Source of the DNA: Rivularia sp. MS3
GTDB taxonomy: Bacteria; Cyanobacteriota; Cyanobacteriia; Cyanobacteriales; Nostocaceae
DNA length: 64,000 nucleotides
Assembly (NCBI GenBank): GCA_019192545.1
Contig: JAHCMI010000033.1
Coordinates: 23,300 to 87,299 of the forward strand
Direction of reading: 5' to 3'
The translations under genes were made by a program, and so were the position numbers. How positions within the stretch are numbered: the stretch's first letter is position 1; each line of letters starts with the position of its first letter. The notes below the pieces were generated by a model, which worked only from the letters and a program-made list of their open reading frames with translations, did no database searches and had not been told where the DNA came from. Shown here piece by piece: positions 1 to 64,000 of this stretch.

Positions 1-34
1 GGAACCCCCCGTTTTCCGAGACCTATACTGCTAA

Positions 35-1357
35 TTAATTATTGGGATTACGGCGTTTTTGCAAAAATGGAGGAATCTCCAATCCTGGTTTTTGTTTTGG
101 TTCGGCTTGGGGTTGTTTGGGAGAATTAGCACCTGTTGATGATGGTTGTGGCATCTGTCGCCGTTGCTGTTGTGTTTGGGGAGCAACTACTCGATTGTTA
201 GGAGTTGCACTTTGCTGCTGCCTTTCTTGAATTTCACCAGTAAAGCCGGTAGCAATTACAGTAATTCTCACTTCCCCTTCGAGTCTGTCATCAATCACTG
301 CTCCAAAAATAATATTGGCGTTGGGATCTACTACTTCATAAATTGCTTCTGCGGCTGCGTTCACTTCATGTAAAGTCAAATCGCTACCACCAGTGATGTT
401 AAATACAACACCCCTTGCACCTTCAATAGAACATTCTAGTAAAGGCGAGGATATCGCGGCGATTGCAGCTTCCCGAGAACGGGACTTGCCAGAACCAATA
501 CCAATTCCCATCAAAGCAGAACCTGCATCTGCCATCACGGCTCGCACGTCGGCAAAGTCAACGTTGACTAAACCGGGAATTGTAATGATGTCGGATATGC
601 CTTGCACACCTTGGCGCAATACATCATCTGCATAACGAAAAGCTTCTTGTACGGGTGTTTGCTCGGGAATCACTTCCAAAAGTTTATTGTTAGGAATGAT
701 AATTAAAGTATCTACCCGGCTTTTCAAAGCCTCAACACCTTGTTCTGCTTGGGTAGTCCGGCGGCGACCTTCAAATACGAACGGACGAGTAACTACGCCA
801 ACTGTTAAGGCACCCATTTCTTTTGCGACTTCAGCAACGACCGATGCCGCACCCGTACCGGTACCGCCTCCCATACCAGCAGTAATAAAAACTAAATCGG
901 CTCCTTCTAAAGCCGTAGCAATTTCATCTCTCGATTCTTCTGCTGCTTTTTGCCCGATGGCAGGATTACCGCCCGCGCCTAAACCCCGCGTTAGCTTTTG
1001 TCCGATCTGCAAGCGACAAGGAGCCGCAGCCATCGTTAAAGCTTGAGCATCGGTGTTAATTGACCAAAACTCGACTCCACTTAAATCCGAAGCAATCATA
1101 CGGTTGACGGCATTTCCACCACCACCACCGACACCAATTACTTTGATATTAGCGACTCTGCCAGGAATAATATCCCCAACAGGATTTTCGTCAGGAGAAT
1201 GGTTATTATCGCCGTTTTGACCCAAACTTAGCCCAGAATGACCAAAAGGGTTATTGGTACTAATTCCTGCTAGCGAGATTCCTTGCTGTCCGGGAGACTG
1301 CGAGTTTTTATAGGTAAGCCCTTGGTTATTATCAAGTGTCATTAGATTTACGTGCAT
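35..1357 (-). CDS. ftsZ: Cell division protein FtsZ (start probably the internal ATG at about 1342)
   Basis: Tubulin-like motifs [13 protein letters not shown] and [11 protein letters not shown], NxxxDFADV, C-terminal [10 protein letters not shown]. Confidence 0.98.
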
Positions 1358-2278
1358 TCAGATAAACGACTTTTAGGGGTCACAATTTCCGCATTAAGGT
1401 TTTATATCGGGGTGCGATCTACCCGCTCGCGTCAACTCTCGATAAACATTCTTGTGGGATTTGCTGTTCCCGAATGTTATTACTGTTTTCTTATATTCTC
1501 CAATTAGAGGCAAAATTGAGAGCGCGAAGCGTTTTTTAATCGCCGAACGCTAAAGTTTCGCGATCGACAACTAATTCTCAAGAAGTATACTTAATATTTA
1601 CTTAAAGAAAGAACTGCGTCTCTTCAAAGCTGACTTTACAATATGTACTTGTTATTAGCTTCATATATGCTTGCTTGCTCCTCTTTGTTATTTTTAATGT
1701 ATATTGGTCATCAATTTTACAACTAATAGTGTTTGTTTTTGTTTGTTTGTAGCCATAAATACTGGTTTAATTTTGGGAACACTGAAATTAATTAAACAAG
1801 TAAAACACTGACGTAAGTCTGTAGATAATTGGAAAACATTCTTTTATCAAAAACTATTGCAAGTTATGAGAACATAAATTATCTTCATGTAAAACAAATT
1901 TTCAACTCCTAACTAAGGTTTCTTTTTGTATGACTGCTTGCATCAGCAAAGATGGTACGTTTGTTCGCCATTAAAGGTAAATCTTACCAATTATCGCAGG
2001 CTGTTTAAGGAACGCCTATTTTCGGCTAGGAACGTCATCATCAGCTAATTGTCTTACATCTTGCACCCTTGAACTTAAGCGTAACTACAACAGCAAAAGA
2101 GTTTATACTCCCCAAGGGAAGGTTTTTGATTATTTTTGAAACAATGCGATCGACTCAAAGCCAACTTGATTGTGATATGGTCGCTCCTAAAACAACAATC
2201 ATTAATATATATTTATCAGCATAAATCTTATTAATAAACCAGGAGTATTTTATACATTCGCCTCCAATAGTTGTTTTC

Positions 2279-3112
2279 TTAATTATTTCGAGAATTTATT
2301 CGCACAGTTTTATGGTTCATTTGTACCAAGATTGTTTCTGTATTAGATAAATCTATAAACTCAATTTGATTCATATTCACTCGTGCTGGTAAACGACGGA
2401 TTTTTGCTAATAGTTTAATCTTTTCAGATAACTTAGATGTCGGATTTCCAATATGCACGCTTCCTAATTCTGTTTTTAAAATTATATTATTAGGGTCTCG
2501 GCAATCAACTTGCATGATAGGAACCGAACTTTTGCTTACTGCTTGATAAAGCTGCTTCCAAAAAGGGCGGCATTGTTGCAATTCACCAATTAGTTTGAGT
2601 TGTGGTAATTTGTCTTCCCTAATTGATTTATAGTTTTCTAAAGACACCCAAGCACCATCTAAGTCCACTAATCCCCGGATTGATTTTTCAGCATTAGAAT
2701 CAACGCTGCTAGGTGTTTGAGTAATTGCCACTGGGATGATTTCAGATACCTCAACTTTTAATCCCGGTGGAAACAACCTGCGAGTTACGGATGCTCGTGT
2801 TATGCCTGGTTGCTGCTTTAAAGATGCGCTCAAACTACTCGGTTCAACCCGCCACAAAGATTTGGGATAAGATAATTTGATTTTTGACTGTATCGTTTCA
2901 TCAGAGAGCAGATGATTTCCGGAAACAGCAATATCTTTCTTGCTTTTGAGTACCCACGTTGGTTGAATCAAAAACCACAGCAAACCAACCGCCAGCCCTG
3001 TAATGGCGAAGCTACGCCAAATTGCACTAATAATTTGTATTTGTCTGTTACGGCGTAGTTTTTCGCGACGTAGTTCCAAGTCTGTGGAGGAAACTGATAA
3101 TATCTCCGGCAT
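2279..3112 (-). CDS. ftsQ: Cell division protein FtsQ/DivIB (POTRA)
   Basis: N-terminal TM, then VSGNHLLSDETIQSKI / LWRVEPSSLSASLKQQPGITRASVTRRLFPPGLKVEVSE POTRA pattern; next to ftsZ. Confidence 0.85.
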   Translation of the reverse strand: MPEILSVSSTDLELRREKLRRNRQIQIISAIWRSFAITGLAVGLLWFLIQPTWVLKSKKDIAVSGNHLLSDETIQSKIKLSYPKSLWRVEPSSLSASLKQQPGITRASVTRRLFPPGLKVEVSEIIPVAITQTPSSVDSNAEKSIRGLVDLDGAWVSLENYKSIREDKLPQLKLIGELQQCRPFWKQLYQAVSKSSVPIMQVDCRDPNNIILKTELGSVHIGNPTSKLSEKIKLLAKIRRLPARVNMNQIEFIDLSNTETILVQMNHKTVRINSRNN

Positions 3113-3982
3113 TTAAACCTCTTCGTGCAAGATTTGAGTTGAAGTTGTTGAATGAAGATGAATAAATTCGTTGAAGTCAATTTTTTTGAATGGACAAGTA
3201 GAAAAAATTATATTTCTCCTCAAGTTTTTCAGAAATATTCACTTATAACAAAAGCACTACCTATATAAAGTACATATGAACCATAATTATTATTTACTAT
3301 CATGCCTTCACCAGTAATAAATTGACCTGTTAACGGTATTGCTTATAGTAAGCAATAACACTATAGTTATAGGTTTTATTTAGATTTTTTTTAACGACCG
3401 GACAATTTATATTTTGGTTATGCCTAATGTAGTCTTTTTACTTTAGAGCGACATTTATTTTCAAGTCAAAGGGCTACAAATAATACGAAAATATAATGGA
3501 AAAATTATCAGTATGCTACCTGAAGTATTAACAGCTACAGCTACATCCTTTTTTGACAGTTAAATTATGGCTCGATAATTAAATCCCTTATTATACATGG
3601 CTAAGCTTTACTGTAACGAAGACTAACATTAACTTATTTCTTTGCAGAAAGAAATAGTATATATACTTAAAGCAGCTTGACGTTTGTCTGAAAAAATGAT
3701 ATGCATGATTTGCTACAATTAATACTTAAGTGCAAAACAAACTTTTGTATAAAGCAGCTTTTTATACTAAAAGTAACGAGGCGGTTTTATACAAAAGAGT
3801 TATAGTTGAAGCCACGTATTTTTGTCAAAAGCTTACCGATGCCGGTATAACAATACAAATACGTGTTCTCCTGCATCAGGGACAAATAATTGACCAGAGC
3901 TTCTAGTCTGCTTGAAACCCAAGTAAAACAAGTACTGAGGGTGCTTGAGTTAATGGTTAATACTTATAGAAATTGCATCTAC

Positions 3983-5338
3983 ATGAAAACTACACTAAAT
4001 TTGTCAAGGTTTTTTAAAGCCTGTAATCCAAGTAGGACTTTGGTTATAGGCGACGATTCCGATAGAAAGTACTACATAGATTTTTCCGAAGTAAGGGGTT
4101 GCAAAATAGTAGAAGAACTGCAACGAACAATTGTCCGTATTTCTCCCGATGAACCCACTTGTCAATTATTTACAGGTCATATTGGCTGCGGTAAGTCAAC
4201 TGAGCTACAGCGTCTCAAAGCAGAATTAGAGCAATCCGGATTTCATGTAGTTTATTTTGAGTCCAGCCAGGATTTGGACATGGCGGATATAGATGTCAGC
4301 GATATTTTATTGAGTGTAGCCCGCCAAGTTAGTGCCAGTTTAGAAGAAATTAACATTAGGTTAAAGCCTGGTTATTTTAGTAATTTATTTAGAGAAATAG
4401 GGGAATTTCTGCAAACTCCGATAGATATTTCCGCAGAAGCTGAATTTTCTCTAGGGATTGCGAAAATCAGTGCGAAAGCCAAAGATAGTCCGCAGTTGCG
4501 CTCTCAGCTTAGACAATATCTTGAACCTCGTACTAATAGCATTTTGCAAGCGATTAATGAAGAGGTGTTGGACAAAGCAACCAAGCAGCTACAGTTAAGG
4601 GGACAAAAAGGACTGGTTGTAATTATTGACAATTTGGATAGAGTTGATATGCGCCCGATGCCATCAGGGCGATCGCAACCCGAATATTTGTTTATTGATA
4701 GGGGCGAACAGCTGCGTCGGCTTAAATGTCATGTGGTTTATACAATTCCATTAGCATTAATTTTTTCTGGTGAATACGAAACGTTAAAAAATCGTTTGGG
4801 TGGTGGTATTGCGCCTAAAGTGCTGCCGATGGTATTGGTACGTCAAAGGGATGGTGACGACTGCAAACCGGGAATGACTCTTTTACGTCAGTTGGTTTTA
4901 GCCAGAGCATTTCCGGAAGCTTCGCCGGACATTAGATTGAGATTGATTAATGAAATATTCGATAGTTCGGAAACTTTAGACCGTTTGTGTAGGGTTAGTG
5001 GCGGTCATATTCGTAATTTATTGGGATTACTTTACAGCTGCTTGCAACGGCAAGATCCTCCCTTCGAGCGTTCTTGCTTAGAAGCAGTCATCAAAGATTA
5101 TCGCGACGATTTACTTTTAGCGATCGACGACGAAGAATGGCAATTGCTGTATGAAGTTGTCAATCAGCAAACTGTTAAAGGTGAATCTGAATATCAAAGA
5201 TTGCTACGAAGTATGTTTGTTTTTGAATACCGAGATGCTAAGGGACGCTGGTTCGGCATTAGTCCAGCTTTATCGGAAACTGAAAAAGTCCTCAGCTGGG
5301 AAAATTCTGAGTACAAGATTCCAGCAACTTTTTCTTGA
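3983..5338 (+). CDS. P-loop AAA/KAP-like ATPase (likely start at MKTTLNLSRFF; ORF track starts at 3890)
   Basis: Walker A TGHIGCGKSTE, Walker B GLVVIIDNLDR; no nuclease or other recognised effector domain. Confidence 0.8.
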   Translation: MKTTLNLSRFFKACNPSRTLVIGDDSDRKYYIDFSEVRGCKIVEELQRTIVRISPDEPTCQLFTGHIGCGKSTELQRLKAELEQSGFHVVYFESSQDLDMADIDVSDILLSVARQVSASLEEINIRLKPGYFSNLFREIGEFLQTPIDISAEAEFSLGIAKISAKAKDSPQLRSQLRQYLEPRTNSILQAINEEVLDKATKQLQLRGQKGLVVIIDNLDRVDMRPMPSGRSQPEYLFIDRGEQLRRLKCHVVYTIPLALIFSGEYETLKNRLGGGIAPKVLPMVLVRQRDGDDCKPGMTLLRQLVLARAFPEASPDIRLRLINEIFDSSETLDRLCRVSGGHIRNLLGLLYSCLQRQDPPFERSCLEAVIKDYRDDLLLAIDDEEWQLLYEVVNQQTVKGESEYQRLLRSMFVFEYRDAKGRWFGISPALSETEKVLSWENSEYKIPATFS

Positions 5339-5949
5339 TAGTAATATTGCCGATTCAATATTGCTTATTAAAATTAAAGACTAATTATTAGCGTAAAAGC
5401 TTGCATTTAACCTTTTTCGTTAATCCAAATATTGATAAGGAGAAGCTTTTATACGCTTGACAGTAGAATTTTTAAGTAATTTAGCCCGAAAAATCATCAA
5501 ACAAAAAGAAATTAGATATCCGATGGGGCATTTATTGTTTGAAATTTTTAATTAGAAATATTAATTATTCTAATTAGTTAAATTTGGCTAATAAAAATAT
5601 TTTTCTGCTCAACTGAACTGTACTTTTCCGAGTGAAGACAAGCAAACTTAATTTTCAAAAGCATCATCAGATTATCTATGGAGTTTTTTAGATCAAAGCA
5701 AGCTGCATAATTTAATCGCTGCTGTGAATCTAAAATCCGAAGTTTTAAATCTCAAATCTAATTTACCCACAATTTCTAGAATAAACGGGGCTTTAAACTT
5801 TAGTCTCAGGAAAAGGGCAGGCTTCTACATTGTTAAATATCGGCAAAAAACTAATTCATTAGTTTTAATTTTGACGATATTTGAGAAGCTTTTGAATAAA
5901 CCCTTGGGTTCGATCTCGTGACACAACGTCAAATCAAAATTTTGCAGCT

Positions 5950-8900
5950 ATGAGCGAAAATACAAATCTCACGGATATCGCTATTTCTAATCAGCATTCT
6001 CTAAAAAGATTAATTCGGGCAATTGCACTATCAAGAGGTCAATTTTCTCTGATTCTTGTGCGGTGTAATTATACGGAGTTGTGCAAGCAAGTATTAGACA
6101 ATATCCGCTCGCAAACCAAAGATGTAAATTTGCGAGAAGTATTTCTATCTCCATCAACCACTGCTTTACACAGCACTATAGTCTCAGAGCTATTTTTGGA
6201 TATACCAGCTGTAAAGACAGATTGTTTACCAACAGCAGTAATGGTATTTGGCTTGGAGTCAGTAACCAACTTAGAAGATTTACTTACCGGTATTAATCAA
6301 GCACGAGATATATATGCCGATACTTTTTCCTTTCCCATAGTTTTATGGCTTAAAGATGAAGTTGGAACATCACTATCACGATTTGCCCCAGATTTCAAAA
6401 GTTGGGCGGCAACGACGATTAAATTTGAAATGGCTGCTCCGGATTTAGTCACTCTGATCCAACAGCAAACACAGGCTTTGTTTGACAAGGTTATAGATGC
6501 AGGAGCGCAAAAGTTTTTATCTAATGCTGCTTTACTTTTAGATCCCAAATCACAGCAGCGTCGAGAAGTTGAATCTGCTCGTAACGATTTGCTGCGGCTT
6601 TATGACATCAAGCTCGAACCCCAATTAGAAGCAAGTTTAGAATTTGTTCTCGGACGCGATAATTATGTCAACGACAACATTGACGAAGCTCTATGTCATT
6701 ACCAGCGCAGTCTAGAACTCTGGGAAGAAGAAATTAACAGTAATTCTTTATCTCCTTTGATTGCCAATTGCAAACAGGAAACAAACAAAGGTGATTTCTT
6801 TTCTCCCCATGCGCCACTCTTTTCTCTCATACGTCAAGCTGTTGTCATGTTCCACCTGGGACTTTGTTACCGACGCTTGGCAGACTTACAGCCTGCTGCC
6901 AATACTAGCTTTTGGCAAAATGCTTTGAATTGGTTTAAGCAATGCTTAGATATATTTGAAAAAGCTAGCAGAAAAGATTTAAGTGCTAAATTTATTTTTC
7001 CAGCCTGTGAAGTCCTAGAACGTTTGCAGCAATGGGATGATTTATCAGAGTTAGCTGCTTATTCTTTGCAGTTGCATTCCTCTGAAGGTAATAAAAATTT
7101 AGTTGCTCAAGATTACGGATTTCTATGTGTTGTAGCTACTTCTAAATCTGATTGGGTACAAGCCCATGAATTAGCTAATACAGCTCTTTCTATTGCAGAG
7201 GAAGTTCCAGAAGTGTCTCGCCAACAAGAAAGCTGGTATTTATTATTACTGGGTCGTACTTTACGGAATTTGGGTGAATGGGACGAAGCTGTCAATACTT
7301 TAGAATGGGCTAAAGTTGTTTGTGAAGCTCAATACGAGCCATCTTTATATTTAGAAATTGTTGAAGAATTGCGCTCGCTTTATTTCTGCGAACGTCATGA
7401 CTACTTAGAAGCTTTTAAACTTAAACGAGAAAAAATTCAGATTGAACATCAGTATGGATTTCGTGCTTTTATTGGTGCGAGTCAATTGCAGCCACAGCGG
7501 TATAGAATCAATCCAGTTTTACAGCCGCAAAAAATTTCATCTACTCCCGATCGAGTTGCTCAAGAAATTGCGGCTTCAGGAAGACACCAAGATGTGCATA
7601 ACCTGCTGGCAAAAATGACTCGTGCTGACTGTAAACTCACAGTGGTTCACGGACCTTCGGGGGTAGGTAAAAGCTCGATAATTAAAGCAGGGTTGGTTCC
7701 AGCATTAAAACAAAATGCAATTGGAGAGCGCATGGCTTTACCAATTGTTCTATCTGTTTATACTGATTGGATCGCAGCTTTAGGGCGTAGTTTAAATCAG
7801 GTTATTGCCCGTACTTCCATATCATTAGCGATAGACATTACTGTTGAAGTCATTTTAGAAAAACTACGGCTGCTAGCAGACAATAATTACACTGTAATTT
7901 TAATTTTTGACCAGTTAGAAGAGTTTTTCTTTGTCAAACAGGATACGCCTCAAAGAATCGAATTTTACAAATTTTTTAATCAATGTCTGAATATTCCGTT
8001 TGTCAAAATTATTCTTTCATTGCGGGAAGATTATTTACATTACTTGTTAGAATTCGAGCGTTTAAGTTACTTAGAAGAAGAAGAATCTCACGACTTAGGA
8101 GTAATTAATAAAAATATTCTAGATAAGAATATCCGCTACTACTTAGGCAAATTTACTTGCCAAGATGCTAATAGTATTATCCATAGTTTGACAGAACGCT
8201 CTCATTACCAGTTAAGTGATGAATTAATTAATAAATTAGTAGAGGATTTAGCAGGGGTTACTCGCCAAGTGCATCCTATAGAGCTACAAATCGTTGGCGC
8301 TCAATTAGAAGCACAAAATATTACTACATTAGGCGAATATCAACGCAGTGGTGGTTCTGAAAAATTAGTCCAACACTGGTTAGAAAAAGTTATTTACGAT
8401 TGCGGGCAAGAAAACGAACAGCTAAGCTGGAAATTACTATTTGAATTAACTGATGAAAAGGGTACCCGACCTCTTAAAACTAAAGCAGAATTAGTTACGG
8501 CTATTTTTAAAGAACAAGATTCTTATAAAGAAGAAGCAGAAAATTCTCAACCAGATAATTTTTTAATTAATATGAATCAAACTGCTGATTCTGCTTTCTC
8601 TACATTTAACCAATCTCGCACCGGCAGCGACGAAGAAAATAGGGATAACTTTATGCATTCCTACAATGTCAGTACCTTAGAGTTGATTTTAGAAATCCTT
8701 GTAGGAAGCGGTTTGGTATTGCGAGTGCTTCAAGAGTCCGGAGAGCGTTATCAGTTAGTTCACGATTATCTAGTTAAACCCATTCGCGTTCGTAACGACT
8801 ATGGAATTATTGCCGAATTAGAAAAAATCCGCTTTGAAAAAACTAAAGCAGAAGTAGCTCAAAAATTATCCCAACAAAAGCTAAATTCTATACTTCAACG

Positions 8901-11109
8901 AAGACTCCGAGAAGCACGTCTAGTTGGTTTTGCCTTAGCAGTTATGTCCTCTACGATTGGTGGTTTGTGGTGGCAGGCTGATTTGCAAAAAAAAGCCGCG
9001 ATTAGTCAAAGTTTACGCGCCGAACGTAGCGAAAACAACTTTAAGATTGGTGCCATCACAGCCGCTTCTGAAGCTTTGTTTGCTTCCAACAAAGAGTTTG
9101 ATGCTTTGGTTGAAAGTTTACGTGCTTGGAGAAAGCTAAAAAGGGGGCATGGAATTCAACCCGATACCCGGATGCGAGTTGTTACGGCTCTACAGCAAGC
9201 GGTTTATGGAGTCGCCGAAGTCAACCGTTTAGAAGGACATTCAGATATTGTTTGGGATGTTGCTTTCAGTCCCGATGGCAATTTATTAGCGTCGGGTAGT
9301 CGCGATAAAAATGTCAAGATATGGCGTACCAATGGCAATTTATTACAAACTTTAAAGGGGCACTCCGAAAGCATTACCAGTTTAACTTTTAGTCCCGATG
9401 GTAGCCTGCTTGCTTCTGCAAGTCGCGATAAAACCGTAAAAATATGGCGTAAAAATCCTGCAACGGGAGAATTTGATTGGCAACCTACAACAACTCTCAA
9501 TCATGGTGATTGGGTTGATAAAGTTAGCTTTAGCCCCGATGGTGAATTGCTAGTCACCGGCAGCAAAGATGAAACTGTTAAAATTTGGCGCAGAGACGGT
9601 AAATTAATCAAAATTCTGCGGGGACATCAAGGTTGGATTAACTGGGTAACTTTTAGCCCTGACGGTCAGTTTATTGCTTCTGCTAGCGATGATAATACCG
9701 TGAAAATATGGAGTAAAAATGGTCGCTTAATAACTACTTTACCCGGTCATGAAGAAGGAATAACTGTTGTAAACTTTAGCCCAAATGGCAAAATGTTAGC
9801 TTCTGCTGGTAGAAATGGGATTGTCAAACTGTGGCGACGCGAGCAAAAAGACACGGAAAGCAGTTTTACATACCGTCCTTATAAAAATTTAGAACACCAT
9901 ACCGGTACAATTTGGAGTCTGAATTTTGATTCAAAAGGCGAAAAGCTGGCTTCAGCCGGAGATGACAATACTATTAATCTTACTGATATTAGTACTGGCA
10001 AAGTACTTAAAACTTTTAAAGGTCATAGCGATGCTGTAGTTAGCGTATCATTCAGCCCCGACGATAAATTTTTGGCATCGGCAAGTTATGACAAAAGTGT
10101 TAAGCTTTGGAGTTTAAATCCTCCAAAATTACCCGTTTTACAAGGACATTCAGACCGGGTTTTAAGTGTTGCCTGGAGTCACAATAGTAATATTCTAGCT
10201 TCGAGCAGTCGCGATAATACAGTTAAACTGTGGCAGCGACAACGTAAGCATAATGAATTCACCACCCGTCTTTACAAAACTTTGTTGGGGCATTCCGACA
10301 GAGTTACAAGCGTTAGCTTTAACCCCAAAGCTGCAATACTGGCATCGGCAAGCTACGACAAAACGATAAAACTTTGGCAGCAAGACGGGCAATTACTTAA
10401 AACTCTCAAAGGCCATAATGATAGCATAACCAGTATTAGTTTTAGTCCTGATGGCAAGTTGCTCGCATCTGCCAGTAAAGATGAGACTGTTAAACTATGG
10501 AATCAACAAGGCAAACTACTTAAAACTTTAAAAGGTCATCAAGGAAGGGTAAACAGCGTTCGTTTTAGCACTGATTCTCAATTTTTAGCTTCTGGTTCCG
10601 ACGACCAAACTGTAAAATTGTGGCGACGAGATGGTGTACTATTAAAAACATTTTTACCTCACTCCGGATGGGTGTTAGGTGTGAGTTTTAGTCCCAGCGA
10701 TAACTTGCTTGCTTCTGCTAGTTGGGACAACACTGTTAGATTATGGCGTTGGGATGGCACTTTGCTAAAAACTTTATTAAAAGGTTATGGCGATAGCGTT
10801 AGTAATGTTGCTTTCAGCCCTAATGGAAAGATTCTCGCTGCTGCTAGTTGGGATAGCACTGTCAAACTTTGGAGTAGTGAAGGCAAATTAATTAAAACCC
10901 TTAGCGAACATCAAGCACCCGTTCTAGATGTTAGCTTTAGTCCTGATGGCAAGACTTTAGCATCTGCTAGCGACGATAATACAATCGTTTTGTGGAATTT
11001 AGACCTTAACTACTTGCTAGCAAAAGGTTGTCACTGGGTAGGTAATTATCTCCAGTACAACCGTAATGTTGATGGACGCGATCGCAAACTTTGTCAGGGT
11101 ATTACTTAA
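5950..11109 (+). CDS. Large STAND (nSTAND1-like) ATPase with N-terminal degenerate NTPase-like region, TPR-like region, one TM and 14 WD40 repeats
   Basis: VVHGPSGVGKSSIIKAGLVPAL (Walker A), VILIFDQLEEFF (Walker B), VGFALAVMSSTIGGLWW (TM), 14 repeats of type GHxxxVxxVxFSPDGxxLASASxDxTVKLW. Confidence 0.93.
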   Translation: MSENTNLTDIAISNQHSLKRLIRAIALSRGQFSLILVRCNYTELCKQVLDNIRSQTKDVNLREVFLSPSTTALHSTIVSELFLDIPAVKTDCLPTAVMVFGLESVTNLEDLLTGINQARDIYADTFSFPIVLWLKDEVGTSLSRFAPDFKSWAATTIKFEMAAPDLVTLIQQQTQALFDKVIDAGAQKFLSNAALLLDPKSQQRREVESARNDLLRLYDIKLEPQLEASLEFVLGRDNYVNDNIDEALCHYQRSLELWEEEINSNSLSPLIANCKQETNKGDFFSPHAPLFSLIRQAVVMFHLGLCYRRLADLQPAANTSFWQNALNWFKQCLDIFEKASRKDLSAKFIFPACEVLERLQQWDDLSELAAYSLQLHSSEGNKNLVAQDYGFLCVVATSKSDWVQAHELANTALSIAEEVPEVSRQQESWYLLLLGRTLRNLGEWDEAVNTLEWAKVVCEAQYEPSLYLEIVEELRSLYFCERHDYLEAFKLKREKIQIEHQYGFRAFIGASQLQPQRYRINPVLQPQKISSTPDRVAQEIAASGRHQDVHNLLAKMTRADCKLTVVHGPSGVGKSSIIKAGLVPALKQNAIGERMALPIVLSVYTDWIAALGRSLNQVIARTSISLAIDITVEVILEKLRLLADNNYTVILIFDQLEEFFFVKQDTPQRIEFYKFFNQCLNIPFVKIILSLREDYLHYLLEFERLSYLEEEESHDLGVINKNILDKNIRYYLGKFTCQDANSIIHSLTERSHYQLSDELINKLVEDLAGVTRQVHPIELQIVGAQLEAQNITTLGEYQRSGGSEKLVQHWLEKVIYDCGQENEQLSWKLLFELTDEKGTRPLKTKAELVTAIFKEQDSYKEEAENSQPDNFLINMNQTADSAFSTFNQSRTGSDEENRDNFMHSYNVSTLELILEILVGSGLVLRVLQESGERYQLVHDYLVKPIRVRNDYGIIAELEKIRFEKTKAEVAQKLSQQKLNSILQRRLREARLVGFALAVMSSTIGGLWWQADLQKKAAISQSLRAERSENNFKIGAITAASEALFASNKEFDALVESLRAWRKLKRGHGIQPDTRMRVVTALQQAVYGVAEVNRLEGHSDIVWDVAFSPDGNLLASGSRDKNVKIWRTNGNLLQTLKGHSESITSLTFSPDGSLLASASRDKTVKIWRKNPATGEFDWQPTTTLNHGDWVDKVSFSPDGELLVTGSKDETVKIWRRDGKLIKILRGHQGWINWVTFSPDGQFIASASDDNTVKIWSKNGRLITTLPGHEEGITVVNFSPNGKMLASAGRNGIVKLWRREQKDTESSFTYRPYKNLEHHTGTIWSLNFDSKGEKLASAGDDNTINLTDISTGKVLKTFKGHSDAVVSVSFSPDDKFLASASYDKSVKLWSLNPPKLPVLQGHSDRVLSVAWSHNSNILASSSRDNTVKLWQRQRKHNEFTTRLYKTLLGHSDRVTSVSFNPKAAILASASYDKTIKLWQQDGQLLKTLKGHNDSITSISFSPDGKLLASASKDETVKLWNQQGKLLKTLKGHQGRVNSVRFSTDSQFLASGSDDQTVKLWRRDGVLLKTFLPHSGWVLGVSFSPSDNLLASASWDNTVRLWRWDGTLLKTLLKGYGDSVSNVAFSPNGKILAAASWDSTVKLWSSEGKLIKTLSEHQAPVLDVSFSPDGKTLASASDDNTIVLWNLDLNYLLAKGCHWVGNYLQYNRNVDGRDRKLCQGIT

Positions 11110-11172
11110 ACTTTGAGACATCCCAACCAAAGGGCAATCAAATAACGGAAGAATTAGAAAATAAGTGAAATT

Positions 11173-11484
11173 TTAGCCTTCTTCTTCGGCAATGCTTTCT
11201 AAATTCATCATCAGATTCTGAATCCTCATACGTTCAATATAAGGCCAGCCTCCCTCTGCTTCAATATCTTTTAATAGAGAATATAGCGCCTGACGATTTG
11301 ATGGCAAGCTTTCTTGAAAAATACCGTCTCTTATTTGTCTATGCAATTTTTCTAACTGTCTGAGCAATGCCAAAATAGCTAAAATATCCCCTTGAGAAAG
11401 AACTGAATATTCGTGAATCGCGTCCGTGACTTCTTGTAATTTGTAAGATAATTTATCGGAATCGGGACTTTTGCCGTTACTCAT
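11173..11484 (-). CDS. Conserved hypothetical protein, helical
   Basis: 103-aa ORF of plausible composition, no overlap with other genes. Confidence 0.55.
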   Translation of the reverse strand: MSNGKSPDSDKLSYKLQEVTDAIHEYSVLSQGDILAILALLRQLEKLHRQIRDGIFQESLPSNRQALYSLLKDIEAEGGWPYIERMRIQNLMMNLESIAEEEG

Positions 11485-12452
11485 AATATTGTTAGTTAAT
11501 TATTTAATTTACTTTATCGATCGCATATTACTCATCTTAACTTTGGACAACTATAGTAACGACAGCGTTAAATAGTGATGACAGACAGTATATTAAAAAT
11601 ACGATCGACCGACGACAAATATTGGGATTGCAATTAAATTACATTATGTAACAGCTATCTTCATATTTTGAAACATTTTTTCTAGGAAGTTATCTAGCAT
11701 TTAAATGCTATAAATCAGCAATATAAACGTTAATTTGTCAAGCCCCGATACAAAAATAATCCCTTTTCTCCAATTTTATATAGTTTAATCTTTAAATATT
11801 TTGTAGTAATGTTAAGAAATGTATAGAAAGCGGATAATTTAGTGGATAAGAAAATAAACCAAACTATTGAAGGCAGATTGTTTTTTAATATTCTCTGTTT
11901 GGGCTGAACATTAATTTACAAACTTGTGAGAGAATGAGACTGACTCAAATACAAAATTTCATACTAAATCGTTTTTGAAGGAGAGCTACAAAATTTTCAG
12001 TCATAACATAACTATAAAAAATATTTACTTTGCGTCTTCGTGCTAACTTGAATTAGCTAAGTGCGAATCATAAAACTATTTTCCTTCGGTTGGATTGAAT
12101 TTTTGACAAATGTCTTATCAAGATGGTGGTCGGGATGTTATATAAAAGTTAGTTTACTTTTGTATTTTCTGGAATCTTTCACCTTTCATGTAACTGAACA
12201 AAGTTCTTGATCGGATTTTTAAGCTTGAAAAATTTTGGGTCAGAAATAATTTTTGACCTTAAGATTTTAGTGATTGCTTGTCTCGAAATATAGTAAATAT
12301 TGTGCCATCAATATGAGTCAGAGACGTGGGAAGTAGCAAAGCATAGAAGCACTTAGTGATGAGTGATCGCTTGATAATCGAAAGCGTTAAACTACGCAAT
12401 CGTTTTTTGGTTTAACAACTAAAAATAATAATTTTTGACATTGAGGTTAATT

Positions 12453-13292
12453 ATGAAGTATCGCGCTTTAATTGCTGGATTAATGGCTGTATTGTTGGGC
12501 TTAGTGACAGCTTGCAGTGACGGTTCGGATATGGCTAGTGGTGATGCTAGAGATTTACTTACCTATGAAGATATTAGAGGTACTGGTTTAGCGAATAAAT
12601 GTCCTCTGCTTTCTGAAACTAGTCGTGGTTCTATCGCCATCGATTCGAGCCAATCTTACCAAATTAAAGAACTTTGCATTGAGCCTACCGCTTACTTTGT
12701 TAAAGAAGAACCTCTTAACAAAAGACAAGAAGCTGAATTTATTGGTGCGAGACAGTTGACTCGTAAAACTTCATCTCTCGACCAAATTCAAGGAGATTTG
12801 AAAGTTAACCAGGATGGTAGCTTAACTTTTGAAGAGAAAGATGGTTTTGACTTCCAAGCTATCACCGTACAGCTTCCTGGTGGGGAACAAGTTCCTTTCT
12901 TGTTTACCGTAAAGGATTTAGTTGCTCAAACACAACCCGATTTAACTAGCATTAATACTTCAACTGATTTTGAAGGAGATTTTAAAGTTCCTTCTTATCG
13001 TGGCGCAACTTTCTTAGATCCTAAAGGTCGTGGTGTTGCTAGCGGTTACGATAATGCAGTAGCTCTACCTTCTCAGGCAGACAGTGAAGAATTAAGACGC
13101 GCTAACGTTAAGCGTGTTGAGAGTGGTAACGGTCATATTTCTTTGAATGTTGCAAAAGTTGATAGTGAAACCGGTGAAATTGCTGGTACTTTTGTCAGCG
13201 ATCAGCCTTCGGATACTGACTTAGGTGCTGGTGAAGCTTTAGATGTAAAAGTTCGCGGTTTGTTTTACGCTCGTGTTGAACCTGTGTCGTAA
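12453..13292 (+). CDS. psbO: Photosystem II manganese-stabilizing protein PsbO
   Basis: Lipoprotein-like leader, LTYEDIRGTGLANKCP, GEQVPFLFTVKDLVAQTQPD, FKVPSYRGATFLDPKGRGVASGYDNAVALP. Confidence 0.98.
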   Translation: MKYRALIAGLMAVLLGLVTACSDGSDMASGDARDLLTYEDIRGTGLANKCPLLSETSRGSIAIDSSQSYQIKELCIEPTAYFVKEEPLNKRQEAEFIGARQLTRKTSSLDQIQGDLKVNQDGSLTFEEKDGFDFQAITVQLPGGEQVPFLFTVKDLVAQTQPDLTSINTSTDFEGDFKVPSYRGATFLDPKGRGVASGYDNAVALPSQADSEELRRANVKRVESGNGHISLNVAKVDSETGEIAGTFVSDQPSDTDLGAGEALDVKVRGLFYARVEPVS

Positions 13293-13375
13293 TTTCCTAG
13301 AATTTACTGTTTCAATTAATCAGATTTGAGTATAAGCAGCTTTCATTAGTGATTGCTGATTGACTTTATCAATTT

Positions 13376-13402
13376 AAAGGGCTAAAAGCCCTTTTTTTTT
13401 TA
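13376..13402 (+). terminator. Intrinsic terminator downstream of psbO
   Basis: AGGGCT-AAA-AGCCCT stem followed by a run of T. Confidence 0.85.
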
Positions 13403-14127
13403 ATTTTACTCCAGCAAATTGTCGATCAATTTTAGATTTTATTATTAATTGTTCTGTATTGAAAACTCTTAATTCCGTATCATAAGCATAGCTTCAGCCA
13501 AAAAATAGATAAAATTAGTGTTTTTTATAGTAGTTTTTTAACTATCTATTTATAGAACTTGATGTAAATTTTTTATTTATTATCTTCTTTAAGAAATCTT
13601 CTCAAATAAGTACTTTCTCGCTCATAAATTATTTATTAAACTGCTCGATTAATTTGCCGTAGCTTTCAACCGTAATTTAACCAAAACTCTAAGAAAACAA
13701 ATTACGTAATAATTCGGTTTCAATTTACCTAGATAATTGTATATTTTTTTATATGTAGCCTATTAGCTACCAAATAAATTAAAGATAAAAAGAGCTATCT
13801 CTATATGCTAAAAATTTCCCCGCAGATTGAATTTTAATCAGCTCGCAAGCACAATCGGAACTTTCAATTATCCCTGTGGGAAATTTTCTGCGATACAGAA
13901 ATCATATTAGCTATTTTTTCGACTGCATTACTTGATTGCCCTGCCGCCCTTAAAACAACCCGTTCTTTCAATCAGCCCTTGTAATTCATAGTCTGATAAT
14001 CAACCGTTATTGATGCTCAATAGCGGAGGATACCTTCGCGTATATTTTAGTATAAATACGCATTTAGTGCATCTTAACAAGTAACATTTTCTGATTTAAA
14101 TACTTATTTATTAATCATCAAGGTGCT

Positions 14128-14907
14128 ATGTCCACTACCTTACTCACCAAAGAACTGAAGCATGAAATTTGGCAGTTATTGCGAGAATATCAGCAATCTC
14201 AGTCAGCCGAAGTTCGTAACAAACTGGTAAAGCTTAATTTTGGACTTGTAAGAAAAGAGGCTTACTACTGGATAAATCAATGCCACGAAAGTTTTGATGA
14301 CTTACTACAAGTTGGTTGTCTGGGCTTAATTCGTGCAATCGAAAGATTTGATATATCTAAAGGTCATGCCTTTAGTTCCTTTGCGATCCCATATATTCGC
14401 GGTGAAATTCAGCATTACCTTCGAGATAAAGGTGTGACTGTAAGAATACCAAGGCGTTGGCTGGCACTACAGCAGCAATCGGCAGGAGTTTCTCGTTCTC
14501 TGCGAGAAAAATATAATCGTCAACCTACCGACTCAGAAGTAGCCGCAGCATTGTCTATTTCTCTTGAAGAATGGCAAGAAATTAAATTAGCCTGGGTAAA
14601 TCGCGCTCCTTTAAGCTTAGACGTGCCTGTATACGATGGAGACGAAGGTTCGGCTAGTTTAGCAGAACTCGTTCCCGATCGCAGCTACCATAGTTTTCAA
14701 CTCGCACAGGAAGATCAATTACGCTTGCAACAAGCCCTACTTCAGCTAGAAAATCGTACTCGTCAAGTTTTAGAATTTGTATTTTTACACGATTTAACGC
14801 AAAAACAAGTGGCTGAAAGACTTGGTATCAGCGTAGTTACAGTTTCTCGCAGAGTAAAAAAAGGGCTTAATTCCCTCAAGCATCTAATGGTTTCAGCAGA
14901 GGATTAA
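14128..14907 (+). CDS. sigF: Group 3 sigma factor, SigF type
   Basis: DDLLQVGCLGLIRAIERFDISKGHAFSSFAIPYIRGEIQHYLRDKG region 2; region 4 HTH DLTQKQVAERLGISVVTVSRRVKKGL; adjacent to psbO as in Nostoc. Confidence 0.88.
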   Translation: MSTTLLTKELKHEIWQLLREYQQSQSAEVRNKLVKLNFGLVRKEAYYWINQCHESFDDLLQVGCLGLIRAIERFDISKGHAFSSFAIPYIRGEIQHYLRDKGVTVRIPRRWLALQQQSAGVSRSLREKYNRQPTDSEVAAALSISLEEWQEIKLAWVNRAPLSLDVPVYDGDEGSASLAELVPDRSYHSFQLAQEDQLRLQQALLQLENRTRQVLEFVFLHDLTQKQVAERLGISVVTVSRRVKKGLNSLKHLMVSAED

Positions 14908-15050
14908 TCAAACATGCATAACGCTGTATAAAATAATTCTCAATCTCAAAAAATTAGGTTATAACTGTATCAGATTTCACTTTTGATAAAACTTTCAATC
15001 AAATTGATTTCATTTATTCAAAATTATTTGTCTTCTCTTGAGAATGGCTA

Positions 15051-16001
15051 ATGGGTAGACGTTTAACAATCACAATTGCATCTATTTTAGCTTTGGCGAT
15101 CGCCGGGTGTTCTGGTGAAGAGGAACAAGTAGAGACTGTTGCTCCCACCCCCAACGAAACGGCTGAAAATAACCAAGGCAAGACAACCGAGGATTTTAAA
15201 GATCCAGTGGTGCCAGCGAAGCAAAATCCTACTATCGCTAAGGCTCCTTCGACTTTAATTCAACCGACAAATCCAACGGAACGAGTAGGAGTAGTATCGA
15301 AAGGGCGTAGCGACCCGTTTGACGATATTCTACCTCCTGTAAAGTTTGCGACTAAAAAGCCCGCAGCTTCTGTTGCAAACAACCGGAAAAAAGCCGTTCC
15401 TGTATTGCCTCCTCTACCATCTTCTAATAGAAGAATTGCATCTAGACGGCGACGTCCCCGCAGTGCGGTAATTTCTGCTACTACGGGAGGAAATTCAAGA
15501 AATATTAGCAGAAGTTCTAGCTCGACGAGGGCTACTCCAAAAAATCCTCAACAAACAGTCAAAAAACCTAATTCAAACGTTAATTCTGGTAGCGCGGCTT
15601 CAGTTCCAGTTGTACCGAAAGTATTGCCCGGAGTAGTACCGCAACCAGACCTTGCATCTGTTTTACCACCGCCACCACAACCGAAGTTAGCCCAAGCTGT
15701 TTTAGTTTCGGGTGTAGTTCAAGTAGGAAATCGTCCTCAAGCAATTATTAAAGTACCCAGCGAACCGACTAGTCGCTACGTTCAAGCGGGACAACGCTTA
15801 GCAAGCGGATTACTTGTTAAAAGAATTGAAATGAACGAAGGTTCTGAGCCAGTTGTGATTTTAGAACAATATGGTATTGAAGTGGCGAGAATGGTTGGAG
15901 AAGCACCGATGGGAGGAAATGAACCAGCTACGGCTTCTACAGAAAATTCTGTTTCAAGATTACCATCATTATCAAAATCTACATCTATTGGGGCTTCATA
16001 A
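15051..16001 (+). CDS. Hypothetical Pro-rich lipoprotein
   Basis: Lipobox-like LALAIAGCSGEE, long Pro/Ser/Arg-rich region, conserved-looking C-terminal domain. Confidence 0.7.
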   Translation: MGRRLTITIASILALAIAGCSGEEEQVETVAPTPNETAENNQGKTTEDFKDPVVPAKQNPTIAKAPSTLIQPTNPTERVGVVSKGRSDPFDDILPPVKFATKKPAASVANNRKKAVPVLPPLPSSNRRIASRRRRPRSAVISATTGGNSRNISRSSSSTRATPKNPQQTVKKPNSNVNSGSAASVPVVPKVLPGVVPQPDLASVLPPPPQPKLAQAVLVSGVVQVGNRPQAIIKVPSEPTSRYVQAGQRLASGLLVKRIEMNEGSEPVVILEQYGIEVARMVGEAPMGGNEPATASTENSVSRLPSLSKSTSIGAS

Positions 16002-16129
16002 ATTTACCTGAAAGGGATATTTAAGATGCGACTTTAGTCAAGACTGATAGATAGTATTTAATCGTGGTAGGTTGAGCGTAATTCATTCCTTTGATATCCG
16101 AAGGAATATCTTACAGGGTAAGTAAAAAT

Positions 16130-16375
16130 ATGAATACAAGGGAAAAAGTTGTATTTGCTGGTTTACCTTTGACAGTCTACCGCGAGATTGCCGCTCATTT
16201 AGGAACTGTTACTGGCATAAAAGTAGAATTAATTCCTCAAACTTCTCAAGAATTTGACTACAACCAAAGCCAAGTCGATGGTTTATGGATTGATTATAGT
16301 TCAAATTCTAATTCCCAAACCAGGCAATGGGTAAAGCAAATCCTGGATTATTATCAGCATCGCTACGATGTCTAA
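16130..16375 (+). CDS. Small conserved hypothetical protein (ORF track start 16091)
   Basis: MNTREKVVFAGLPLTVYREIAAHL... compact ORF, good internal ATG. Confidence 0.6.
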   Translation: MNTREKVVFAGLPLTVYREIAAHLGTVTGIKVELIPQTSQEFDYNQSQVDGLWIDYSSNSNSQTRQWVKQILDYYQHRYDV

Positions 16376-16741
16376 TAGCTAGTTGTTTACAGACAAATTA
16401 TTATAATTTACAACCTCTCTTCTTTTTAGTTGAGAGGATTTTGCATTGTCTTAAAGACCTTGAATTTTTTATTTTATATAGCGCGGCTTAATTGTACTTC
16501 AACTCTGATGGAATGTAAGCAGCCACACATAAGCACGCAAGCAGCATTACAGAGAATCTTCACACTGCTTGAGGCGAATAACATTACATCTGTTTTCCCA
16601 CTCAAGTGTAACTGTATCCACAGCATCTGACGAAATATAACATCAATGGGAAATACCCAAAAAGCAGTCGATGAGTGATTTTAGTACGCTACTCAAATCG
16701 TAAATACAGCATATTTTCTATTTGTGAGGTACATTCTTAAA

Positions 16742-16756
16742 CGGGCAGGATGCCCG
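16742..16756. repeat. Short hairpin repeat (CGGGCA-GGA-TGCCCG)
   Basis: Perfect 6-bp stem; related hairpins at 40868 and 49397. Confidence 0.6.
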
Positions 16757-16998
16757 TACCACAAAATTTTTATCATATAAGGGCAGTACCTTATCTACTT
16801 GCAAAGCGCTGTAAATAAATAGTCTACAGACTAATACTAATTATAATGTTAATCTAATTACACTTAAAGACAGCATAAAATTATGTTTTAATCAAAACAA
16901 CAATTTATGCAACCAAATACAGATACAGTGCGGTAAACTTGCAAACAAGATCGTGCAAATAATACTACGACTGCTATCAGTTTCAGGCATCACTCACA

Positions 16999-19896
16999 AT
17001 GGAACAGTGGCAATTTCTGATACAGAAAGAAGGCGAACGTACTTGGCATCCTTTAGAGAAGCCAAGAATAGAAATTATGGAAGGTCGGTATCGAGTAGTT
17101 GCTCGTTCCAACCGTGTTAATACGGACGTAGAGGTGCGAGTAACTCACTCTTCTCCGTTGGAGGTTCCACCTAGAAGGCGCATTCAAAAGCGAAGACGAC
17201 GTATAAATTCCGAAGGATTGACAGCTGTAATTCCTTTTACCTATCTCAAGTCAGGAATTTGGGAATTACAATGCTCTGGCGATTTAATGTCCGATCTTCT
17301 TGGTGCGTCTTGGCAATATACTGTGAGTCTGGCTGTTATACCTTCTCAAGTTGAGGCAAAGGTAGTTTCTAAAAAATTAGATCGTAATTTAGAGAGCCAG
17401 CATAAAGTTGACAGCACAGATACAAAAGCAAATCAAACTAAATCCAACATCCCAGATATTAAACCTAGCCGTTATTCTTCAACTTCATCTAAAGATATAA
17501 AAACAAACGATGCTGGGTTAATATCTTCTATATCTATAGAAGCTGCGAATAAAATAAGTCCGGTTGGCAAAACAGGAAAAATAAGTTCAACTCCTGGGAA
17601 TACAGCTAAGAAAAATTCTTTAGATAGATCGACTAGCGATAATAAAGAAAAATTACGAGATTCGCTTAAAGCTGCTGCCGAGAAAAAAAAGGCTACTAGC
17701 AAAAAGCCCCCGACAAAATCGAATCAAAGTTCCCAAAAGATAACAAACTCTGCTCGAATTTCACCGGCAAAAACTGTTAATGCTTCATCATCTCGAAAAC
17801 AGCCTTTTAAATCTAATGCCATCTCAAATAAAACCGTTAATACAAAATCGGTTCAAGAATCCTTAGAAAAGTCTAAAGCTAAATTAAATAAAACCGTTAG
17901 CAAAAAATCAGTACAAACATCATCAAACAAGCCAAAAACCTCAAATAAAAAAGACCTTAGCAAACAGCCTGTTAGGCAAGAAGTTACAGCTATAGTTGAA
18001 CAAAGTTCTAATCCGGTAAGAGTTAAAGGGGATACAGCAGAGCAAATTCTCCAAAATTTGATGGAGTTAGCTTTACCGTCTTCGGAGCCTTTACTTCCCG
18101 ATCGCAATATTGAAGATAATCTTAAAGTCCCGCCACCTTTACCGTTACTAATAACTTTAGATAAAAATAGCTTTGTAGCTAGTTGGGGAAGCACTATTAC
18201 ACTCCAAGGAGAAATTGCTGTTAAAGAAACAACACAGCAAATTAAGCAGATTGCCAAGGCTGAAGTACAGATTGAACTGCGATCGCCGCAAAGTTCTCAA
18301 CTATTACAATCTTTTCGCTTACCTAACCCTAACAAATCTCTACCGTTTGCCATAGCGACTTTAATTAATATTCCCGAGGAATGTGCTTCTAAGTTAATTT
18401 TGGGAGAAGTTAAGTTATACGGGATAATTTCCAATCAAGGAGTTGTTGAATTATTAGCAAGTCAGTCTTTTACAATTACGGCAGAAATTAAAGAGCTATT
18501 AGCGATTACTGTTGCTAATCCTAAAGGTGAATTAGAAAAATTTGCTTATTCCACAGCAAAATTATCTGAACGAAATGCACCTCAAACTTTGGAAGAGTCA
18601 GCTACGCTAGATTTAGAACTTTTTAATTTAGTAAAAGCAGTAAAGCCAGAAGAACAGTCGGTAGCAGGAGTACCATTAACCAAAAAATCTCTCCCACCTC
18701 GTATAGATGCTCGAAAGCTTCGGAGAAAGGTTGCCACACATTCACTAAAGTTACCAAATGTCCCTGGTTATCAAGAGAAAATTGATGAATACATTAATTA
18801 TGGACATATCGAAGCAGTTTCTAGTTCGGCTGCTACTGGTACTAGTTTTCCTTACTTACGAAAGTCAAAGCCAATAAATCGCTCTACCGTTGAAGTTGAT
18901 GCAAATGTTTACGATACACAGCAAGCCGCATACAGAAACGTTACCGATAATCAAAACATCACTGAAACATCACTTCCAGTGGATGATACTTCTGTGGATA
19001 ATACTTCTCAAGCAGAATTAATTGTCGATCGACCAAAAGAAGATAATTATTTAGAGTTTGAAGAATCAGTTACTTCAAGAAATTCCGAATTTATCGCAGC
19101 AGAAAATCTCAATACATCTCCTTTAATTAGACAATGGATGCTTTCTCAGGGATATTCCGTACCCGAACCAATTGACGTTGAATACGAAGATTATGATATT
19201 GAGATAAGTCAGGGCATTTCCGTACAACAGACTTCGCAAAATGCAAACGCGCAAACGAACGATAATTCTCAAGCATTACATCAAGAGAAAGCACAAATAG
19301 ATACACAAGCCATAGCATCGACTTATTTGTCTATTTCCACTTCTTCTGGGTGGCAAGTGAATCAAATTGCAGCACCATCAAATCAAACTGCTCAAGAAAT
19401 TGTAGTAGATGATACGGATATTTTTGCCGATAACATATTAACAACAGAAAATACTCAATTGAATCAGCCTGTAAACCATCCGGCAGAAAATGCATCAACC
19501 TCAGCACTGACAATAAGTAGTCGTAAAATAGAAGAATTGCCTACTCCCGAACTTTATATAGCAAAAAAAGAACTTGTATCGGGTAAATCCTTGAATGTAC
19601 GAATTCGTCTGCCACAGGGAAATTCTCATCTGGCCGTTAAATTGTGGGTAGAAGATTGTCATACAAGGCAATTACTTGATGGTCCTCATTTGTTGAGCAA
19701 TTTCACACCTAATAAAAACCAAGATTTAGAAATAGTAACTAAATTAAACATTCCTTTCGGTTGTTTAGAAATTCGCCTCGAAGCAATCGCTGTGAATACA
19801 AGTACTTTACACGAAAGCCATAAATTTACCATTCAACGTACTGTAATTCCTCCAGACTTGCCTAATATTCAATTAGACGCAATGCTTGGCATGTAA
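16999..19896 (+). CDS. Large hypothetical protein with folded ends and a Lys/Ser/Asn-rich linker
   Basis: 965-aa ORF; N-terminal WQFLIQKEGERTWHPLEKPRIEIMEGRYRVVARSNR; low-complexity middle; beta-rich C-terminus. Confidence 0.8.
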   Translation: MEQWQFLIQKEGERTWHPLEKPRIEIMEGRYRVVARSNRVNTDVEVRVTHSSPLEVPPRRRIQKRRRRINSEGLTAVIPFTYLKSGIWELQCSGDLMSDLLGASWQYTVSLAVIPSQVEAKVVSKKLDRNLESQHKVDSTDTKANQTKSNIPDIKPSRYSSTSSKDIKTNDAGLISSISIEAANKISPVGKTGKISSTPGNTAKKNSLDRSTSDNKEKLRDSLKAAAEKKKATSKKPPTKSNQSSQKITNSARISPAKTVNASSSRKQPFKSNAISNKTVNTKSVQESLEKSKAKLNKTVSKKSVQTSSNKPKTSNKKDLSKQPVRQEVTAIVEQSSNPVRVKGDTAEQILQNLMELALPSSEPLLPDRNIEDNLKVPPPLPLLITLDKNSFVASWGSTITLQGEIAVKETTQQIKQIAKAEVQIELRSPQSSQLLQSFRLPNPNKSLPFAIATLINIPEECASKLILGEVKLYGIISNQGVVELLASQSFTITAEIKELLAITVANPKGELEKFAYSTAKLSERNAPQTLEESATLDLELFNLVKAVKPEEQSVAGVPLTKKSLPPRIDARKLRRKVATHSLKLPNVPGYQEKIDEYINYGHIEAVSSSAATGTSFPYLRKSKPINRSTVEVDANVYDTQQAAYRNVTDNQNITETSLPVDDTSVDNTSQAELIVDRPKEDNYLEFEESVTSRNSEFIAAENLNTSPLIRQWMLSQGYSVPEPIDVEYEDYDIEISQGISVQQTSQNANAQTNDNSQALHQEKAQIDTQAIASTYLSISTSSGWQVNQIAAPSNQTAQEIVVDDTDIFADNILTTENTQLNQPVNHPAENASTSALTISSRKIEELPTPELYIAKKELVSGKSLNVRIRLPQGNSHLAVKLWVEDCHTRQLLDGPHLLSNFTPNKNQDLEIVTKLNIPFGCLEIRLEAIAVNTSTLHESHKFTIQRTVIPPDLPNIQLDAMLGM

Positions 19897-20050
19897 TAGA
19901 AAATTAGGAATCAACAAGGGCTGTTAATAACCGTTAAAGACTTTCGTTAAAACACTTTGTGTTAAAAATATGTACAATTTTGCCTTAAGACGGTGCAAAT
20001 TGCAGTAAGCTCGTGTTGAATTGTAATCCGATTTTATAGGAGGTTTTACT

Positions 20051-20161
20051 GTGGCTGCATCTTTTCTGCCATCCGTCCTCGTTCCTTTAACTGGTCTTAT
20101 TTTCCCGGCTGTAACAATGGCATTTATGCTTTTGTACATGGAACGCGATGATATCGGTTAA
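20051..20161 (+). CDS. psaI: Photosystem I subunit VIII (PsaI), GTG start
   Basis: Translated by hand: [36 protein letters not shown]; hydrophobic single TM with PsaI-like termini. Confidence 0.82.
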
Positions 20162-20264
20162 GTTTTGGCTTAAATAGATAACAAGCACGAAGCTGTTGCC
20201 TTTGAATTTAGTACATTCTTATGGTTATGGCATTCTGCTTATTTTTTTCCAACTTACGATCGAC

Positions 20265-20299
20265 AAAAACCGCCCATCTAAAACAGATGGGCGGTTTTT
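20265..20299. terminator. Bidirectional terminator between psaI and psbJ
   Basis: Perfect 15-bp stem AAAAACCGCCCATCT / AGATGGGCGGTTTTT, loop AAAAC. Confidence 0.9.
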
Positions 20300-20344
20300 A
20301 TATGCTAATTTCTAATCAAAATATTAGAAAAAATCGGACTATTT

Positions 20345-20464
20345 TTAAATTGAAGAACCGACTCCAGCATAGGCACCATAAAAGAAAATGCCTAAAACAG
20401 TAATTACGCCCAATCCAGCGATTGTAGCAACAACCCACAGGGGAATTCTTCCGCCTCCAGACAT
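20345..20464 (-). CDS. psbJ: Photosystem II protein PsbJ
   Basis: Reverse translation: [39 protein letters not shown]. Confidence 0.97.
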
Positions 20465-20548
20465 GATATTAACTTGCCTCCTTAATCACAACATCGAGCA
20501 ACTAAATAAAAAATGATTAATTAATAGATTAATCCCAGACCAGTAAAC

Positions 20549-20668
20549 TTAGTTAAAGAAGTAACTGGAAAAAAGAATCCCTAAAACAAACACTAGTAGT
20601 AGTCCAAGGAATAAGGATGTCCTGTTTAACTCTACCGGTTGACTATTGGGATTAGTATTTCTATCCAT
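20549..20668 (-). CDS. psbL: Photosystem II protein PsbL
   Basis: Reverse translation: [39 protein letters not shown]. Confidence 0.98.
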
Positions 20669-20677
20669 GAATAACTC

Positions 20678-20818
<141 letters not shown>

Positions 20819-20824
20819 TTAAAA

Positions 20825-21073
20825 CTAATTTCGGGTAAATACGTCAACTTGATTTTTAGCTTCAAAACGGTCATTCACTAATGGCACTTCTTGCCTTTCC
20901 TGGGTGAAATAGGTATCTGGACGAGGGGTACCAAATGCATCGTATGCTAATCCGGTGCTAACAAACAACCAACCTGCAATAAACAATGCAGGAATTGTGA
21001 TGCTGTGAATTACCCAGTAACGAATACTAGTAATAATGTCTGAAAACGGACGTTCTCCGGTAGTTCCACTCAT
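20825..21073 (-). CDS. psbE: Cytochrome b559 alpha subunit PsbE
   Basis: [52 protein letters not shown]. Confidence 0.99.
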
Positions 21074-21200
21074 TTGCTTAACCTATCAAAACATCAAGTA
21101 TGTGTTTATTATCCTACAAAGTTAAGAAAGAGTTACAAGTTGCAACAAATTCTCATAATTAAGGATAAATATTCACGCCTAATTTGTCCTCTGAATCATC

Positions 21201-22223
21201 TTAAGCTGCGGATGACTCTGATGACGGTGCAATATCAGGCTGATACTTCAATAAAAAGCCCCGGTCTCCGATAATAAATCCTTTCTTGGGAGATAAGAAA
21301 ACTATTTTGTAAAAATTTGTTGCGACATCTTCTACATCGCGATCTTTTTCCCAAGTTTCTCCTCCATCGGTGCTACGAAGCAAATTCGCACTACCTCCGC
21401 TCAGCCAAATTTCGGATGGGGTACGGTAAGCTAAATCGAGCAAACCCCAACTAGTCGATAATTCTGGATATTGAGCATCAAGCCATTCTTCTAAACTATT
21501 TGGTTCGCTAAATTGGACTTGTCCGCCTCTTGCTAGCATCCACATTTGCCCATTTTGAGCAAAACCCATGTTTTCGACTTTGCGAGAACTACTGCGGTTG
21601 TGCTGAACCCAAGCATTTTGTCCTGGTTCCCAAGTAGAGTAAAAGTTACCTTTACCGGAAACAGCAATATATTTACCATCCTCGGAGCGTTCAATATTGC
21701 GGACAACTCCTACAGATTCTGCTACTTGCGCTCTCCAGTTTTTACCGCCATCTTCAGTTTTATATATTGCTCCGACATCGGTAGCCATTTCAGCTTGATT
21801 GTCACCCAAAGCCACTATATTTACTGGATTTCCGGGTAATTTTTCGCTTAAAGGAATGCTCGTCCAAGTTTTACCTTCATCGCTAGTGTGTAACAAAATC
21901 GAAGGTTCGGCGGCAATCCATCCTTCGTTTCCATGAAAATCAATTGCATTGAAACGGTAATTTTCATCACCCACCTGCAAAGCAATCGGATTCCAGGTTT
22001 CCCCAGCATCTTTTGTTTCTAGCAGGGTGGCTTTATTGCCAACAATGAAACCATGATTGGGGTCATCGGTAAAAGCAATATCAAACAGCTTGGAATCAGT
22101 AGGCAAGGAAATTACTTCCCAAGGGTTGTAACTCATGGAAGGAACGCTACTGCAACCGAAACACATTAGAGCGATCGCCAACAGTGCTATTATTCGTCTT
22201 CCAATTCTCATAATTGGCAACAT
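21201..22223 (-). CDS. ycf48: Photosystem II assembly factor Ycf48/HCF136 (lipoprotein)
   Basis: BNR/propeller motifs (TSDEGKTWTSIPL, STDGGETWEKD), lipobox CFGCSS, position next to psbEFLJ. Confidence 0.93.
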   Translation of the reverse strand: MLPIMRIGRRIIALLAIALMCFGCSSVPSMSYNPWEVISLPTDSKLFDIAFTDDPNHGFIVGNKATLLETKDAGETWNPIALQVGDENYRFNAIDFHGNEGWIAAEPSILLHTSDEGKTWTSIPLSEKLPGNPVNIVALGDNQAEMATDVGAIYKTEDGGKNWRAQVAESVGVVRNIERSEDGKYIAVSGKGNFYSTWEPGQNAWVQHNRSSSRKVENMGFAQNGQMWMLARGGQVQFSEPNSLEEWLDAQYPELSTSWGLLDLAYRTPSEIWLSGGSANLLRSTDGGETWEKDRDVEDVATNFYKIVFLSPKKGFIIGDRGFLLKYQPDIAPSSESSAA

Positions 22224-22469
22224 TTGTATCAGTTTAGTTTCGATTAATTTTCTTAAGAAAGCGTATTGAAAGCTTTTCTAGCTGCAAATAAATTATGTGC
22301 CTAGCTTTACAAGCGAACAGTGCGGTATTGCGGGTTTACACGTTAGCTCATATAACGGTGCGCGTTCCCGTGTAACGGACTGAATCCCCATGCGAGCCAT
22401 TAGCGGAGCTTGTCCGCGCTGACATAGGCAATCTTTTCGAGTGTAACTTTTCAAGACAAACGGAATTAC

Positions 22470-22805
22470 TTATTTTAAGCCATACAGACTAATGAAAAAT
22501 AAGAAACCAAGAGCCAAAGCACCGAAAATCAAAATATTTTTTTGACCGGGTGTCAGTTTATTAACGCCTAATCCGTAGCCCAAATTTTCTGAAAAACCGG
22601 AAGCCGTACCGGCTGGACCAACATTTTCAAATGCTTTCTTTTTAGCAGTACAAACCGGACAGCGCCAGGTTATAGGTAATTCTGCAAAAGCAGTATTCGG
22701 GGGTATGTTATGACTATCGTCTCCTTTTTGGGGTTCGTAGACGTAACCACAGGCACGACATTCATAGCGGTCTAACTCGGTATTTTCAACAACTTGTTCG
22801 CTCAT
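22470..22805 (-). CDS. rubA: Membrane-anchored rubredoxin RubA
   Basis: YECRACGYVYEPQKGDDSHNIPPNTAFAELPITWRCPVC plus C-terminal TM. Confidence 0.95.
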   Translation of the reverse strand: MSEQVVENTELDRYECRACGYVYEPQKGDDSHNIPPNTAFAELPITWRCPVCTAKKKAFENVGPAGTASGFSENLGYGLGVNKLTPGQKNILIFGALALGFLFFISLYGLK

Positions 22806-22999
22806 AATGCCAAACAGGGCAAAGCTTAAATATACGTTAAAAATTATGACATAATTGTCGGGTATTTCTATGAAAAGCGAAAAGTAATCAAATCTTTTAA
22901 TGGGTCTGTTTTCTAAGTTCCAGAACCGTCAAATCGATATAATGTAAGAATGTTAAAGAAAATTACGAAAATTACGTCAATAACGGATTTGTATTTATT

Positions 23000-23362
23000 G
23001 TGTTTGTCCTGAGCGGTTACGAATACCTTCTAGCCTTCTTAATAGTGTGCAGCTTGGTGCCTGCACTAGCTTTATCTGCTTCTAAGCTTCTGCGACCGAG
23101 CAGTCGTAGTCCCGAACGGCGCACCACTTATGAATCTGGCATGGAACCCATCGGTGGAGCCTGGATTCAGTTCAATATTCGCTACTATATGTTTGCACTG
23201 GTGTTCGTGGTCTTTGATGTTGAGACCGTGTTCCTATATCCTTGGGCAGTTGCCTTCCATCGTCTAGGTTTACTAGCTTTTATTGAAGCGCTCGTTTTTA
23301 TCGCAATTCTCGTAATTGCCCTCGTGTACGCATGGCGTAAAGGAGCTTTGGAATGGTCTTAG
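23000..23362 (+). CDS. ndhC: NAD(P)H-quinone oxidoreductase subunit 3
   Basis: [51 protein letters not shown]. Confidence 0.98.
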
Positions 23363-24090
23363 ATAATACAAAAGGCATAGGGCAAAATCAAGAACGTATT
23401 GCCAATCCGATACAACGCCCAAGCGTTACTCAAGAACTATCGGAAAATGTCATCTTAACAACTGTTGATGACCTCTACAATTGGGCGCGACTTTCTAGTT
23501 TATGGCCTTTGTTATTCGGTACTGCTTGCTGCTTTATCGAATTTGCTGCTTTAATTGGTTCTCGATTCGATTTTGACCGTTTTGGGTTAATTCCTCGTTC
23601 TAGTCCCCGTCAAGCCGATTTAATTATTACTGCGGGTACTATCACGATGAAAATGGCACCCCAATTAGTTCGTCTTTACGAACAAATGCCAGAACCCAAG
23701 TATGTTATTGCTATGGGTGCTTGCACTATCACCGGCGGTATGTTTAGCGTTGATTCTCCGACAGCAGTTAGAGGAGTAGATAAGTTAATTCCGGTAGATG
23801 TTTATTTACCTGGTTGCCCTCCACGTCCGGAAGCAATTATTGACGCAATAATTAAGTTGCGGAAAAAGATTGCTGATGATTCAATGCAGGAGCGTGGTGA
23901 GATTAAGCAAACTCATCGTTATTACAGCACAACTCACAGCATGAAGCCGGTTGAAGAAATTCTTACTGGTGAATATTTACGTTCCCAAACACGTATGGCT
24001 CCACCAAAGGAATTAACCGAAAGCATTGGTATGCCAGTACCGCCTGCTTTACTAACTTCCAAAAAGCAAGAGGAGGTAGAACGTGGCTGA
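23353..24090 (+). CDS. ndhK: NAD(P)H-quinone oxidoreductase subunit K
   Basis: [46 protein letters not shown]. Confidence 0.98.
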
Positions 24091-24607
24091 AGAATCAAAA
24101 CCAGTACCGGCAGAGGAAAACGCTCCCGTAGAAGCGGGTAAAGTTTCCAAATGGTTAAGTGAAAATGACTTTGCTCACGAGTCTTTAGAAGCAGACCATG
24201 CTGGAGTTGAAATTATTAAGGTGGAAGCAGATTTTCTGCTACCAATTTGTACTGCTTTGTATGCTTATGGGTTTAATTATCTTCAGTGTCAATGTGGTAT
24301 TGATTTAGGTCCGGGAGAGCAATTAGTCAGCATGTACCATTTGGTGAAAGTCAGCGATAATGCCGATCAACCCGAGGAAGTACGTGTAAAAGTATTCCTG
24401 CCTCGCGAAAACCCCACAGTACCTTCAGTGTATTGGATTTGGAAAACAGCAGATTGGCAAGAGCGCGAATCCTTCGATATGTACGGAATTGTTTACGAAG
24501 GACATCCTAATTTGAAGCGAATTTTGATGCCTGAAGATTGGGTAGGTTATCCTTTGCGTAAAGATTACGTTTCACCCGACTTTTATGAATTGCAAGACGC
24601 TTATTGA
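24083..24607 (+). CDS. ndhJ: NAD(P)H-quinone oxidoreductase subunit J
   Basis: [43 protein letters not shown]. Confidence 0.97.
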
Positions 24608-24642
24608 AGCAAATTGCAATTTGAAGCAAGTCAAATTAAATT

Positions 24643-24675
24643 ACCCCTCGGATTCTGTTCGGGGGGTGTTGTTTT
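24643..24675 (+). terminator. Probable terminator downstream of ndhJ
   Basis: ACCCCTCG...CGGGGGGT stem (one wobble) followed by a T-rich tract. Confidence 0.6.
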
Positions 24676-24747
24676 GGAAATTAGACTGGGCATCGGGCGT
24701 TGGGCATAGGGCATGGGGGAGAGAGGGAGACAAGGAGATAAGGATAA

Positions 24748-24778
24748 TTTTAACCTTTAACCTTTAACCTTTAACCTT
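24748..24778. repeat. Heptamer STRR array (TTTAACC)n
   Basis: tttaacctttaacctttaacctttaacctta; supplies the TAA of the adjacent minus-strand CDS. Confidence 0.9.
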
Positions 24779-25283
24779 AAAATCCTGCTAATGGATCTTC
24801 AAATTGTAAAATTTCATGTGGTGGAGTAGGTATAGATTCTAAATATTGGAGAAAATCAAGTAGTTCTTCTTCAGTAAGTAAAGTACGTCCTCGCTTACCG
24901 TAAGTTTGAATTAAATATTCCCTACCTTGCTGGGGAGTCCAACTTAAACGCTCCATTTCTATATCGGTTGTAGCAATTACGTCAGATAAATCAATTGGTT
25001 GGCGATTCTTTTTTCTTTTAAATGTGGTTTTTACAGTTTTGTTATTTTTATTTGCCCGATGAAGATTTATCGGACTTTCATTTTTTAATTTTGATTCTGG
25101 TGTCGGTAGATATTGGAGATATCTAAGAAAATCGAGTAATTCATCTTCGGTAAGTAAAGTACGTTCTTGTTTACCGTAAGTTTGAATTAAAAATTCTTTT
25201 GCTTTCTCAGAAGTCCAACCAAGGCGTTTTATTTCAACGTCGGTTTTGGCAATGATTTCAGACACATCAACGGGTTTGCTCAT
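24777..25283 (-). CDS. Hypothetical protein with two copies of a ~60-aa domain (IxLSDVIAxTDxExERLxWTxxxxREYLIQTYGKRxRTLLTEEELLDFLxYLxxxPTP)
   Basis: Internal duplication visible in the translation; paralogous to the downstream gene. Confidence 0.75.
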   Translation of the reverse strand: MSKPVDVSEIIAKTDVEIKRLGWTSEKAKEFLIQTYGKQERTLLTEDELLDFLRYLQYLPTPESKLKNESPINLHRANKNNKTVKTTFKRKKNRQPIDLSDVIATTDIEMERLSWTPQQGREYLIQTYGKRGRTLLTEEELLDFLQYLESIPTPPHEILQFEDPLAGF

Positions 25284-25381
25284 TTCAAGTTTGTTTTTAA
25301 CAACGGATGCGTTTGATTGCGTTTTTTAGAAGAAGGGAGAAGAAAACAGAAATTTTTAATTTTTAATTTTCAACTCCCAAT

Positions 25382-25406
25382 CTTTAACCTTTAACCTTTA
25401 ACCTTA
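25382..25406. repeat. Heptamer STRR array (TTTAACC)n
   Basis: tttaacctttaacctttaacctta; again overlaps the stop codon of a minus-strand CDS. Confidence 0.88.
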
Positions 25407-26393
25407 AAACCCCGCTAATGGATCTGCTTCCGAAAGCTCTGGTTGCGGCGTGGGAATAGATTCTAAGTGTTGAAGAAAATCAAGTAATTCTTCTTCAGTA
25501 AGTAAAGTACGTCCTCTTTTACCGTAGGTTTGAATTAAATATTCCCTTCCTTGCTGGGGAGTCCAACTTAAACGCTCCATTTCAACATCGGTTTTGGCTA
25601 TTACGTCAGATAAATCAATTGGTTCGGTTTTTTTCTTCCTTTTGGTTGTACTCGTTGTCTTTTTCTTGTTTGTAGTTCTTCGAGCAGTACTTTTACTACT
25701 AGATGTTTTACTGGGAGTTGGTTCTTCTTCTGGTTGATTATCAGATGCTATTTCAGGATTTTCTGAGTCATCTGAGCTATCTGATGCATCAAACTCTGAC
25801 TCGCCATATGTTTGTATCGGTAAAGGTTTATCAAATTCTTGACTGTAAATATCGCTGTCATCTGACTCGGGAAAAAGCTCCGGAGGTGGCGATGTATCTA
25901 CAGTTTGCGATACAGAACTTTCTGCTACTTCCGGAGTACTTGGAGGAGTCTCTGGTACGGGTGTTTGGGTTGCTTGAGCAGAAGTTTGTGGAACTTGAGA
26001 AGCTGTTGGTGGACTATTTGATATGGGAGCTTGAGCAACTTCAGAAGAATTTGTGCCGTGAGTTGCCGGTTGTACTTCAGCTTTTGCAGTGGTTAAGGAA
26101 CGATTTTCCAGAACTTCTAGATTTGATGCTGGAGAAGTCGTAACTTGTTTTGGCTGTACTTGTGCTGGAGATTGTGGGGCTGTGATTCCTAAAACCATTA
26201 ACGCTCTAGTTCTCGATCTATCTTCTGCTTCTTCAAGAATTTCAGACGCAGCCATTCCAGTAGCACGGGTTACACCTTCAACTTGCACGCTGGAACGAAC
26301 GATATATTTACCGTGATGAATTTGTAATAATTCGGTTGTAAGACTACCTGTAGGATACAAGCTCTGAAATTGAGCCAACATAATTGCTACCAA
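25404..26393 (-). CDS. Hypothetical protein: N-terminal domain with ERF/Rad52-like signature, acidic/Pro-Ser-Thr linker, C-terminal copy of the same ~60-aa domain
   Basis: YIVRSSVQVEGVTRATGMAASEILEEAEDRSRTRALMVLGI; C-term IDLSDVIAKTDVEMERLSWTPQQGREYLIQTYGKRGRTLLTEEELLDFLQHLE. Confidence 0.75.
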   Translation of the reverse strand: MVAIMLAQFQSLYPTGSLTTELLQIHHGKYIVRSSVQVEGVTRATGMAASEILEEAEDRSRTRALMVLGITAPQSPAQVQPKQVTTSPASNLEVLENRSLTTAKAEVQPATHGTNSSEVAQAPISNSPPTASQVPQTSAQATQTPVPETPPSTPEVAESSVSQTVDTSPPPELFPESDDSDIYSQEFDKPLPIQTYGESEFDASDSSDDSENPEIASDNQPEEEPTPSKTSSSKSTARRTTNKKKTTSTTKRKKKTEPIDLSDVIAKTDVEMERLSWTPQQGREYLIQTYGKRGRTLLTEEELLDFLQHLESIPTPQPELSEADPLAGF

Positions 26394-27940
26394 TTTAAAT
26401 CTGCTTGAGGTGGATTAATTGTTGTTGTTACGTGTTTTATTTTTTATATAACGACATATAACGACAACCAAAAGACCAAAATTTATATGCTAATTGACTG
26501 AGTGAACTGCATCAATAATTTTAAGTTACGTTAATTTGTCCTTTCTAATGTATCGGAGATTGTGTATCACAAAACTTGTTACAAGCTTTTGATGTGTTAT
26601 GGTGTTTACCGAAGGTGCCGTCTCGATGGCTGCAACTCACTATTTTTTCTTTACGGAAAAATAGTTATTGGCTACACCGCTTGCTTACCCTAACATGCCG
26701 AGGTTACGGTGGGGTTCTTTTTTTTGATGTTCCGAGTTAGTTTAACTCTGATATTGCTACCACTGCGTAGTAAACTATCAGAAAATAGAATGCGATATAC
26801 ACCATCCAGTGTATGTTAGTTTAGCTTGTTCGTTGGAACAAAAATAGTGGCTTGTGTTCTTTTCTTATTAGACAAGAAATATTCTCAAAAATATTCTTGT
26901 GTAAAAGTTTCACTATCAAACGAAACCCTACTTGCGAATCGTGTTAAACGTTTTGATTGTAGGAAAAAGGTAAAGTCAATGGAGTAATTTTTTGGCTGAG
27001 TAGTGAGTAATTTTTAGTAGTATTGCTATCGATGCTATACTAAATACCCAAATTGCTTTCCAGAACTATTTTCTGGAATTACCCTCCTTATCTACAATAT
27101 AAAGTAATGGTTCCATTTCCCGAGGCGGTTTGACTGCTGACCAAATTGTTACCGATTCTACATAGGGCAGTTCAGTTAGTCGGCAGTTACTCCAAGTACA
27201 TTTTCAGAGTTAGGTGGTGTCAAAGTACCCGAACGTGTAGAACAATTGAACAGTAAGTTGATTTTCCTTTCTACTGATAAACGGAAAAACAGCGATCAAT
27301 TTTTTCATGTTACCTTTCAAAAACTTTGCCGTTCATAATCAAAACGACGAAGTAAGAATTATTTCAGGTGTGCTTTGTCAGATTGGTCTTAATGTTGGTT
27401 CTTGTAGACCCAACAAACTCTGAGATAATCGTGTAATACCCTCTTTGGGGGCGGGTAATTCGTTTCTAAATGACCGAAACAATTTTATATTTAATATTTT
27501 GGATTGTGGTTTCAAGCAAGGCAATCTTAGTAGACATGGTACTTGTTGCAGTTGTCATGCTAATTTCCTGTCGGACTTACTAGAATCTTTTAAACCTACA
27601 GATAAATCTGGGGTTTCAATCCAAAATTGTACATTCCGGACAGTTGCACTCTATGGGAAAACGTTCCGCTCGTATGGGGGGAACCCCGCCACTTCTCTTG
27701 TACTGCGGGAAATCTCGTTTTCTGAGTGGCTCTTGGGAAATGCACTGTCCTCAAAATCTAGCTTGAAAAGTTTTGGGAAGAGAAGTCGGGGGGAAGAATA
27801 TCTCCTTCCAAACTGAGCCGCACCTAACGGTGAATGGGGAAGAATATCTCCTCTTCCAAACTTTTCGCAAAATTGATTGACTTCTTTGCAAGTAGTGAGG
27901 GTATACGCAAGAAGACTAACCAATTAAAAAAAACGATGTT

Positions 27941-30292
27941 TTGACCTCTATGTCGGTTCAGTGCATGGAATTTTCAATCGCTACACTCCTTGCCAATTTT
28001 ACTGATGATAAATTGGTAGCTCGTAAACTTCTAGAAAAAAAACTTGGTTGTGAAGATGATGACAGCATACAAAAACTGCAAATTGCCTTAGATGTTTTAG
28101 AAAAAATTGGAATTTTGGCGAAAGAACGAGGTAAGTATCGTCGTCTTTCAGAGGATTCTTTGATTGAAGCTAAACTTCGCTGTTCTTCTAAAGGCTTTTG
28201 TTTTGCAATTCAAGACGTAGAAGCTGCTGAAGATATTTATATCCGAGAAAGCCATTTAAGTAATGCTTGGAATGGCGATCGCGTTTTAGTCAGAGTTCTT
28301 AAAGAAGGTAGTCGCAGGCGTTCTCCTGAAGGTGAGGTAAAGCTGGTTTTAGAACGTTCTAACCACACTTTATTGGCGCGAATTAAGCAAATAGAAGGGG
28401 GTTTCCGTGCCGTACCTTTGGATGACCGGCTGCTGTTTGAACTCAAATTACGGCAAAATGGTATTACTTTAGACAACGCTATTGATCATCTTGCCCACGT
28501 ACAGGTACTGCGCTATCCCCTTGCTCAATACCCGCCTTTAGGTAAAGTGGTGCAAATTTTAGGTAGCGATGCCGAAGCAGCTGCCGATATTGATTTAGTT
28601 ACCTGTAAACACGACCTTTCTCGTACTTTTTCGGATAACGTCGAAGAAGCTGCCGGAAAATTACCTAAAAGGATACTCAAAGCAGATCGTAAAAGCCGAC
28701 TGGACTTAACAGATAAATATACGATTTGCATTTGCGCTAACGCCGATTCATCAAAAGTTAGAGAAAATGCTATTTCCTTAGAAGAAACTGAAGAAGGAAA
28801 CTGGCTGTTAGGTTTCCATATCGCTGACGTTTCTCATTATGTTAAGCCGGATGAAGCTTTGGATCGCGAAGCTCTCAAACGTGGTAGAAGCGTTTATTTA
28901 GGCAAATTGGTTTTGCCCATGCTACCAGATGCAGTAGCAGCAAGAAGTTCTTTGGTTACCGGAAGCGACAGGTTAGCAATTTCTTTTCTAACTACTTTAG
29001 ATGGGGAAACTGGAGAAGTTCTTGAGTGGGAAATTCAGCCAAGTGTAGTTAATGTAGATACCGATCTAAATCAAAAGCAAGCTAGTCAAGTTCTGGCGGC
29101 TGAAACCAAAGAAGAGCCTGAAGTTGTGGAAATGCTGCAACAGTTGCAAGCCTTAGCAATAGTTCTCAAGGAGCAGCGTTTGGCTAGGGGTAGCTTGCAG
29201 TTAAATCTACCAGTCTTACAAAACCCCTTCTTTGATGAAGGTGCTAGCGGTTGCGTTACTGAAACTGATTCGCCAGTTAGTTCTTTGTTAACTGAATTAG
29301 TGCTGTTAACAAATCAATTAATGGCGATTCATTTGAACGCTTTGGGTATTCCAGCGATTTGGCGAGTTCAAGGGGCACCAGATCCGGACGATGTTCAAGA
29401 AATGCTCAAATTAGCAATTAACTTGGGTGTAGAGCTTGCTTTACCGGATGATATTGAAATTCAACCTTTAGATTATCAACACTTAACTAAAGTGTTTGCT
29501 GAATCTGCTTCCGAACAAGTTCTGACTTATTTATTGCAAGATACTCTCAAGCCACCTACCTATACCACCAATCAAGGCGGACACTTTGGTTTAGCTTTAC
29601 CAGACGGTTATCTTCACTGTACCTCTCCCATGCGACGCTATCCCGATTTACTGATGCAAAGGGTATATTACTCTTTAATCGAAAACGGACGCGATCGCCG
29701 TAATACTCGCGTAAAAGAAAGAGTAAATTTACGTTCGAGCAACTGTCATGGTGACATTAACTGGAACGTGCTACCTCCGGAACTACAGCAGGAACTACAA
29801 ACTGATTTAGCTAGGGTAATTACCCAAATTAACGATAGAGAAAAGGAAGTCCAAGAAGCTGAAGCGGATTTAGAAGGTTTAAAAAGAGCCGCTTTAATGA
29901 AACAGCGAATTGGTGAAGTTTTCAGCGGTGTAATTACTGGTGTTCAATCATACGGGTTCTTTGTTGAAATTGAGGTACCCGCTCAAGAAGCTGAAGAAAT
30001 TAGCAACATACCTTTGCGGGTGGAAGGGCTAGTACATGTCAGTTCTCTCAAAGACGATTGGTATGAATATCGCGCTCGGCAGCAGGCATTATTCGGCCGC
30101 AAAAATCGCGCATCTTATCGACTGGGCGACCGCGTAGCCGTTCAGGTCAAGAGTGTTGATTATTACCGTCAGCAAATTGATTTAGTAACTGTAGGTAACG
30201 ATGATGGAGCAAGCGATCGCGATTCGGATTCCGGTTACTATGCTAACCATCATTACCAGTCAGATGATATGGAAGACTACGAAGAAGATTAA
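27941..30292 (+). CDS. Ribonuclease R/II family exoribonuclease (RNB + S1); start may be an internal ATG
   Basis: GFHIADVSHYVKPDEALDREALKRGRSVYLGKLVLPMLP, HFGLALPDGYLHCTSPMRRYPDLLMQR, C-terminal S1-like domain. Confidence 0.95.
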   Translation: MTSMSVQCMEFSIATLLANFTDDKLVARKLLEKKLGCEDDDSIQKLQIALDVLEKIGILAKERGKYRRLSEDSLIEAKLRCSSKGFCFAIQDVEAAEDIYIRESHLSNAWNGDRVLVRVLKEGSRRRSPEGEVKLVLERSNHTLLARIKQIEGGFRAVPLDDRLLFELKLRQNGITLDNAIDHLAHVQVLRYPLAQYPPLGKVVQILGSDAEAAADIDLVTCKHDLSRTFSDNVEEAAGKLPKRILKADRKSRLDLTDKYTICICANADSSKVRENAISLEETEEGNWLLGFHIADVSHYVKPDEALDREALKRGRSVYLGKLVLPMLPDAVAARSSLVTGSDRLAISFLTTLDGETGEVLEWEIQPSVVNVDTDLNQKQASQVLAAETKEEPEVVEMLQQLQALAIVLKEQRLARGSLQLNLPVLQNPFFDEGASGCVTETDSPVSSLLTELVLLTNQLMAIHLNALGIPAIWRVQGAPDPDDVQEMLKLAINLGVELALPDDIEIQPLDYQHLTKVFAESASEQVLTYLLQDTLKPPTYTTNQGGHFGLALPDGYLHCTSPMRRYPDLLMQRVYYSLIENGRDRRNTRVKERVNLRSSNCHGDINWNVLPPELQQELQTDLARVITQINDREKEVQEAEADLEGLKRAALMKQRIGEVFSGVITGVQSYGFFVEIEVPAQEAEEISNIPLRVEGLVHVSSLKDDWYEYRARQQALFGRKNRASYRLGDRVAVQVKSVDYYRQQIDLVTVGNDDGASDRDSDSGYYANHHYQSDDMEDYEED

Positions 30293-30321
30293 ATAAAAAG
30301 TTAGGAGTTAGAAGTTTTTAA

Positions 30322-30503
30322 GAAGGAGTAAGGAGTAAGTAGTAAGTAAACCTCCGCAACTGTTTCACAAGTAGCAAGTAATTTCTATTCTTATAGAGTT
30401 TCTTAACCCTCTATCGCTTACTTATTGCTCGCTACTTGTTACTTATTACTGATTACTTATTACTTGCTACTTGCTACTCATTACTCCCTACCCATTACTC
30501 TTA
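30322..30503. repeat. Low-complexity arms (AGTAAGG-type and TTACTTATTACT-type) between rnr-like gene and ubiX
   Basis: ggagtaaggagtaagtagtaagtaa at 30326-30350 versus cttacttattgctcgctacttgttacttattact... at 30417-30503. Confidence 0.7.
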
Positions 30504-30510
30504 CAAACAA

Positions 30511-31128
30511 GTGTCTAATAACGCCCGCCCATTAATATTAGGTGTCTCTGGTGCATCAGGTCTTATTTACGCTGTACGCGCCCTAAAGTTTTTGTTAGAA
30601 GCCGATTATGCTATCGAATTAGTAGCATCGAAATCAAGCTTTATGGTTTGGCAATCGGAAAATGCTACTCCTATGCCAGCAGAGCCAAAAGCTCAAGAGC
30701 AATTTTGGCGAAACCAAGCAGGAGTAGAAAAAGCTGGGTTACTGCGCTGCCATCCTTGGGCTGATGTGGGGGCAAACATTGCAAGCGGTTCTTTTCGTAC
30801 TTTAGGAATGATAATTATGCCTTGCAGTATGAGTACTGTAGGTAAATTAGCCGGTGGTTTAAGTTCGGATTTGTTAGAAAGGGCTGCCGATGTTCAACTC
30901 AAAGAAGGGCGAAAGCTTGTAATTGTCCCTCGCGAGACTCCTTTTAGCTTGATTCATTTACGAAATCTGGTCAGTTTAGCTGAAGCTGGAGCTAAAATAG
31001 TTCCTGCTATTCCAGCTTGGTATCACAATCCCCAAACTGTTGAGGATTTAGTTGATTTTGTTGTAGCTCGTAGTTTAGATCAACTCGATATTGATTGCGT
31101 ACCTATTAAACGCTGGCAAGGTCGTTGA
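30511..31128 (+). CDS. ubiX: UbiX-family flavin prenyltransferase (GTG start; ORF track start 30436 lies in repeats)
   Basis: RPLILGVSGASGLIYAVRALKFLL, GMIIMPCSMSTVGKLAGGLSSDLLERAADVQLKEGRKLVIVPRETPFSLIHL. Confidence 0.95.
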   Translation: MSNNARPLILGVSGASGLIYAVRALKFLLEADYAIELVASKSSFMVWQSENATPMPAEPKAQEQFWRNQAGVEKAGLLRCHPWADVGANIASGSFRTLGMIIMPCSMSTVGKLAGGLSSDLLERAADVQLKEGRKLVIVPRETPFSLIHLRNLVSLAEAGAKIVPAIPAWYHNPQTVEDLVDFVVARSLDQLDIDCVPIKRWQGR

Positions 31129-31239
31129 TAAATTATAAAGTAAAGGTGTCATTGACTTAGGGTTGAAGCCACTGAGCTTGTAAGCACTGCGTCGGCAGGT
31201 TGGAATACAAGCTCGTTTCCAAACTATGAAGATGTTTTT

Positions 31240-31992
31240 ATGACTGTAATTCGCTTAATTCTCTTAGTTGCAGTACTGGGAGGACTTATGCTATTGCTAG
31301 CGCAAAATTGGTCTCCCGCAATACCGTTAGTTTTCCTTGGCTTACGAACTCAACCAGTTTCTTTAGCCATATGGATGTTGTTGTGTGCTGCTGCTGGTGC
31401 TTTCACTTCTTTGGTTATTAGCGGCTTAGTTCAATTATCAAGCCGTGCTGTTTCGCCGCAACCTCAAAGAATATCCTACGAGCCTTCAGAAGATTCACCC
31501 CGTGTTAACAAACGAACTGATAGGGAAAATCCTAGAGAAAATAATTTTGAAGATAGAGTATATCCCCCACCGCCAAGCAACTCGCCACAGCCATCCAATC
31601 GGTTTGAGGATGATTATGATGATTGGGACTTAGATAGAAAAGTTAGCGATGATTGGGATTTTGAAGAAAAATTAGAACAAGAATATTTTGAACCATCATC
31701 TCGTCCCGAGTATACAAAAATTCAAGATGATAGGGACTACGAAGATTTTCCGCAACCAGAAAACGATCGCGCCAGAATTACTAACCCATATCCCGATGAT
31801 GACAGGGATTTGAAGGATTCAGGAACAGAAAAAACAGAATCGGTATATGATGCCGATTATCGCGTCATTGTACCTCCTCCAGCAGCTTCCACAACTTCCC
31901 AAGACTCACAAAATTCTCAGAATAACCAGGATGATGACGATTGGGGTTTCTTAGATGAGGATTTTGCTGAAGATAAATCTGGGCCGAAATAA
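31240..31992 (+). CDS. LapA/DUF1049-like membrane protein with long acidic tail
   Basis: Two N-terminal TMs, LLLAQNWSPAIPLVFLGLRTQPVSLAIWMLLCAAAGAFTSLV, Asp/Glu-rich C-terminus. Confidence 0.7.
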   Translation: MTVIRLILLVAVLGGLMLLLAQNWSPAIPLVFLGLRTQPVSLAIWMLLCAAAGAFTSLVISGLVQLSSRAVSPQPQRISYEPSEDSPRVNKRTDRENPRENNFEDRVYPPPPSNSPQPSNRFEDDYDDWDLDRKVSDDWDFEEKLEQEYFEPSSRPEYTKIQDDRDYEDFPQPENDRARITNPYPDDDRDLKDSGTEKTESVYDADYRVIVPPPAASTTSQDSQNSQNNQDDDDWGFLDEDFAEDKSGPK

Positions 31993-32043
31993 TTTACTCA
32001 AGCGTATTTCAGTTTACGGCTACATTAAAATTTACTGCCGGAT

Positions 32044-32238
32044 CTACTTGATCCCACAACGTTCGCGAGATTCTTGTTTGACTCTACCATTCATCGCTGC
32101 TTCTTGAAGAATCACGAAAGCGTTAAAATCTTCCCAGTCATAATGGGTTGTTAGTAACCGGCGCAGCTGATTTTCCGCTTCTACGCTTAAATAACCTGTT
32201 GCTAAAGCTTTTTGTACTACATCACGAATTCTAACCAT
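32044..32238 (-). CDS. Small conserved hypothetical protein
   Basis: 64-aa ORF MVRIRDVVQKALATGYLSVEAENQLRRLL; plausible RBS region. Confidence 0.6.
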   Translation of the reverse strand: MVRIRDVVQKALATGYLSVEAENQLRRLLTTHYDWEDFNAFVILQEAAMNGRVKQESRERCGIK

Positions 32239-32771
32239 TAATCAAATCTCCCTTCTTTGCTTGGCCCTACTACTATTTGTTCGAGCTTTCTAGGCTAAAA
32301 TATGCAGCCGCTAAAAGTTGGGCGGATTTTGCAATACAAAATGTTTTTGGAATTATAGAAAATTTTTGTCATTTAAAACACCACACCATAAAAGTTTATT
32401 AACGATGAAATTCATCTAATCAGTTTGCAACAATTTGGATATTTAATTCGATACTTAAGTAGTTTGAGTAAGTCTCTATACAAAGTATTGTCTTTGATTT
32501 AAACCACTACTCTTCAACCTACTTTTCCAGACCCTGCATTAATGACTTACACCAATTGAATAAAGTTTCAAAGAATTTTTATTAAGTTTACGTTAAGTTC
32601 AAAGATAGCGAAGTCACTACCAATTAGTCACCTAACGACCGTTATTAAATTCGTTAGAAGATTTCTATAAATTCGTTATAAATTTATTTTTATTTATTTT
32701 TGCTTTAAAGAAAAATACCTAGAAACTGGTTAAGATAAGCCGTATTCGAGTTTAAAAAATCAGTAAAAATA

Positions 32772-34382
32772 ATGAGTACAAGTCGTCGCAAAATAGAAGA
32801 GGAATTTATAGAAGCTAAAAACAATTGGGACTTAGAAAAGTTATATATTGATTTAGCGTCTGCGAAAGGAAAAGCTTTAACACCTGTAGAAAAAAAGTTT
32901 CTTCGAGGTTTGCTATGCGGTTTTAGTCCGGCGGAAATAGCAAGTAAAGTTTATAAAACTCGTAGTAGCAGCACCGTTAGGGTTTATCTTTCTAATGGAT
33001 TATATAAATATATAGAAGAAATGTTGAGCAGGCAAGCTCCAGAATTTATTAAAGTCAAAAACTGGAGTCGGGTGACTCAACTTTTAGAGAAAGCAGGTTA
33101 TAAAAAAGTTTGGCTGCAAATTGAATCGGGAACTCTTAACAAAACTTCAAACAAAACCAAAGCACAGGAAATTGCCAACAATAAATCTACACCCATGCAA
33201 GATTGGGGAGAAGCTGTTGATACCAGCGTTTTTTATGGAAGAACAAAAGAATTAACTGAAGTTGAAAAATGGATTTTACAAGAGAAAGTACGTTTAGTAG
33301 TACTTTTAGGTATGGGTGGAATTGGTAAAACTACTTTTTCTGTAAAGTTAGCGGAACTTCTCAAAGATAATTTTGACTTTATTGTATGGCGTTCTTTGCG
33401 TTTCGCTGCTTCTCCACAGATTATTTTCGACCAAATTTTAGAAGTTGTATCACCAGAAAGCTTCACAAAAGGACAAAGTATTTCTAGCAGTATTTCTCAG
33501 TTAGTTAGTTGTTTGCGTTCGACTCGTAGCTTAATTATTTTAGACCATGTAGATTCAATTTTATTCAGCAATTATAATGCTGAGGTTCCGGAATATACAG
33601 ACTTATTATCGGGTAATAGCAGCGCCATCGCTCAATCAAATATAAATGTAAACGTACCTTCGATTGAATATCTTCCCGGTTATGAAGCCTTTGGAGAGTT
33701 TATTCAGCGTTTGGGAGAATCTCAACATCTAAGTTGTTTATTGTTGACTAGTAGAGAGAAACCTCAAGAAATTGCTGCTCTTGAAGGAAAAACGTTACCA
33801 GTTCGCTGCTTGAAATTAACGGGGTTAAATAAATCACAAAGTAAAGAAATTTTGGAATTAAAAGGATTTACAAGTGTTGATTTAGAAGAATCGCAACAGA
33901 TAATGCGGCGGTATGCGGGAAATCCTTTGTTCATTAAATTAGCTGCTACGGCTATTGATGAATTGTTTGCTGGGCAAATAGACAAATTTCTCCAGCAGGA
34001 GACAGTAGTGTTTGGGGGTATTCGCTGTTGTTTAGACGAGCAATTCAATCGTTTGTCTGTTGTAGAAAAGCAGATTATGTATTTGCTAGCTCTTAATGGT
34101 GATTTTGATTTAAAGAAACTGCAAAAAAAGTTGATGTTAAAGGTATCGCAGCGATTAACACTTGAAGCAGTAGAATTGCTGCAAAGACGCTGTTTGCTTG
34201 AAATACAAGAGTCTAGTTTTTCTCTTACACCAGTATTGAGAGAGTATTTGATTGAAAAGCTGATTGAAGAAAATTTTAAACTTAGCCGGGATGAAGCAAG
34301 TTCGCTATTATTTGCTCATACTATTTTTGAAAAGCAACTGAAAAACCATCTAAAAGTAACTCGCTTAAACAACGAACTTTAA
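32772..34382 (+). CDS. NB-ARC/STAND ATPase with N-terminal vMAP-type helical/HTH domain
   Basis: LTPVEKKFLRGLLCGFSPAEIASKVYKTRSSSTVRVYLSNGLYKYIEEML; Walker A VVLLGMGGIGKTTFSVKLAELL; SLIILDHVDSI; LSCLLLTSREKP; GNPLFIKL. Confidence 0.88.
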   Translation: MSTSRRKIEEEFIEAKNNWDLEKLYIDLASAKGKALTPVEKKFLRGLLCGFSPAEIASKVYKTRSSSTVRVYLSNGLYKYIEEMLSRQAPEFIKVKNWSRVTQLLEKAGYKKVWLQIESGTLNKTSNKTKAQEIANNKSTPMQDWGEAVDTSVFYGRTKELTEVEKWILQEKVRLVVLLGMGGIGKTTFSVKLAELLKDNFDFIVWRSLRFAASPQIIFDQILEVVSPESFTKGQSISSSISQLVSCLRSTRSLIILDHVDSILFSNYNAEVPEYTDLLSGNSSAIAQSNINVNVPSIEYLPGYEAFGEFIQRLGESQHLSCLLLTSREKPQEIAALEGKTLPVRCLKLTGLNKSQSKEILELKGFTSVDLEESQQIMRRYAGNPLFIKLAATAIDELFAGQIDKFLQQETVVFGGIRCCLDEQFNRLSVVEKQIMYLLALNGDFDLKKLQKKLMLKVSQRLTLEAVELLQRRCLLEIQESSFSLTPVLREYLIEKLIEENFKLSRDEASSLLFAHTIFEKQLKNHLKVTRLNNEL

Positions 34383-34422
34383 AGTAGAGTGAAAATTAGG
34401 AACTCAATTGCTTAGCTAAGAA

Positions 34423-34968
34423 GTGAAAAATTTATTGCAAGGAATCAACCTGTATTTAATTGGCATGATGGGTGCTGGTAAAACCACTGTAGGGCGTTTA
34501 CTCGCGAAAGAACTGGGATATGGGTTTGTAGATACCGATGAAGTTATTACTGCATCTGCAAAAAAAAGTATTAATCAAATATTTGCGACTGAGGGAGAAG
34601 TTGAATTTCGTCAGTTGGAAAGTGATGTTCTCTCTCAAGTCAGCGCTTACACAAAGTTAACTGTAGCAACCGGCGGAGGTATTGTATTAAAGCCCGAAAA
34701 CTGGAGTTACCTGCATCACGGTTTAATCGTTTGGTTGGATGCAACCGCTGAATTATTATATGACCGTTTAAAGGAAGATACTACAAGACCTTTGTTACGA
34801 GATAGTAATCCACTATTAAAATTACGTAATATTTTGGAACAAAGGCAATCGCTGTATGCTTTAGCTGATTTACGAATCACTATCAAAGACGGGGAAACTC
34901 CGGAAGAAATTGCTAAGCGAGTACTTACACAGATTCCTAGCGTTTTAAAAAACACCTCTGCTCCTTAA
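34423..34968 (+). CDS. aroK: Shikimate kinase
   Basis: NLYLIGMMGAGKTTVGRLLAKELGYGFVDTDEVI, FRQLESDVL, VATGGGIV. Confidence 0.96.
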   Translation: MKNLLQGINLYLIGMMGAGKTTVGRLLAKELGYGFVDTDEVITASAKKSINQIFATEGEVEFRQLESDVLSQVSAYTKLTVATGGGIVLKPENWSYLHHGLIVWLDATAELLYDRLKEDTTRPLLRDSNPLLKLRNILEQRQSLYALADLRITIKDGETPEEIAKRVLTQIPSVLKNTSAP

Positions 34969-35173
34969 TTTGAATTTATTTAGCTATTTTTCTTGTTACT
35001 CGATTGGAAAATTTTTGATCGCAAATAACAATTAAGCCGGTAGCTATTGTAGAGTTAGTGATAAGAGACTGAATAACTGGTAGAAACCGGCTATTTCTCC
35101 CCTAAATAATCTATAAATTCCTACAGCACCAAACTCTTCTAAACTAACTAGATTCGGGTTAAATAATACAACG

Positions 35174-36073
35174 TTGCTTATGATGGTTAACGATACTGAA
35201 TATATTCACCAGGATGCAGCCAGTCGGGTAAAAGTTTTAAGTGAAGCACTACCTTATATACAAAAATTTGCTGGTAGAACAGTAGTTGTAAAATATGGGG
35301 GTGCGGCGATGAAAGATAGTACCCTCAAAGATAAAGTTATTCGTGATGTTGTTTTCTTATCTTGTGTAGGCTTGCGTCCGATTTTAGTTCATGGCGGTGG
35401 CCCAGAAATAAATACTTGGCTCGGTAAAATTGGAATTGAACCCCAATTTAAAGATGGTTTACGAGTCACGGATGCTCCGACAATGGAAGTGGTAGAAATG
35501 GTGTTGGTTGGTCGAGTTAACAAAGAGATTGTTGCTAAAATCAACCAGGCTGGTGGAAATGCAGTGGGTTTATGCGGTAAGGATGGTAACTTAATTACTG
35601 CTCGTCACCAAGGGCAAGAAGGTATTGGTTTTGTTGGTGAAGTAAGCTCTGTAAATACCGAAATTTTAGGAACTTTAGTAGAGAGTGGCTATATCCCGGT
35701 AGTATCGAGCGTGGCGGCTGACGATACGGGACAAGCTTACAATATTAATGCCGATACAGTAGCTGGAGAAATAGCTGCGGCATTAGGTGCAGAAAAGTTA
35801 ATTTTGCTTACCGATACGCGGGGTATTTTAGAAAATTATCAAGAACCTTCTACTTTGATTCCAAAGGTAGATATTAAGGAAGCTCGCGACTTGATTTCAC
35901 GGGGTATAGTCGCTGGGGGAATGATACCCAAGGTAACCTGTTGCGTGCGTTCTTTGGCTCAAGGAGTACGTGCAGCACACATTATCGATGGTCGCATTCC
36001 CCATGCTCTTTTGCTAGAAATATTTACCGATGGTGGTATTGGGACAATGATTCTGGGTTCTCAAATTAAGTAA
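35174..36073 (+). CDS. argB: Acetylglutamate kinase
   Basis: [50 protein letters not shown]. Confidence 0.97.
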
Positions 36074-36340
36074 AATATTGTTTAAATTGTCTTTTTGAAT
36101 TGCGCGTTTAAATTGTAAGTTGGGTTAAATTTGACCGGTAATCTATAATTATCGTGTTTTAACCCAACATGTTAATTGCGAAAAAACAGTTAATATAGCA
36201 GTTTGCTGTTGAGTGCAGTACAAATAGATTCTCTAAATAGGCGAATTTATCCGCGAAATATATTGAAGAATAAAGTAAAGCAGTGATTTTAAAAGTTATT
36301 TGAGTTGCAGATGCACCTGAAAAATCAATAGTTCCATTTC

Positions 36341-36742
36341 TTACCACGGGGAGTTAATCATAATTCGGGAAGCTGGTTGACGATAACCCCGGCTTCGTGA
36401 ATTGCGATAACGTCTTTGATATCGAGGACTTTTGATAATTACTGGATTTACTAAAACTGGATTGATAATGGTGGAATTATAAACTTTTCTTTTTTTATGG
36501 GGCTTGGAAAAATAACTTTGTGTAGGAATCTGTCCCGTTACAGGATTTACGGGTACTGGTGTCGGAATAGGACTACCATAAATAAAATTACTTACATTAG
36601 GGCTATGGCTGCGTCCATGATAAGGAGTGCCGCCATCAATAATGATTATCGACTGAGCAGAAGCAGGTGCAGCTACAGCAGCTACTAAAGCAGCAGCTCC
36701 AAAACCCACAAAATACGGTTGCACTTTGGCATTCTTAAACAT
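36341..36742 (-). CDS. Hypothetical secreted protein
   Basis: Signal-peptide-like FVGFGAAALVAAVAAPASAQS; basic Pro-rich remainder. Confidence 0.6.
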   Translation of the reverse strand: MFKNAKVQPYFVGFGAAALVAAVAAPASAQSIIIIDGGTPYHGRSHSPNVSNFIYGSPIPTPVPVNPVTGQIPTQSYFSKPHKKRKVYNSTIINPVLVNPVIIKSPRYQRRYRNSRSRGYRQPASRIMINSPW

Positions 36743-36881
36743 AATATCTTTCCTAGCTAACCACCGAGGCTAGATTATCAGCGAATCTACCTAATTCTGA
36801 TTTTAGAAGTTTTCTCTAAGAAAATACCTACCTTTACAAAATATTCTCAAAATGTTGCATTAAAACGGCAAAATAAAGAGA

Positions 36882-37421
36882 TTGGGTTACATATATTCAA
36901 CAAAAGTGAGTTCCGAAAGTTTAGAAACAGCAAAAGTTAGATACCGTAATGGTAAAGTTGCTTTTGAAAATGGAAAATATCGTCAAGCTGTTGAGGAATT
37001 AAAAAAGGCTTGCGCTTTGTTAGAGCGCAATTCGCGTCTCGGGGGTGAAGTGCAAATTTGGTTGGCAACAGCTTTTGAAGCCGCCGGAGAAAATCAACAA
37101 GCTATAGATTTGTGCGAACAGCTTAAGCGTCATCCCTATCCGGAAACAAGCAAAGAAGCTAAGCGATTGCAGTACATTCTCAAAGCGCCTAAATTGGAAC
37201 GTCCAAAAGAATGGATGACTGAAATACCCGATTTAGCAACATTATCTGATGAAAGCAAAATTCGTTTGGCTGCCTCTCCTAAAAAATCTTTAGCCAAAGA
37301 AATCGAAGAAATGGAATTTATCGATTTGAGTCAGGTTAATACTCAAGACAATCGCTTTATTTGGCTGGCGCTATTGGCGATCGCCGTAACTTTGAGCAGC
37401 TTGATTTGGTTAAGTTTTTAA
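36882..37421 (+). CDS. TPR-like protein with C-terminal TM
   Basis: YRNGKVAFENGKYRQAVEELKKACALLE...GEVQIWLATAFEAAGENQQAIDLCEQL; C-terminal WLALLAIAVTLSSLIWLSF. Confidence 0.75.
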   Translation: MGYIYSTKVSSESLETAKVRYRNGKVAFENGKYRQAVEELKKACALLERNSRLGGEVQIWLATAFEAAGENQQAIDLCEQLKRHPYPETSKEAKRLQYILKAPKLERPKEWMTEIPDLATLSDESKIRLAASPKKSLAKEIEEMEFIDLSQVNTQDNRFIWLALLAIAVTLSSLIWLSF

Positions 37422-37483
37422 ACAATTTTTCGTTAATGCCACCAAAAACAACAAAATTTGTACATAGATTAAATTTTGTCATT

Positions 37484-38320
37484 ATGTCACGACTTAGCTA
37501 TCAAAAGTATTCTCATGCTACTACGACGCGATTAGTTAAAATTCTTTTTAAACGAATCCGTCTTGTATGCATTTTACTGTTAGCATCGCTATTACTTTCT
37601 GGATGCGTAGACTACGATTTAGGAATAAATTTAAATAATGCTAATTACGGAAAATTCGTACAGCATATTAAGCTAGGAGAAAAACTAACGAGTTTTAGCG
37701 GCGATGCCGTTTATGAATGGTTAGATAGTATTGAAAGACGCGCTCGCGAGTTAGACGGAAAAGCAAAAAGAATTTCTGAAGAAGAGGTAATTGTCACTAT
37801 TCCATTCAGTAATGGTAGGGAACTGCAAAGAAAATACAACGTATTTTTTAACTCTAGAGATAATGCTAAATCTGGTACTAAAAAAGCTGACTCGGAATCA
37901 GAACTACCAAAAATAGATTCAAATTTATTTTTAAAACAGAGTAATTTTTTACTGTTAGTACGCAATCAGTTAATTTACGATTTAGATTTGCGTTCTTTGG
38001 GTTTAATTTCTAGTAAGGGTAACGTTTTGACTAACACTGGTTCAATTCTCGATCTAGAATTTAGTTTGAATACTCCCTGGGGTGCATCCAGCATTGAAAA
38101 AACCGAAGATTCCATTGAGCCGCAAAAAAACAACAAGCAGCTTTCATGGAAACTTAAACCCGGACAATTAAATCATATTGAAGCAGTTTTCTGGCTTCCT
38201 AGTCCGGTTGGTATTGGAACTTTGTTTATTGTTTTATTCGTTGCTTTAGGATTTTACCTCAGATACAGCTTTATGCCAGACCCGAAAATTCAGTTTTCAA
38301 CAACGAGCAGCGAGCAGTGA
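37484..38320 (+). CDS. DUF3153-like membrane lipoprotein (start probably MSRLSYQ)
   Basis: LLLASLLLSGCVDYDLGINLNNANYGKFVQHIKLGEKL; C-terminal TM. Confidence 0.75.
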   Translation: MSRLSYQKYSHATTTRLVKILFKRIRLVCILLLASLLLSGCVDYDLGINLNNANYGKFVQHIKLGEKLTSFSGDAVYEWLDSIERRARELDGKAKRISEEEVIVTIPFSNGRELQRKYNVFFNSRDNAKSGTKKADSESELPKIDSNLFLKQSNFLLLVRNQLIYDLDLRSLGLISSKGNVLTNTGSILDLEFSLNTPWGASSIEKTEDSIEPQKNNKQLSWKLKPGQLNHIEAVFWLPSPVGIGTLFIVLFVALGFYLRYSFMPDPKIQFSTTSSEQ

Positions 38321-38392
38321 GCAGTTATCAGTGAGCAGTTAACAGTGAATAGTGAGCAGCGAGCAGTTAACAGTTAGCATTTGCCAGCGAGC
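38303..38392. repeat. Degenerate GAGCAGTTAACAGT-type repeat array
   Basis: gagcagcgagcagtgagcagttatcagtgagcagttaacagtgaatagtgagcagcgagcagttaacagtt. Confidence 0.85.
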
Positions 38393-38583
38393 AATAACTA
38401 AATAATATGTTTATTAGTGAGGGGTTTGTAGTTGCGCTTTAGCGCCAAATAGCTGCGACGTTGGCAAAGAGTGTTCGATAAGACATACCCTTCAATTTTT
38501 ATAGGACAAACCACTAGTTATCAATAATTGGTAACTGCTGGCTGAAAATTGTTGTCAATTCCAAAAATCTGTGTTAAAAAGGC

Positions 38584-40287
38584 GTGATTTATAATACGCA
38601 GATAATATCTGCTCCGCCGAAAAATCATTCAATTGCAGCAACTGTGAAAAAAAGGCTTGTATTAGTATTCACGTTTGTAGTCATTAATTTTGGTTCGGGA
38701 TGTTCTCAAACACCGATATCTAATTCTACGAGAACACAGACACCAATAATTATTACTGCGTCGGAGTTAGAAGAATCCAAAAAACCAAAGACTTCTATTG
38801 AACAAGTACTGGAAAACTTAGATAGGGTAGATAAAAGTTTTAACCGAATAGTTTTCTTTTTGGCAAAAATAGTAATTATTTTGCTTAGCCTTATTGTTAT
38901 CCAGCGAATTATAATACTGATTACTTTTCGTTCGTCTCAATTAGTTATCGATAATTTTACCAACGCTTCTGGTGCCGAAAATATGGAATTCGTTTTACCA
39001 GGTATAAGTCAGTTGGGGCGGGAAAGACTGGTGAGGGAGATGAAGGGCGTTCACCAGCGTCTTAAAGAACATGTTAATAGCAGTGGACTGCGGACTTATC
39101 GTCGTCCCGATAAGTTACCGCTACCACAAGCAACTCCGGATGAAAGACTTTCTAATTTAGTTGCTTCGCTTAATGAGTTTACGCCGGATCAAATCGATCC
39201 TTTGGTTAATCTGCTCAAGATTATATTTCCACCTTATGGAACCAAAGTCACTAGTATTTTGCAGAGCCAAGGTGAAGATTACAATCGGTTGGGAATTACT
39301 TTTGAAGTCGCCGATATTCAAGGTCGTGTTGCTTCTAGACTTTATACTATTTGGGAAGAAAATACTACCGAAAGCTTGCCCGATACGGTAATTAAAACCT
39401 TGGCTAAAAACTCATCTAGAACCAATGTTGACGACGAGGAATTTGAACTACCACCTATTGAAACATATCCTGAACTAAAAGACCGATTTCGAGCTTTACT
39501 AAAACCTGCTACTCGGTGGTTAGCTCTAGAACTTTCAAGACGAGAAATGCTAGCTAATGTACCTTGGTATTATTTAGGTAATTGGTGTAAAAGATATCAG
39601 TCGCAAATACATAATTTTTTTGGCGTAATCAATTATGCTAGCGCTCCAACTCATGGCAATTTCTTTTATCAGCTAGCAATTGAAGATTTACAAGCAGCAA
39701 TAGCATTAGATCCAAATTGGTATCAACCTTATGAAAATTTGGGAGATACCTATAGCACTCAAGGAAGAGAGTTTCAGGAAAATAAAAGAGTTAACCTTGA
39801 GCGACAAGCTATTTTACAATATGAAAAAGCCCTTGTTAGATGTGAAGATGAAACCGTAAGACGCAGGATTAAAGTTGGTAAAGCAATGGCTCAATTACTA
39901 ACTGAAGATGAAAATTTAGTTGAGGAATCCCGCAAGGAAATACAGTTATTAGAAAAACAGTGGAATGCAGAATCGGAATTGAGCTCCCGATTTTTGTATA
40001 ATTTAGCTTCATGGTATGCAATCTTTACCGGGCAAAATGCCGAAGACGAACAAACAAAGCAAAAAGCCCGTCAGTACTTGATTTACGCTTTATTACGAGA
40101 TAGCGATCGCAATCTGTGGGATTGGGCTAGTAGAGATCCAGATTTTCAAGCGGTACGCGAAAGATTTACTGATTTGCAATTTGCAATGATGAATAAATTA
40201 AATGAGGTGAATGAATTACCTGAAGTGACGGGGGAAAGATTTGTAAAACATGTCTCCTCTATCCTTAAAGAAATGAAATGGATTTAA
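38584..40287 (+). CDS. Hypothetical membrane protein with TPR-like C-terminal half
   Basis: TM at ~70-110 aa; AIEDLQAAIALDPNWYQPYENLGDTYSTQGREFQ. Confidence 0.75.
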   Translation: MIYNTQIISAPPKNHSIAATVKKRLVLVFTFVVINFGSGCSQTPISNSTRTQTPIIITASELEESKKPKTSIEQVLENLDRVDKSFNRIVFFLAKIVIILLSLIVIQRIIILITFRSSQLVIDNFTNASGAENMEFVLPGISQLGRERLVREMKGVHQRLKEHVNSSGLRTYRRPDKLPLPQATPDERLSNLVASLNEFTPDQIDPLVNLLKIIFPPYGTKVTSILQSQGEDYNRLGITFEVADIQGRVASRLYTIWEENTTESLPDTVIKTLAKNSSRTNVDDEEFELPPIETYPELKDRFRALLKPATRWLALELSRREMLANVPWYYLGNWCKRYQSQIHNFFGVINYASAPTHGNFFYQLAIEDLQAAIALDPNWYQPYENLGDTYSTQGREFQENKRVNLERQAILQYEKALVRCEDETVRRRIKVGKAMAQLLTEDENLVEESRKEIQLLEKQWNAESELSSRFLYNLASWYAIFTGQNAEDEQTKQKARQYLIYALLRDSDRNLWDWASRDPDFQAVRERFTDLQFAMMNKLNEVNELPEVTGERFVKHVSSILKEMKWI

Positions 40288-40333
40288 TTCTTGATTAAAC
40301 TCAGAATTAAACTAAATATAGGAACGAATTATT

Positions 40334-40711
40334 ATGTCTGAGGAAAAAGACAAAAAACAAATAAAACTACGAACTTGGAATCAACAGTCTAAAGAAAAAG
40401 CAGAAAAAGCAGAAAATAAAAATAAAGATGAAACTGAAATAATTTCAGCAAACAGTGAAACGGAAAATAAACAGGAGAAAAATAAACCTCGTGAAACTGT
40501 AATTACTACTGAAATTGCTACTCATCCCGAGATTGTAGGAGAAATACCACCGTGGGATGACGATGATGACGATTCCTTGCAGGATGAAAAATCTCAACCT
40601 CAGCCTCCAACCATCACGGCAGAAATTCTGCTTGAAGATGAAAAATTTAATATGACACCCAAAGCAACGGGAGAAATTCCTCCTTGGGATGATGAGGAAG
40701 AAATGAAGTAA
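40334..40711 (+). CDS. Disordered acidic protein with two GEIPPWDD motifs
   Basis: GEIPPWDDDDDD and GEIPPWDDEEEMK*. Confidence 0.6.
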   Translation: MSEEKDKKQIKLRTWNQQSKEKAEKAENKNKDETEIISANSETENKQEKNKPRETVITTEIATHPEIVGEIPPWDDDDDDSLQDEKSQPQPPTITAEILLEDEKFNMTPKATGEIPPWDDEEEMK

Positions 40712-40867
40712 GAATTATGGATTCCTCTAATATTTTTATAGGGACACGGCAAATGTCGTGTTCTTTGTTTTTTGGGTTGTTTTAGGTGAGAAATAATTTT
40801 TGATAAGTCCGATTTAATATAGTGGTTTTAGTTGAGTGCAGTACAAATAAATTGGTAGAAATCCAAC

Positions 40868-40881
40868 GGGCAAGGATGCCC
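40868..40881. repeat. Short hairpin repeat (GGGCA-AGGA-TGCCC)
   Basis: Same architecture as 16742. Confidence 0.55.
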
Positions 40882-41098
40882 ATCCCACAATACTGTATTT
40901 GACCTTATGTGGTAACAAAGATTCGTAGGTTGGGTTGAAAGAAGAGAAACCCAACCTACCTTATAATATTCCACCACATTAATTTTCAGAGGCTTGTAGT
41001 TATGCCATCTTCGTCTCCGGGTGCATTATGTTGGCGAAGACAGCGCAACTACGAACCTTGATTTAACTTTGAAAATTAATGTGTTAATACGAACTTTT

Positions 41099-41782
41099 CT
41101 AAGGAGACAACCGCTCAATCTTCCAAGCACCATCATAGTTTCTTCTGTAAACTAAACGGTCGTGGAGACGACTCGAACGTCCTTGCCAAAATTCAATTTC
41201 TGTGGGTATAACTCGAATTCCACCCCAATGCGGCGGACGAGGGACTTCTCGATCTTGATATTTTTGCTGTAATTCTTCTAGCTGTTTTTCGAGAACTTCC
41301 CGACTTTTAATAACTTCGCTTTGATTTGAAACCCAAGCACCCAAACGGCTTTTTAAAGGACGACTGTAAAAGTACTTATCTGATTCAGTTTCTGAAACTT
41401 TTTCTACTCTGCCGCTAATCCTTACTTGACGTTGCAACTCAGCCCACCAAAAGACCAAAACAGCTTGGGGATTTTCTGCTAATTCTTGTGCTTTTTGACT
41501 ATTGTAATTGGTATAAAATACAAAACCGCGTTCGTCAAAATCTTTCAACAGCACCATTCTGGCTGAGGGCTTACCTTCTGGTGTTGTAGTTGACACAGTC
41601 ATGGCATTGGGTTCTAAGATATCGGCACTCACTGCTCTGTCAAACCATTCTTTAAACTGTATGAAAGGATTTGAGTTAACTTCAGTTTCGCTTAAGCCCT
41701 CTAAAGTGTAATCTTGACGAAGGTCTGCTATATTTTTATCCATTAGAACTGTTTGATTGCCGTCATTATAGAAATAGTACAA
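41099..41782 (-). CDS. pdxH: Pyridoxamine 5'-phosphate oxidase
   Basis: SARMVLLKDFDERGFVFYTNYNSQKAQEL, EFWQGRSSRLHDRLVYRR. Confidence 0.96.
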   Translation of the reverse strand: MYYFYNDGNQTVLMDKNIADLRQDYTLEGLSETEVNSNPFIQFKEWFDRAVSADILEPNAMTVSTTTPEGKPSARMVLLKDFDERGFVFYTNYNSQKAQELAENPQAVLVFWWAELQRQVRISGRVEKVSETESDKYFYSRPLKSRLGAWVSNQSEVIKSREVLEKQLEELQQKYQDREVPRPPHWGGIRVIPTEIEFWQGRSSRLHDRLVYRRNYDGAWKIERLSP

Positions 41783-41796
41783 AATAAAAAAAATAT

Positions 41797-42855
41797 ATGC
41801 GGATGCGCCATTGGGCTTCCTTAAAAAACTTATTAATCTATGGCTTAAGCGCCCCGATTATAGCTCTTAATATTGGCTTGCTTTCTTTTGTTTTTCATTA
41901 TTTTCGGCATCCACTGACTATTTTAAGTATTGCAGCAATTTTGGCTTTTTTGCTTAATTATCCGGTTCGATTTCTAGAAAGTGCCCGCATTTCTCGTCAA
42001 TGGGCGGTAACTATAGTTTTGCTGCTGACTTTAGCACTAATGATTCTTATCGGTATTACTTTAGTACCCCTTGCCATTAACCAAACTATCCAACTTTCTG
42101 ATAAAATACCCGATTGGTTAAACAGCTTTCAAGAAAAGCTAGAGCAATTAGAAGCTTTTGCTAAAAGACGACGCTTACCACTAATCAACTTACAAATATT
42201 AGCGAATCAAACTAATGCCAGCATCGAAAACTTGCTCAAAGAATTGCCACTTGGTGCTGTTGGATTTGCCGGAACCTTGTTATCAAGTTTGGTAAATACC
42301 ATCTTAGTGGTAGTGCTTGCATTTTACATGCTTTTGTATGGCGATCGCGTCTGGTTTGGTTTGGTAAATCTTTTGCCTGAAAAAATCCGAGTTCCTTTGA
42401 GTCAATCCTTACGGCTCAATTTTCACTACTTTTTTCTGAGTCAGTTTTTACTAGCACTATTCATGGTGACAACTCTCACACCAATATTTTTAATTATTAA
42501 AATTCCATTTGCTTTTTTATTTGCCGTAGTCATTGGGATATCACAGCTAATTCCTTTTATTGGAGCGACTTTAGGCATTGGTTTCGTAACAATACTGCTG
42601 CTACTACAAAATTGGTGGCTGGCAATTCAGTTAGCATTCTTTTCAATATTCATGCAGCAGGTTAAAGACAATCTCCTAGCTCCAAAGTTAATGGGAAACT
42701 TTACCGGACTTAATCCCATCTGGATTTTCGTTGTGATTCTTGTAGGCTTCGAGATTGCCGGATTATTAGGGACTTTAGTTGCAATTCCTATCGCTGGAAC
42801 TATTAAAGGAACTTTCGACGCTGTTAAAAACCAGCCAAGGGTAGCCAGGGAATAG
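41797..42855 (+). CDS. AI-2E family transporter (PerM-like)
   Basis: Multi-TM; LIPFIGATLGIGFVTILLLLQNWWLAIQLAFFSIFMQQVKDNLLAPKLMG. Confidence 0.9.
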   Translation: MRMRHWASLKNLLIYGLSAPIIALNIGLLSFVFHYFRHPLTILSIAAILAFLLNYPVRFLESARISRQWAVTIVLLLTLALMILIGITLVPLAINQTIQLSDKIPDWLNSFQEKLEQLEAFAKRRRLPLINLQILANQTNASIENLLKELPLGAVGFAGTLLSSLVNTILVVVLAFYMLLYGDRVWFGLVNLLPEKIRVPLSQSLRLNFHYFFLSQFLLALFMVTTLTPIFLIIKIPFAFLFAVVIGISQLIPFIGATLGIGFVTILLLLQNWWLAIQLAFFSIFMQQVKDNLLAPKLMGNFTGLNPIWIFVVILVGFEIAGLLGTLVAIPIAGTIKGTFDAVKNQPRVARE

Positions 42856-43395
42856 TAAACAGCGATTAATGCTAACTGTTTACTCCTAATTTTTCATCCT
42901 CAATATCTATCCTGTTAGTAGTCTTCAATACTAGATATCCAAATAAATATAAGTAGTCTGAAGAAAGATGCATCAAAAATAATTCAACAGTATCTGCTAA
43001 GGCACAATGCTCAAAAGAAAATTTAAGGGAAGGTTAATACAAATTATGTCTTAAACTTTTGTGTAGCAATTTTTAACCTTTATTCGGTATAAAGACCTTA
43101 GTTACCTCTAATTACAATGTTATTTTTTATGAGTAAAGGTATAAAAATATCGTGATATACTTTCTTGAGCCAACCGCGTGCGGGGGTTCCCAAATGGAAG
43201 AACTGGCGTTCGGTTGTAGCAAATAGCGTAGTGAATTATATTCTAAGGCTCTATTGTTCCTATAGGTGTAAGACTGCATTGATAAAAATGCAATATATAA
43301 AAGTTGTACGACTAATACTTACCATTCATGGCAGGTATTGATTGGAAAGAACTGGAAAAATAACGACAATTAATTACCTAATCGGATAGTTTCTA

Positions 43396-43734
43396 ATGAG
43401 ACAAATAAATTTTGCGATAATTTTTATTTTTTGTTTAGCTTTTGCTTTATTCAGCATAGAAAACACAGAATTAGGAACCATTCATCTAATTCCAGGTGTA
43501 GAAGTACAAGCACCAATTTCAGTCGAGTTGCTAATAGCATTAGGCTTAGGTGGAGTTCTGGCTTGGTTGTTTAGTGTTTGGACCCACTTAGAAAGACTTG
43601 TGTGGTCAGGTTCAAAAGTTCGTCAAAAGAATGCTCAAATTCAGGAATTAGAATGCAAGATTGAAGAGTACCAAGCTCAAATTCAATCTTTACAACTTTC
43701 TTTACCAGCCACTAGCGATTCAGCTAACGCTTGA
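43396..43734 (+). CDS. LapA-domain protein
   Basis: IFCLAFALFSIENTELGTIHLIPGVEVQAPISVELLIALGLGGVLAWLFSVW plus coiled coil. Confidence 0.8.
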   Translation: MRQINFAIIFIFCLAFALFSIENTELGTIHLIPGVEVQAPISVELLIALGLGGVLAWLFSVWTHLERLVWSGSKVRQKNAQIQELECKIEEYQAQIQSLQLSLPATSDSANA

Positions 43735-43798
43735 TAAAGCAATAGAAAGATAAGGAGACGAGGAGATAATTTTAAACTCCTAACTCCTAACCCCTAAG

Positions 43799-43828
43799 CT
43801 TTAACCTTTAACCTTTAACCTTTGACCT
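43799..43828. repeat. Heptamer STRR array (TTTAACC)n
   Basis: ctttaacctttaacctttaacctttgacct. Confidence 0.88.
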
Positions 43829-43846
43829 AAATAAGCGTACTTGTCG

Positions 43847-44674
43847 ATGGATGCTTCTGAGCTTTTAGAAACAATCACCCAACTTATTCATCAAGCCGAA
43901 CAAGGAGAAATCGATCCTTGGGATGTGCAAGTAGTTGAGGTGATAGACAGATATATAGAACTCATGGCACCTGAGAAAAGGAGAAGGGGGTATGAAACCG
44001 ATCTGTCTCAATCGGGACAAGCATTTTTATCGGCATCAATGTTAGTGTTGTTCAAAGCTAATACTTTGATGGAATTGCAGTCAGCAGAAGATGAGCTAGA
44101 TGCTTCAATGACAGATGAATTTCTGCTTGATGGTGAAGATGTTTTAAACGAGCGGATAGCTAGACTGCCTTTAGAGAAACAGTTGCGACGAAGACGTTCT
44201 GCAATGCCTCCACCCGCACGTCGGGTAAGTTTAAAGGAGTTAATTGACCAGTTGCATGTAATGGCTAAACAACTGCAACTGGTACAAAAAACTAAGCCTT
44301 TAGCGAAAAAACGCCAGCCCGGAGTTAGAACTTTAAAAGCAGCATTAGAACTAGCACACCAAGAAAATCTCACAGAAGTTGCTGGGGAATTAGAACAAGT
44401 TTTGCAAACCAAAGCAGCAGAACTGCATTTGGGAGAAAGCTGGATGAATTTGGAACAGTTAGTAGAGTGGTGGTCTCAAACTCAATCAATATCGAATTTA
44501 GGTAAAGACCATTCTCACGGAGTAAATGCTCATACAGTAAGTGTTTTCTGGGCGCTGCTACTACTCTCGGCTCAATCAAAGGTAGAGTTGTATCAAGAAG
44601 ATTTTTATCAGGAAGTAAAAATTCGCTTGCTTGCACAATCGACTAGTAGCCCTATGTCTCAAGCAGCAAGTTAA
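43847..44674 (+). CDS. scpA: Segregation and condensation protein A
   Basis: LLETITQLIHQAEQGEIDPWDVQVVEVIDRYI...FLSASMLVLFKANTLMEL. Confidence 0.9.
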   Translation: MDASELLETITQLIHQAEQGEIDPWDVQVVEVIDRYIELMAPEKRRRGYETDLSQSGQAFLSASMLVLFKANTLMELQSAEDELDASMTDEFLLDGEDVLNERIARLPLEKQLRRRRSAMPPPARRVSLKELIDQLHVMAKQLQLVQKTKPLAKKRQPGVRTLKAALELAHQENLTEVAGELEQVLQTKAAELHLGESWMNLEQLVEWWSQTQSISNLGKDHSHGVNAHTVSVFWALLLLSAQSKVELYQEDFYQEVKIRLLAQSTSSPMSQAAS

Positions 44675-44960
44675 TTTTGAGTGGAGCAACTATCTTTTCT
44701 GGGGCACTCAAAACTCTAACGCTTTGGAAGGAGCATGGTTTTACACCAAGCTTGAATGCGAGCTTTGAGTTGGATACTCAAATGTTAGTAAACTGGAATA
44801 TTGGCAATTTTATATGACTTAATCTGCCAAGACCCACTTATGTGAATGCATTATAAGTGTATTATCCGTGCTTTTAGGGATGACTTCATACAAATTAAAA
44901 CAGATGATGAAGTATCGCTTAATCTACGTAAACTGGCTTGTGGTTGAGGATTAATTATTT

Positions 44961-46130
44961 ATGAAAGCAATGATTTTGGCTGCGGGTAAAGGTACTCGCG
45001 TTCGTCCGATTACTTACACTACCCCTAAACCGATGATTCCCATCCTGCAAAAGCCAGTGATGGAATTTTTACTTGAATTATTACGTCAGCATGGCTTTGA
45101 CCAAATTATGGTCAATGTGAGTCATTTAGCTGAGGAAATCGAAAGCTATTTTCGTGACGGTCAAAGGTTTGGTGTAGAAATCGGCTACTCTTTTGAAGGT
45201 AGTATTGACGACAACGGTAAATTAGTCGGAAAAGCCATCGGTTCTGCTGGTGGGATGAGAAAAATTCAGGATTTTAACACTTTTTTCGACGATACTTTTA
45301 TTGTCTTGTGCGGTGACGCTTTAATAGACCTGGATTTGACCGCAGCAGTAAAATGGCATCGAGAAAAAGGTTCTATCGCCACCATCGTCACTAAAAGTGT
45401 ACCTCGGGAAGAAGTTTCCAGTTACGGTATTGTTGTTACTGATGATGATGGTCGTATAAAAGAGTTCCAAGAGAAGCCAACTGTCGAAGAAGCAAAAAGT
45501 ACAAATATCAGTACTGGTATTTATATTTTTGAACCAGAAATATTTGAACATATTCCCTCTGGAGTTGAATATGACATCGGTGGTGACTTATTCCCCAAAC
45601 TTGTAGAAATGGGTGCGCCATTCTACGCTAAAGCAATGGACTTTGAATGGGTAGATATCGGTAAGGTACCCGATTATTGGCGCGCAATTCGCGGCGTACT
45701 TTCTGGAGAAATCAAAAACGTACAAATCCCCGGCAATCAAGTCAAAGAAGGAATTTACACCGGTTTAAATGTTTCCGTAAACTGGGATAAGGTAGATATT
45801 ACCGGCCCTGTTTATATTGGTGCAATGACCAAAATAGAAGATGGAGCCAAAATTGTTGGCCCAGTTTATATTGGTCCTTCTTGCTGCGTATGTAGCGGCG
45901 CTACCGTAGAAAACAGCGTGATTTTTGAATATTCACGGCTTGGCCCGGGAGTTATGTTAGTTGATAAACTAGTTTACGGTCGTTACTGCGTCGATAAAAC
46001 TGGCGCATCCATTGACGTTCAAGCAGCTTCTTTAGACTGGTTGATTACTGATGCTCGTCAAGTACCACCCGCTCATAATCCCGCAGAGCGTCAAGCTATT
46101 GCTGAGTTGTTAGATACTACTTCTAGTTGA
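44961..46130 (+). CDS. Nucleotidyltransferase / mannose-1-phosphate guanylyltransferase family
   Basis: MKAMILAAGKGTRVRPITYTTPKPMIPILQKPVMEFLLELL; left-handed beta-helix C-terminal repeats. Confidence 0.95.
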   Translation: MKAMILAAGKGTRVRPITYTTPKPMIPILQKPVMEFLLELLRQHGFDQIMVNVSHLAEEIESYFRDGQRFGVEIGYSFEGSIDDNGKLVGKAIGSAGGMRKIQDFNTFFDDTFIVLCGDALIDLDLTAAVKWHREKGSIATIVTKSVPREEVSSYGIVVTDDDGRIKEFQEKPTVEEAKSTNISTGIYIFEPEIFEHIPSGVEYDIGGDLFPKLVEMGAPFYAKAMDFEWVDIGKVPDYWRAIRGVLSGEIKNVQIPGNQVKEGIYTGLNVSVNWDKVDITGPVYIGAMTKIEDGAKIVGPVYIGPSCCVCSGATVENSVIFEYSRLGPGVMLVDKLVYGRYCVDKTGASIDVQAASLDWLITDARQVPPAHNPAERQAIAELLDTTSS

Positions 46131-46157
46131 ACGAGAATTACCATAATACAATCTAAT

Positions 46158-46193
46158 AAAACCCGGTTTCTTGTTTTCGAGAAGCCGGGTTTT
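46158..46193. terminator. Intrinsic terminator
   Basis: AAAACCCGGTTTCT / AGAAGCCGGGTTTT stem (one wobble) followed by T-rich tract. Confidence 0.85.
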
Positions 46194-46244
46194 GTTTTTG
46201 GGAATTGGCCATTGAAAATTGGTAATGGGGAGAATTTTCTTGTC

Positions 46245-46291
46245 GGGTGTGTGACGTAGCAAAAAACGTTGTTGCTAACGTCACGCACCAT
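46245..46291. repeat. Palindromic element with ends GGGTGTGTGACG / CGTCACGCACCAT, shortened relative of the 69-bp elements
   Basis: GGTGTGTGACGT-AGCAA pairs with TTGCTAACGTCACGCACC. Confidence 0.65.
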
Positions 46292-46332
46292 CTACCTAAT
46301 TACGAATTACGAATCATGAATTACGAATTATA

Positions 46333-46391
46333 CTCACCCCGCGCTGACGCGGCACCCCTCTCCCTTTACAAGGAGAGGGGCTGGGGGTGAG
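46333..46391. repeat. Nested palindromic repeat
   Basis: CTCACCCC...GGGGTGAG flanking CCCCTCTCC-CTTTACAA-GGAGAGGGG. Confidence 0.8.
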
Positions 46392-46407
46392 GTTCCGAGA
46401 TTGTGAT

Positions 46408-48435
46408 TCAAGAAGAAAGATAAGTATACCGACTTAAACTTTGTTCGTAGGTTTGCAACAGTCGCTGAGACTGGGCGATGGTTATTTGATTTTGCTCTAA
46501 GGCTTCTTCACAACGCTGACGAATTCTTTCTATCATGTCTTCGGTATTATATTGTACGTAACCTACGACCTCACTCATGGTGTCGCCTTTGACTACGTGT
46601 TTAATTTGATAGCCCTTCGGCGTTAGTTGAATATGAACGGTGTTAGTATCGCCGAAGAGATTATGTAAATTACCCATGATTTCTTGGTAAGCTCCATTCA
46701 GAAACATTCCTAAGTAATAGGGTTCCCCGCTTTTGAAAGGATGTAGTTCTAAAACGGATTTTACGTCTCGTAAGTCGATAAAACTATCAATTTTGCCATC
46801 GCTATCGCAGGTGAGATCGGCTAAAATACCGCGCCTTGTAGGTTCTTCATCCAAACGGTGTATGGGCATGATCGGGAATAACTGATTTATAGCCCAACAG
46901 TCTGGTGCCGATTGAAATACTGAAAGATTAACGTAATAAATAGAAGACATGATTAACTCTAGGTCTTCCATGTCATCCGGTACGTATTCTTGCTGCTTCG
47001 TGATGTTAAGAATTTTATAGCAGCAAGCCCAGTATAATTGTTCGGCTTTGGCTCGTTCTTTTAAAGATAAAATTCCTAAATTGAAACGGCTTATAGCTTC
47101 TTCTTTGAATTGAGCCGCATCGTGATATAGCTCTTGATAATTTTCTTCGTTAATAGACTGGTAGGTTTCCCACAAATAGGAAATAAGATGAGATTCCCCT
47201 TCTTGAAATGCTTCGGGTGGTTCGTGCGGTACTTCGCTGGTACTGAGAACATCAAAAATCAGTACTGATTGATGAGAAGCAACGGCTCTGCCGCTTTCAC
47301 TTATCAATGTTGGTACGGGAATATTTTGCTCTCTACAAGCGTCTTTTAGCTCTGCGACTATATCGTTGGCGTAGTTCTGCATGTTGTAGTTTTTAGAAGC
47401 GTAGAAATTAGTCTGAGAGCCGTCGTAATCTACTCCTAAGCCTCCACCGACATCAAGATATTTCATATTTGCTCCCAAGGAAGCTAACTCTACGTAGATG
47501 CGACTTGCTTCCTGAATGGCATCTTTAATTACATTAATTGCCGAAATTTGCGAGCCGACATGGAAATGCAGAAGCTGTAATGAATCTAACAAACCCGCCT
47601 TGCGTAATTTATCGACAGCGCGAATAATTTCCGGAATATTTAGACCAAATTTGGCGCGATCGCCGCTAGAGGTTCCCCAGCGCCCCATTCCTTGAGTGCT
47701 AAGTTTGGCGCGTATTCCTAAGATTGGTTTAATTTTTAGCTGACGGCTAACTTCAATAACTAAATCAACTTCTTCAATTTGTTCTAAAACTAAAATCGGA
47801 GTTTGTCCCAGTCTTTGAGATAACATCGCAGTTTCAATATATTCACGGTCTTTATAACCGTTACAAATTAATAAAGCTCCAACTGTATCTAGTAGCGCCA
47901 AAGCAATCATTAATTCCGGCTTAGAACCTGCTTCCAACCCAAATTGATGGGGTTTGCCAAAACGTACTAAATCTTCAATTAAATGCCGTTGCTGATTGCA
48001 TTTAACTGGAAATACGCCTTGATAAACACCATCGTAATTGTAACGAGCTATAGCTTTAGCAAAACAAGCATTGAGACGCTCGATTCTGTCTTCTAAAATA
48101 TCGGAAAAGCGAATTAGTAAAGGTAAACCTAAATTACGCAGTTTCAGCGCTTTCACCAATTCGTACAAATCCAGAGAACCACCACGTTCGCCTTTTGGAG
48201 AAACCGTAACATGACCGGCAGCATTTATCGAAAAATAAGGCTGTCCCCAACCTTCAATGCGGTACAATGCTTCACTTTCTTCAATTGTCCAATTACTTTG
48301 GGGCGAATCTGTAATTGTACTGGGAGACAAAAGTTTCTGAGTTTTTTTATTGTTACTTACTTTAACTTTAGCTTTTTTGCCATTCAATGATAATTTTCCT
48401 GTTTCAGCCGATGTAGCAATAAACTCAACACCCAT
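46408..48435 (-). CDS. speA: Biosynthetic arginine decarboxylase
   Basis: YFSINAAGHVTVSPKG, VFPVKCNQQRHLIEDLVRFGKPHQFGLEAGSKPEL, HFHVGSQISAI. Confidence 0.97.
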   Translation of the reverse strand: MGVEFIATSAETGKLSLNGKKAKVKVSNNKKTQKLLSPSTITDSPQSNWTIEESEALYRIEGWGQPYFSINAAGHVTVSPKGERGGSLDLYELVKALKLRNLGLPLLIRFSDILEDRIERLNACFAKAIARYNYDGVYQGVFPVKCNQQRHLIEDLVRFGKPHQFGLEAGSKPELMIALALLDTVGALLICNGYKDREYIETAMLSQRLGQTPILVLEQIEEVDLVIEVSRQLKIKPILGIRAKLSTQGMGRWGTSSGDRAKFGLNIPEIIRAVDKLRKAGLLDSLQLLHFHVGSQISAINVIKDAIQEASRIYVELASLGANMKYLDVGGGLGVDYDGSQTNFYASKNYNMQNYANDIVAELKDACREQNIPVPTLISESGRAVASHQSVLIFDVLSTSEVPHEPPEAFQEGESHLISYLWETYQSINEENYQELYHDAAQFKEEAISRFNLGILSLKERAKAEQLYWACCYKILNITKQQEYVPDDMEDLELIMSSIYYVNLSVFQSAPDCWAINQLFPIMPIHRLDEEPTRRGILADLTCDSDGKIDSFIDLRDVKSVLELHPFKSGEPYYLGMFLNGAYQEIMGNLHNLFGDTNTVHIQLTPKGYQIKHVVKGDTMSEVVGYVQYNTEDMIERIRQRCEEALEQNQITIAQSQRLLQTYEQSLSRYTYLSS

Positions 48436-48856
48436 TTACCAGTCACCTTCGTACTTCACCCACGAATCTCAATTTAACGCATTCGTGTCTGTGTGGGAAT
48501 ATTCGTAGGGTATAAATTTTTGATAAATGGCAATTAGGTAATGGCTAATAGGTAATTGGGCATTGGGGATATATATTATTTTTATTAACTAGTAATTATT
48601 AATTAAATATCTTTTATTCTATACAGGACTTACGCAACAGTCCTACTATAGAGATTTTTAAGCCTGCTTAAATCTAAATTTTGAGATTATCAACGTAGTT
48701 AAGCTTATTTCAATACTTAATCCACATTAAACGTAATTTTATTTCAAATTCCAATGCCCTACGCCCTACGCCCAATTTCTCATTTCCTATTGACAAAAAG
48801 CGAATCGCGACGGACAAATAACAAGTGATAGATTCATGAATTTATAGGAGATAGTG

Positions 48857-49333
48857 ATGGAGCGCACATTTTTAGCAATTAAGCCCGATGGCGTACAGCG
48901 TGGATTAGTCGGTGAAATTATTAGCCGCTATGAAAACAAGGGTTTTACTTTGGTTGGTATGAAATTTATGAAAGTTAGTCGGGAGTTAGCTGAATCCCAT
49001 TACGACGTTCATAAAGAAAGACCATTTTTTGCTGGCTTGGTGGACTTTATCACTTCTGGTCCCGTTGTAGCAATGGTTTGGGAAGGTGAAGGCGTTGTTG
49101 CTGCTGCTAGAAAGATTATTGGTGCAACTAACCCTCTAACAGCGGAACCCGGAACTATTCGCGGTGATTTTGGGGTTGACATCGGTCGCAATATAATCCA
49201 CGGTTCGGATGCTGTTGAAACCGCACAAAGAGAAATTTCCCTATGGTTTAGCAATGATGAACTAGTTAGCTGGCACCCCCAAAATATGCCTTGGCTGTAT
49301 GAAAAATTTGCTAAGGAATTAGCAGCTAAGTAG
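48857..49333 (+). CDS. ndk: Nucleoside diphosphate kinase
   Basis: [50 protein letters not shown]. Confidence 0.98.
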
Positions 49334-49396
49334 TTTTCTGAAGGAATCGGTTATGGGGAGATAGGGAGACAAGGGGATATGGAGATGCGGAGATAA

Positions 49397-49411
49397 GGAG
49401 CAAGATGCTCC
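49397..49411. repeat. Short hairpin repeat (GGAGCA-AGA-TGCTCC)
   Basis: Same architecture as 16742 with compensatory change. Confidence 0.55.
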
Positions 49412-49493
49412 CACTATAAATAGTTTGATAATTCCTAATTCTTAATTCTTAACTCCTAACTCCTATGCCCCATACCCAATTCCCTACTAACCA

Positions 49494-50204
49494 CTAATTT
49501 GTTTTTTCGCTTTCTTCTGAAATTTCGGGAACTGTACGCTTAGAAAATCCCCAGGATAGAATAATCGCGATCGCGGTAATGATTACCCACTGAGGGGGAA
49601 CAAAAGCTTCGTTGACTACTCTGAGCAATAAGCGCAAGCCTACAAATGCAACGGTAATGTAACCTGCGTCTTCAAGGTAAACAAATTCATCCAACCAGCG
49701 AATAAATAAACCTGCCATGAATCTCAGGGTAATAATGCCAATTGTGGTTCCTGTTATTACCAACCATTTCGTATCTGAAACAGCAATGGCAGTAGTTACG
49801 CTGTCTAAAGAAAAAGCTAAATCTGTCAGGGCAATTACGGGTATTACTTGCCAAAGCGATGTATAACGAGGACCGTGATGGTGATGTTGTTCATCTTCTT
49901 CGGAGGTGAAGTGTTGAAATACCAACCAAAGTAGATAAGCTGCGCCAATTAACTCGAATTGCCAATATTTTTGCACCCAAGTAGCGGTAAGAAGCAAAGT
50001 AATTCTCAGCACGTATGCAACGACTAAACCGATGTTAAGCGCTTGACGTTCGAGTTTCTTGTCTTCAAGCCCTTGAGCTATAGCAGCAAGGGCAATGGCG
50101 TTATCTGCTGACAGTACGGCTTCTAGAAAAATTAGAATAAGTAGGACTATAGATGCTTCAATGCTGAAATTATATTGAAGATAATCGAAAATTCGCTCTA
50201 GCAT
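49494..50204 (-). CDS. TerC-family membrane protein
   Basis: FLEAVLSADNAIALAAIAQGL, ALTDLAFSLDSVTTAIAVS. Confidence 0.93.
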   Translation of the reverse strand: MLERIFDYLQYNFSIEASIVLLILIFLEAVLSADNAIALAAIAQGLEDKKLERQALNIGLVVAYVLRITLLLTATWVQKYWQFELIGAAYLLWLVFQHFTSEEDEQHHHHGPRYTSLWQVIPVIALTDLAFSLDSVTTAIAVSDTKWLVITGTTIGIITLRFMAGLFIRWLDEFVYLEDAGYITVAFVGLRLLLRVVNEAFVPPQWVIITAIAIILSWGFSKRTVPEISEESEKTN

Positions 50205-50583
50205 TAGGTGTTTCTCAAACAGCGCAATTAAAAGTTAACAAAAACTGAAAGTTTATTATCGCTTCTCGGTTAGGAAAAGCTACTTTACTAAAGCTTAACT
50301 CTTACGAGCTACTTTCTGGATGCTGGGGTTTGCTTATAGGTACGGTTTTCCTACTGCGACATCCGACGGGCATTCAAAAGAATAGTTAATTTGAGTCAAT
50401 TTTTAAATAAACAACAATTTTCAGCTTAACTATTACTATGACCTATACGGTTATTAAAGTTAATAATTATTAATGCAAAAGTATGTATTTTTCTAAAAGT
50501 AAATACGCAAATATCTTGATATCAGGTATAAAAGTGAATATATGAACTACTTAAATTCAATAAATTATTTTTGAGAGGTTGTC

Positions 50584-52299
50584 ATGTCTGAACCTACAAG
50601 AAATTCTCAGCCGATAATTTTAATTAGAGGTTTTGGTCAGTTGGATGTTTCGGACGAAAAGCAAGATGCATACCAAGGGTTTAATAATGGTACTGTTTAC
50701 CCGCACAAAAAAGGAGAAAATTATATTTATGAAGGATTTATTCTCAGATTTTTAAAGTCAGACTGGAAGTACCAAGATGCCACAAATGTTGTTGGTTACT
50801 ATGGCAAGCAGATAAAAAATGAGCCGGTACTTCCTCGCAAGTTACTGAATTTAGAAGATTTAGTCCATCGAGGAGTTTCTTTATCCCCTCAATTGCAAAA
50901 ACTTGAAGATATGAAAGTTGTACAAAACTTCAAGCACTTGCAGTCAAAAAATTATTTTTCGGGAGATAAAGTAATTATCGATCCAGCAATGGCTTTACAT
51001 TTACTCGAATCAGTAGACAATGTATGTCAAACGATTTGGGTGTTTCGCTACTACGATTTAGACGATAGAACATTTACAACTTATGGTAAGGCACTGGTGC
51101 GTTTAATCGACTTTATTAGAGAACTCGCACAGATGCAAAACCCCAATCAACCGAAGCCAAAGGTAAATATCATTGCTCATTCTATGGGCGGGCTGCTGGT
51201 GCGAGAAGCCATACAGCGTACTTATCCCGAAAATTCTCAGAAAGGGGAAGATTTTATTAATAAAATCGTGACTATTGGTACACCCCATCAAGGAATTTCA
51301 TTTCAATTGATGGAAAATTGGATTGGAATTAGTGCCAAAGATGAAATAGAGCATTTTAATCCTAATTTTCAAAGAAATGCCACAAACCCAGAGTCTTTCG
51401 TTAACTTCCACAAATATTTTCCATTGGAAAGATTGCTAACAATAGTCGGTACAAACTATCGAACTTATGACGTACCTCTAGCATCTTTTGCAAACCGATT
51501 GTTTTCTGTAGAAGACGAGTATGGAACTAATTACAATTGCAGTGATGGGTTAGTCAAACAAACTTATGCTCAAATTCCTGGGGCATTAAGAACATTTATC
51601 CATAAAAGTCATAGCGGTAAGGATTCTATAATCAATTCGAGAGAAGCTTTTGAAATTGCTACGCGCTTCTTTTTTGGTAACTTAAGAGCAAGATTGCGTT
51701 TTGTACGCGGTAAAGTAACTCGCGGTAAAGATTTATTTGGTAAAAGTGAATTCTTTTTAGGAGTTTGTATAAAGCCCCGTGGTGTAGACTTTGAATTGTT
51801 TCATCAAAGTAAAGAAGCAGAAAACTGTTATGGGCCATTTAGTCAAACTAATGCCGAATATTCGGATAACAATATTGATTTTGGGGAAAGTAACGACGAA
51901 CTTGGTTTTAGTTGGGCTGACGATAACAAATTGATGTGGGAAGGTTATTTCGATACCAAGACAATTTTGCAAGATGAAAGTATTGCCGAAAAAGATATGG
52001 TAATGCGACTTGATTTTTATGTGGGAGAGCGAGATTTATTAGGTATCGGTTTTTCCGACAATGTAATCTTCCGCAAGCAGTATTATATTCGAGCTTTGCT
52101 ACCAACTCAAAATCAAGAATTACAGCTTTTCTTACATCGCGACGAACAATTTGCCGATCAAAATAACGCCACAGTCATGGAATTTGTTGATGGTGGTTGG
52201 GAATTTGAAGTTCGCGGCACCGGTTTTGTTGGTACTTTCAAAATCGAAATTGATATTGTTCCTGAAGAAGGGAATCCAGAAAAGTTTTTGATGGAATAA
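50584..52299 (+). CDS. Alpha/beta-hydrolase (PGAP1/lipase-like) with C-terminal beta-rich region
   Basis: PIILIRGFGQ, nucleophile elbow NIIAHSMGGLLVREAI, IVTIGTPHQGISF. Confidence 0.88.
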   Translation: MSEPTRNSQPIILIRGFGQLDVSDEKQDAYQGFNNGTVYPHKKGENYIYEGFILRFLKSDWKYQDATNVVGYYGKQIKNEPVLPRKLLNLEDLVHRGVSLSPQLQKLEDMKVVQNFKHLQSKNYFSGDKVIIDPAMALHLLESVDNVCQTIWVFRYYDLDDRTFTTYGKALVRLIDFIRELAQMQNPNQPKPKVNIIAHSMGGLLVREAIQRTYPENSQKGEDFINKIVTIGTPHQGISFQLMENWIGISAKDEIEHFNPNFQRNATNPESFVNFHKYFPLERLLTIVGTNYRTYDVPLASFANRLFSVEDEYGTNYNCSDGLVKQTYAQIPGALRTFIHKSHSGKDSIINSREAFEIATRFFFGNLRARLRFVRGKVTRGKDLFGKSEFFLGVCIKPRGVDFELFHQSKEAENCYGPFSQTNAEYSDNNIDFGESNDELGFSWADDNKLMWEGYFDTKTILQDESIAEKDMVMRLDFYVGERDLLGIGFSDNVIFRKQYYIRALLPTQNQELQLFLHRDEQFADQNNATVMEFVDGGWEFEVRGTGFVGTFKIEIDIVPEEGNPEKFLME

Positions 52300-52465
52300 T
52301 TGAAAATTGTCATTATGACGAATGGTAGTGCAGAGGGAAAGACAAAATCAAAGCTCTCTCGGCATAATTTACTCAAGCTGTACAAATTGCAGAAATTTAC
52401 CGAATTCAATCCGGAATGTAGAAAGTTAAAAATGAGGTGATACTTATAGCAAACAAAAACGGATT

Positions 52466-52897
52466 TTGAATTATATGAAACTACGCTCTACTTTACACAA
52501 AGTTGCTCTTATTTCTCTTCCAATTTTAGGTATTGTAGCTTTACCAAATTTAGCTCGCGGTAATTCTGATGAAATAGCTCAGAATGTTAACTGTAACAAT
52601 CCCGTGACAACTTTTGAAATGAGAGTTTGTGCGGGACAAAGATATGAGAAAGCCGATAAAAAATTGAATCAAGTTTACCGACAGTTGAAGCCAAGATTAG
52701 GTAAAAGCCAACAGAAGAAATTAGTTGATGCTCAACTTGCTTGGATTCAGTTTAGAGATAAAACGTGTGCTTTTAGTGGAGCTTTTGCAGAGGGAGGTAC
52801 TTTAGAAACAGTTTTGGAAGTAAGTTGTTTAGCTGATGTTACAGAAACGCGGGTTAAGGATTTGGAAGGGTATTTGGAAATAGTTAATAATCGGTAG
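52466..52897 (+). CDS. LprI-like (DUF1311) secreted protein
   Basis: Signal peptide, then TTFEMRVCAGQRYEKADKKLNQVYRQLKPRL...AQLAWIQFRDKTCAF. Confidence 0.85.
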   Translation: MNYMKLRSTLHKVALISLPILGIVALPNLARGNSDEIAQNVNCNNPVTTFEMRVCAGQRYEKADKKLNQVYRQLKPRLGKSQQKKLVDAQLAWIQFRDKTCAFSGAFAEGGTLETVLEVSCLADVTETRVKDLEGYLEIVNNR

Positions 52898-52981
52898 AAG
52901 TTTGAGGCCGTGTAGCTCGCTCTTGCTAATGAACTTGAATAAATTTACACTTTTATGATTGAGTCGAGGAATTTATAAACC

Positions 52982-53575
52982 TTGAAAATTGTAAAAGAGG
53001 TATCGCTAATTAATCGTGGTGGCTTTGAAAAGTCTCAAGAATGGTCTGTTATTCAAAGTGAGATTCGTAGCGCTATTGATTTGATTGTGTACCCGACTGG
53101 TGCATCAAATTTTACGATTAATCCTGCACGACATGGTAACGGTGTTAAACCGATAAAAAATGCCTGCATGACTGCTCTTCAAGAAAATTTTGGTTGGGAA
53201 TTAGAAACTAAAATTACCTATGCAACTCGTTCGCCAGGAAGAATAGATGCAACAAAAAGACTGAATGGTGATTTTTTCGCTCTTGAATGGGAAACTGGGA
53301 ATATTTCCTCTAGCCATCGTGCCGTAAATAAAATGGTTTTAGGACTTCTACGAGGGGTATTTTTAGGCTCGGCTTTGGTACTTCCTAGTAGAAAACTTTA
53401 CGCTTTTCTAACTGATAGAATTGGTAATTATGAAGAGTTAGAGCCATATTTTGATGTGTGACGGGCTGTTAATATTAATGAAGGATTTTTGGAAGTATTT
53501 GTAATAGAACATGACGCAATAGATAGTAATGTACCAACAATTACTAAAGGAACAGATGGTCGCGCTTTAATTTAA
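52982..53575 (+). pseudogene. BamHI-family type II restriction endonuclease interrupted by in-frame TGA at 53459-53461
   Basis: ALEWETGNISSSHRAVNKMVLGLLRG...AFLTDRIGNYEELEPYFDV*RAVNINEGFLEVFVIEHDAIDSNVPTITKGTDGRALI*; closely parallels R.BamHI FETGNISSAHRSMNKLLLGL / YLTDRVTNFEELEPYFEL / NSNVPLIPKGSDG. Confidence 0.9.
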
Positions 53576-53591
53576 ATATCTATTGATATTG

Positions 53592-54569
53592 TTAAGAAAA
53601 TAAATCTAACTGTCGAGAATCTTTTTGAATTTTTTTCTTAATCTTTCCTCTTGCGGATTCCCACTCTTCAAACTTACCATCAGCTAAATCATTTAAGCGT
53701 TGAATTGCTCCGGAAGTGTCACCAATTTCCGTTCCTAACCAATAGCGTTGCAATTTTTGAGCAGCATAAAATGTAGTACCAGAACCACCAAAAGGGTCAA
53801 TTATAATTTGTCCTGGATTTGATGACATTGCAATAATTCTTTCTAACATAATTGGAGCTAATTCATTTGCTCCCCTCTTCTTATGTTTACGGTGACGTAC
53901 TGGAGGAATATCGCTCCATACTTCTTCAAGTTGAGTCCAGGTTTGTTCTGTATTATCAACCGCAGAAACATCTTCCCAAACCTCTTCTGGAGCATCCCAA
54001 ACGTCCATTAAATTAATACCTTGAGGATTTAACTTCTTACGATGTCCTCCATAATCGCGAATTTCACCACCACAATGTCGGCAAACTTGTATTGGTGTAT
54101 AAACTTTATTAAAAACTGTTGGCTCTCCTTTCGTATAATAAATTAATCCATAATGAGCCGGAGACATTCGCTTACCTCTGGGAAAAGCTTTCGGCATTCT
54201 ACAAGCAATCCAGTGACGAAAAAGCATTCCTTTTTGATTAAGATATGCGCCATATTCAATACACCATTTTGGTAAGTTAAAAACGAATAAACTTCCACCT
54301 GGTTTAACTACGCGAACGCTTTCATTTAGCCAGTTTTTTGACCATGTAAGATATTCGTTATCTTTTAGATTATCACTCACTCCTTTGCCATAATTTTTAC
54401 CAAGATTAAAAGGTGGATCGGCAAATACAATATCTATGCTTTCATTAGGAAGAGAAGATAAAAAATCTAAGCAATCTCCTTGATAGAGAATGCCGTAATC
54501 GCTTTGATAAACTTCGTTTAAATTATTGTTTTTTGCTGTTGTAGGGGAGATGAGGTGAAAGGGTGGCAT
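53592..54569 (-). CDS. Site-specific DNA methyltransferase, beta-class order (DPPF before FGGSG), probable R-M partner
   Basis: GDCLDFLSSLPNESIDIVFADPPFNLGKNYG ... CRHCGGEIRDYGGHRKK ... IIDPFGGSGTTFYAAQKLQRYWLGTEI. Confidence 0.95.
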   Translation of the reverse strand: MPPFHLISPTTAKNNNLNEVYQSDYGILYQGDCLDFLSSLPNESIDIVFADPPFNLGKNYGKGVSDNLKDNEYLTWSKNWLNESVRVVKPGGSLFVFNLPKWCIEYGAYLNQKGMLFRHWIACRMPKAFPRGKRMSPAHYGLIYYTKGEPTVFNKVYTPIQVCRHCGGEIRDYGGHRKKLNPQGINLMDVWDAPEEVWEDVSAVDNTEQTWTQLEEVWSDIPPVRHRKHKKRGANELAPIMLERIIAMSSNPGQIIIDPFGGSGTTFYAAQKLQRYWLGTEIGDTSGAIQRLNDLADGKFEEWESARGKIKKKIQKDSRQLDLFS

Positions 54570-54725
54570 TAGATACTTTTATAATTTACAGGACTTACGC
54601 AATTTTTATTACAAATTTTAGTATAGAAATAATGGCTCTATATCGTACTCTATAGATAACTTCTTCAAAATGCAACGAACTTTATCTATTTCCACAGCTT
54701 CATCTTCAATAATTAAAGGTAGATA

Positions 54726-54980
54726 TTATTTAATCATTCTTTTTGCTTGCAGGAAATTAATATTTGCGATTTGAGACAAAGCTTTTATATGCTCTTTGTT
54801 GTTAGAGTCAGCAGAACATAAATACATTTTGTATTTAGTTGTATCCTGGAAGATTGCTGGCATATAAGTAGTGACTATAACCCATTTCTTACATTGATTG
54901 CAGAATGCACCTTGGATTCTATCTTGAATCTTTTGCTCAAGATTAGCTCCACATTCTTCACATTTTTTGAAATCAATCAT
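54726..54980 (-). CDS. Small zinc-ribbon protein with L7/L12-C-like tail
   Basis: CEECGANLEQKIQDRIQGAFCNQC; KYKMYLCSADSNNKEHIKALSQIANINFLQAKRMI. Confidence 0.65.
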   Translation of the reverse strand: MIDFKKCEECGANLEQKIQDRIQGAFCNQCKKWVIVTTYMPAIFQDTTKYKMYLCSADSNNKEHIKALSQIANINFLQAKRMIK

Positions 54981-55140
54981 TTTATTACTTTTATTTTTTA
55001 ATAAAACAGGTTAACTATCAATAATTTTAAAATTTTTGTAAACCTCAAAAATAAATCTTAAGTTACGACAGCCACTAAAAATTAGGGCGTAATGCCGAAG
55101 GCACCAAGCTTTGCTTATCGCTTTTTTTATATAGTAAGTT

Positions 55141-56067
55141 TCAATAATTCTCAGCTTTCTCTATTGCTGTTTCCTGCCATTCTTTATAAGTTTTATTAGT
55201 ATCTATAATTTTCCATGCTGTACGTCCGTTATAGCTTGCTCCAGAGATAGTATCGGCTGCTGCACTAGGGCTTGTAAAAGAAATGTCTTCTTGAAAAACT
55301 AGATATGCTTCATCTTGACTGTTAATTAATTTACCCTCTTTAATTAGCTGTTGGCGTATTTCCCAACTTCTTTTAGATAAAGATTTGACACCTTCTTTTC
55401 GCGCAGTTGAGCCTCTTAGTACAATAAATTCACCATCTATTTCTTGAGCTTTTGCTTCTGCTCCAGATGCTTTCATATAAAATACGGGTGAAATAGTTTG
55501 AAACTCGATTTTATCATTATCATTATCTATGAATTCATTTGTAAAAATTGGTTTCGGTGCAGCAAGAGTAAACGAAAACCCTAATACTGGTAACAACATT
55601 TGAACTTGAGATAGAAAAAAATCCATATCAGCAGTATCAGATTCAGGTAAAGGAGGTATTTCCGGAGCAGTACTATTATTAATAGTTCCTCTTCTAGCTT
55701 GCTGTGCCAATCTAATCAATTTGCTTTCAAGATAACGGATATGCGATTTTGTTAAATTTTCGTCTTTACTAATAATCAATGCTGTTCGAGTCCAAAAATC
55801 TTTATTTTCGTCTTTATTATGTTCGGTTAACCTTTTAAAAACGTTGTCGCTTTCACCAATATATATTTTTTCTCTAAGCGGATTATCTGGATCTTCACCA
55901 GCTAAAATATAAACACCTGTACGCTTAGCTTCCATACGTGTAGCTAATTCAGGAAGTTGCGATCGCGGTGCTACAATCACTTTACCAGTCCAGTTAATAA
56001 TTTCTGCTGTCAAGATACTATTAGGTGTTCCTTCCACCAAGAAGATTCTAATAGTTTTACCTTTCAT
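55141..56067 (-). CDS. GIY-YIG nuclease-domain protein with C-terminal DUF4357-like domain
   Basis: GVYILAGEDPDNPLREKIYIGESDNVFKRLTEHNK; LRGSTARKEGVKSLSKRSWEIRQQLIKEGKL...SPSAAADTISGASYNGRTAWKI. Confidence 0.88.
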   Translation of the reverse strand: MKGKTIRIFLVEGTPNSILTAEIINWTGKVIVAPRSQLPELATRMEAKRTGVYILAGEDPDNPLREKIYIGESDNVFKRLTEHNKDENKDFWTRTALIISKDENLTKSHIRYLESKLIRLAQQARRGTINNSTAPEIPPLPESDTADMDFFLSQVQMLLPVLGFSFTLAAPKPIFTNEFIDNDNDKIEFQTISPVFYMKASGAEAKAQEIDGEFIVLRGSTARKEGVKSLSKRSWEIRQQLIKEGKLINSQDEAYLVFQEDISFTSPSAAADTISGASYNGRTAWKIIDTNKTYKEWQETAIEKAENY

Positions 56068-56106
56068 ATTACTTATATAGACTTCTACTTAGATAAAGCT
56101 CACCCC

Positions 56107-56496
56107 TCAATCATCCTCATACTCAGCCCAAGAATTAGCAGTTTCCGACACGGCAACCTTAATTTTCACTCCTTCCGGCAATTTTTTCTTCGTCTCGTCG
56201 TATATATATTTAGCAATCATCTCCGCCGTGGTTTCGTATTCGGGAGGCATGACTTCGTTAAGCACGCAATGATCTAATCCTCCTTTGGTGACATCTTTTT
56301 TTGCCCAACGTAAACTTCTAAAATCAGCAACCATCACGGGATGAGGACAAAATTCTGAAGAGTGTAGTTTGGTGCTAATAGCTTCAATCCGCACTGTATA
56401 ACTATGCCCGTGCATCCTACCGCAAGGACCATCATAATCTTTGATGTAATGGGCGCTATCAAAGCTAAATTCGGTAACAAGTTTCCACTTAGGCAT
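56107..56496 (-). CDS. queD: 6-carboxytetrahydropterin synthase QueD / PTPS family
   Basis: FSFDSAHYIKDYDGPCGRMHGHSYTVRI; VMVADFRSL; LDHCVLNEV; ETTAEMIAKYI. Confidence 0.93.
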   Translation of the reverse strand: MPKWKLVTEFSFDSAHYIKDYDGPCGRMHGHSYTVRIEAISTKLHSSEFCPHPVMVADFRSLRWAKKDVTKGGLDHCVLNEVMPPEYETTAEMIAKYIYDETKKKLPEGVKIKVAVSETANSWAEYEDD

Positions 56497-57030
56497 CTTA
56501 AGTCTCGCTTCGTTGCTGATAGACTAATCTGAAGGTAAATAGTCATTTGTCTACGCTGCTATCTTATCTTATTAAGCCTTTTATGGTTCTCCTGTATCAT
56601 TTAAAAAATCTCAAGTTGACTATAAACCCAGTTTTCTTGAAAAAATCCTTCTTTTTAATTTAATCTTCTTGATACAAATTGAAAAATACAAATACTCTGC
56701 GGCATAACGTTTCGATGTCAGTGATATGTATCACTTTGAATTGAAACAATATTATAGGTCATATAAATTTGAAATATAGATTCATAATCATCTAAATAAC
56801 TATTTCTTCATTAATCAGAATACACAACTAATTTGATGGTTTTTGTTTTTCAAATTCTGTCAATGAATTGACAATTATTTTCTCCTCAAAACATCCGGAA
56901 CCTTCAAATAACTGCATGTAGTTATAGGTGTTCGTTGGAATGTTATGCATAACTAATTAAATCCGCCCCTATTTATATATAGAAACGGATTTAAAGTTCA
57001 TTTTCTATAATAACAAATCAGGAAAAAATC

Positions 57031-57318
57031 ATGACAAGCTTTACTCAATTCAAATCTGAACAAGACTTTCTTTCTCCTGTTCGTCAATGGCTGGATTCTC
57101 AAGAAGTTAAAAATGCTAAATTAGCTCACTTACTCTGCAAATCAATTCCCGCGCAATGTCCTTTTGAACGCGATATTGTTGTTTTTGGACGTAAACTATT
57201 TCACATTCCTCCAATGTGCAAATTAAATCCTCTTTACGAACAAGTTGTAAGTTTACGTTTTAAAGCTTTGTGCTATCTTGCTGACGAATGTGGTGAAGAT
57301 ATTACTGCTTATTGCTAA
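57031..57318 (+). CDS. Mo-dependent nitrogenase C-terminal domain-like protein
   Basis: PVRQWLDSQEVKNAKLAHLLCKSIPAQCPFERDIVVFGRKLFHIPPMCKLNPLYEQVVSLRFKAL. Confidence 0.85.
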   Translation: MTSFTQFKSEQDFLSPVRQWLDSQEVKNAKLAHLLCKSIPAQCPFERDIVVFGRKLFHIPPMCKLNPLYEQVVSLRFKALCYLADECGEDITAYC

Positions 57319-58565
57319 GAATTGATTGGTAATTTTACACTTATTATTGTTCCTTCTTCTAAGTTGGATTTAATTATCAATTCACCATTATGAGATTCTA
57401 CTATACGTTTAACTATTGCAAGCCCCAATCCCGTACCAGAGGATTTTGTTGAATAAAAAGGCTTAGTTAATTTCGGTAAAACCTCTGGGGATATGGGTTC
57501 TCCTCCGTTGCAAATGTTAATCGATACTTGTTTTTGTTCTTCAGAATTATCAAGTTCTAACTGAATTTTTACGGTTTCTCCCACGCTTACAGCTTCACAA
57601 GCGTTACGCACAAGATTAATTACAATTTGTTTGAGTTTATCTTTATCCCCCATTACTTTTAACTGAGTTGATGGGGGATAATATTCTATCTGCCGTTGGT
57701 TTGCTGCTGGTATCATTCGCAGCGATTCTAACATTTGAGAAATAAACCAATTAATATCAATTTCTTCTAAATCTAATCTCTGAGGTTTTGCATACAGCAA
57801 AATCTCTTTCAGCAATCTTTCTAATCTGTCTGCTTCTTCTAAAGCTAAAGAGACTCGCATTTGAGAAGCAACTGAATTATCTATTTTTTTAAAATAATTC
57901 AAACCCATTTTCATCGTAGTAAATGGATTGCGAATTTCGTGAATAATCCCGGATGCAAATTCCCCAATTGCAGCCAAACGTTCTTTTTCTACAAGTTTTG
58001 CTTGCGCTACTTTTAGTTCTTCCGTTCTTTTGGCAACTTCAGCTTCTAATATTTCGTTAAATTTGCATTGTTGCTGATAAAGTTGATAATTATCAATTGC
58101 AGTTGCCGCACGCTCGGCAAATAATTCGACAATTGCCACTTCTTCAGAATTATATTTACGGGGCTTTTGGTGAAACGAACAAATTGTCCCGATAACTTCC
58201 CCTTGAGAAGTGCGTAAAGGTACTCCTAAATAAGAACGATATCCTTGTGGTACTGCACCGTATTCTGTACAAGTTTTAGTATCATCAACTGTAAGGCTTT
58301 TTCCAGTTTCTACTACTGTTCCAGTCACAACACCGTGCAAAGAATAAGTTTTGTCATAATCCTCAAGCTCTATACTGCTTGCAAGAATTTTGTCAAAATC
58401 CCCTTGACAAAAGGTAACCACAGACCAATCAATAGTAATTAGCTTGCTGACACTTATAGCAATTTCTTTTAAAAATTTTTTGAGTTCTCCATCTCGGTAA
58501 CTAAGAGATGATAAAACTTTCAAAGTTCGCTGTTTTTGTTGCCAATTCCGAGATTCCAATTGCAT
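57315..58565 (-). CDS. GAF-domain sensor histidine kinase
   Basis: GAF-like region; ASGIIHEIRNPFTTMKMGL (H box), KQIVINLVRNACEAV (N box), SSGTGLGLAIVKRIVESHNG. Confidence 0.95.
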   Translation of the reverse strand: MQLESRNWQQKQRTLKVLSSLSYRDGELKKFLKEIAISVSKLITIDWSVVTFCQGDFDKILASSIELEDYDKTYSLHGVVTGTVVETGKSLTVDDTKTCTEYGAVPQGYRSYLGVPLRTSQGEVIGTICSFHQKPRKYNSEEVAIVELFAERAATAIDNYQLYQQQCKFNEILEAEVAKRTEELKVAQAKLVEKERLAAIGEFASGIIHEIRNPFTTMKMGLNYFKKIDNSVASQMRVSLALEEADRLERLLKEILLYAKPQRLDLEEIDINWFISQMLESLRMIPAANQRQIEYYPPSTQLKVMGDKDKLKQIVINLVRNACEAVSVGETVKIQLELDNSEEQKQVSINICNGGEPISPEVLPKLTKPFYSTKSSGTGLGLAIVKRIVESHNGELIIKSNLEEGTIISVKLPINS

Positions 58566-58808
58566 AGATTTTTCCTAAATAATTATTTAATAGTATTAAT
58601 TTTGATTAATTTTGCAATATTTTATTGACGCAAACTAATATTTTTCCCAGTGATATCAATATTTTTTCCAATAAATATAAATAATATACAATAATTTTAC
58701 TCAGATAAAAGCGATGCTATTGTAACATCAATTATTAAACAGGAATCATGATATATACATAGAATCAACACAAAGAACAATTTTATATAATTAGCATAAA
58801 TTACTTTT

Positions 58809-59486
58809 ATGACAGCGCACATTTTATTGGTAGAAGACGAAGTTAAACTCGCTAAATTTGTTGAATTAGAATTAGGTTTTGAAGGCTATCAAGTCAGCGT
58901 TGCTAATGACGGATTAACTGGGTTAACTATGGCACGCGAGTCAAGTCCCGATTTAATTCTTCTAGATTGGATGCTGCCGGGAATGACTGGTTTAGAGATT
59001 TGCCGACGACTGCGAAGCACGGGGGATAAGGTACCGATTATTTTGATGACTGCCAAAGACGAAGTTAGCGATCGCGTTGCTGGTTTGGATGCAGGTGCGG
59101 ATGATTATGTAGTAAAACCGTTCAGTGTAGAAGAGTTGTTAGCAAGAGTAAGGGCACGCATTCGCAGGACTTCCGAGGAAAGCAGCGAAGATAATTTAGA
59201 ATTTGAAGATTTAAAATTAAACCGCAGCACTAGGGAAGTTTACCGAAACGGACGATTGATTGAATTGACAGCCAAAGAATTTGATTTACTTGAATATTTA
59301 CTTTCCCATCCCCGACAGGTGATAACACGCGACAGGATTTTAGAAGAAGTCTGGGGTTACGACTTTATGGGAGACTCCAACATTATTGAAGTTTACGTGC
59401 GTTATCTACGGTTGAAATTGGAAGCCAATAAAGAAAAGCGATTGATTCAAACAGTTAGGGGTGTGGGATATGTGTTGCGGGAGTAA
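58809..59486 (+). CDS. OmpR/PhoB-family response regulator
   Basis: [47 protein letters not shown]-terminal winged helix. Confidence 0.96.
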
Positions 59487-59548
59487 TTTAGAGAGGGGGG
59501 AGAGATTACCAATCCAAAATTCAAAATCTAAAATCAAATAATCAAATT

Positions 59549-59617
59549 GTAGGGTGTGTAACGGCTTGAATATTTATCAAAATAAATTACAAATTGGAAA
59601 ATGCCGTTACGCACCAT
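59549..59617 (+). repeat. 69-bp MITE-like element, copy 1
   Basis: gtagggtgtgtaacggc...gccgttacgcaccat; inverted copy at 61750-61818, 61/69 identical by hand alignment. Confidence 0.85.
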
Positions 59618-59654
59618 TAACTTATGGTAAAACGACATATTTCTAATTATTTCT

Positions 59655-59760
59655 TATGTATTTAACCTTTGACCTTTAACATCTAACCTTTAACCTTTCC
59701 TATGTATTTAACCTTTGACCTTTAACATCTAACCTTTAACCTCTAACCTTTAACCTTAAA
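59655..59760. repeat. Heptamer STRR array containing a 46-bp tandem duplication
   Basis: tatgtatttaacctttgacctttaacatctaacctttaacc present at 59655 and 59701. Confidence 0.9.
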
Positions 59761-59761
59761 A

Positions 59762-61179
59762 CTACCTTGTTCTCAACAATTGTACAAAAGTATCGCTAAC
59801 GGTATGGTCTTTAGTATCGGCTGCGTAATCTATCAACTTTTCTCGTAAATCTTTAGCTTCATTCAAAGGTAACAAAGTTGCCAAGAGAAAATAAACTCCG
59901 CGAAAACGCGGGTCGCCGATGTTATCAATTAATCTAGATTCTGCTTCATTTCCATCACCGAGGAAGGTTTGAACGATAAAGTAATCCATAATTTTATCGT
60001 GACGAAAATACCATTCTTGCTGAGGTTCACCATCGGAATTTTGCCACTGACGGCTGACAACCATTTTGTATTTTTCGTCTTCCATACAGAGTAATTCGTT
60101 GTAAAAATCATCATCTGGTAAAGCACTTTCATCATTAACCCGCATTTGATAAACTGCTTCGGAAAACTGTTTGAGAGGAAATTTCCTAAAGCGTATGCTG
60201 CACTACTACGAATATCCGAGTCAACATTTTTATTTTTGAGAATGTCAGCCATATCTTTAACGTAGGGTTTGGCAGCATTCCCCATCTTTCCCAAAGCAGA
60301 TGCTGCACTACTACGAACATTTACATTAGCAGTTGTGTCTTTAAGAATATCAACGATATCTTTAACGTAGGGCTTGGCAGCATTCCCCATATTTCCCAAA
60401 GCAGATGCTGCACTACTGCGAACATTCGAGTCAACCGATTTATCTTTGAGAATATCGACAATATCTTTAATGTAAGGTTTAGCAGCATCTCCCAGATTTC
60501 CCAAAACATATACTGCACTACCACGAAGATTTGTGTCAACAGATTTATCTTTGATTAAGTTGAGGATATCTTTAACGTAGGGTTTGGTAGCACCTCCCAA
60601 ATTTATTAAAACAGATGCTGCACTAACACGAACATCTGAGTCAACCGATTCATCTTTAAGAATATCAGCGATATCTTTGATGTAGGGTTTAGCAGCATCT
60701 CCCATATTCCTTAAAGCGTATGCTGCTTTAAGACGAATATCTGAGTCAACCGATTTATCTTTAAGAATATCAACGATATCTTTGATGTAGGGTTTAGCAG
60801 CATCCCCTATATTACCCAAAGTTTTTGCTGCATCAATAAAACGAATATCTGAGTCAACAGACTCATCTTTGAAAAGTTCTTTGAAAGTTTTGGCGGCTTG
60901 TTTGGCAACATCCTCCGGCTTCTTAAGTAAAGGTTTTAAATCTTGAGCTTCGTATCTAGCTAATTGCTTTAAAGCATATTCCTTCACTTCATCATAATCA
61001 TCATCCAAAGCAGCCACGATACCGTTAATCTGCCACTGCTGCGGTTTCGGTTTATTTACGTTTCGAGCATTTACCCAAGAAAAGGAGAGAAAAAATACAA
61101 GTAGAAATGTAATTGGAAAAAGTAGAAAAGGGTGTTTAATTAAGCGCTGATATTTAACCATAATTGGGGAATAATACAA
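59762..61179 (-). pseudogene. Chimeric/frame-disrupted HEAT-repeat protein fused out of frame to a NACHT-protein-like C-terminus
   Basis: Signal/TM, ~7 x 35-aa HEAT-like units, reading frame change near 60160-60195, then KFPLKQFSEAVYQMRVNDESALPDDDFYNELLC...EWYFRHDKIMDYFIVQTFLG in another frame. Confidence 0.75.
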
Positions 61180-61323
61180 AACTATTGGATTCCCGAAAGT
61201 GTAATTTTTTATTCAACTGTAAACGTAATTTTATTTACGATGCTAAAAGAATACAATTTTTTAAGTATTATTCCGGATGGCTTGAATATCTTGTTTTGGA
61301 AGAATATTTCTGTTTATTTCCTT

Positions 61324-61710
61324 CCTCTGCGTACTCTGCGCCTCTGCGGTTTTTTTTATCGGTAATTTTCTTTAATAAACGAATTAATTAGCTTTATTTT
61401 CAGCATCTAATTAAACATAATACTCTTCCATTCGAGCATAATCTTCACGACGTTCTTGTTCGATATATTTCATCATCGTGCATTACTATCTTTTATACTT
61501 GTTTTGAATAATTTTTAATCGGGTTTATGTTTGTATTTGATATTTTTATTATAAAAATATGGTAGAAAAAACTCTGCGCTCCTCCGCGCTTACCTCCGCG
61601 TTTCTTTGCATTAAAAATATATAGTTCCCATAGAAAAGGATTTGATATTAACAGTTTTTACAGAAGATGGTTTAGGTAAATAACCGCAGAGACGCAGAGT
61701 AATCAGAGGT
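61324..61710. repeat. Three dispersed CTCTGCG/CCTCCGCG repeat clusters
   Basis: 61325 ctctgcgtactctgcgcctctgcgg; 61572 ctctgcgctcctccgcgcttacctccgcg; 61684 inverted ccgcagagacgcagag. Confidence 0.7.
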
Positions 61711-61749
61711 AAGAAGTAATGAGAGAGTTTTCGTTTTCTCGGTAAGTTC

Positions 61750-61818
61750 ATGGTGCGTAACGGCATTTTCAAATTTACAATTTATATACAAAAATATTCG
61801 AGCCGTTACACACCCTAC
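61750..61818 (-). repeat. 69-bp MITE-like element, copy 2 (inverted)
   Basis: atggtgcgtaacggc...gccgttacacaccctac. Confidence 0.85.
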
Positions 61819-61855
61819 AAGCAAGAAAGGTTAAAGGTTTTAATTTCTAACTCTT

Positions 61856-64000
61856 TTAAACATTCATTTGCTGCTTTTGGTAAAGGGAATAATACAACCC
61901 TTTGTGCTGCAATAATTCATCGTGGGTTCCTCTTTCGACGATGATTCCTTTTTCCATTACTAATATCATGTCGGCTCTTTTTAATGGTGCGAAACGGTGT
62001 GCGATTAAAAATACTGTTTTATCTTGGGTGGTGCTTTGCAAGTTTTGCAATACTTGCTGTTCTGTTTCGCTGTCTAGGGCACTGGTTGCTTCGTCTAATA
62101 CTAAGATTGGTGCTTGCAAAAGAAACAACCTTGCTAAAGCAACCCTTTGTCTTTGCCCTCCGGATAATGCTGTACCTCTTTCGCCGACGTTGCTTTCGTA
62201 CCCTTTGGGTAGTTCGCTGATGAAGTCGTGAGCAACTGCCATTCTGGCAGCTTGTACTACTTGCTCGGCAGAAATTTCGGGGTTTCCTAATGTAATGTTT
62301 TCTAGAATGCTGCCGTTGAACAAAAAGTCTTCTTGCAAAACTACGCCTATTTGCTGTCGTAAGGAAGCTAAGTCAACGCTTTTTACGTCGAATCCATCAA
62401 TTAAAATCCTTCCGGATTCGATTAGATAAAGTCTTTGCAAAAGTTTGGAAAGCGTACTTTTACCGGAACCGCTGCGCCCTACTATACCAATAAATTGACC
62501 GGGTTCTACTTTAAAGGAAATTCCTTTAAGTACTGGTTCTGTGTTCTCTTTGTAACGAAAGAATACTTGATCGAATGCAACTTCTCCTTGGAGAGGTGGT
62601 AACACTAAGCCGCTTCCTGGCTCTGCTTCGGGGGAAACGTTGAGAATGTCGCCGATTCTATCTACAGATAACAGTACTTGCTGTAAATTTTGCCACAGTT
62701 GAACTAATCTTAATAGTGGGCCGGTAACTCTCCCCGAAAGCATTTGAAAAGCTACTAATTGCCCGACTGTAAAGTTATTTTCAATAACTAGTTTGGCTCC
62801 AAACCAAAGTATCAATAGGCTGGATAGTTTGGTGAGAAAGTCGCCGATGTTACTGCTGATATTGGAAGTTGTGGAAGCTTTGAAACCAGTACGGACAAAG
62901 CGAGCAAATAATCCTTCCCATCTATCTCTGGTTGCAGGTTCGGCTGCATGGGCTTTTACGGAATGAATTCCCGTTACCGTTTCTACAAGAAATGATTGAC
63001 TGTCGGCGCTTCTATTAAAGGTTTCGTTGAGCCATTTACGTAGAATTGGCGTTGCTGTTAAGGTTAATCCGGCAAATAATGGCAGCACTGCTAAGGCTAC
63101 GAAGGTAAGGGTGCTGCTGTAATAAAACATTAGTAGCAGATAAACTACAGCAAATATGCTGTCAAGAACTACAGTTAATGCCGTACCTGTAAGGAACTGA
63201 CGAATTTGTTCTAATTCTTGCACCCTTGCTACTGTGTCTCCTACCCGTCGCGACTCGAAATAAGATAGCGGTAAACGCATCAAATGACGGAATAGTTGAG
63301 CCGACAAACTTAAATCCAAACGGCGGGCTGTATGGGTGAAAATAAACAAACGTAAAATCCCCAACACCGACTCAAACACCGCTACCAAAAGCATGGCGAT
63401 CGCCATTACGTCGAGAGTCGCCAAACTCTCTTGCACCATGACTTTGTCGATGATGACTTGAGTAATCAACGGTGTTGTTAATCCCAGCAGTTGTAAGGTG
63501 AAGGATGCTAGCAGTACTTCGGTAAGCAAACCTTTGTACCGCCAAACAGCGGGTAAAAACCAACTAAGATTAAACTTTTCTTGCTTTTGTGTTTGCTCTA
63601 CTTGCCATAGATAGCCATTCCAAAATGTTTCAACTGCTTCGCGGGATACCGTTTCACAATTTAAATCTGGATTTTGCGGGTTAGCAATAATTAAGTTATT
63701 ACCTTTACGCTCATAAGCTACCACCCAGCTAGCAGACTCCGACTTTCCCCACAACAATAAAGCCGGAAAAGAAAGTTGTTGAAAATCATCCCAATCGACT
63801 TGCAGCCTCCGCAGCACCAAACCCAGCTTTTCCGCCGCTTCCACAACATCTTTCGGACGTTGCGATCGCACCTGGCGCTGTACCCATTCCAACTTCGCCG
63901 ATATTTCTAAATACTGCGCCACCATTGTCAAGCAAGCAGCCGCACTGTTGGCACCCGAAACGAAGGGATGGGGAGAAGGGGGGGAGGGGGAGATAGGGGG
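61856..64000 (-). CDS. Peptidase-like/ABC exporter (HlyB/type 1 secretion-like); ORF remains open to the right window edge
   Basis: GRSGSGKSTLSKLLQRLY, LSGGQRQRVALARLFLLQAPILVLDEATSALD; in-frame upstream sequence PHPFVSGANSAAACLTMVAQYLEIS. Confidence 0.93.
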   Translation of the reverse strand, partial: PPISPSPPSPHPFVSGANSAAACLTMVAQYLEISAKLEWVQRQVRSQRPKDVVEAAEKLGLVLRRLQVDWDDFQQLSFPALLLWGKSESASWVVAYERKGNNLIIANPQNPDLNCETVSREAVETFWNGYLWQVEQTQKQEKFNLSWFLPAVWRYKGLLTEVLLASFTLQLLGLTTPLITQVIIDKVMVQESLATLDVMAIAMLLVAVFESVLGILRLFIFTHTARRLDLSLSAQLFRHLMRLPLSYFESRRVGDTVARVQELEQIRQFLTGTALTVVLDSIFAVVYLLLMFYYSSTLTFVALAVLPLFAGLTLTATPILRKWLNETFNRSADSQSFLVETVTGIHSVKAHAAEPATRDRWEGLFARFVRTGFKASTTSNISSNIGDFLTKLSSLLILWFGAKLVIENNFTVGQLVAFQMLSGRVTGPLLRLVQLWQNLQQVLLSVDRIGDILNVSPEAEPGSGLVLPPLQGEVAFDQVFFRYKENTEPVLKGISFKVEPGQFIGIVGRSGSGKSTLSKLLQRLYLIESGRILIDGFDVKSVDLASLRQQIGVVLQEDFLFNGSILENITLGNPEISAEQVVQAARMAVAHDFISELPKGYESNVGERGTALSGGQRQRVALARLFLLQAPILVLDEATSALDSETEQQVLQNLQSTTQDKTVFLIAHRFAPLKRADMILVMEKGIIVERGTHDELLQHKGLYYSLYQKQQMNV

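Follow-up and report, generated by a model that had tools for sequence, protein, structure and literature searches.

A HEAT-repeat gene of Rivularia sp. MS3 that appears to have lost its predicted NACHT-like NTPase through a single internal deletion

Introduction

The described proteins closest to the gene studied here come from cyanobacteria and from plasmids of rhizobia. In the cyanobacterial NACHT-HEAT proteins L087 and L093, the NACHT domain stands first, the HEAT repeats stand last and no signal peptide was seen. This order is the reverse of that in the family considered here, in which HEAT repeats precede a membrane segment and a P-loop NTPase. The latter family is found in Nostocales, and a literature search found no papers describing it; one example is the 'unknown protein' BDA76416.1 from plasmid Cal7716_p3 of Calothrix sp. 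PCC 7716. Plasmid proteins of Rhizobium and Mesorhizobium, which are annotated as hypothetical (e.g. QIJ44757.1, 1404 aa), are ~36% identical over the NTPase and the C-terminal module and carry a membrane segment that is similar by eye, but no signal peptide was seen in them and their N-terminal part has no Pfam HEAT match. A distant relative (L136, 3460-7671; ~36% over NTPase and C-terminus, annotated hypothetical) is carried by the conjugative Rhizobium leguminosarum plasmid pRL10, with IS21 and IS110 transposases on either side.

An earlier note on a 64,000-nucleotide stretch of Rivularia sp. MS3 DNA (the window, at its whole length) described a HEAT-repeat gene joined out of frame to a C-terminus like that of NACHT proteins and read it as a scar joining two gene families. 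We compared this locus with 193 genomes of the taxonomic family, which were searched with the C-terminal module. The 416-aa "HEAT protein" and the 127-aa "orphan" are the two ends of one broken gene of predicted STAND type, which corrects a misleading pair of ORFs. Although the MS3 locus is a broken gene of an ordinary kind, it belongs to a family that has no name and has been broken repeatedly in the genus.

Results

The minus-strand ORF of 416 aa was confirmed at 59929..61179 from the ORF list and its translation. Its listed TTG start at 61179 is probably not the true start; it lies upstream of a conserved ATG at 61161, from which the aligned proteins read MVKYQ.. in MS3 and L113 and MDKYR.. 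in L041 and L052. The 5´ end of the gene (60952..61161, minus strand) encodes by homology a signal peptide or membrane segment (PFLLFPITFLLVFFLSFSWVNA) and the conserved QQWQINGIVAALDDDY motif. This part is 76% identical to the N-terminus of a full-length Richelia protein (tblastn, 1.6e-34) and 80% identical at the amino-acid level to the syntenic gene in L113. An array of HEAT repeats with units of ~35 residues occupies 60182..60951 (minus strand), as assigned by unit spacing and by Pfam HEAT_2 (1.6e-19) and HEAT_PBS (2e-19), and its frame contains no stop from 61161 to 60184 (326 codons checked). The QxWQINGIVAAL N-terminus, the signal peptide and the HEAT array of the family are all present in the MS3 copy.

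After the array, the HEAT frame reads on as GCT TTA GGA AAT TTC CTC TCA into an aberrant tail of ~84 residues, which on translation shows no homology (59929..60180, minus strand). The homologous sequence continues instead in another frame as the C-terminal module (59762..60181, minus strand; 139 aa and a stop at 59762), which was recognized by homology as FPLKQFS..EWYFRHDKIMDYF..HTVSDTFVQLLRTR and reads F60181 PLKQFSEAVYQMRVND..FVQLLRTR. The family signature of this module, FPLKxFS..WYFRHDKIM..HTVSDTFVQLLR, is present; identity reaches 94% to Calothrix parasitica NIES-267 (G083) and 85% to G130. A small C-terminal protein could possibly start at its own ATG at 60145. The 139 residues have no Pfam family match and no PDB sequence match. 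A P-loop was found nowhere in the MS3 locus, and the linker, the membrane segment and the P-loop NTPase (GDSGLGKS, IDGLNE) are missing here as well as in the rest of the genome, so the MS3 copy is a remnant and not a functional family member. The HEAT frame followed by a different frame without a P-loop is thus as the earlier note described it, on the evidence of the Pfam matches, the frame check and the 94% identity of the module. Directly downstream of the gene, the window carries a AGGTTAAAGGTTAGAGGTTAAAGG-type repeat (59705-59770), of which ~40 similar places occur in the genome.

The C-terminal module was matched in 96 of the 193 genomes at up to 94% identity, mostly in long open frames; to judge from these identities, the similarity is far above chance. 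The relatives' frames are ordered as signal peptide (..LPWVNAK), HEAT array, linker (LELEEVVIVLDNVYYAG..RFLTYFLSGGTDEVKTLL), membrane segment (ILIHAAFWLLLIFAYPKSPQIQAIFFWNPWVRRIFGMGYVGFLLAW), P-loop NTPase (GDSGLGKSMFLR, DICIDGLNEVTADTR) and FPLK..LLRTR. Full-length relatives of 979-1115 aa occur in G130, G003, G104 and others, and the full protein of Richelia UBA3308 has 979 residues. An NTPase match lies directly upstream on the same strand in 107 of 118 C-terminal modules; the module therefore normally accompanies an NTPase, and the MS3 form is an exception. The other 11 modules include both MS3 copies, short fragments and contig ends. Among the exceptions that were read, only contig C33 of G051 has a long continuous frame (L111, 3835-5928; 698 codons), from which the P-loop and Walker B part is gone in frame while the linker and the membrane segment are kept. 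An intact gene with only HEAT repeats and the C-terminus, the single-frame homologue that the earlier note had named as the observation against its reading, was not found in any relative among the 118 places. A simple frameshift of such a gene was rejected on this count (0/118). Long variants with a second NTPase-like region after the C-terminal module occur in L049 (1269-7154, minus strand; 1962 codons) and L051 (429-3311); this region (GLRKSGKTS) gives weak nSTAND6 and ATPase_2 matches.

The MS3 gene is flanked by an ABC transporter gene (61856..63931, minus strand; 93-96% identical beside the gene in L040, L103 and L113), a response regulator gene (58809..59486, plus strand; 98.7% identical in L040 and L103) and a histidine kinase gene (57315..58565, minus strand; 87-90% identical in L040 and L103). 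The order ABC transporter, family gene, response regulator, histidine kinase is common to MS3, NIES-267 (L040) and G104; in G148, the ABC transporter side is kept up to the contig end. In the stretches fetched from G130, G140, G045 and G118, the regulator and kinase pair is kept and no family gene lies beside it. The NIES-267 copy is one open frame of 880 codons that contains HEAT repeats, linker, membrane segment, NTPase and C-terminus; its N-terminal part is lost, and the frame begins within the end of an antitoxin-like gene that lies upstream. The G104 copy keeps the N-terminus, HEAT repeats and linker and has lost the membrane segment, NTPase and C-terminus. The MS3 copy keeps the N-terminus, HEAT repeats and C-terminus and has lost the linker, membrane segment and NTPase. 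Each species has lost different parts, so three species carry three different lesions of the same gene; in the sequences compared, two other species of the genus have breaks in the syntenic gene that are unlike the one in MS3. Full-length Nostocales members likewise resemble MS3 in N-terminus, HEAT array and C-terminal module, and differ in possessing the three parts that it lacks and in having an unbroken frame. A remnant of the upstream antitoxin gene, which we take to be HicB-like, lies at 61450-61476 of the window (minus strand), with 9 matching residues; 102 residues of that gene align at 89% in L113, and its tail alone is left in L103.

This comparison also decides the origin of the two halves. 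Recombination between a HEAT gene and the C-terminus of a NACHT gene would account for modules that lie in different frames and are dissimilar to each other, but single-frame relatives hold both modules with an NTPase between them at this very locus. The syntenic single-frame orthologue led us to reject a joining of two families, which is hardly conceivable: the two halves are the ends of a single gene that has lost its middle. The assignment of the C-terminal half to the region after the ATPase in cyanobacterial HEAT proteins held, as relatives at the same locus retain the ATPase, and the ATPase-bearing gene that had been sought at this position exists in NIES-267.

The junction was placed by alignment to L040 at 60179..60181 (minus strand), within the interval of 60160-60195 predicted earlier, with GGAAATTT on the left (HEAT, ..ALGN) and TTTCC on the right (FPLK..); the sequence spanning it is GGAAATTTCCTC. 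Homology changes frame there (..TTA GGA AAT TTC CTC..), and the homologous protein resumes one base over as TTT CCT CTC AAA (FPLK..). In L040, the aligned HEAT array ends at 4520 and the C-terminal module begins at 5922; the stretch that is absent from MS3 is 4521-5921, ~1.4 kb (467 codons), an estimate that leaves aside differences in the number of HEAT units. By this alignment, ~1.4 kb is lost in one deletion inside one gene. Microhomology at the junction may amount to 1-5 bp: TTT is common to both sides, and AATTT would be if the deleted sequence was, as it is in some relatives, GGAAATTTGGG in the HEAT unit and GAATTTCC on the right. A deletion between long direct repeats was rejected, as the similarity at the junction is limited to a few bases. 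Within the family sample, only MS3 has the exact junction sequence; one match with three mismatches, in a genome without the C-terminal module, was taken as chance.

A sequencing or assembly artefact, in which the true gene is intact or an in-frame fusion and a misjoin or a one-base indel hides this, would fit a single-base frame offset at a T run in a repeat-rich gene of a draft assembly of 174 contigs. However, assemblers need more than 1-5 bp of overlap to make a misjoin, no unplaced NTPase fragment exists in the assembly (whose completeness is rated at 100%), and a paralogue is independently deleted. We consider an artefact very improbable.

Selection on the C-terminal module was estimated between MS3 and NIES-267 (dN 0.021, dS 0.36, dN/dS ~0.06). 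With G130 as the outgroup, 8 synonymous and 2 replacement changes fall on both the MS3 and the NIES-267 branch, with no sign of relaxed constraint on the MS3 branch. Hence either the deletion is young compared with the split from NIES-267, or a product is still in use. Such use might be that of a functional NTPase-less variant, in which the HEAT protein, the small C-terminal protein or both act, e.g. by regulating NTPase-bearing relatives or serving as their decoy. The two open frames and the constrained module are consistent with this idea, as are the deletion of the NTPase in several copies and the continuous NTPase-less protein of 698 aa in G051. Yet the halves are out of frame in MS3, its genome has no NTPase-bearing family member to regulate, the exact HEAT plus C-terminus architecture occurs in no other sampled genome, and the G051 protein with its linker and membrane segment is a different form. 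A functional variant is improbable on this evidence.

The class of the missing NTPase was examined in the relatives. The Walker A motif G-x-SGLGK is invariant in the family. The rule for NACHT-type Walker B motifs is DGxDE; the family has IDG(L)NE, in which Asn replaces the second Asp, as it does in the IDGxNE motif of L087 and L093. Pfam NACHT and AAA_22 give weak matches in 19 of 19 members (best NACHT 6.4e-5); the scores reported fall below the respective cut-offs, except that the long variant L049 passes that of AAA_22. The five relatives with a reported score for Pfam NACHT (PF05729) reached 14.9-18.2 bits and stayed below the gathering cut-off of 26.7, which L087 passes at 3.4e-9. In hhalign, the NTPase profile of the family aligns to that of L087 and L093, two proteins 84% identical over the aligned part, with a probability of 97.5% (E 5.7e-12, 131 columns). 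L087 and L093 also have an FRH/FRN..EYY motif after the NTPase, comparable to FRHDKIMDYF in MS3. Assignment of the lost domain as a NACHT-like STAND NTPase appears justified; the earlier proposal of a NACHT-type ATPase thus stands as NACHT-like by hhalign and falls short of the Pfam NACHT cut-off.

A PDB profile search with the NTPase and C-terminus returned nothing credible. The AlphaFold model of the same part has low confidence (pLDDT 60); in it, the C-terminal module forms two helices, a two-strand hairpin and further helices, and it is predicted to be winged-helix-like, as expected after a STAND NTPase. Fold-search matches to ORC, Avs4 and NRC2 (AAA+/STAND) had TM-scores near 0.2 and were set aside as unusable for class assignment. 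PADLOC gave no NACHT or Avs model for three full-length relatives or for pieces of the window, and its matches fall mainly on HEAT repeats.

Discussion

The MS3 locus is very probably a recent pseudogene that arose when a single deletion removed the interior of the gene. Its ancestor would have encoded a signal peptide and HEAT array, then a linker and a membrane segment, and after these a NACHT-like P-loop NTPase of STAND type and a winged-helix-like C-terminal module. Comparison with relatives shows that the deletion took out the whole stretch between the HEAT array and the first codon of the C-terminal module and set the two remaining parts off by one base in frame; the break was probably closed by end joining at a few bases common to both sides. 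Of the two halves, at most the HEAT half would still yield a protein, which would be exported and would end in a nonsense tail. The absence of stops in both halves speaks against a pseudogene, as does the lack of relaxed constraint on the C-terminal module, and so does the offset of a single base, from which an in-frame fusion is possible.

To judge by its architecture, the intact protein perhaps acts, with somewhat better than even chances, as a STAND sensor anchored in the membrane, in which the HEAT repeats sense and the NACHT-like ATPase and winged helix form the switch. The signal peptide would place the HEAT repeats outside. If the membrane segment is a two-helix hairpin, the NTPase would also lie outside, an implausible location; with a single crossing, it would lie in the cytosol. 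The MS3 genome no longer has an NTPase switch that would link sensing by the HEAT repeats to an output, because the second copy has lost its NTPase as well.

This second copy, on contig C148 (L009, ~5909-6859), keeps HEAT units, half of the linker and the C-terminus; it has an in-frame stop in the HEAT part and no N-terminus. Its orthologue in G104 is an intact frame of 1108 codons with the same downstream neighbours. Compared with that intact gene, the ends of the C148 deletion differ from those of the window deletion; judged by these ends, the C148 copy lost its NTPase independently. Two C-terminal remnants thus remain in the MS3 assembly, with no family NTPase elsewhere in it; the only other NTPase match is distant (31% identity, contig C119).

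The NTPase has been lost in both MS3 copies, in G051 (in one frame) and in G150, and in three of these NTPase-less copies the right breakpoint falls on the FPLK codon or no more than 9 bases from it. That NTPase loss is a repeated route to HEAT/C-terminal proteins with a regulatory role, and not plain decay, seems most unlikely to us. One shared cause of the breaks at FPLK was considered: right breakpoints are the same or near (that of C148 lies ~9 nt from that of the window copy), and left ends and filler differ. A search by the C-terminal module itself favours finding breakpoints just upstream of the module.

In this family, which is widespread in Nostocales and has its C-terminal module in half of the sampled genomes, HEAT repeats are coupled to a NACHT-like ATPase. 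The loss of the family by independent deletions can be used to study the turnover of NLR-like genes in multicellular bacteria. In G150 (L108, ~5737-5770), the right breakpoint of the NTPase deletion is the same base as in the window copy, and the junction holds ~25 bp of filler (CCAACTCTTGGAGACGCTACGCGAA) that resembles a dispersed cyanobacterial repeat. In G102 (L110, ~3280-4700), an insertion sequence, presumably ISL3-like, splits the family gene ~15 nt downstream of the FPLK codon; it has inverted ends of the GGCTCTCCCAGA type, and the 8 bp AAAAAATT are duplicated.
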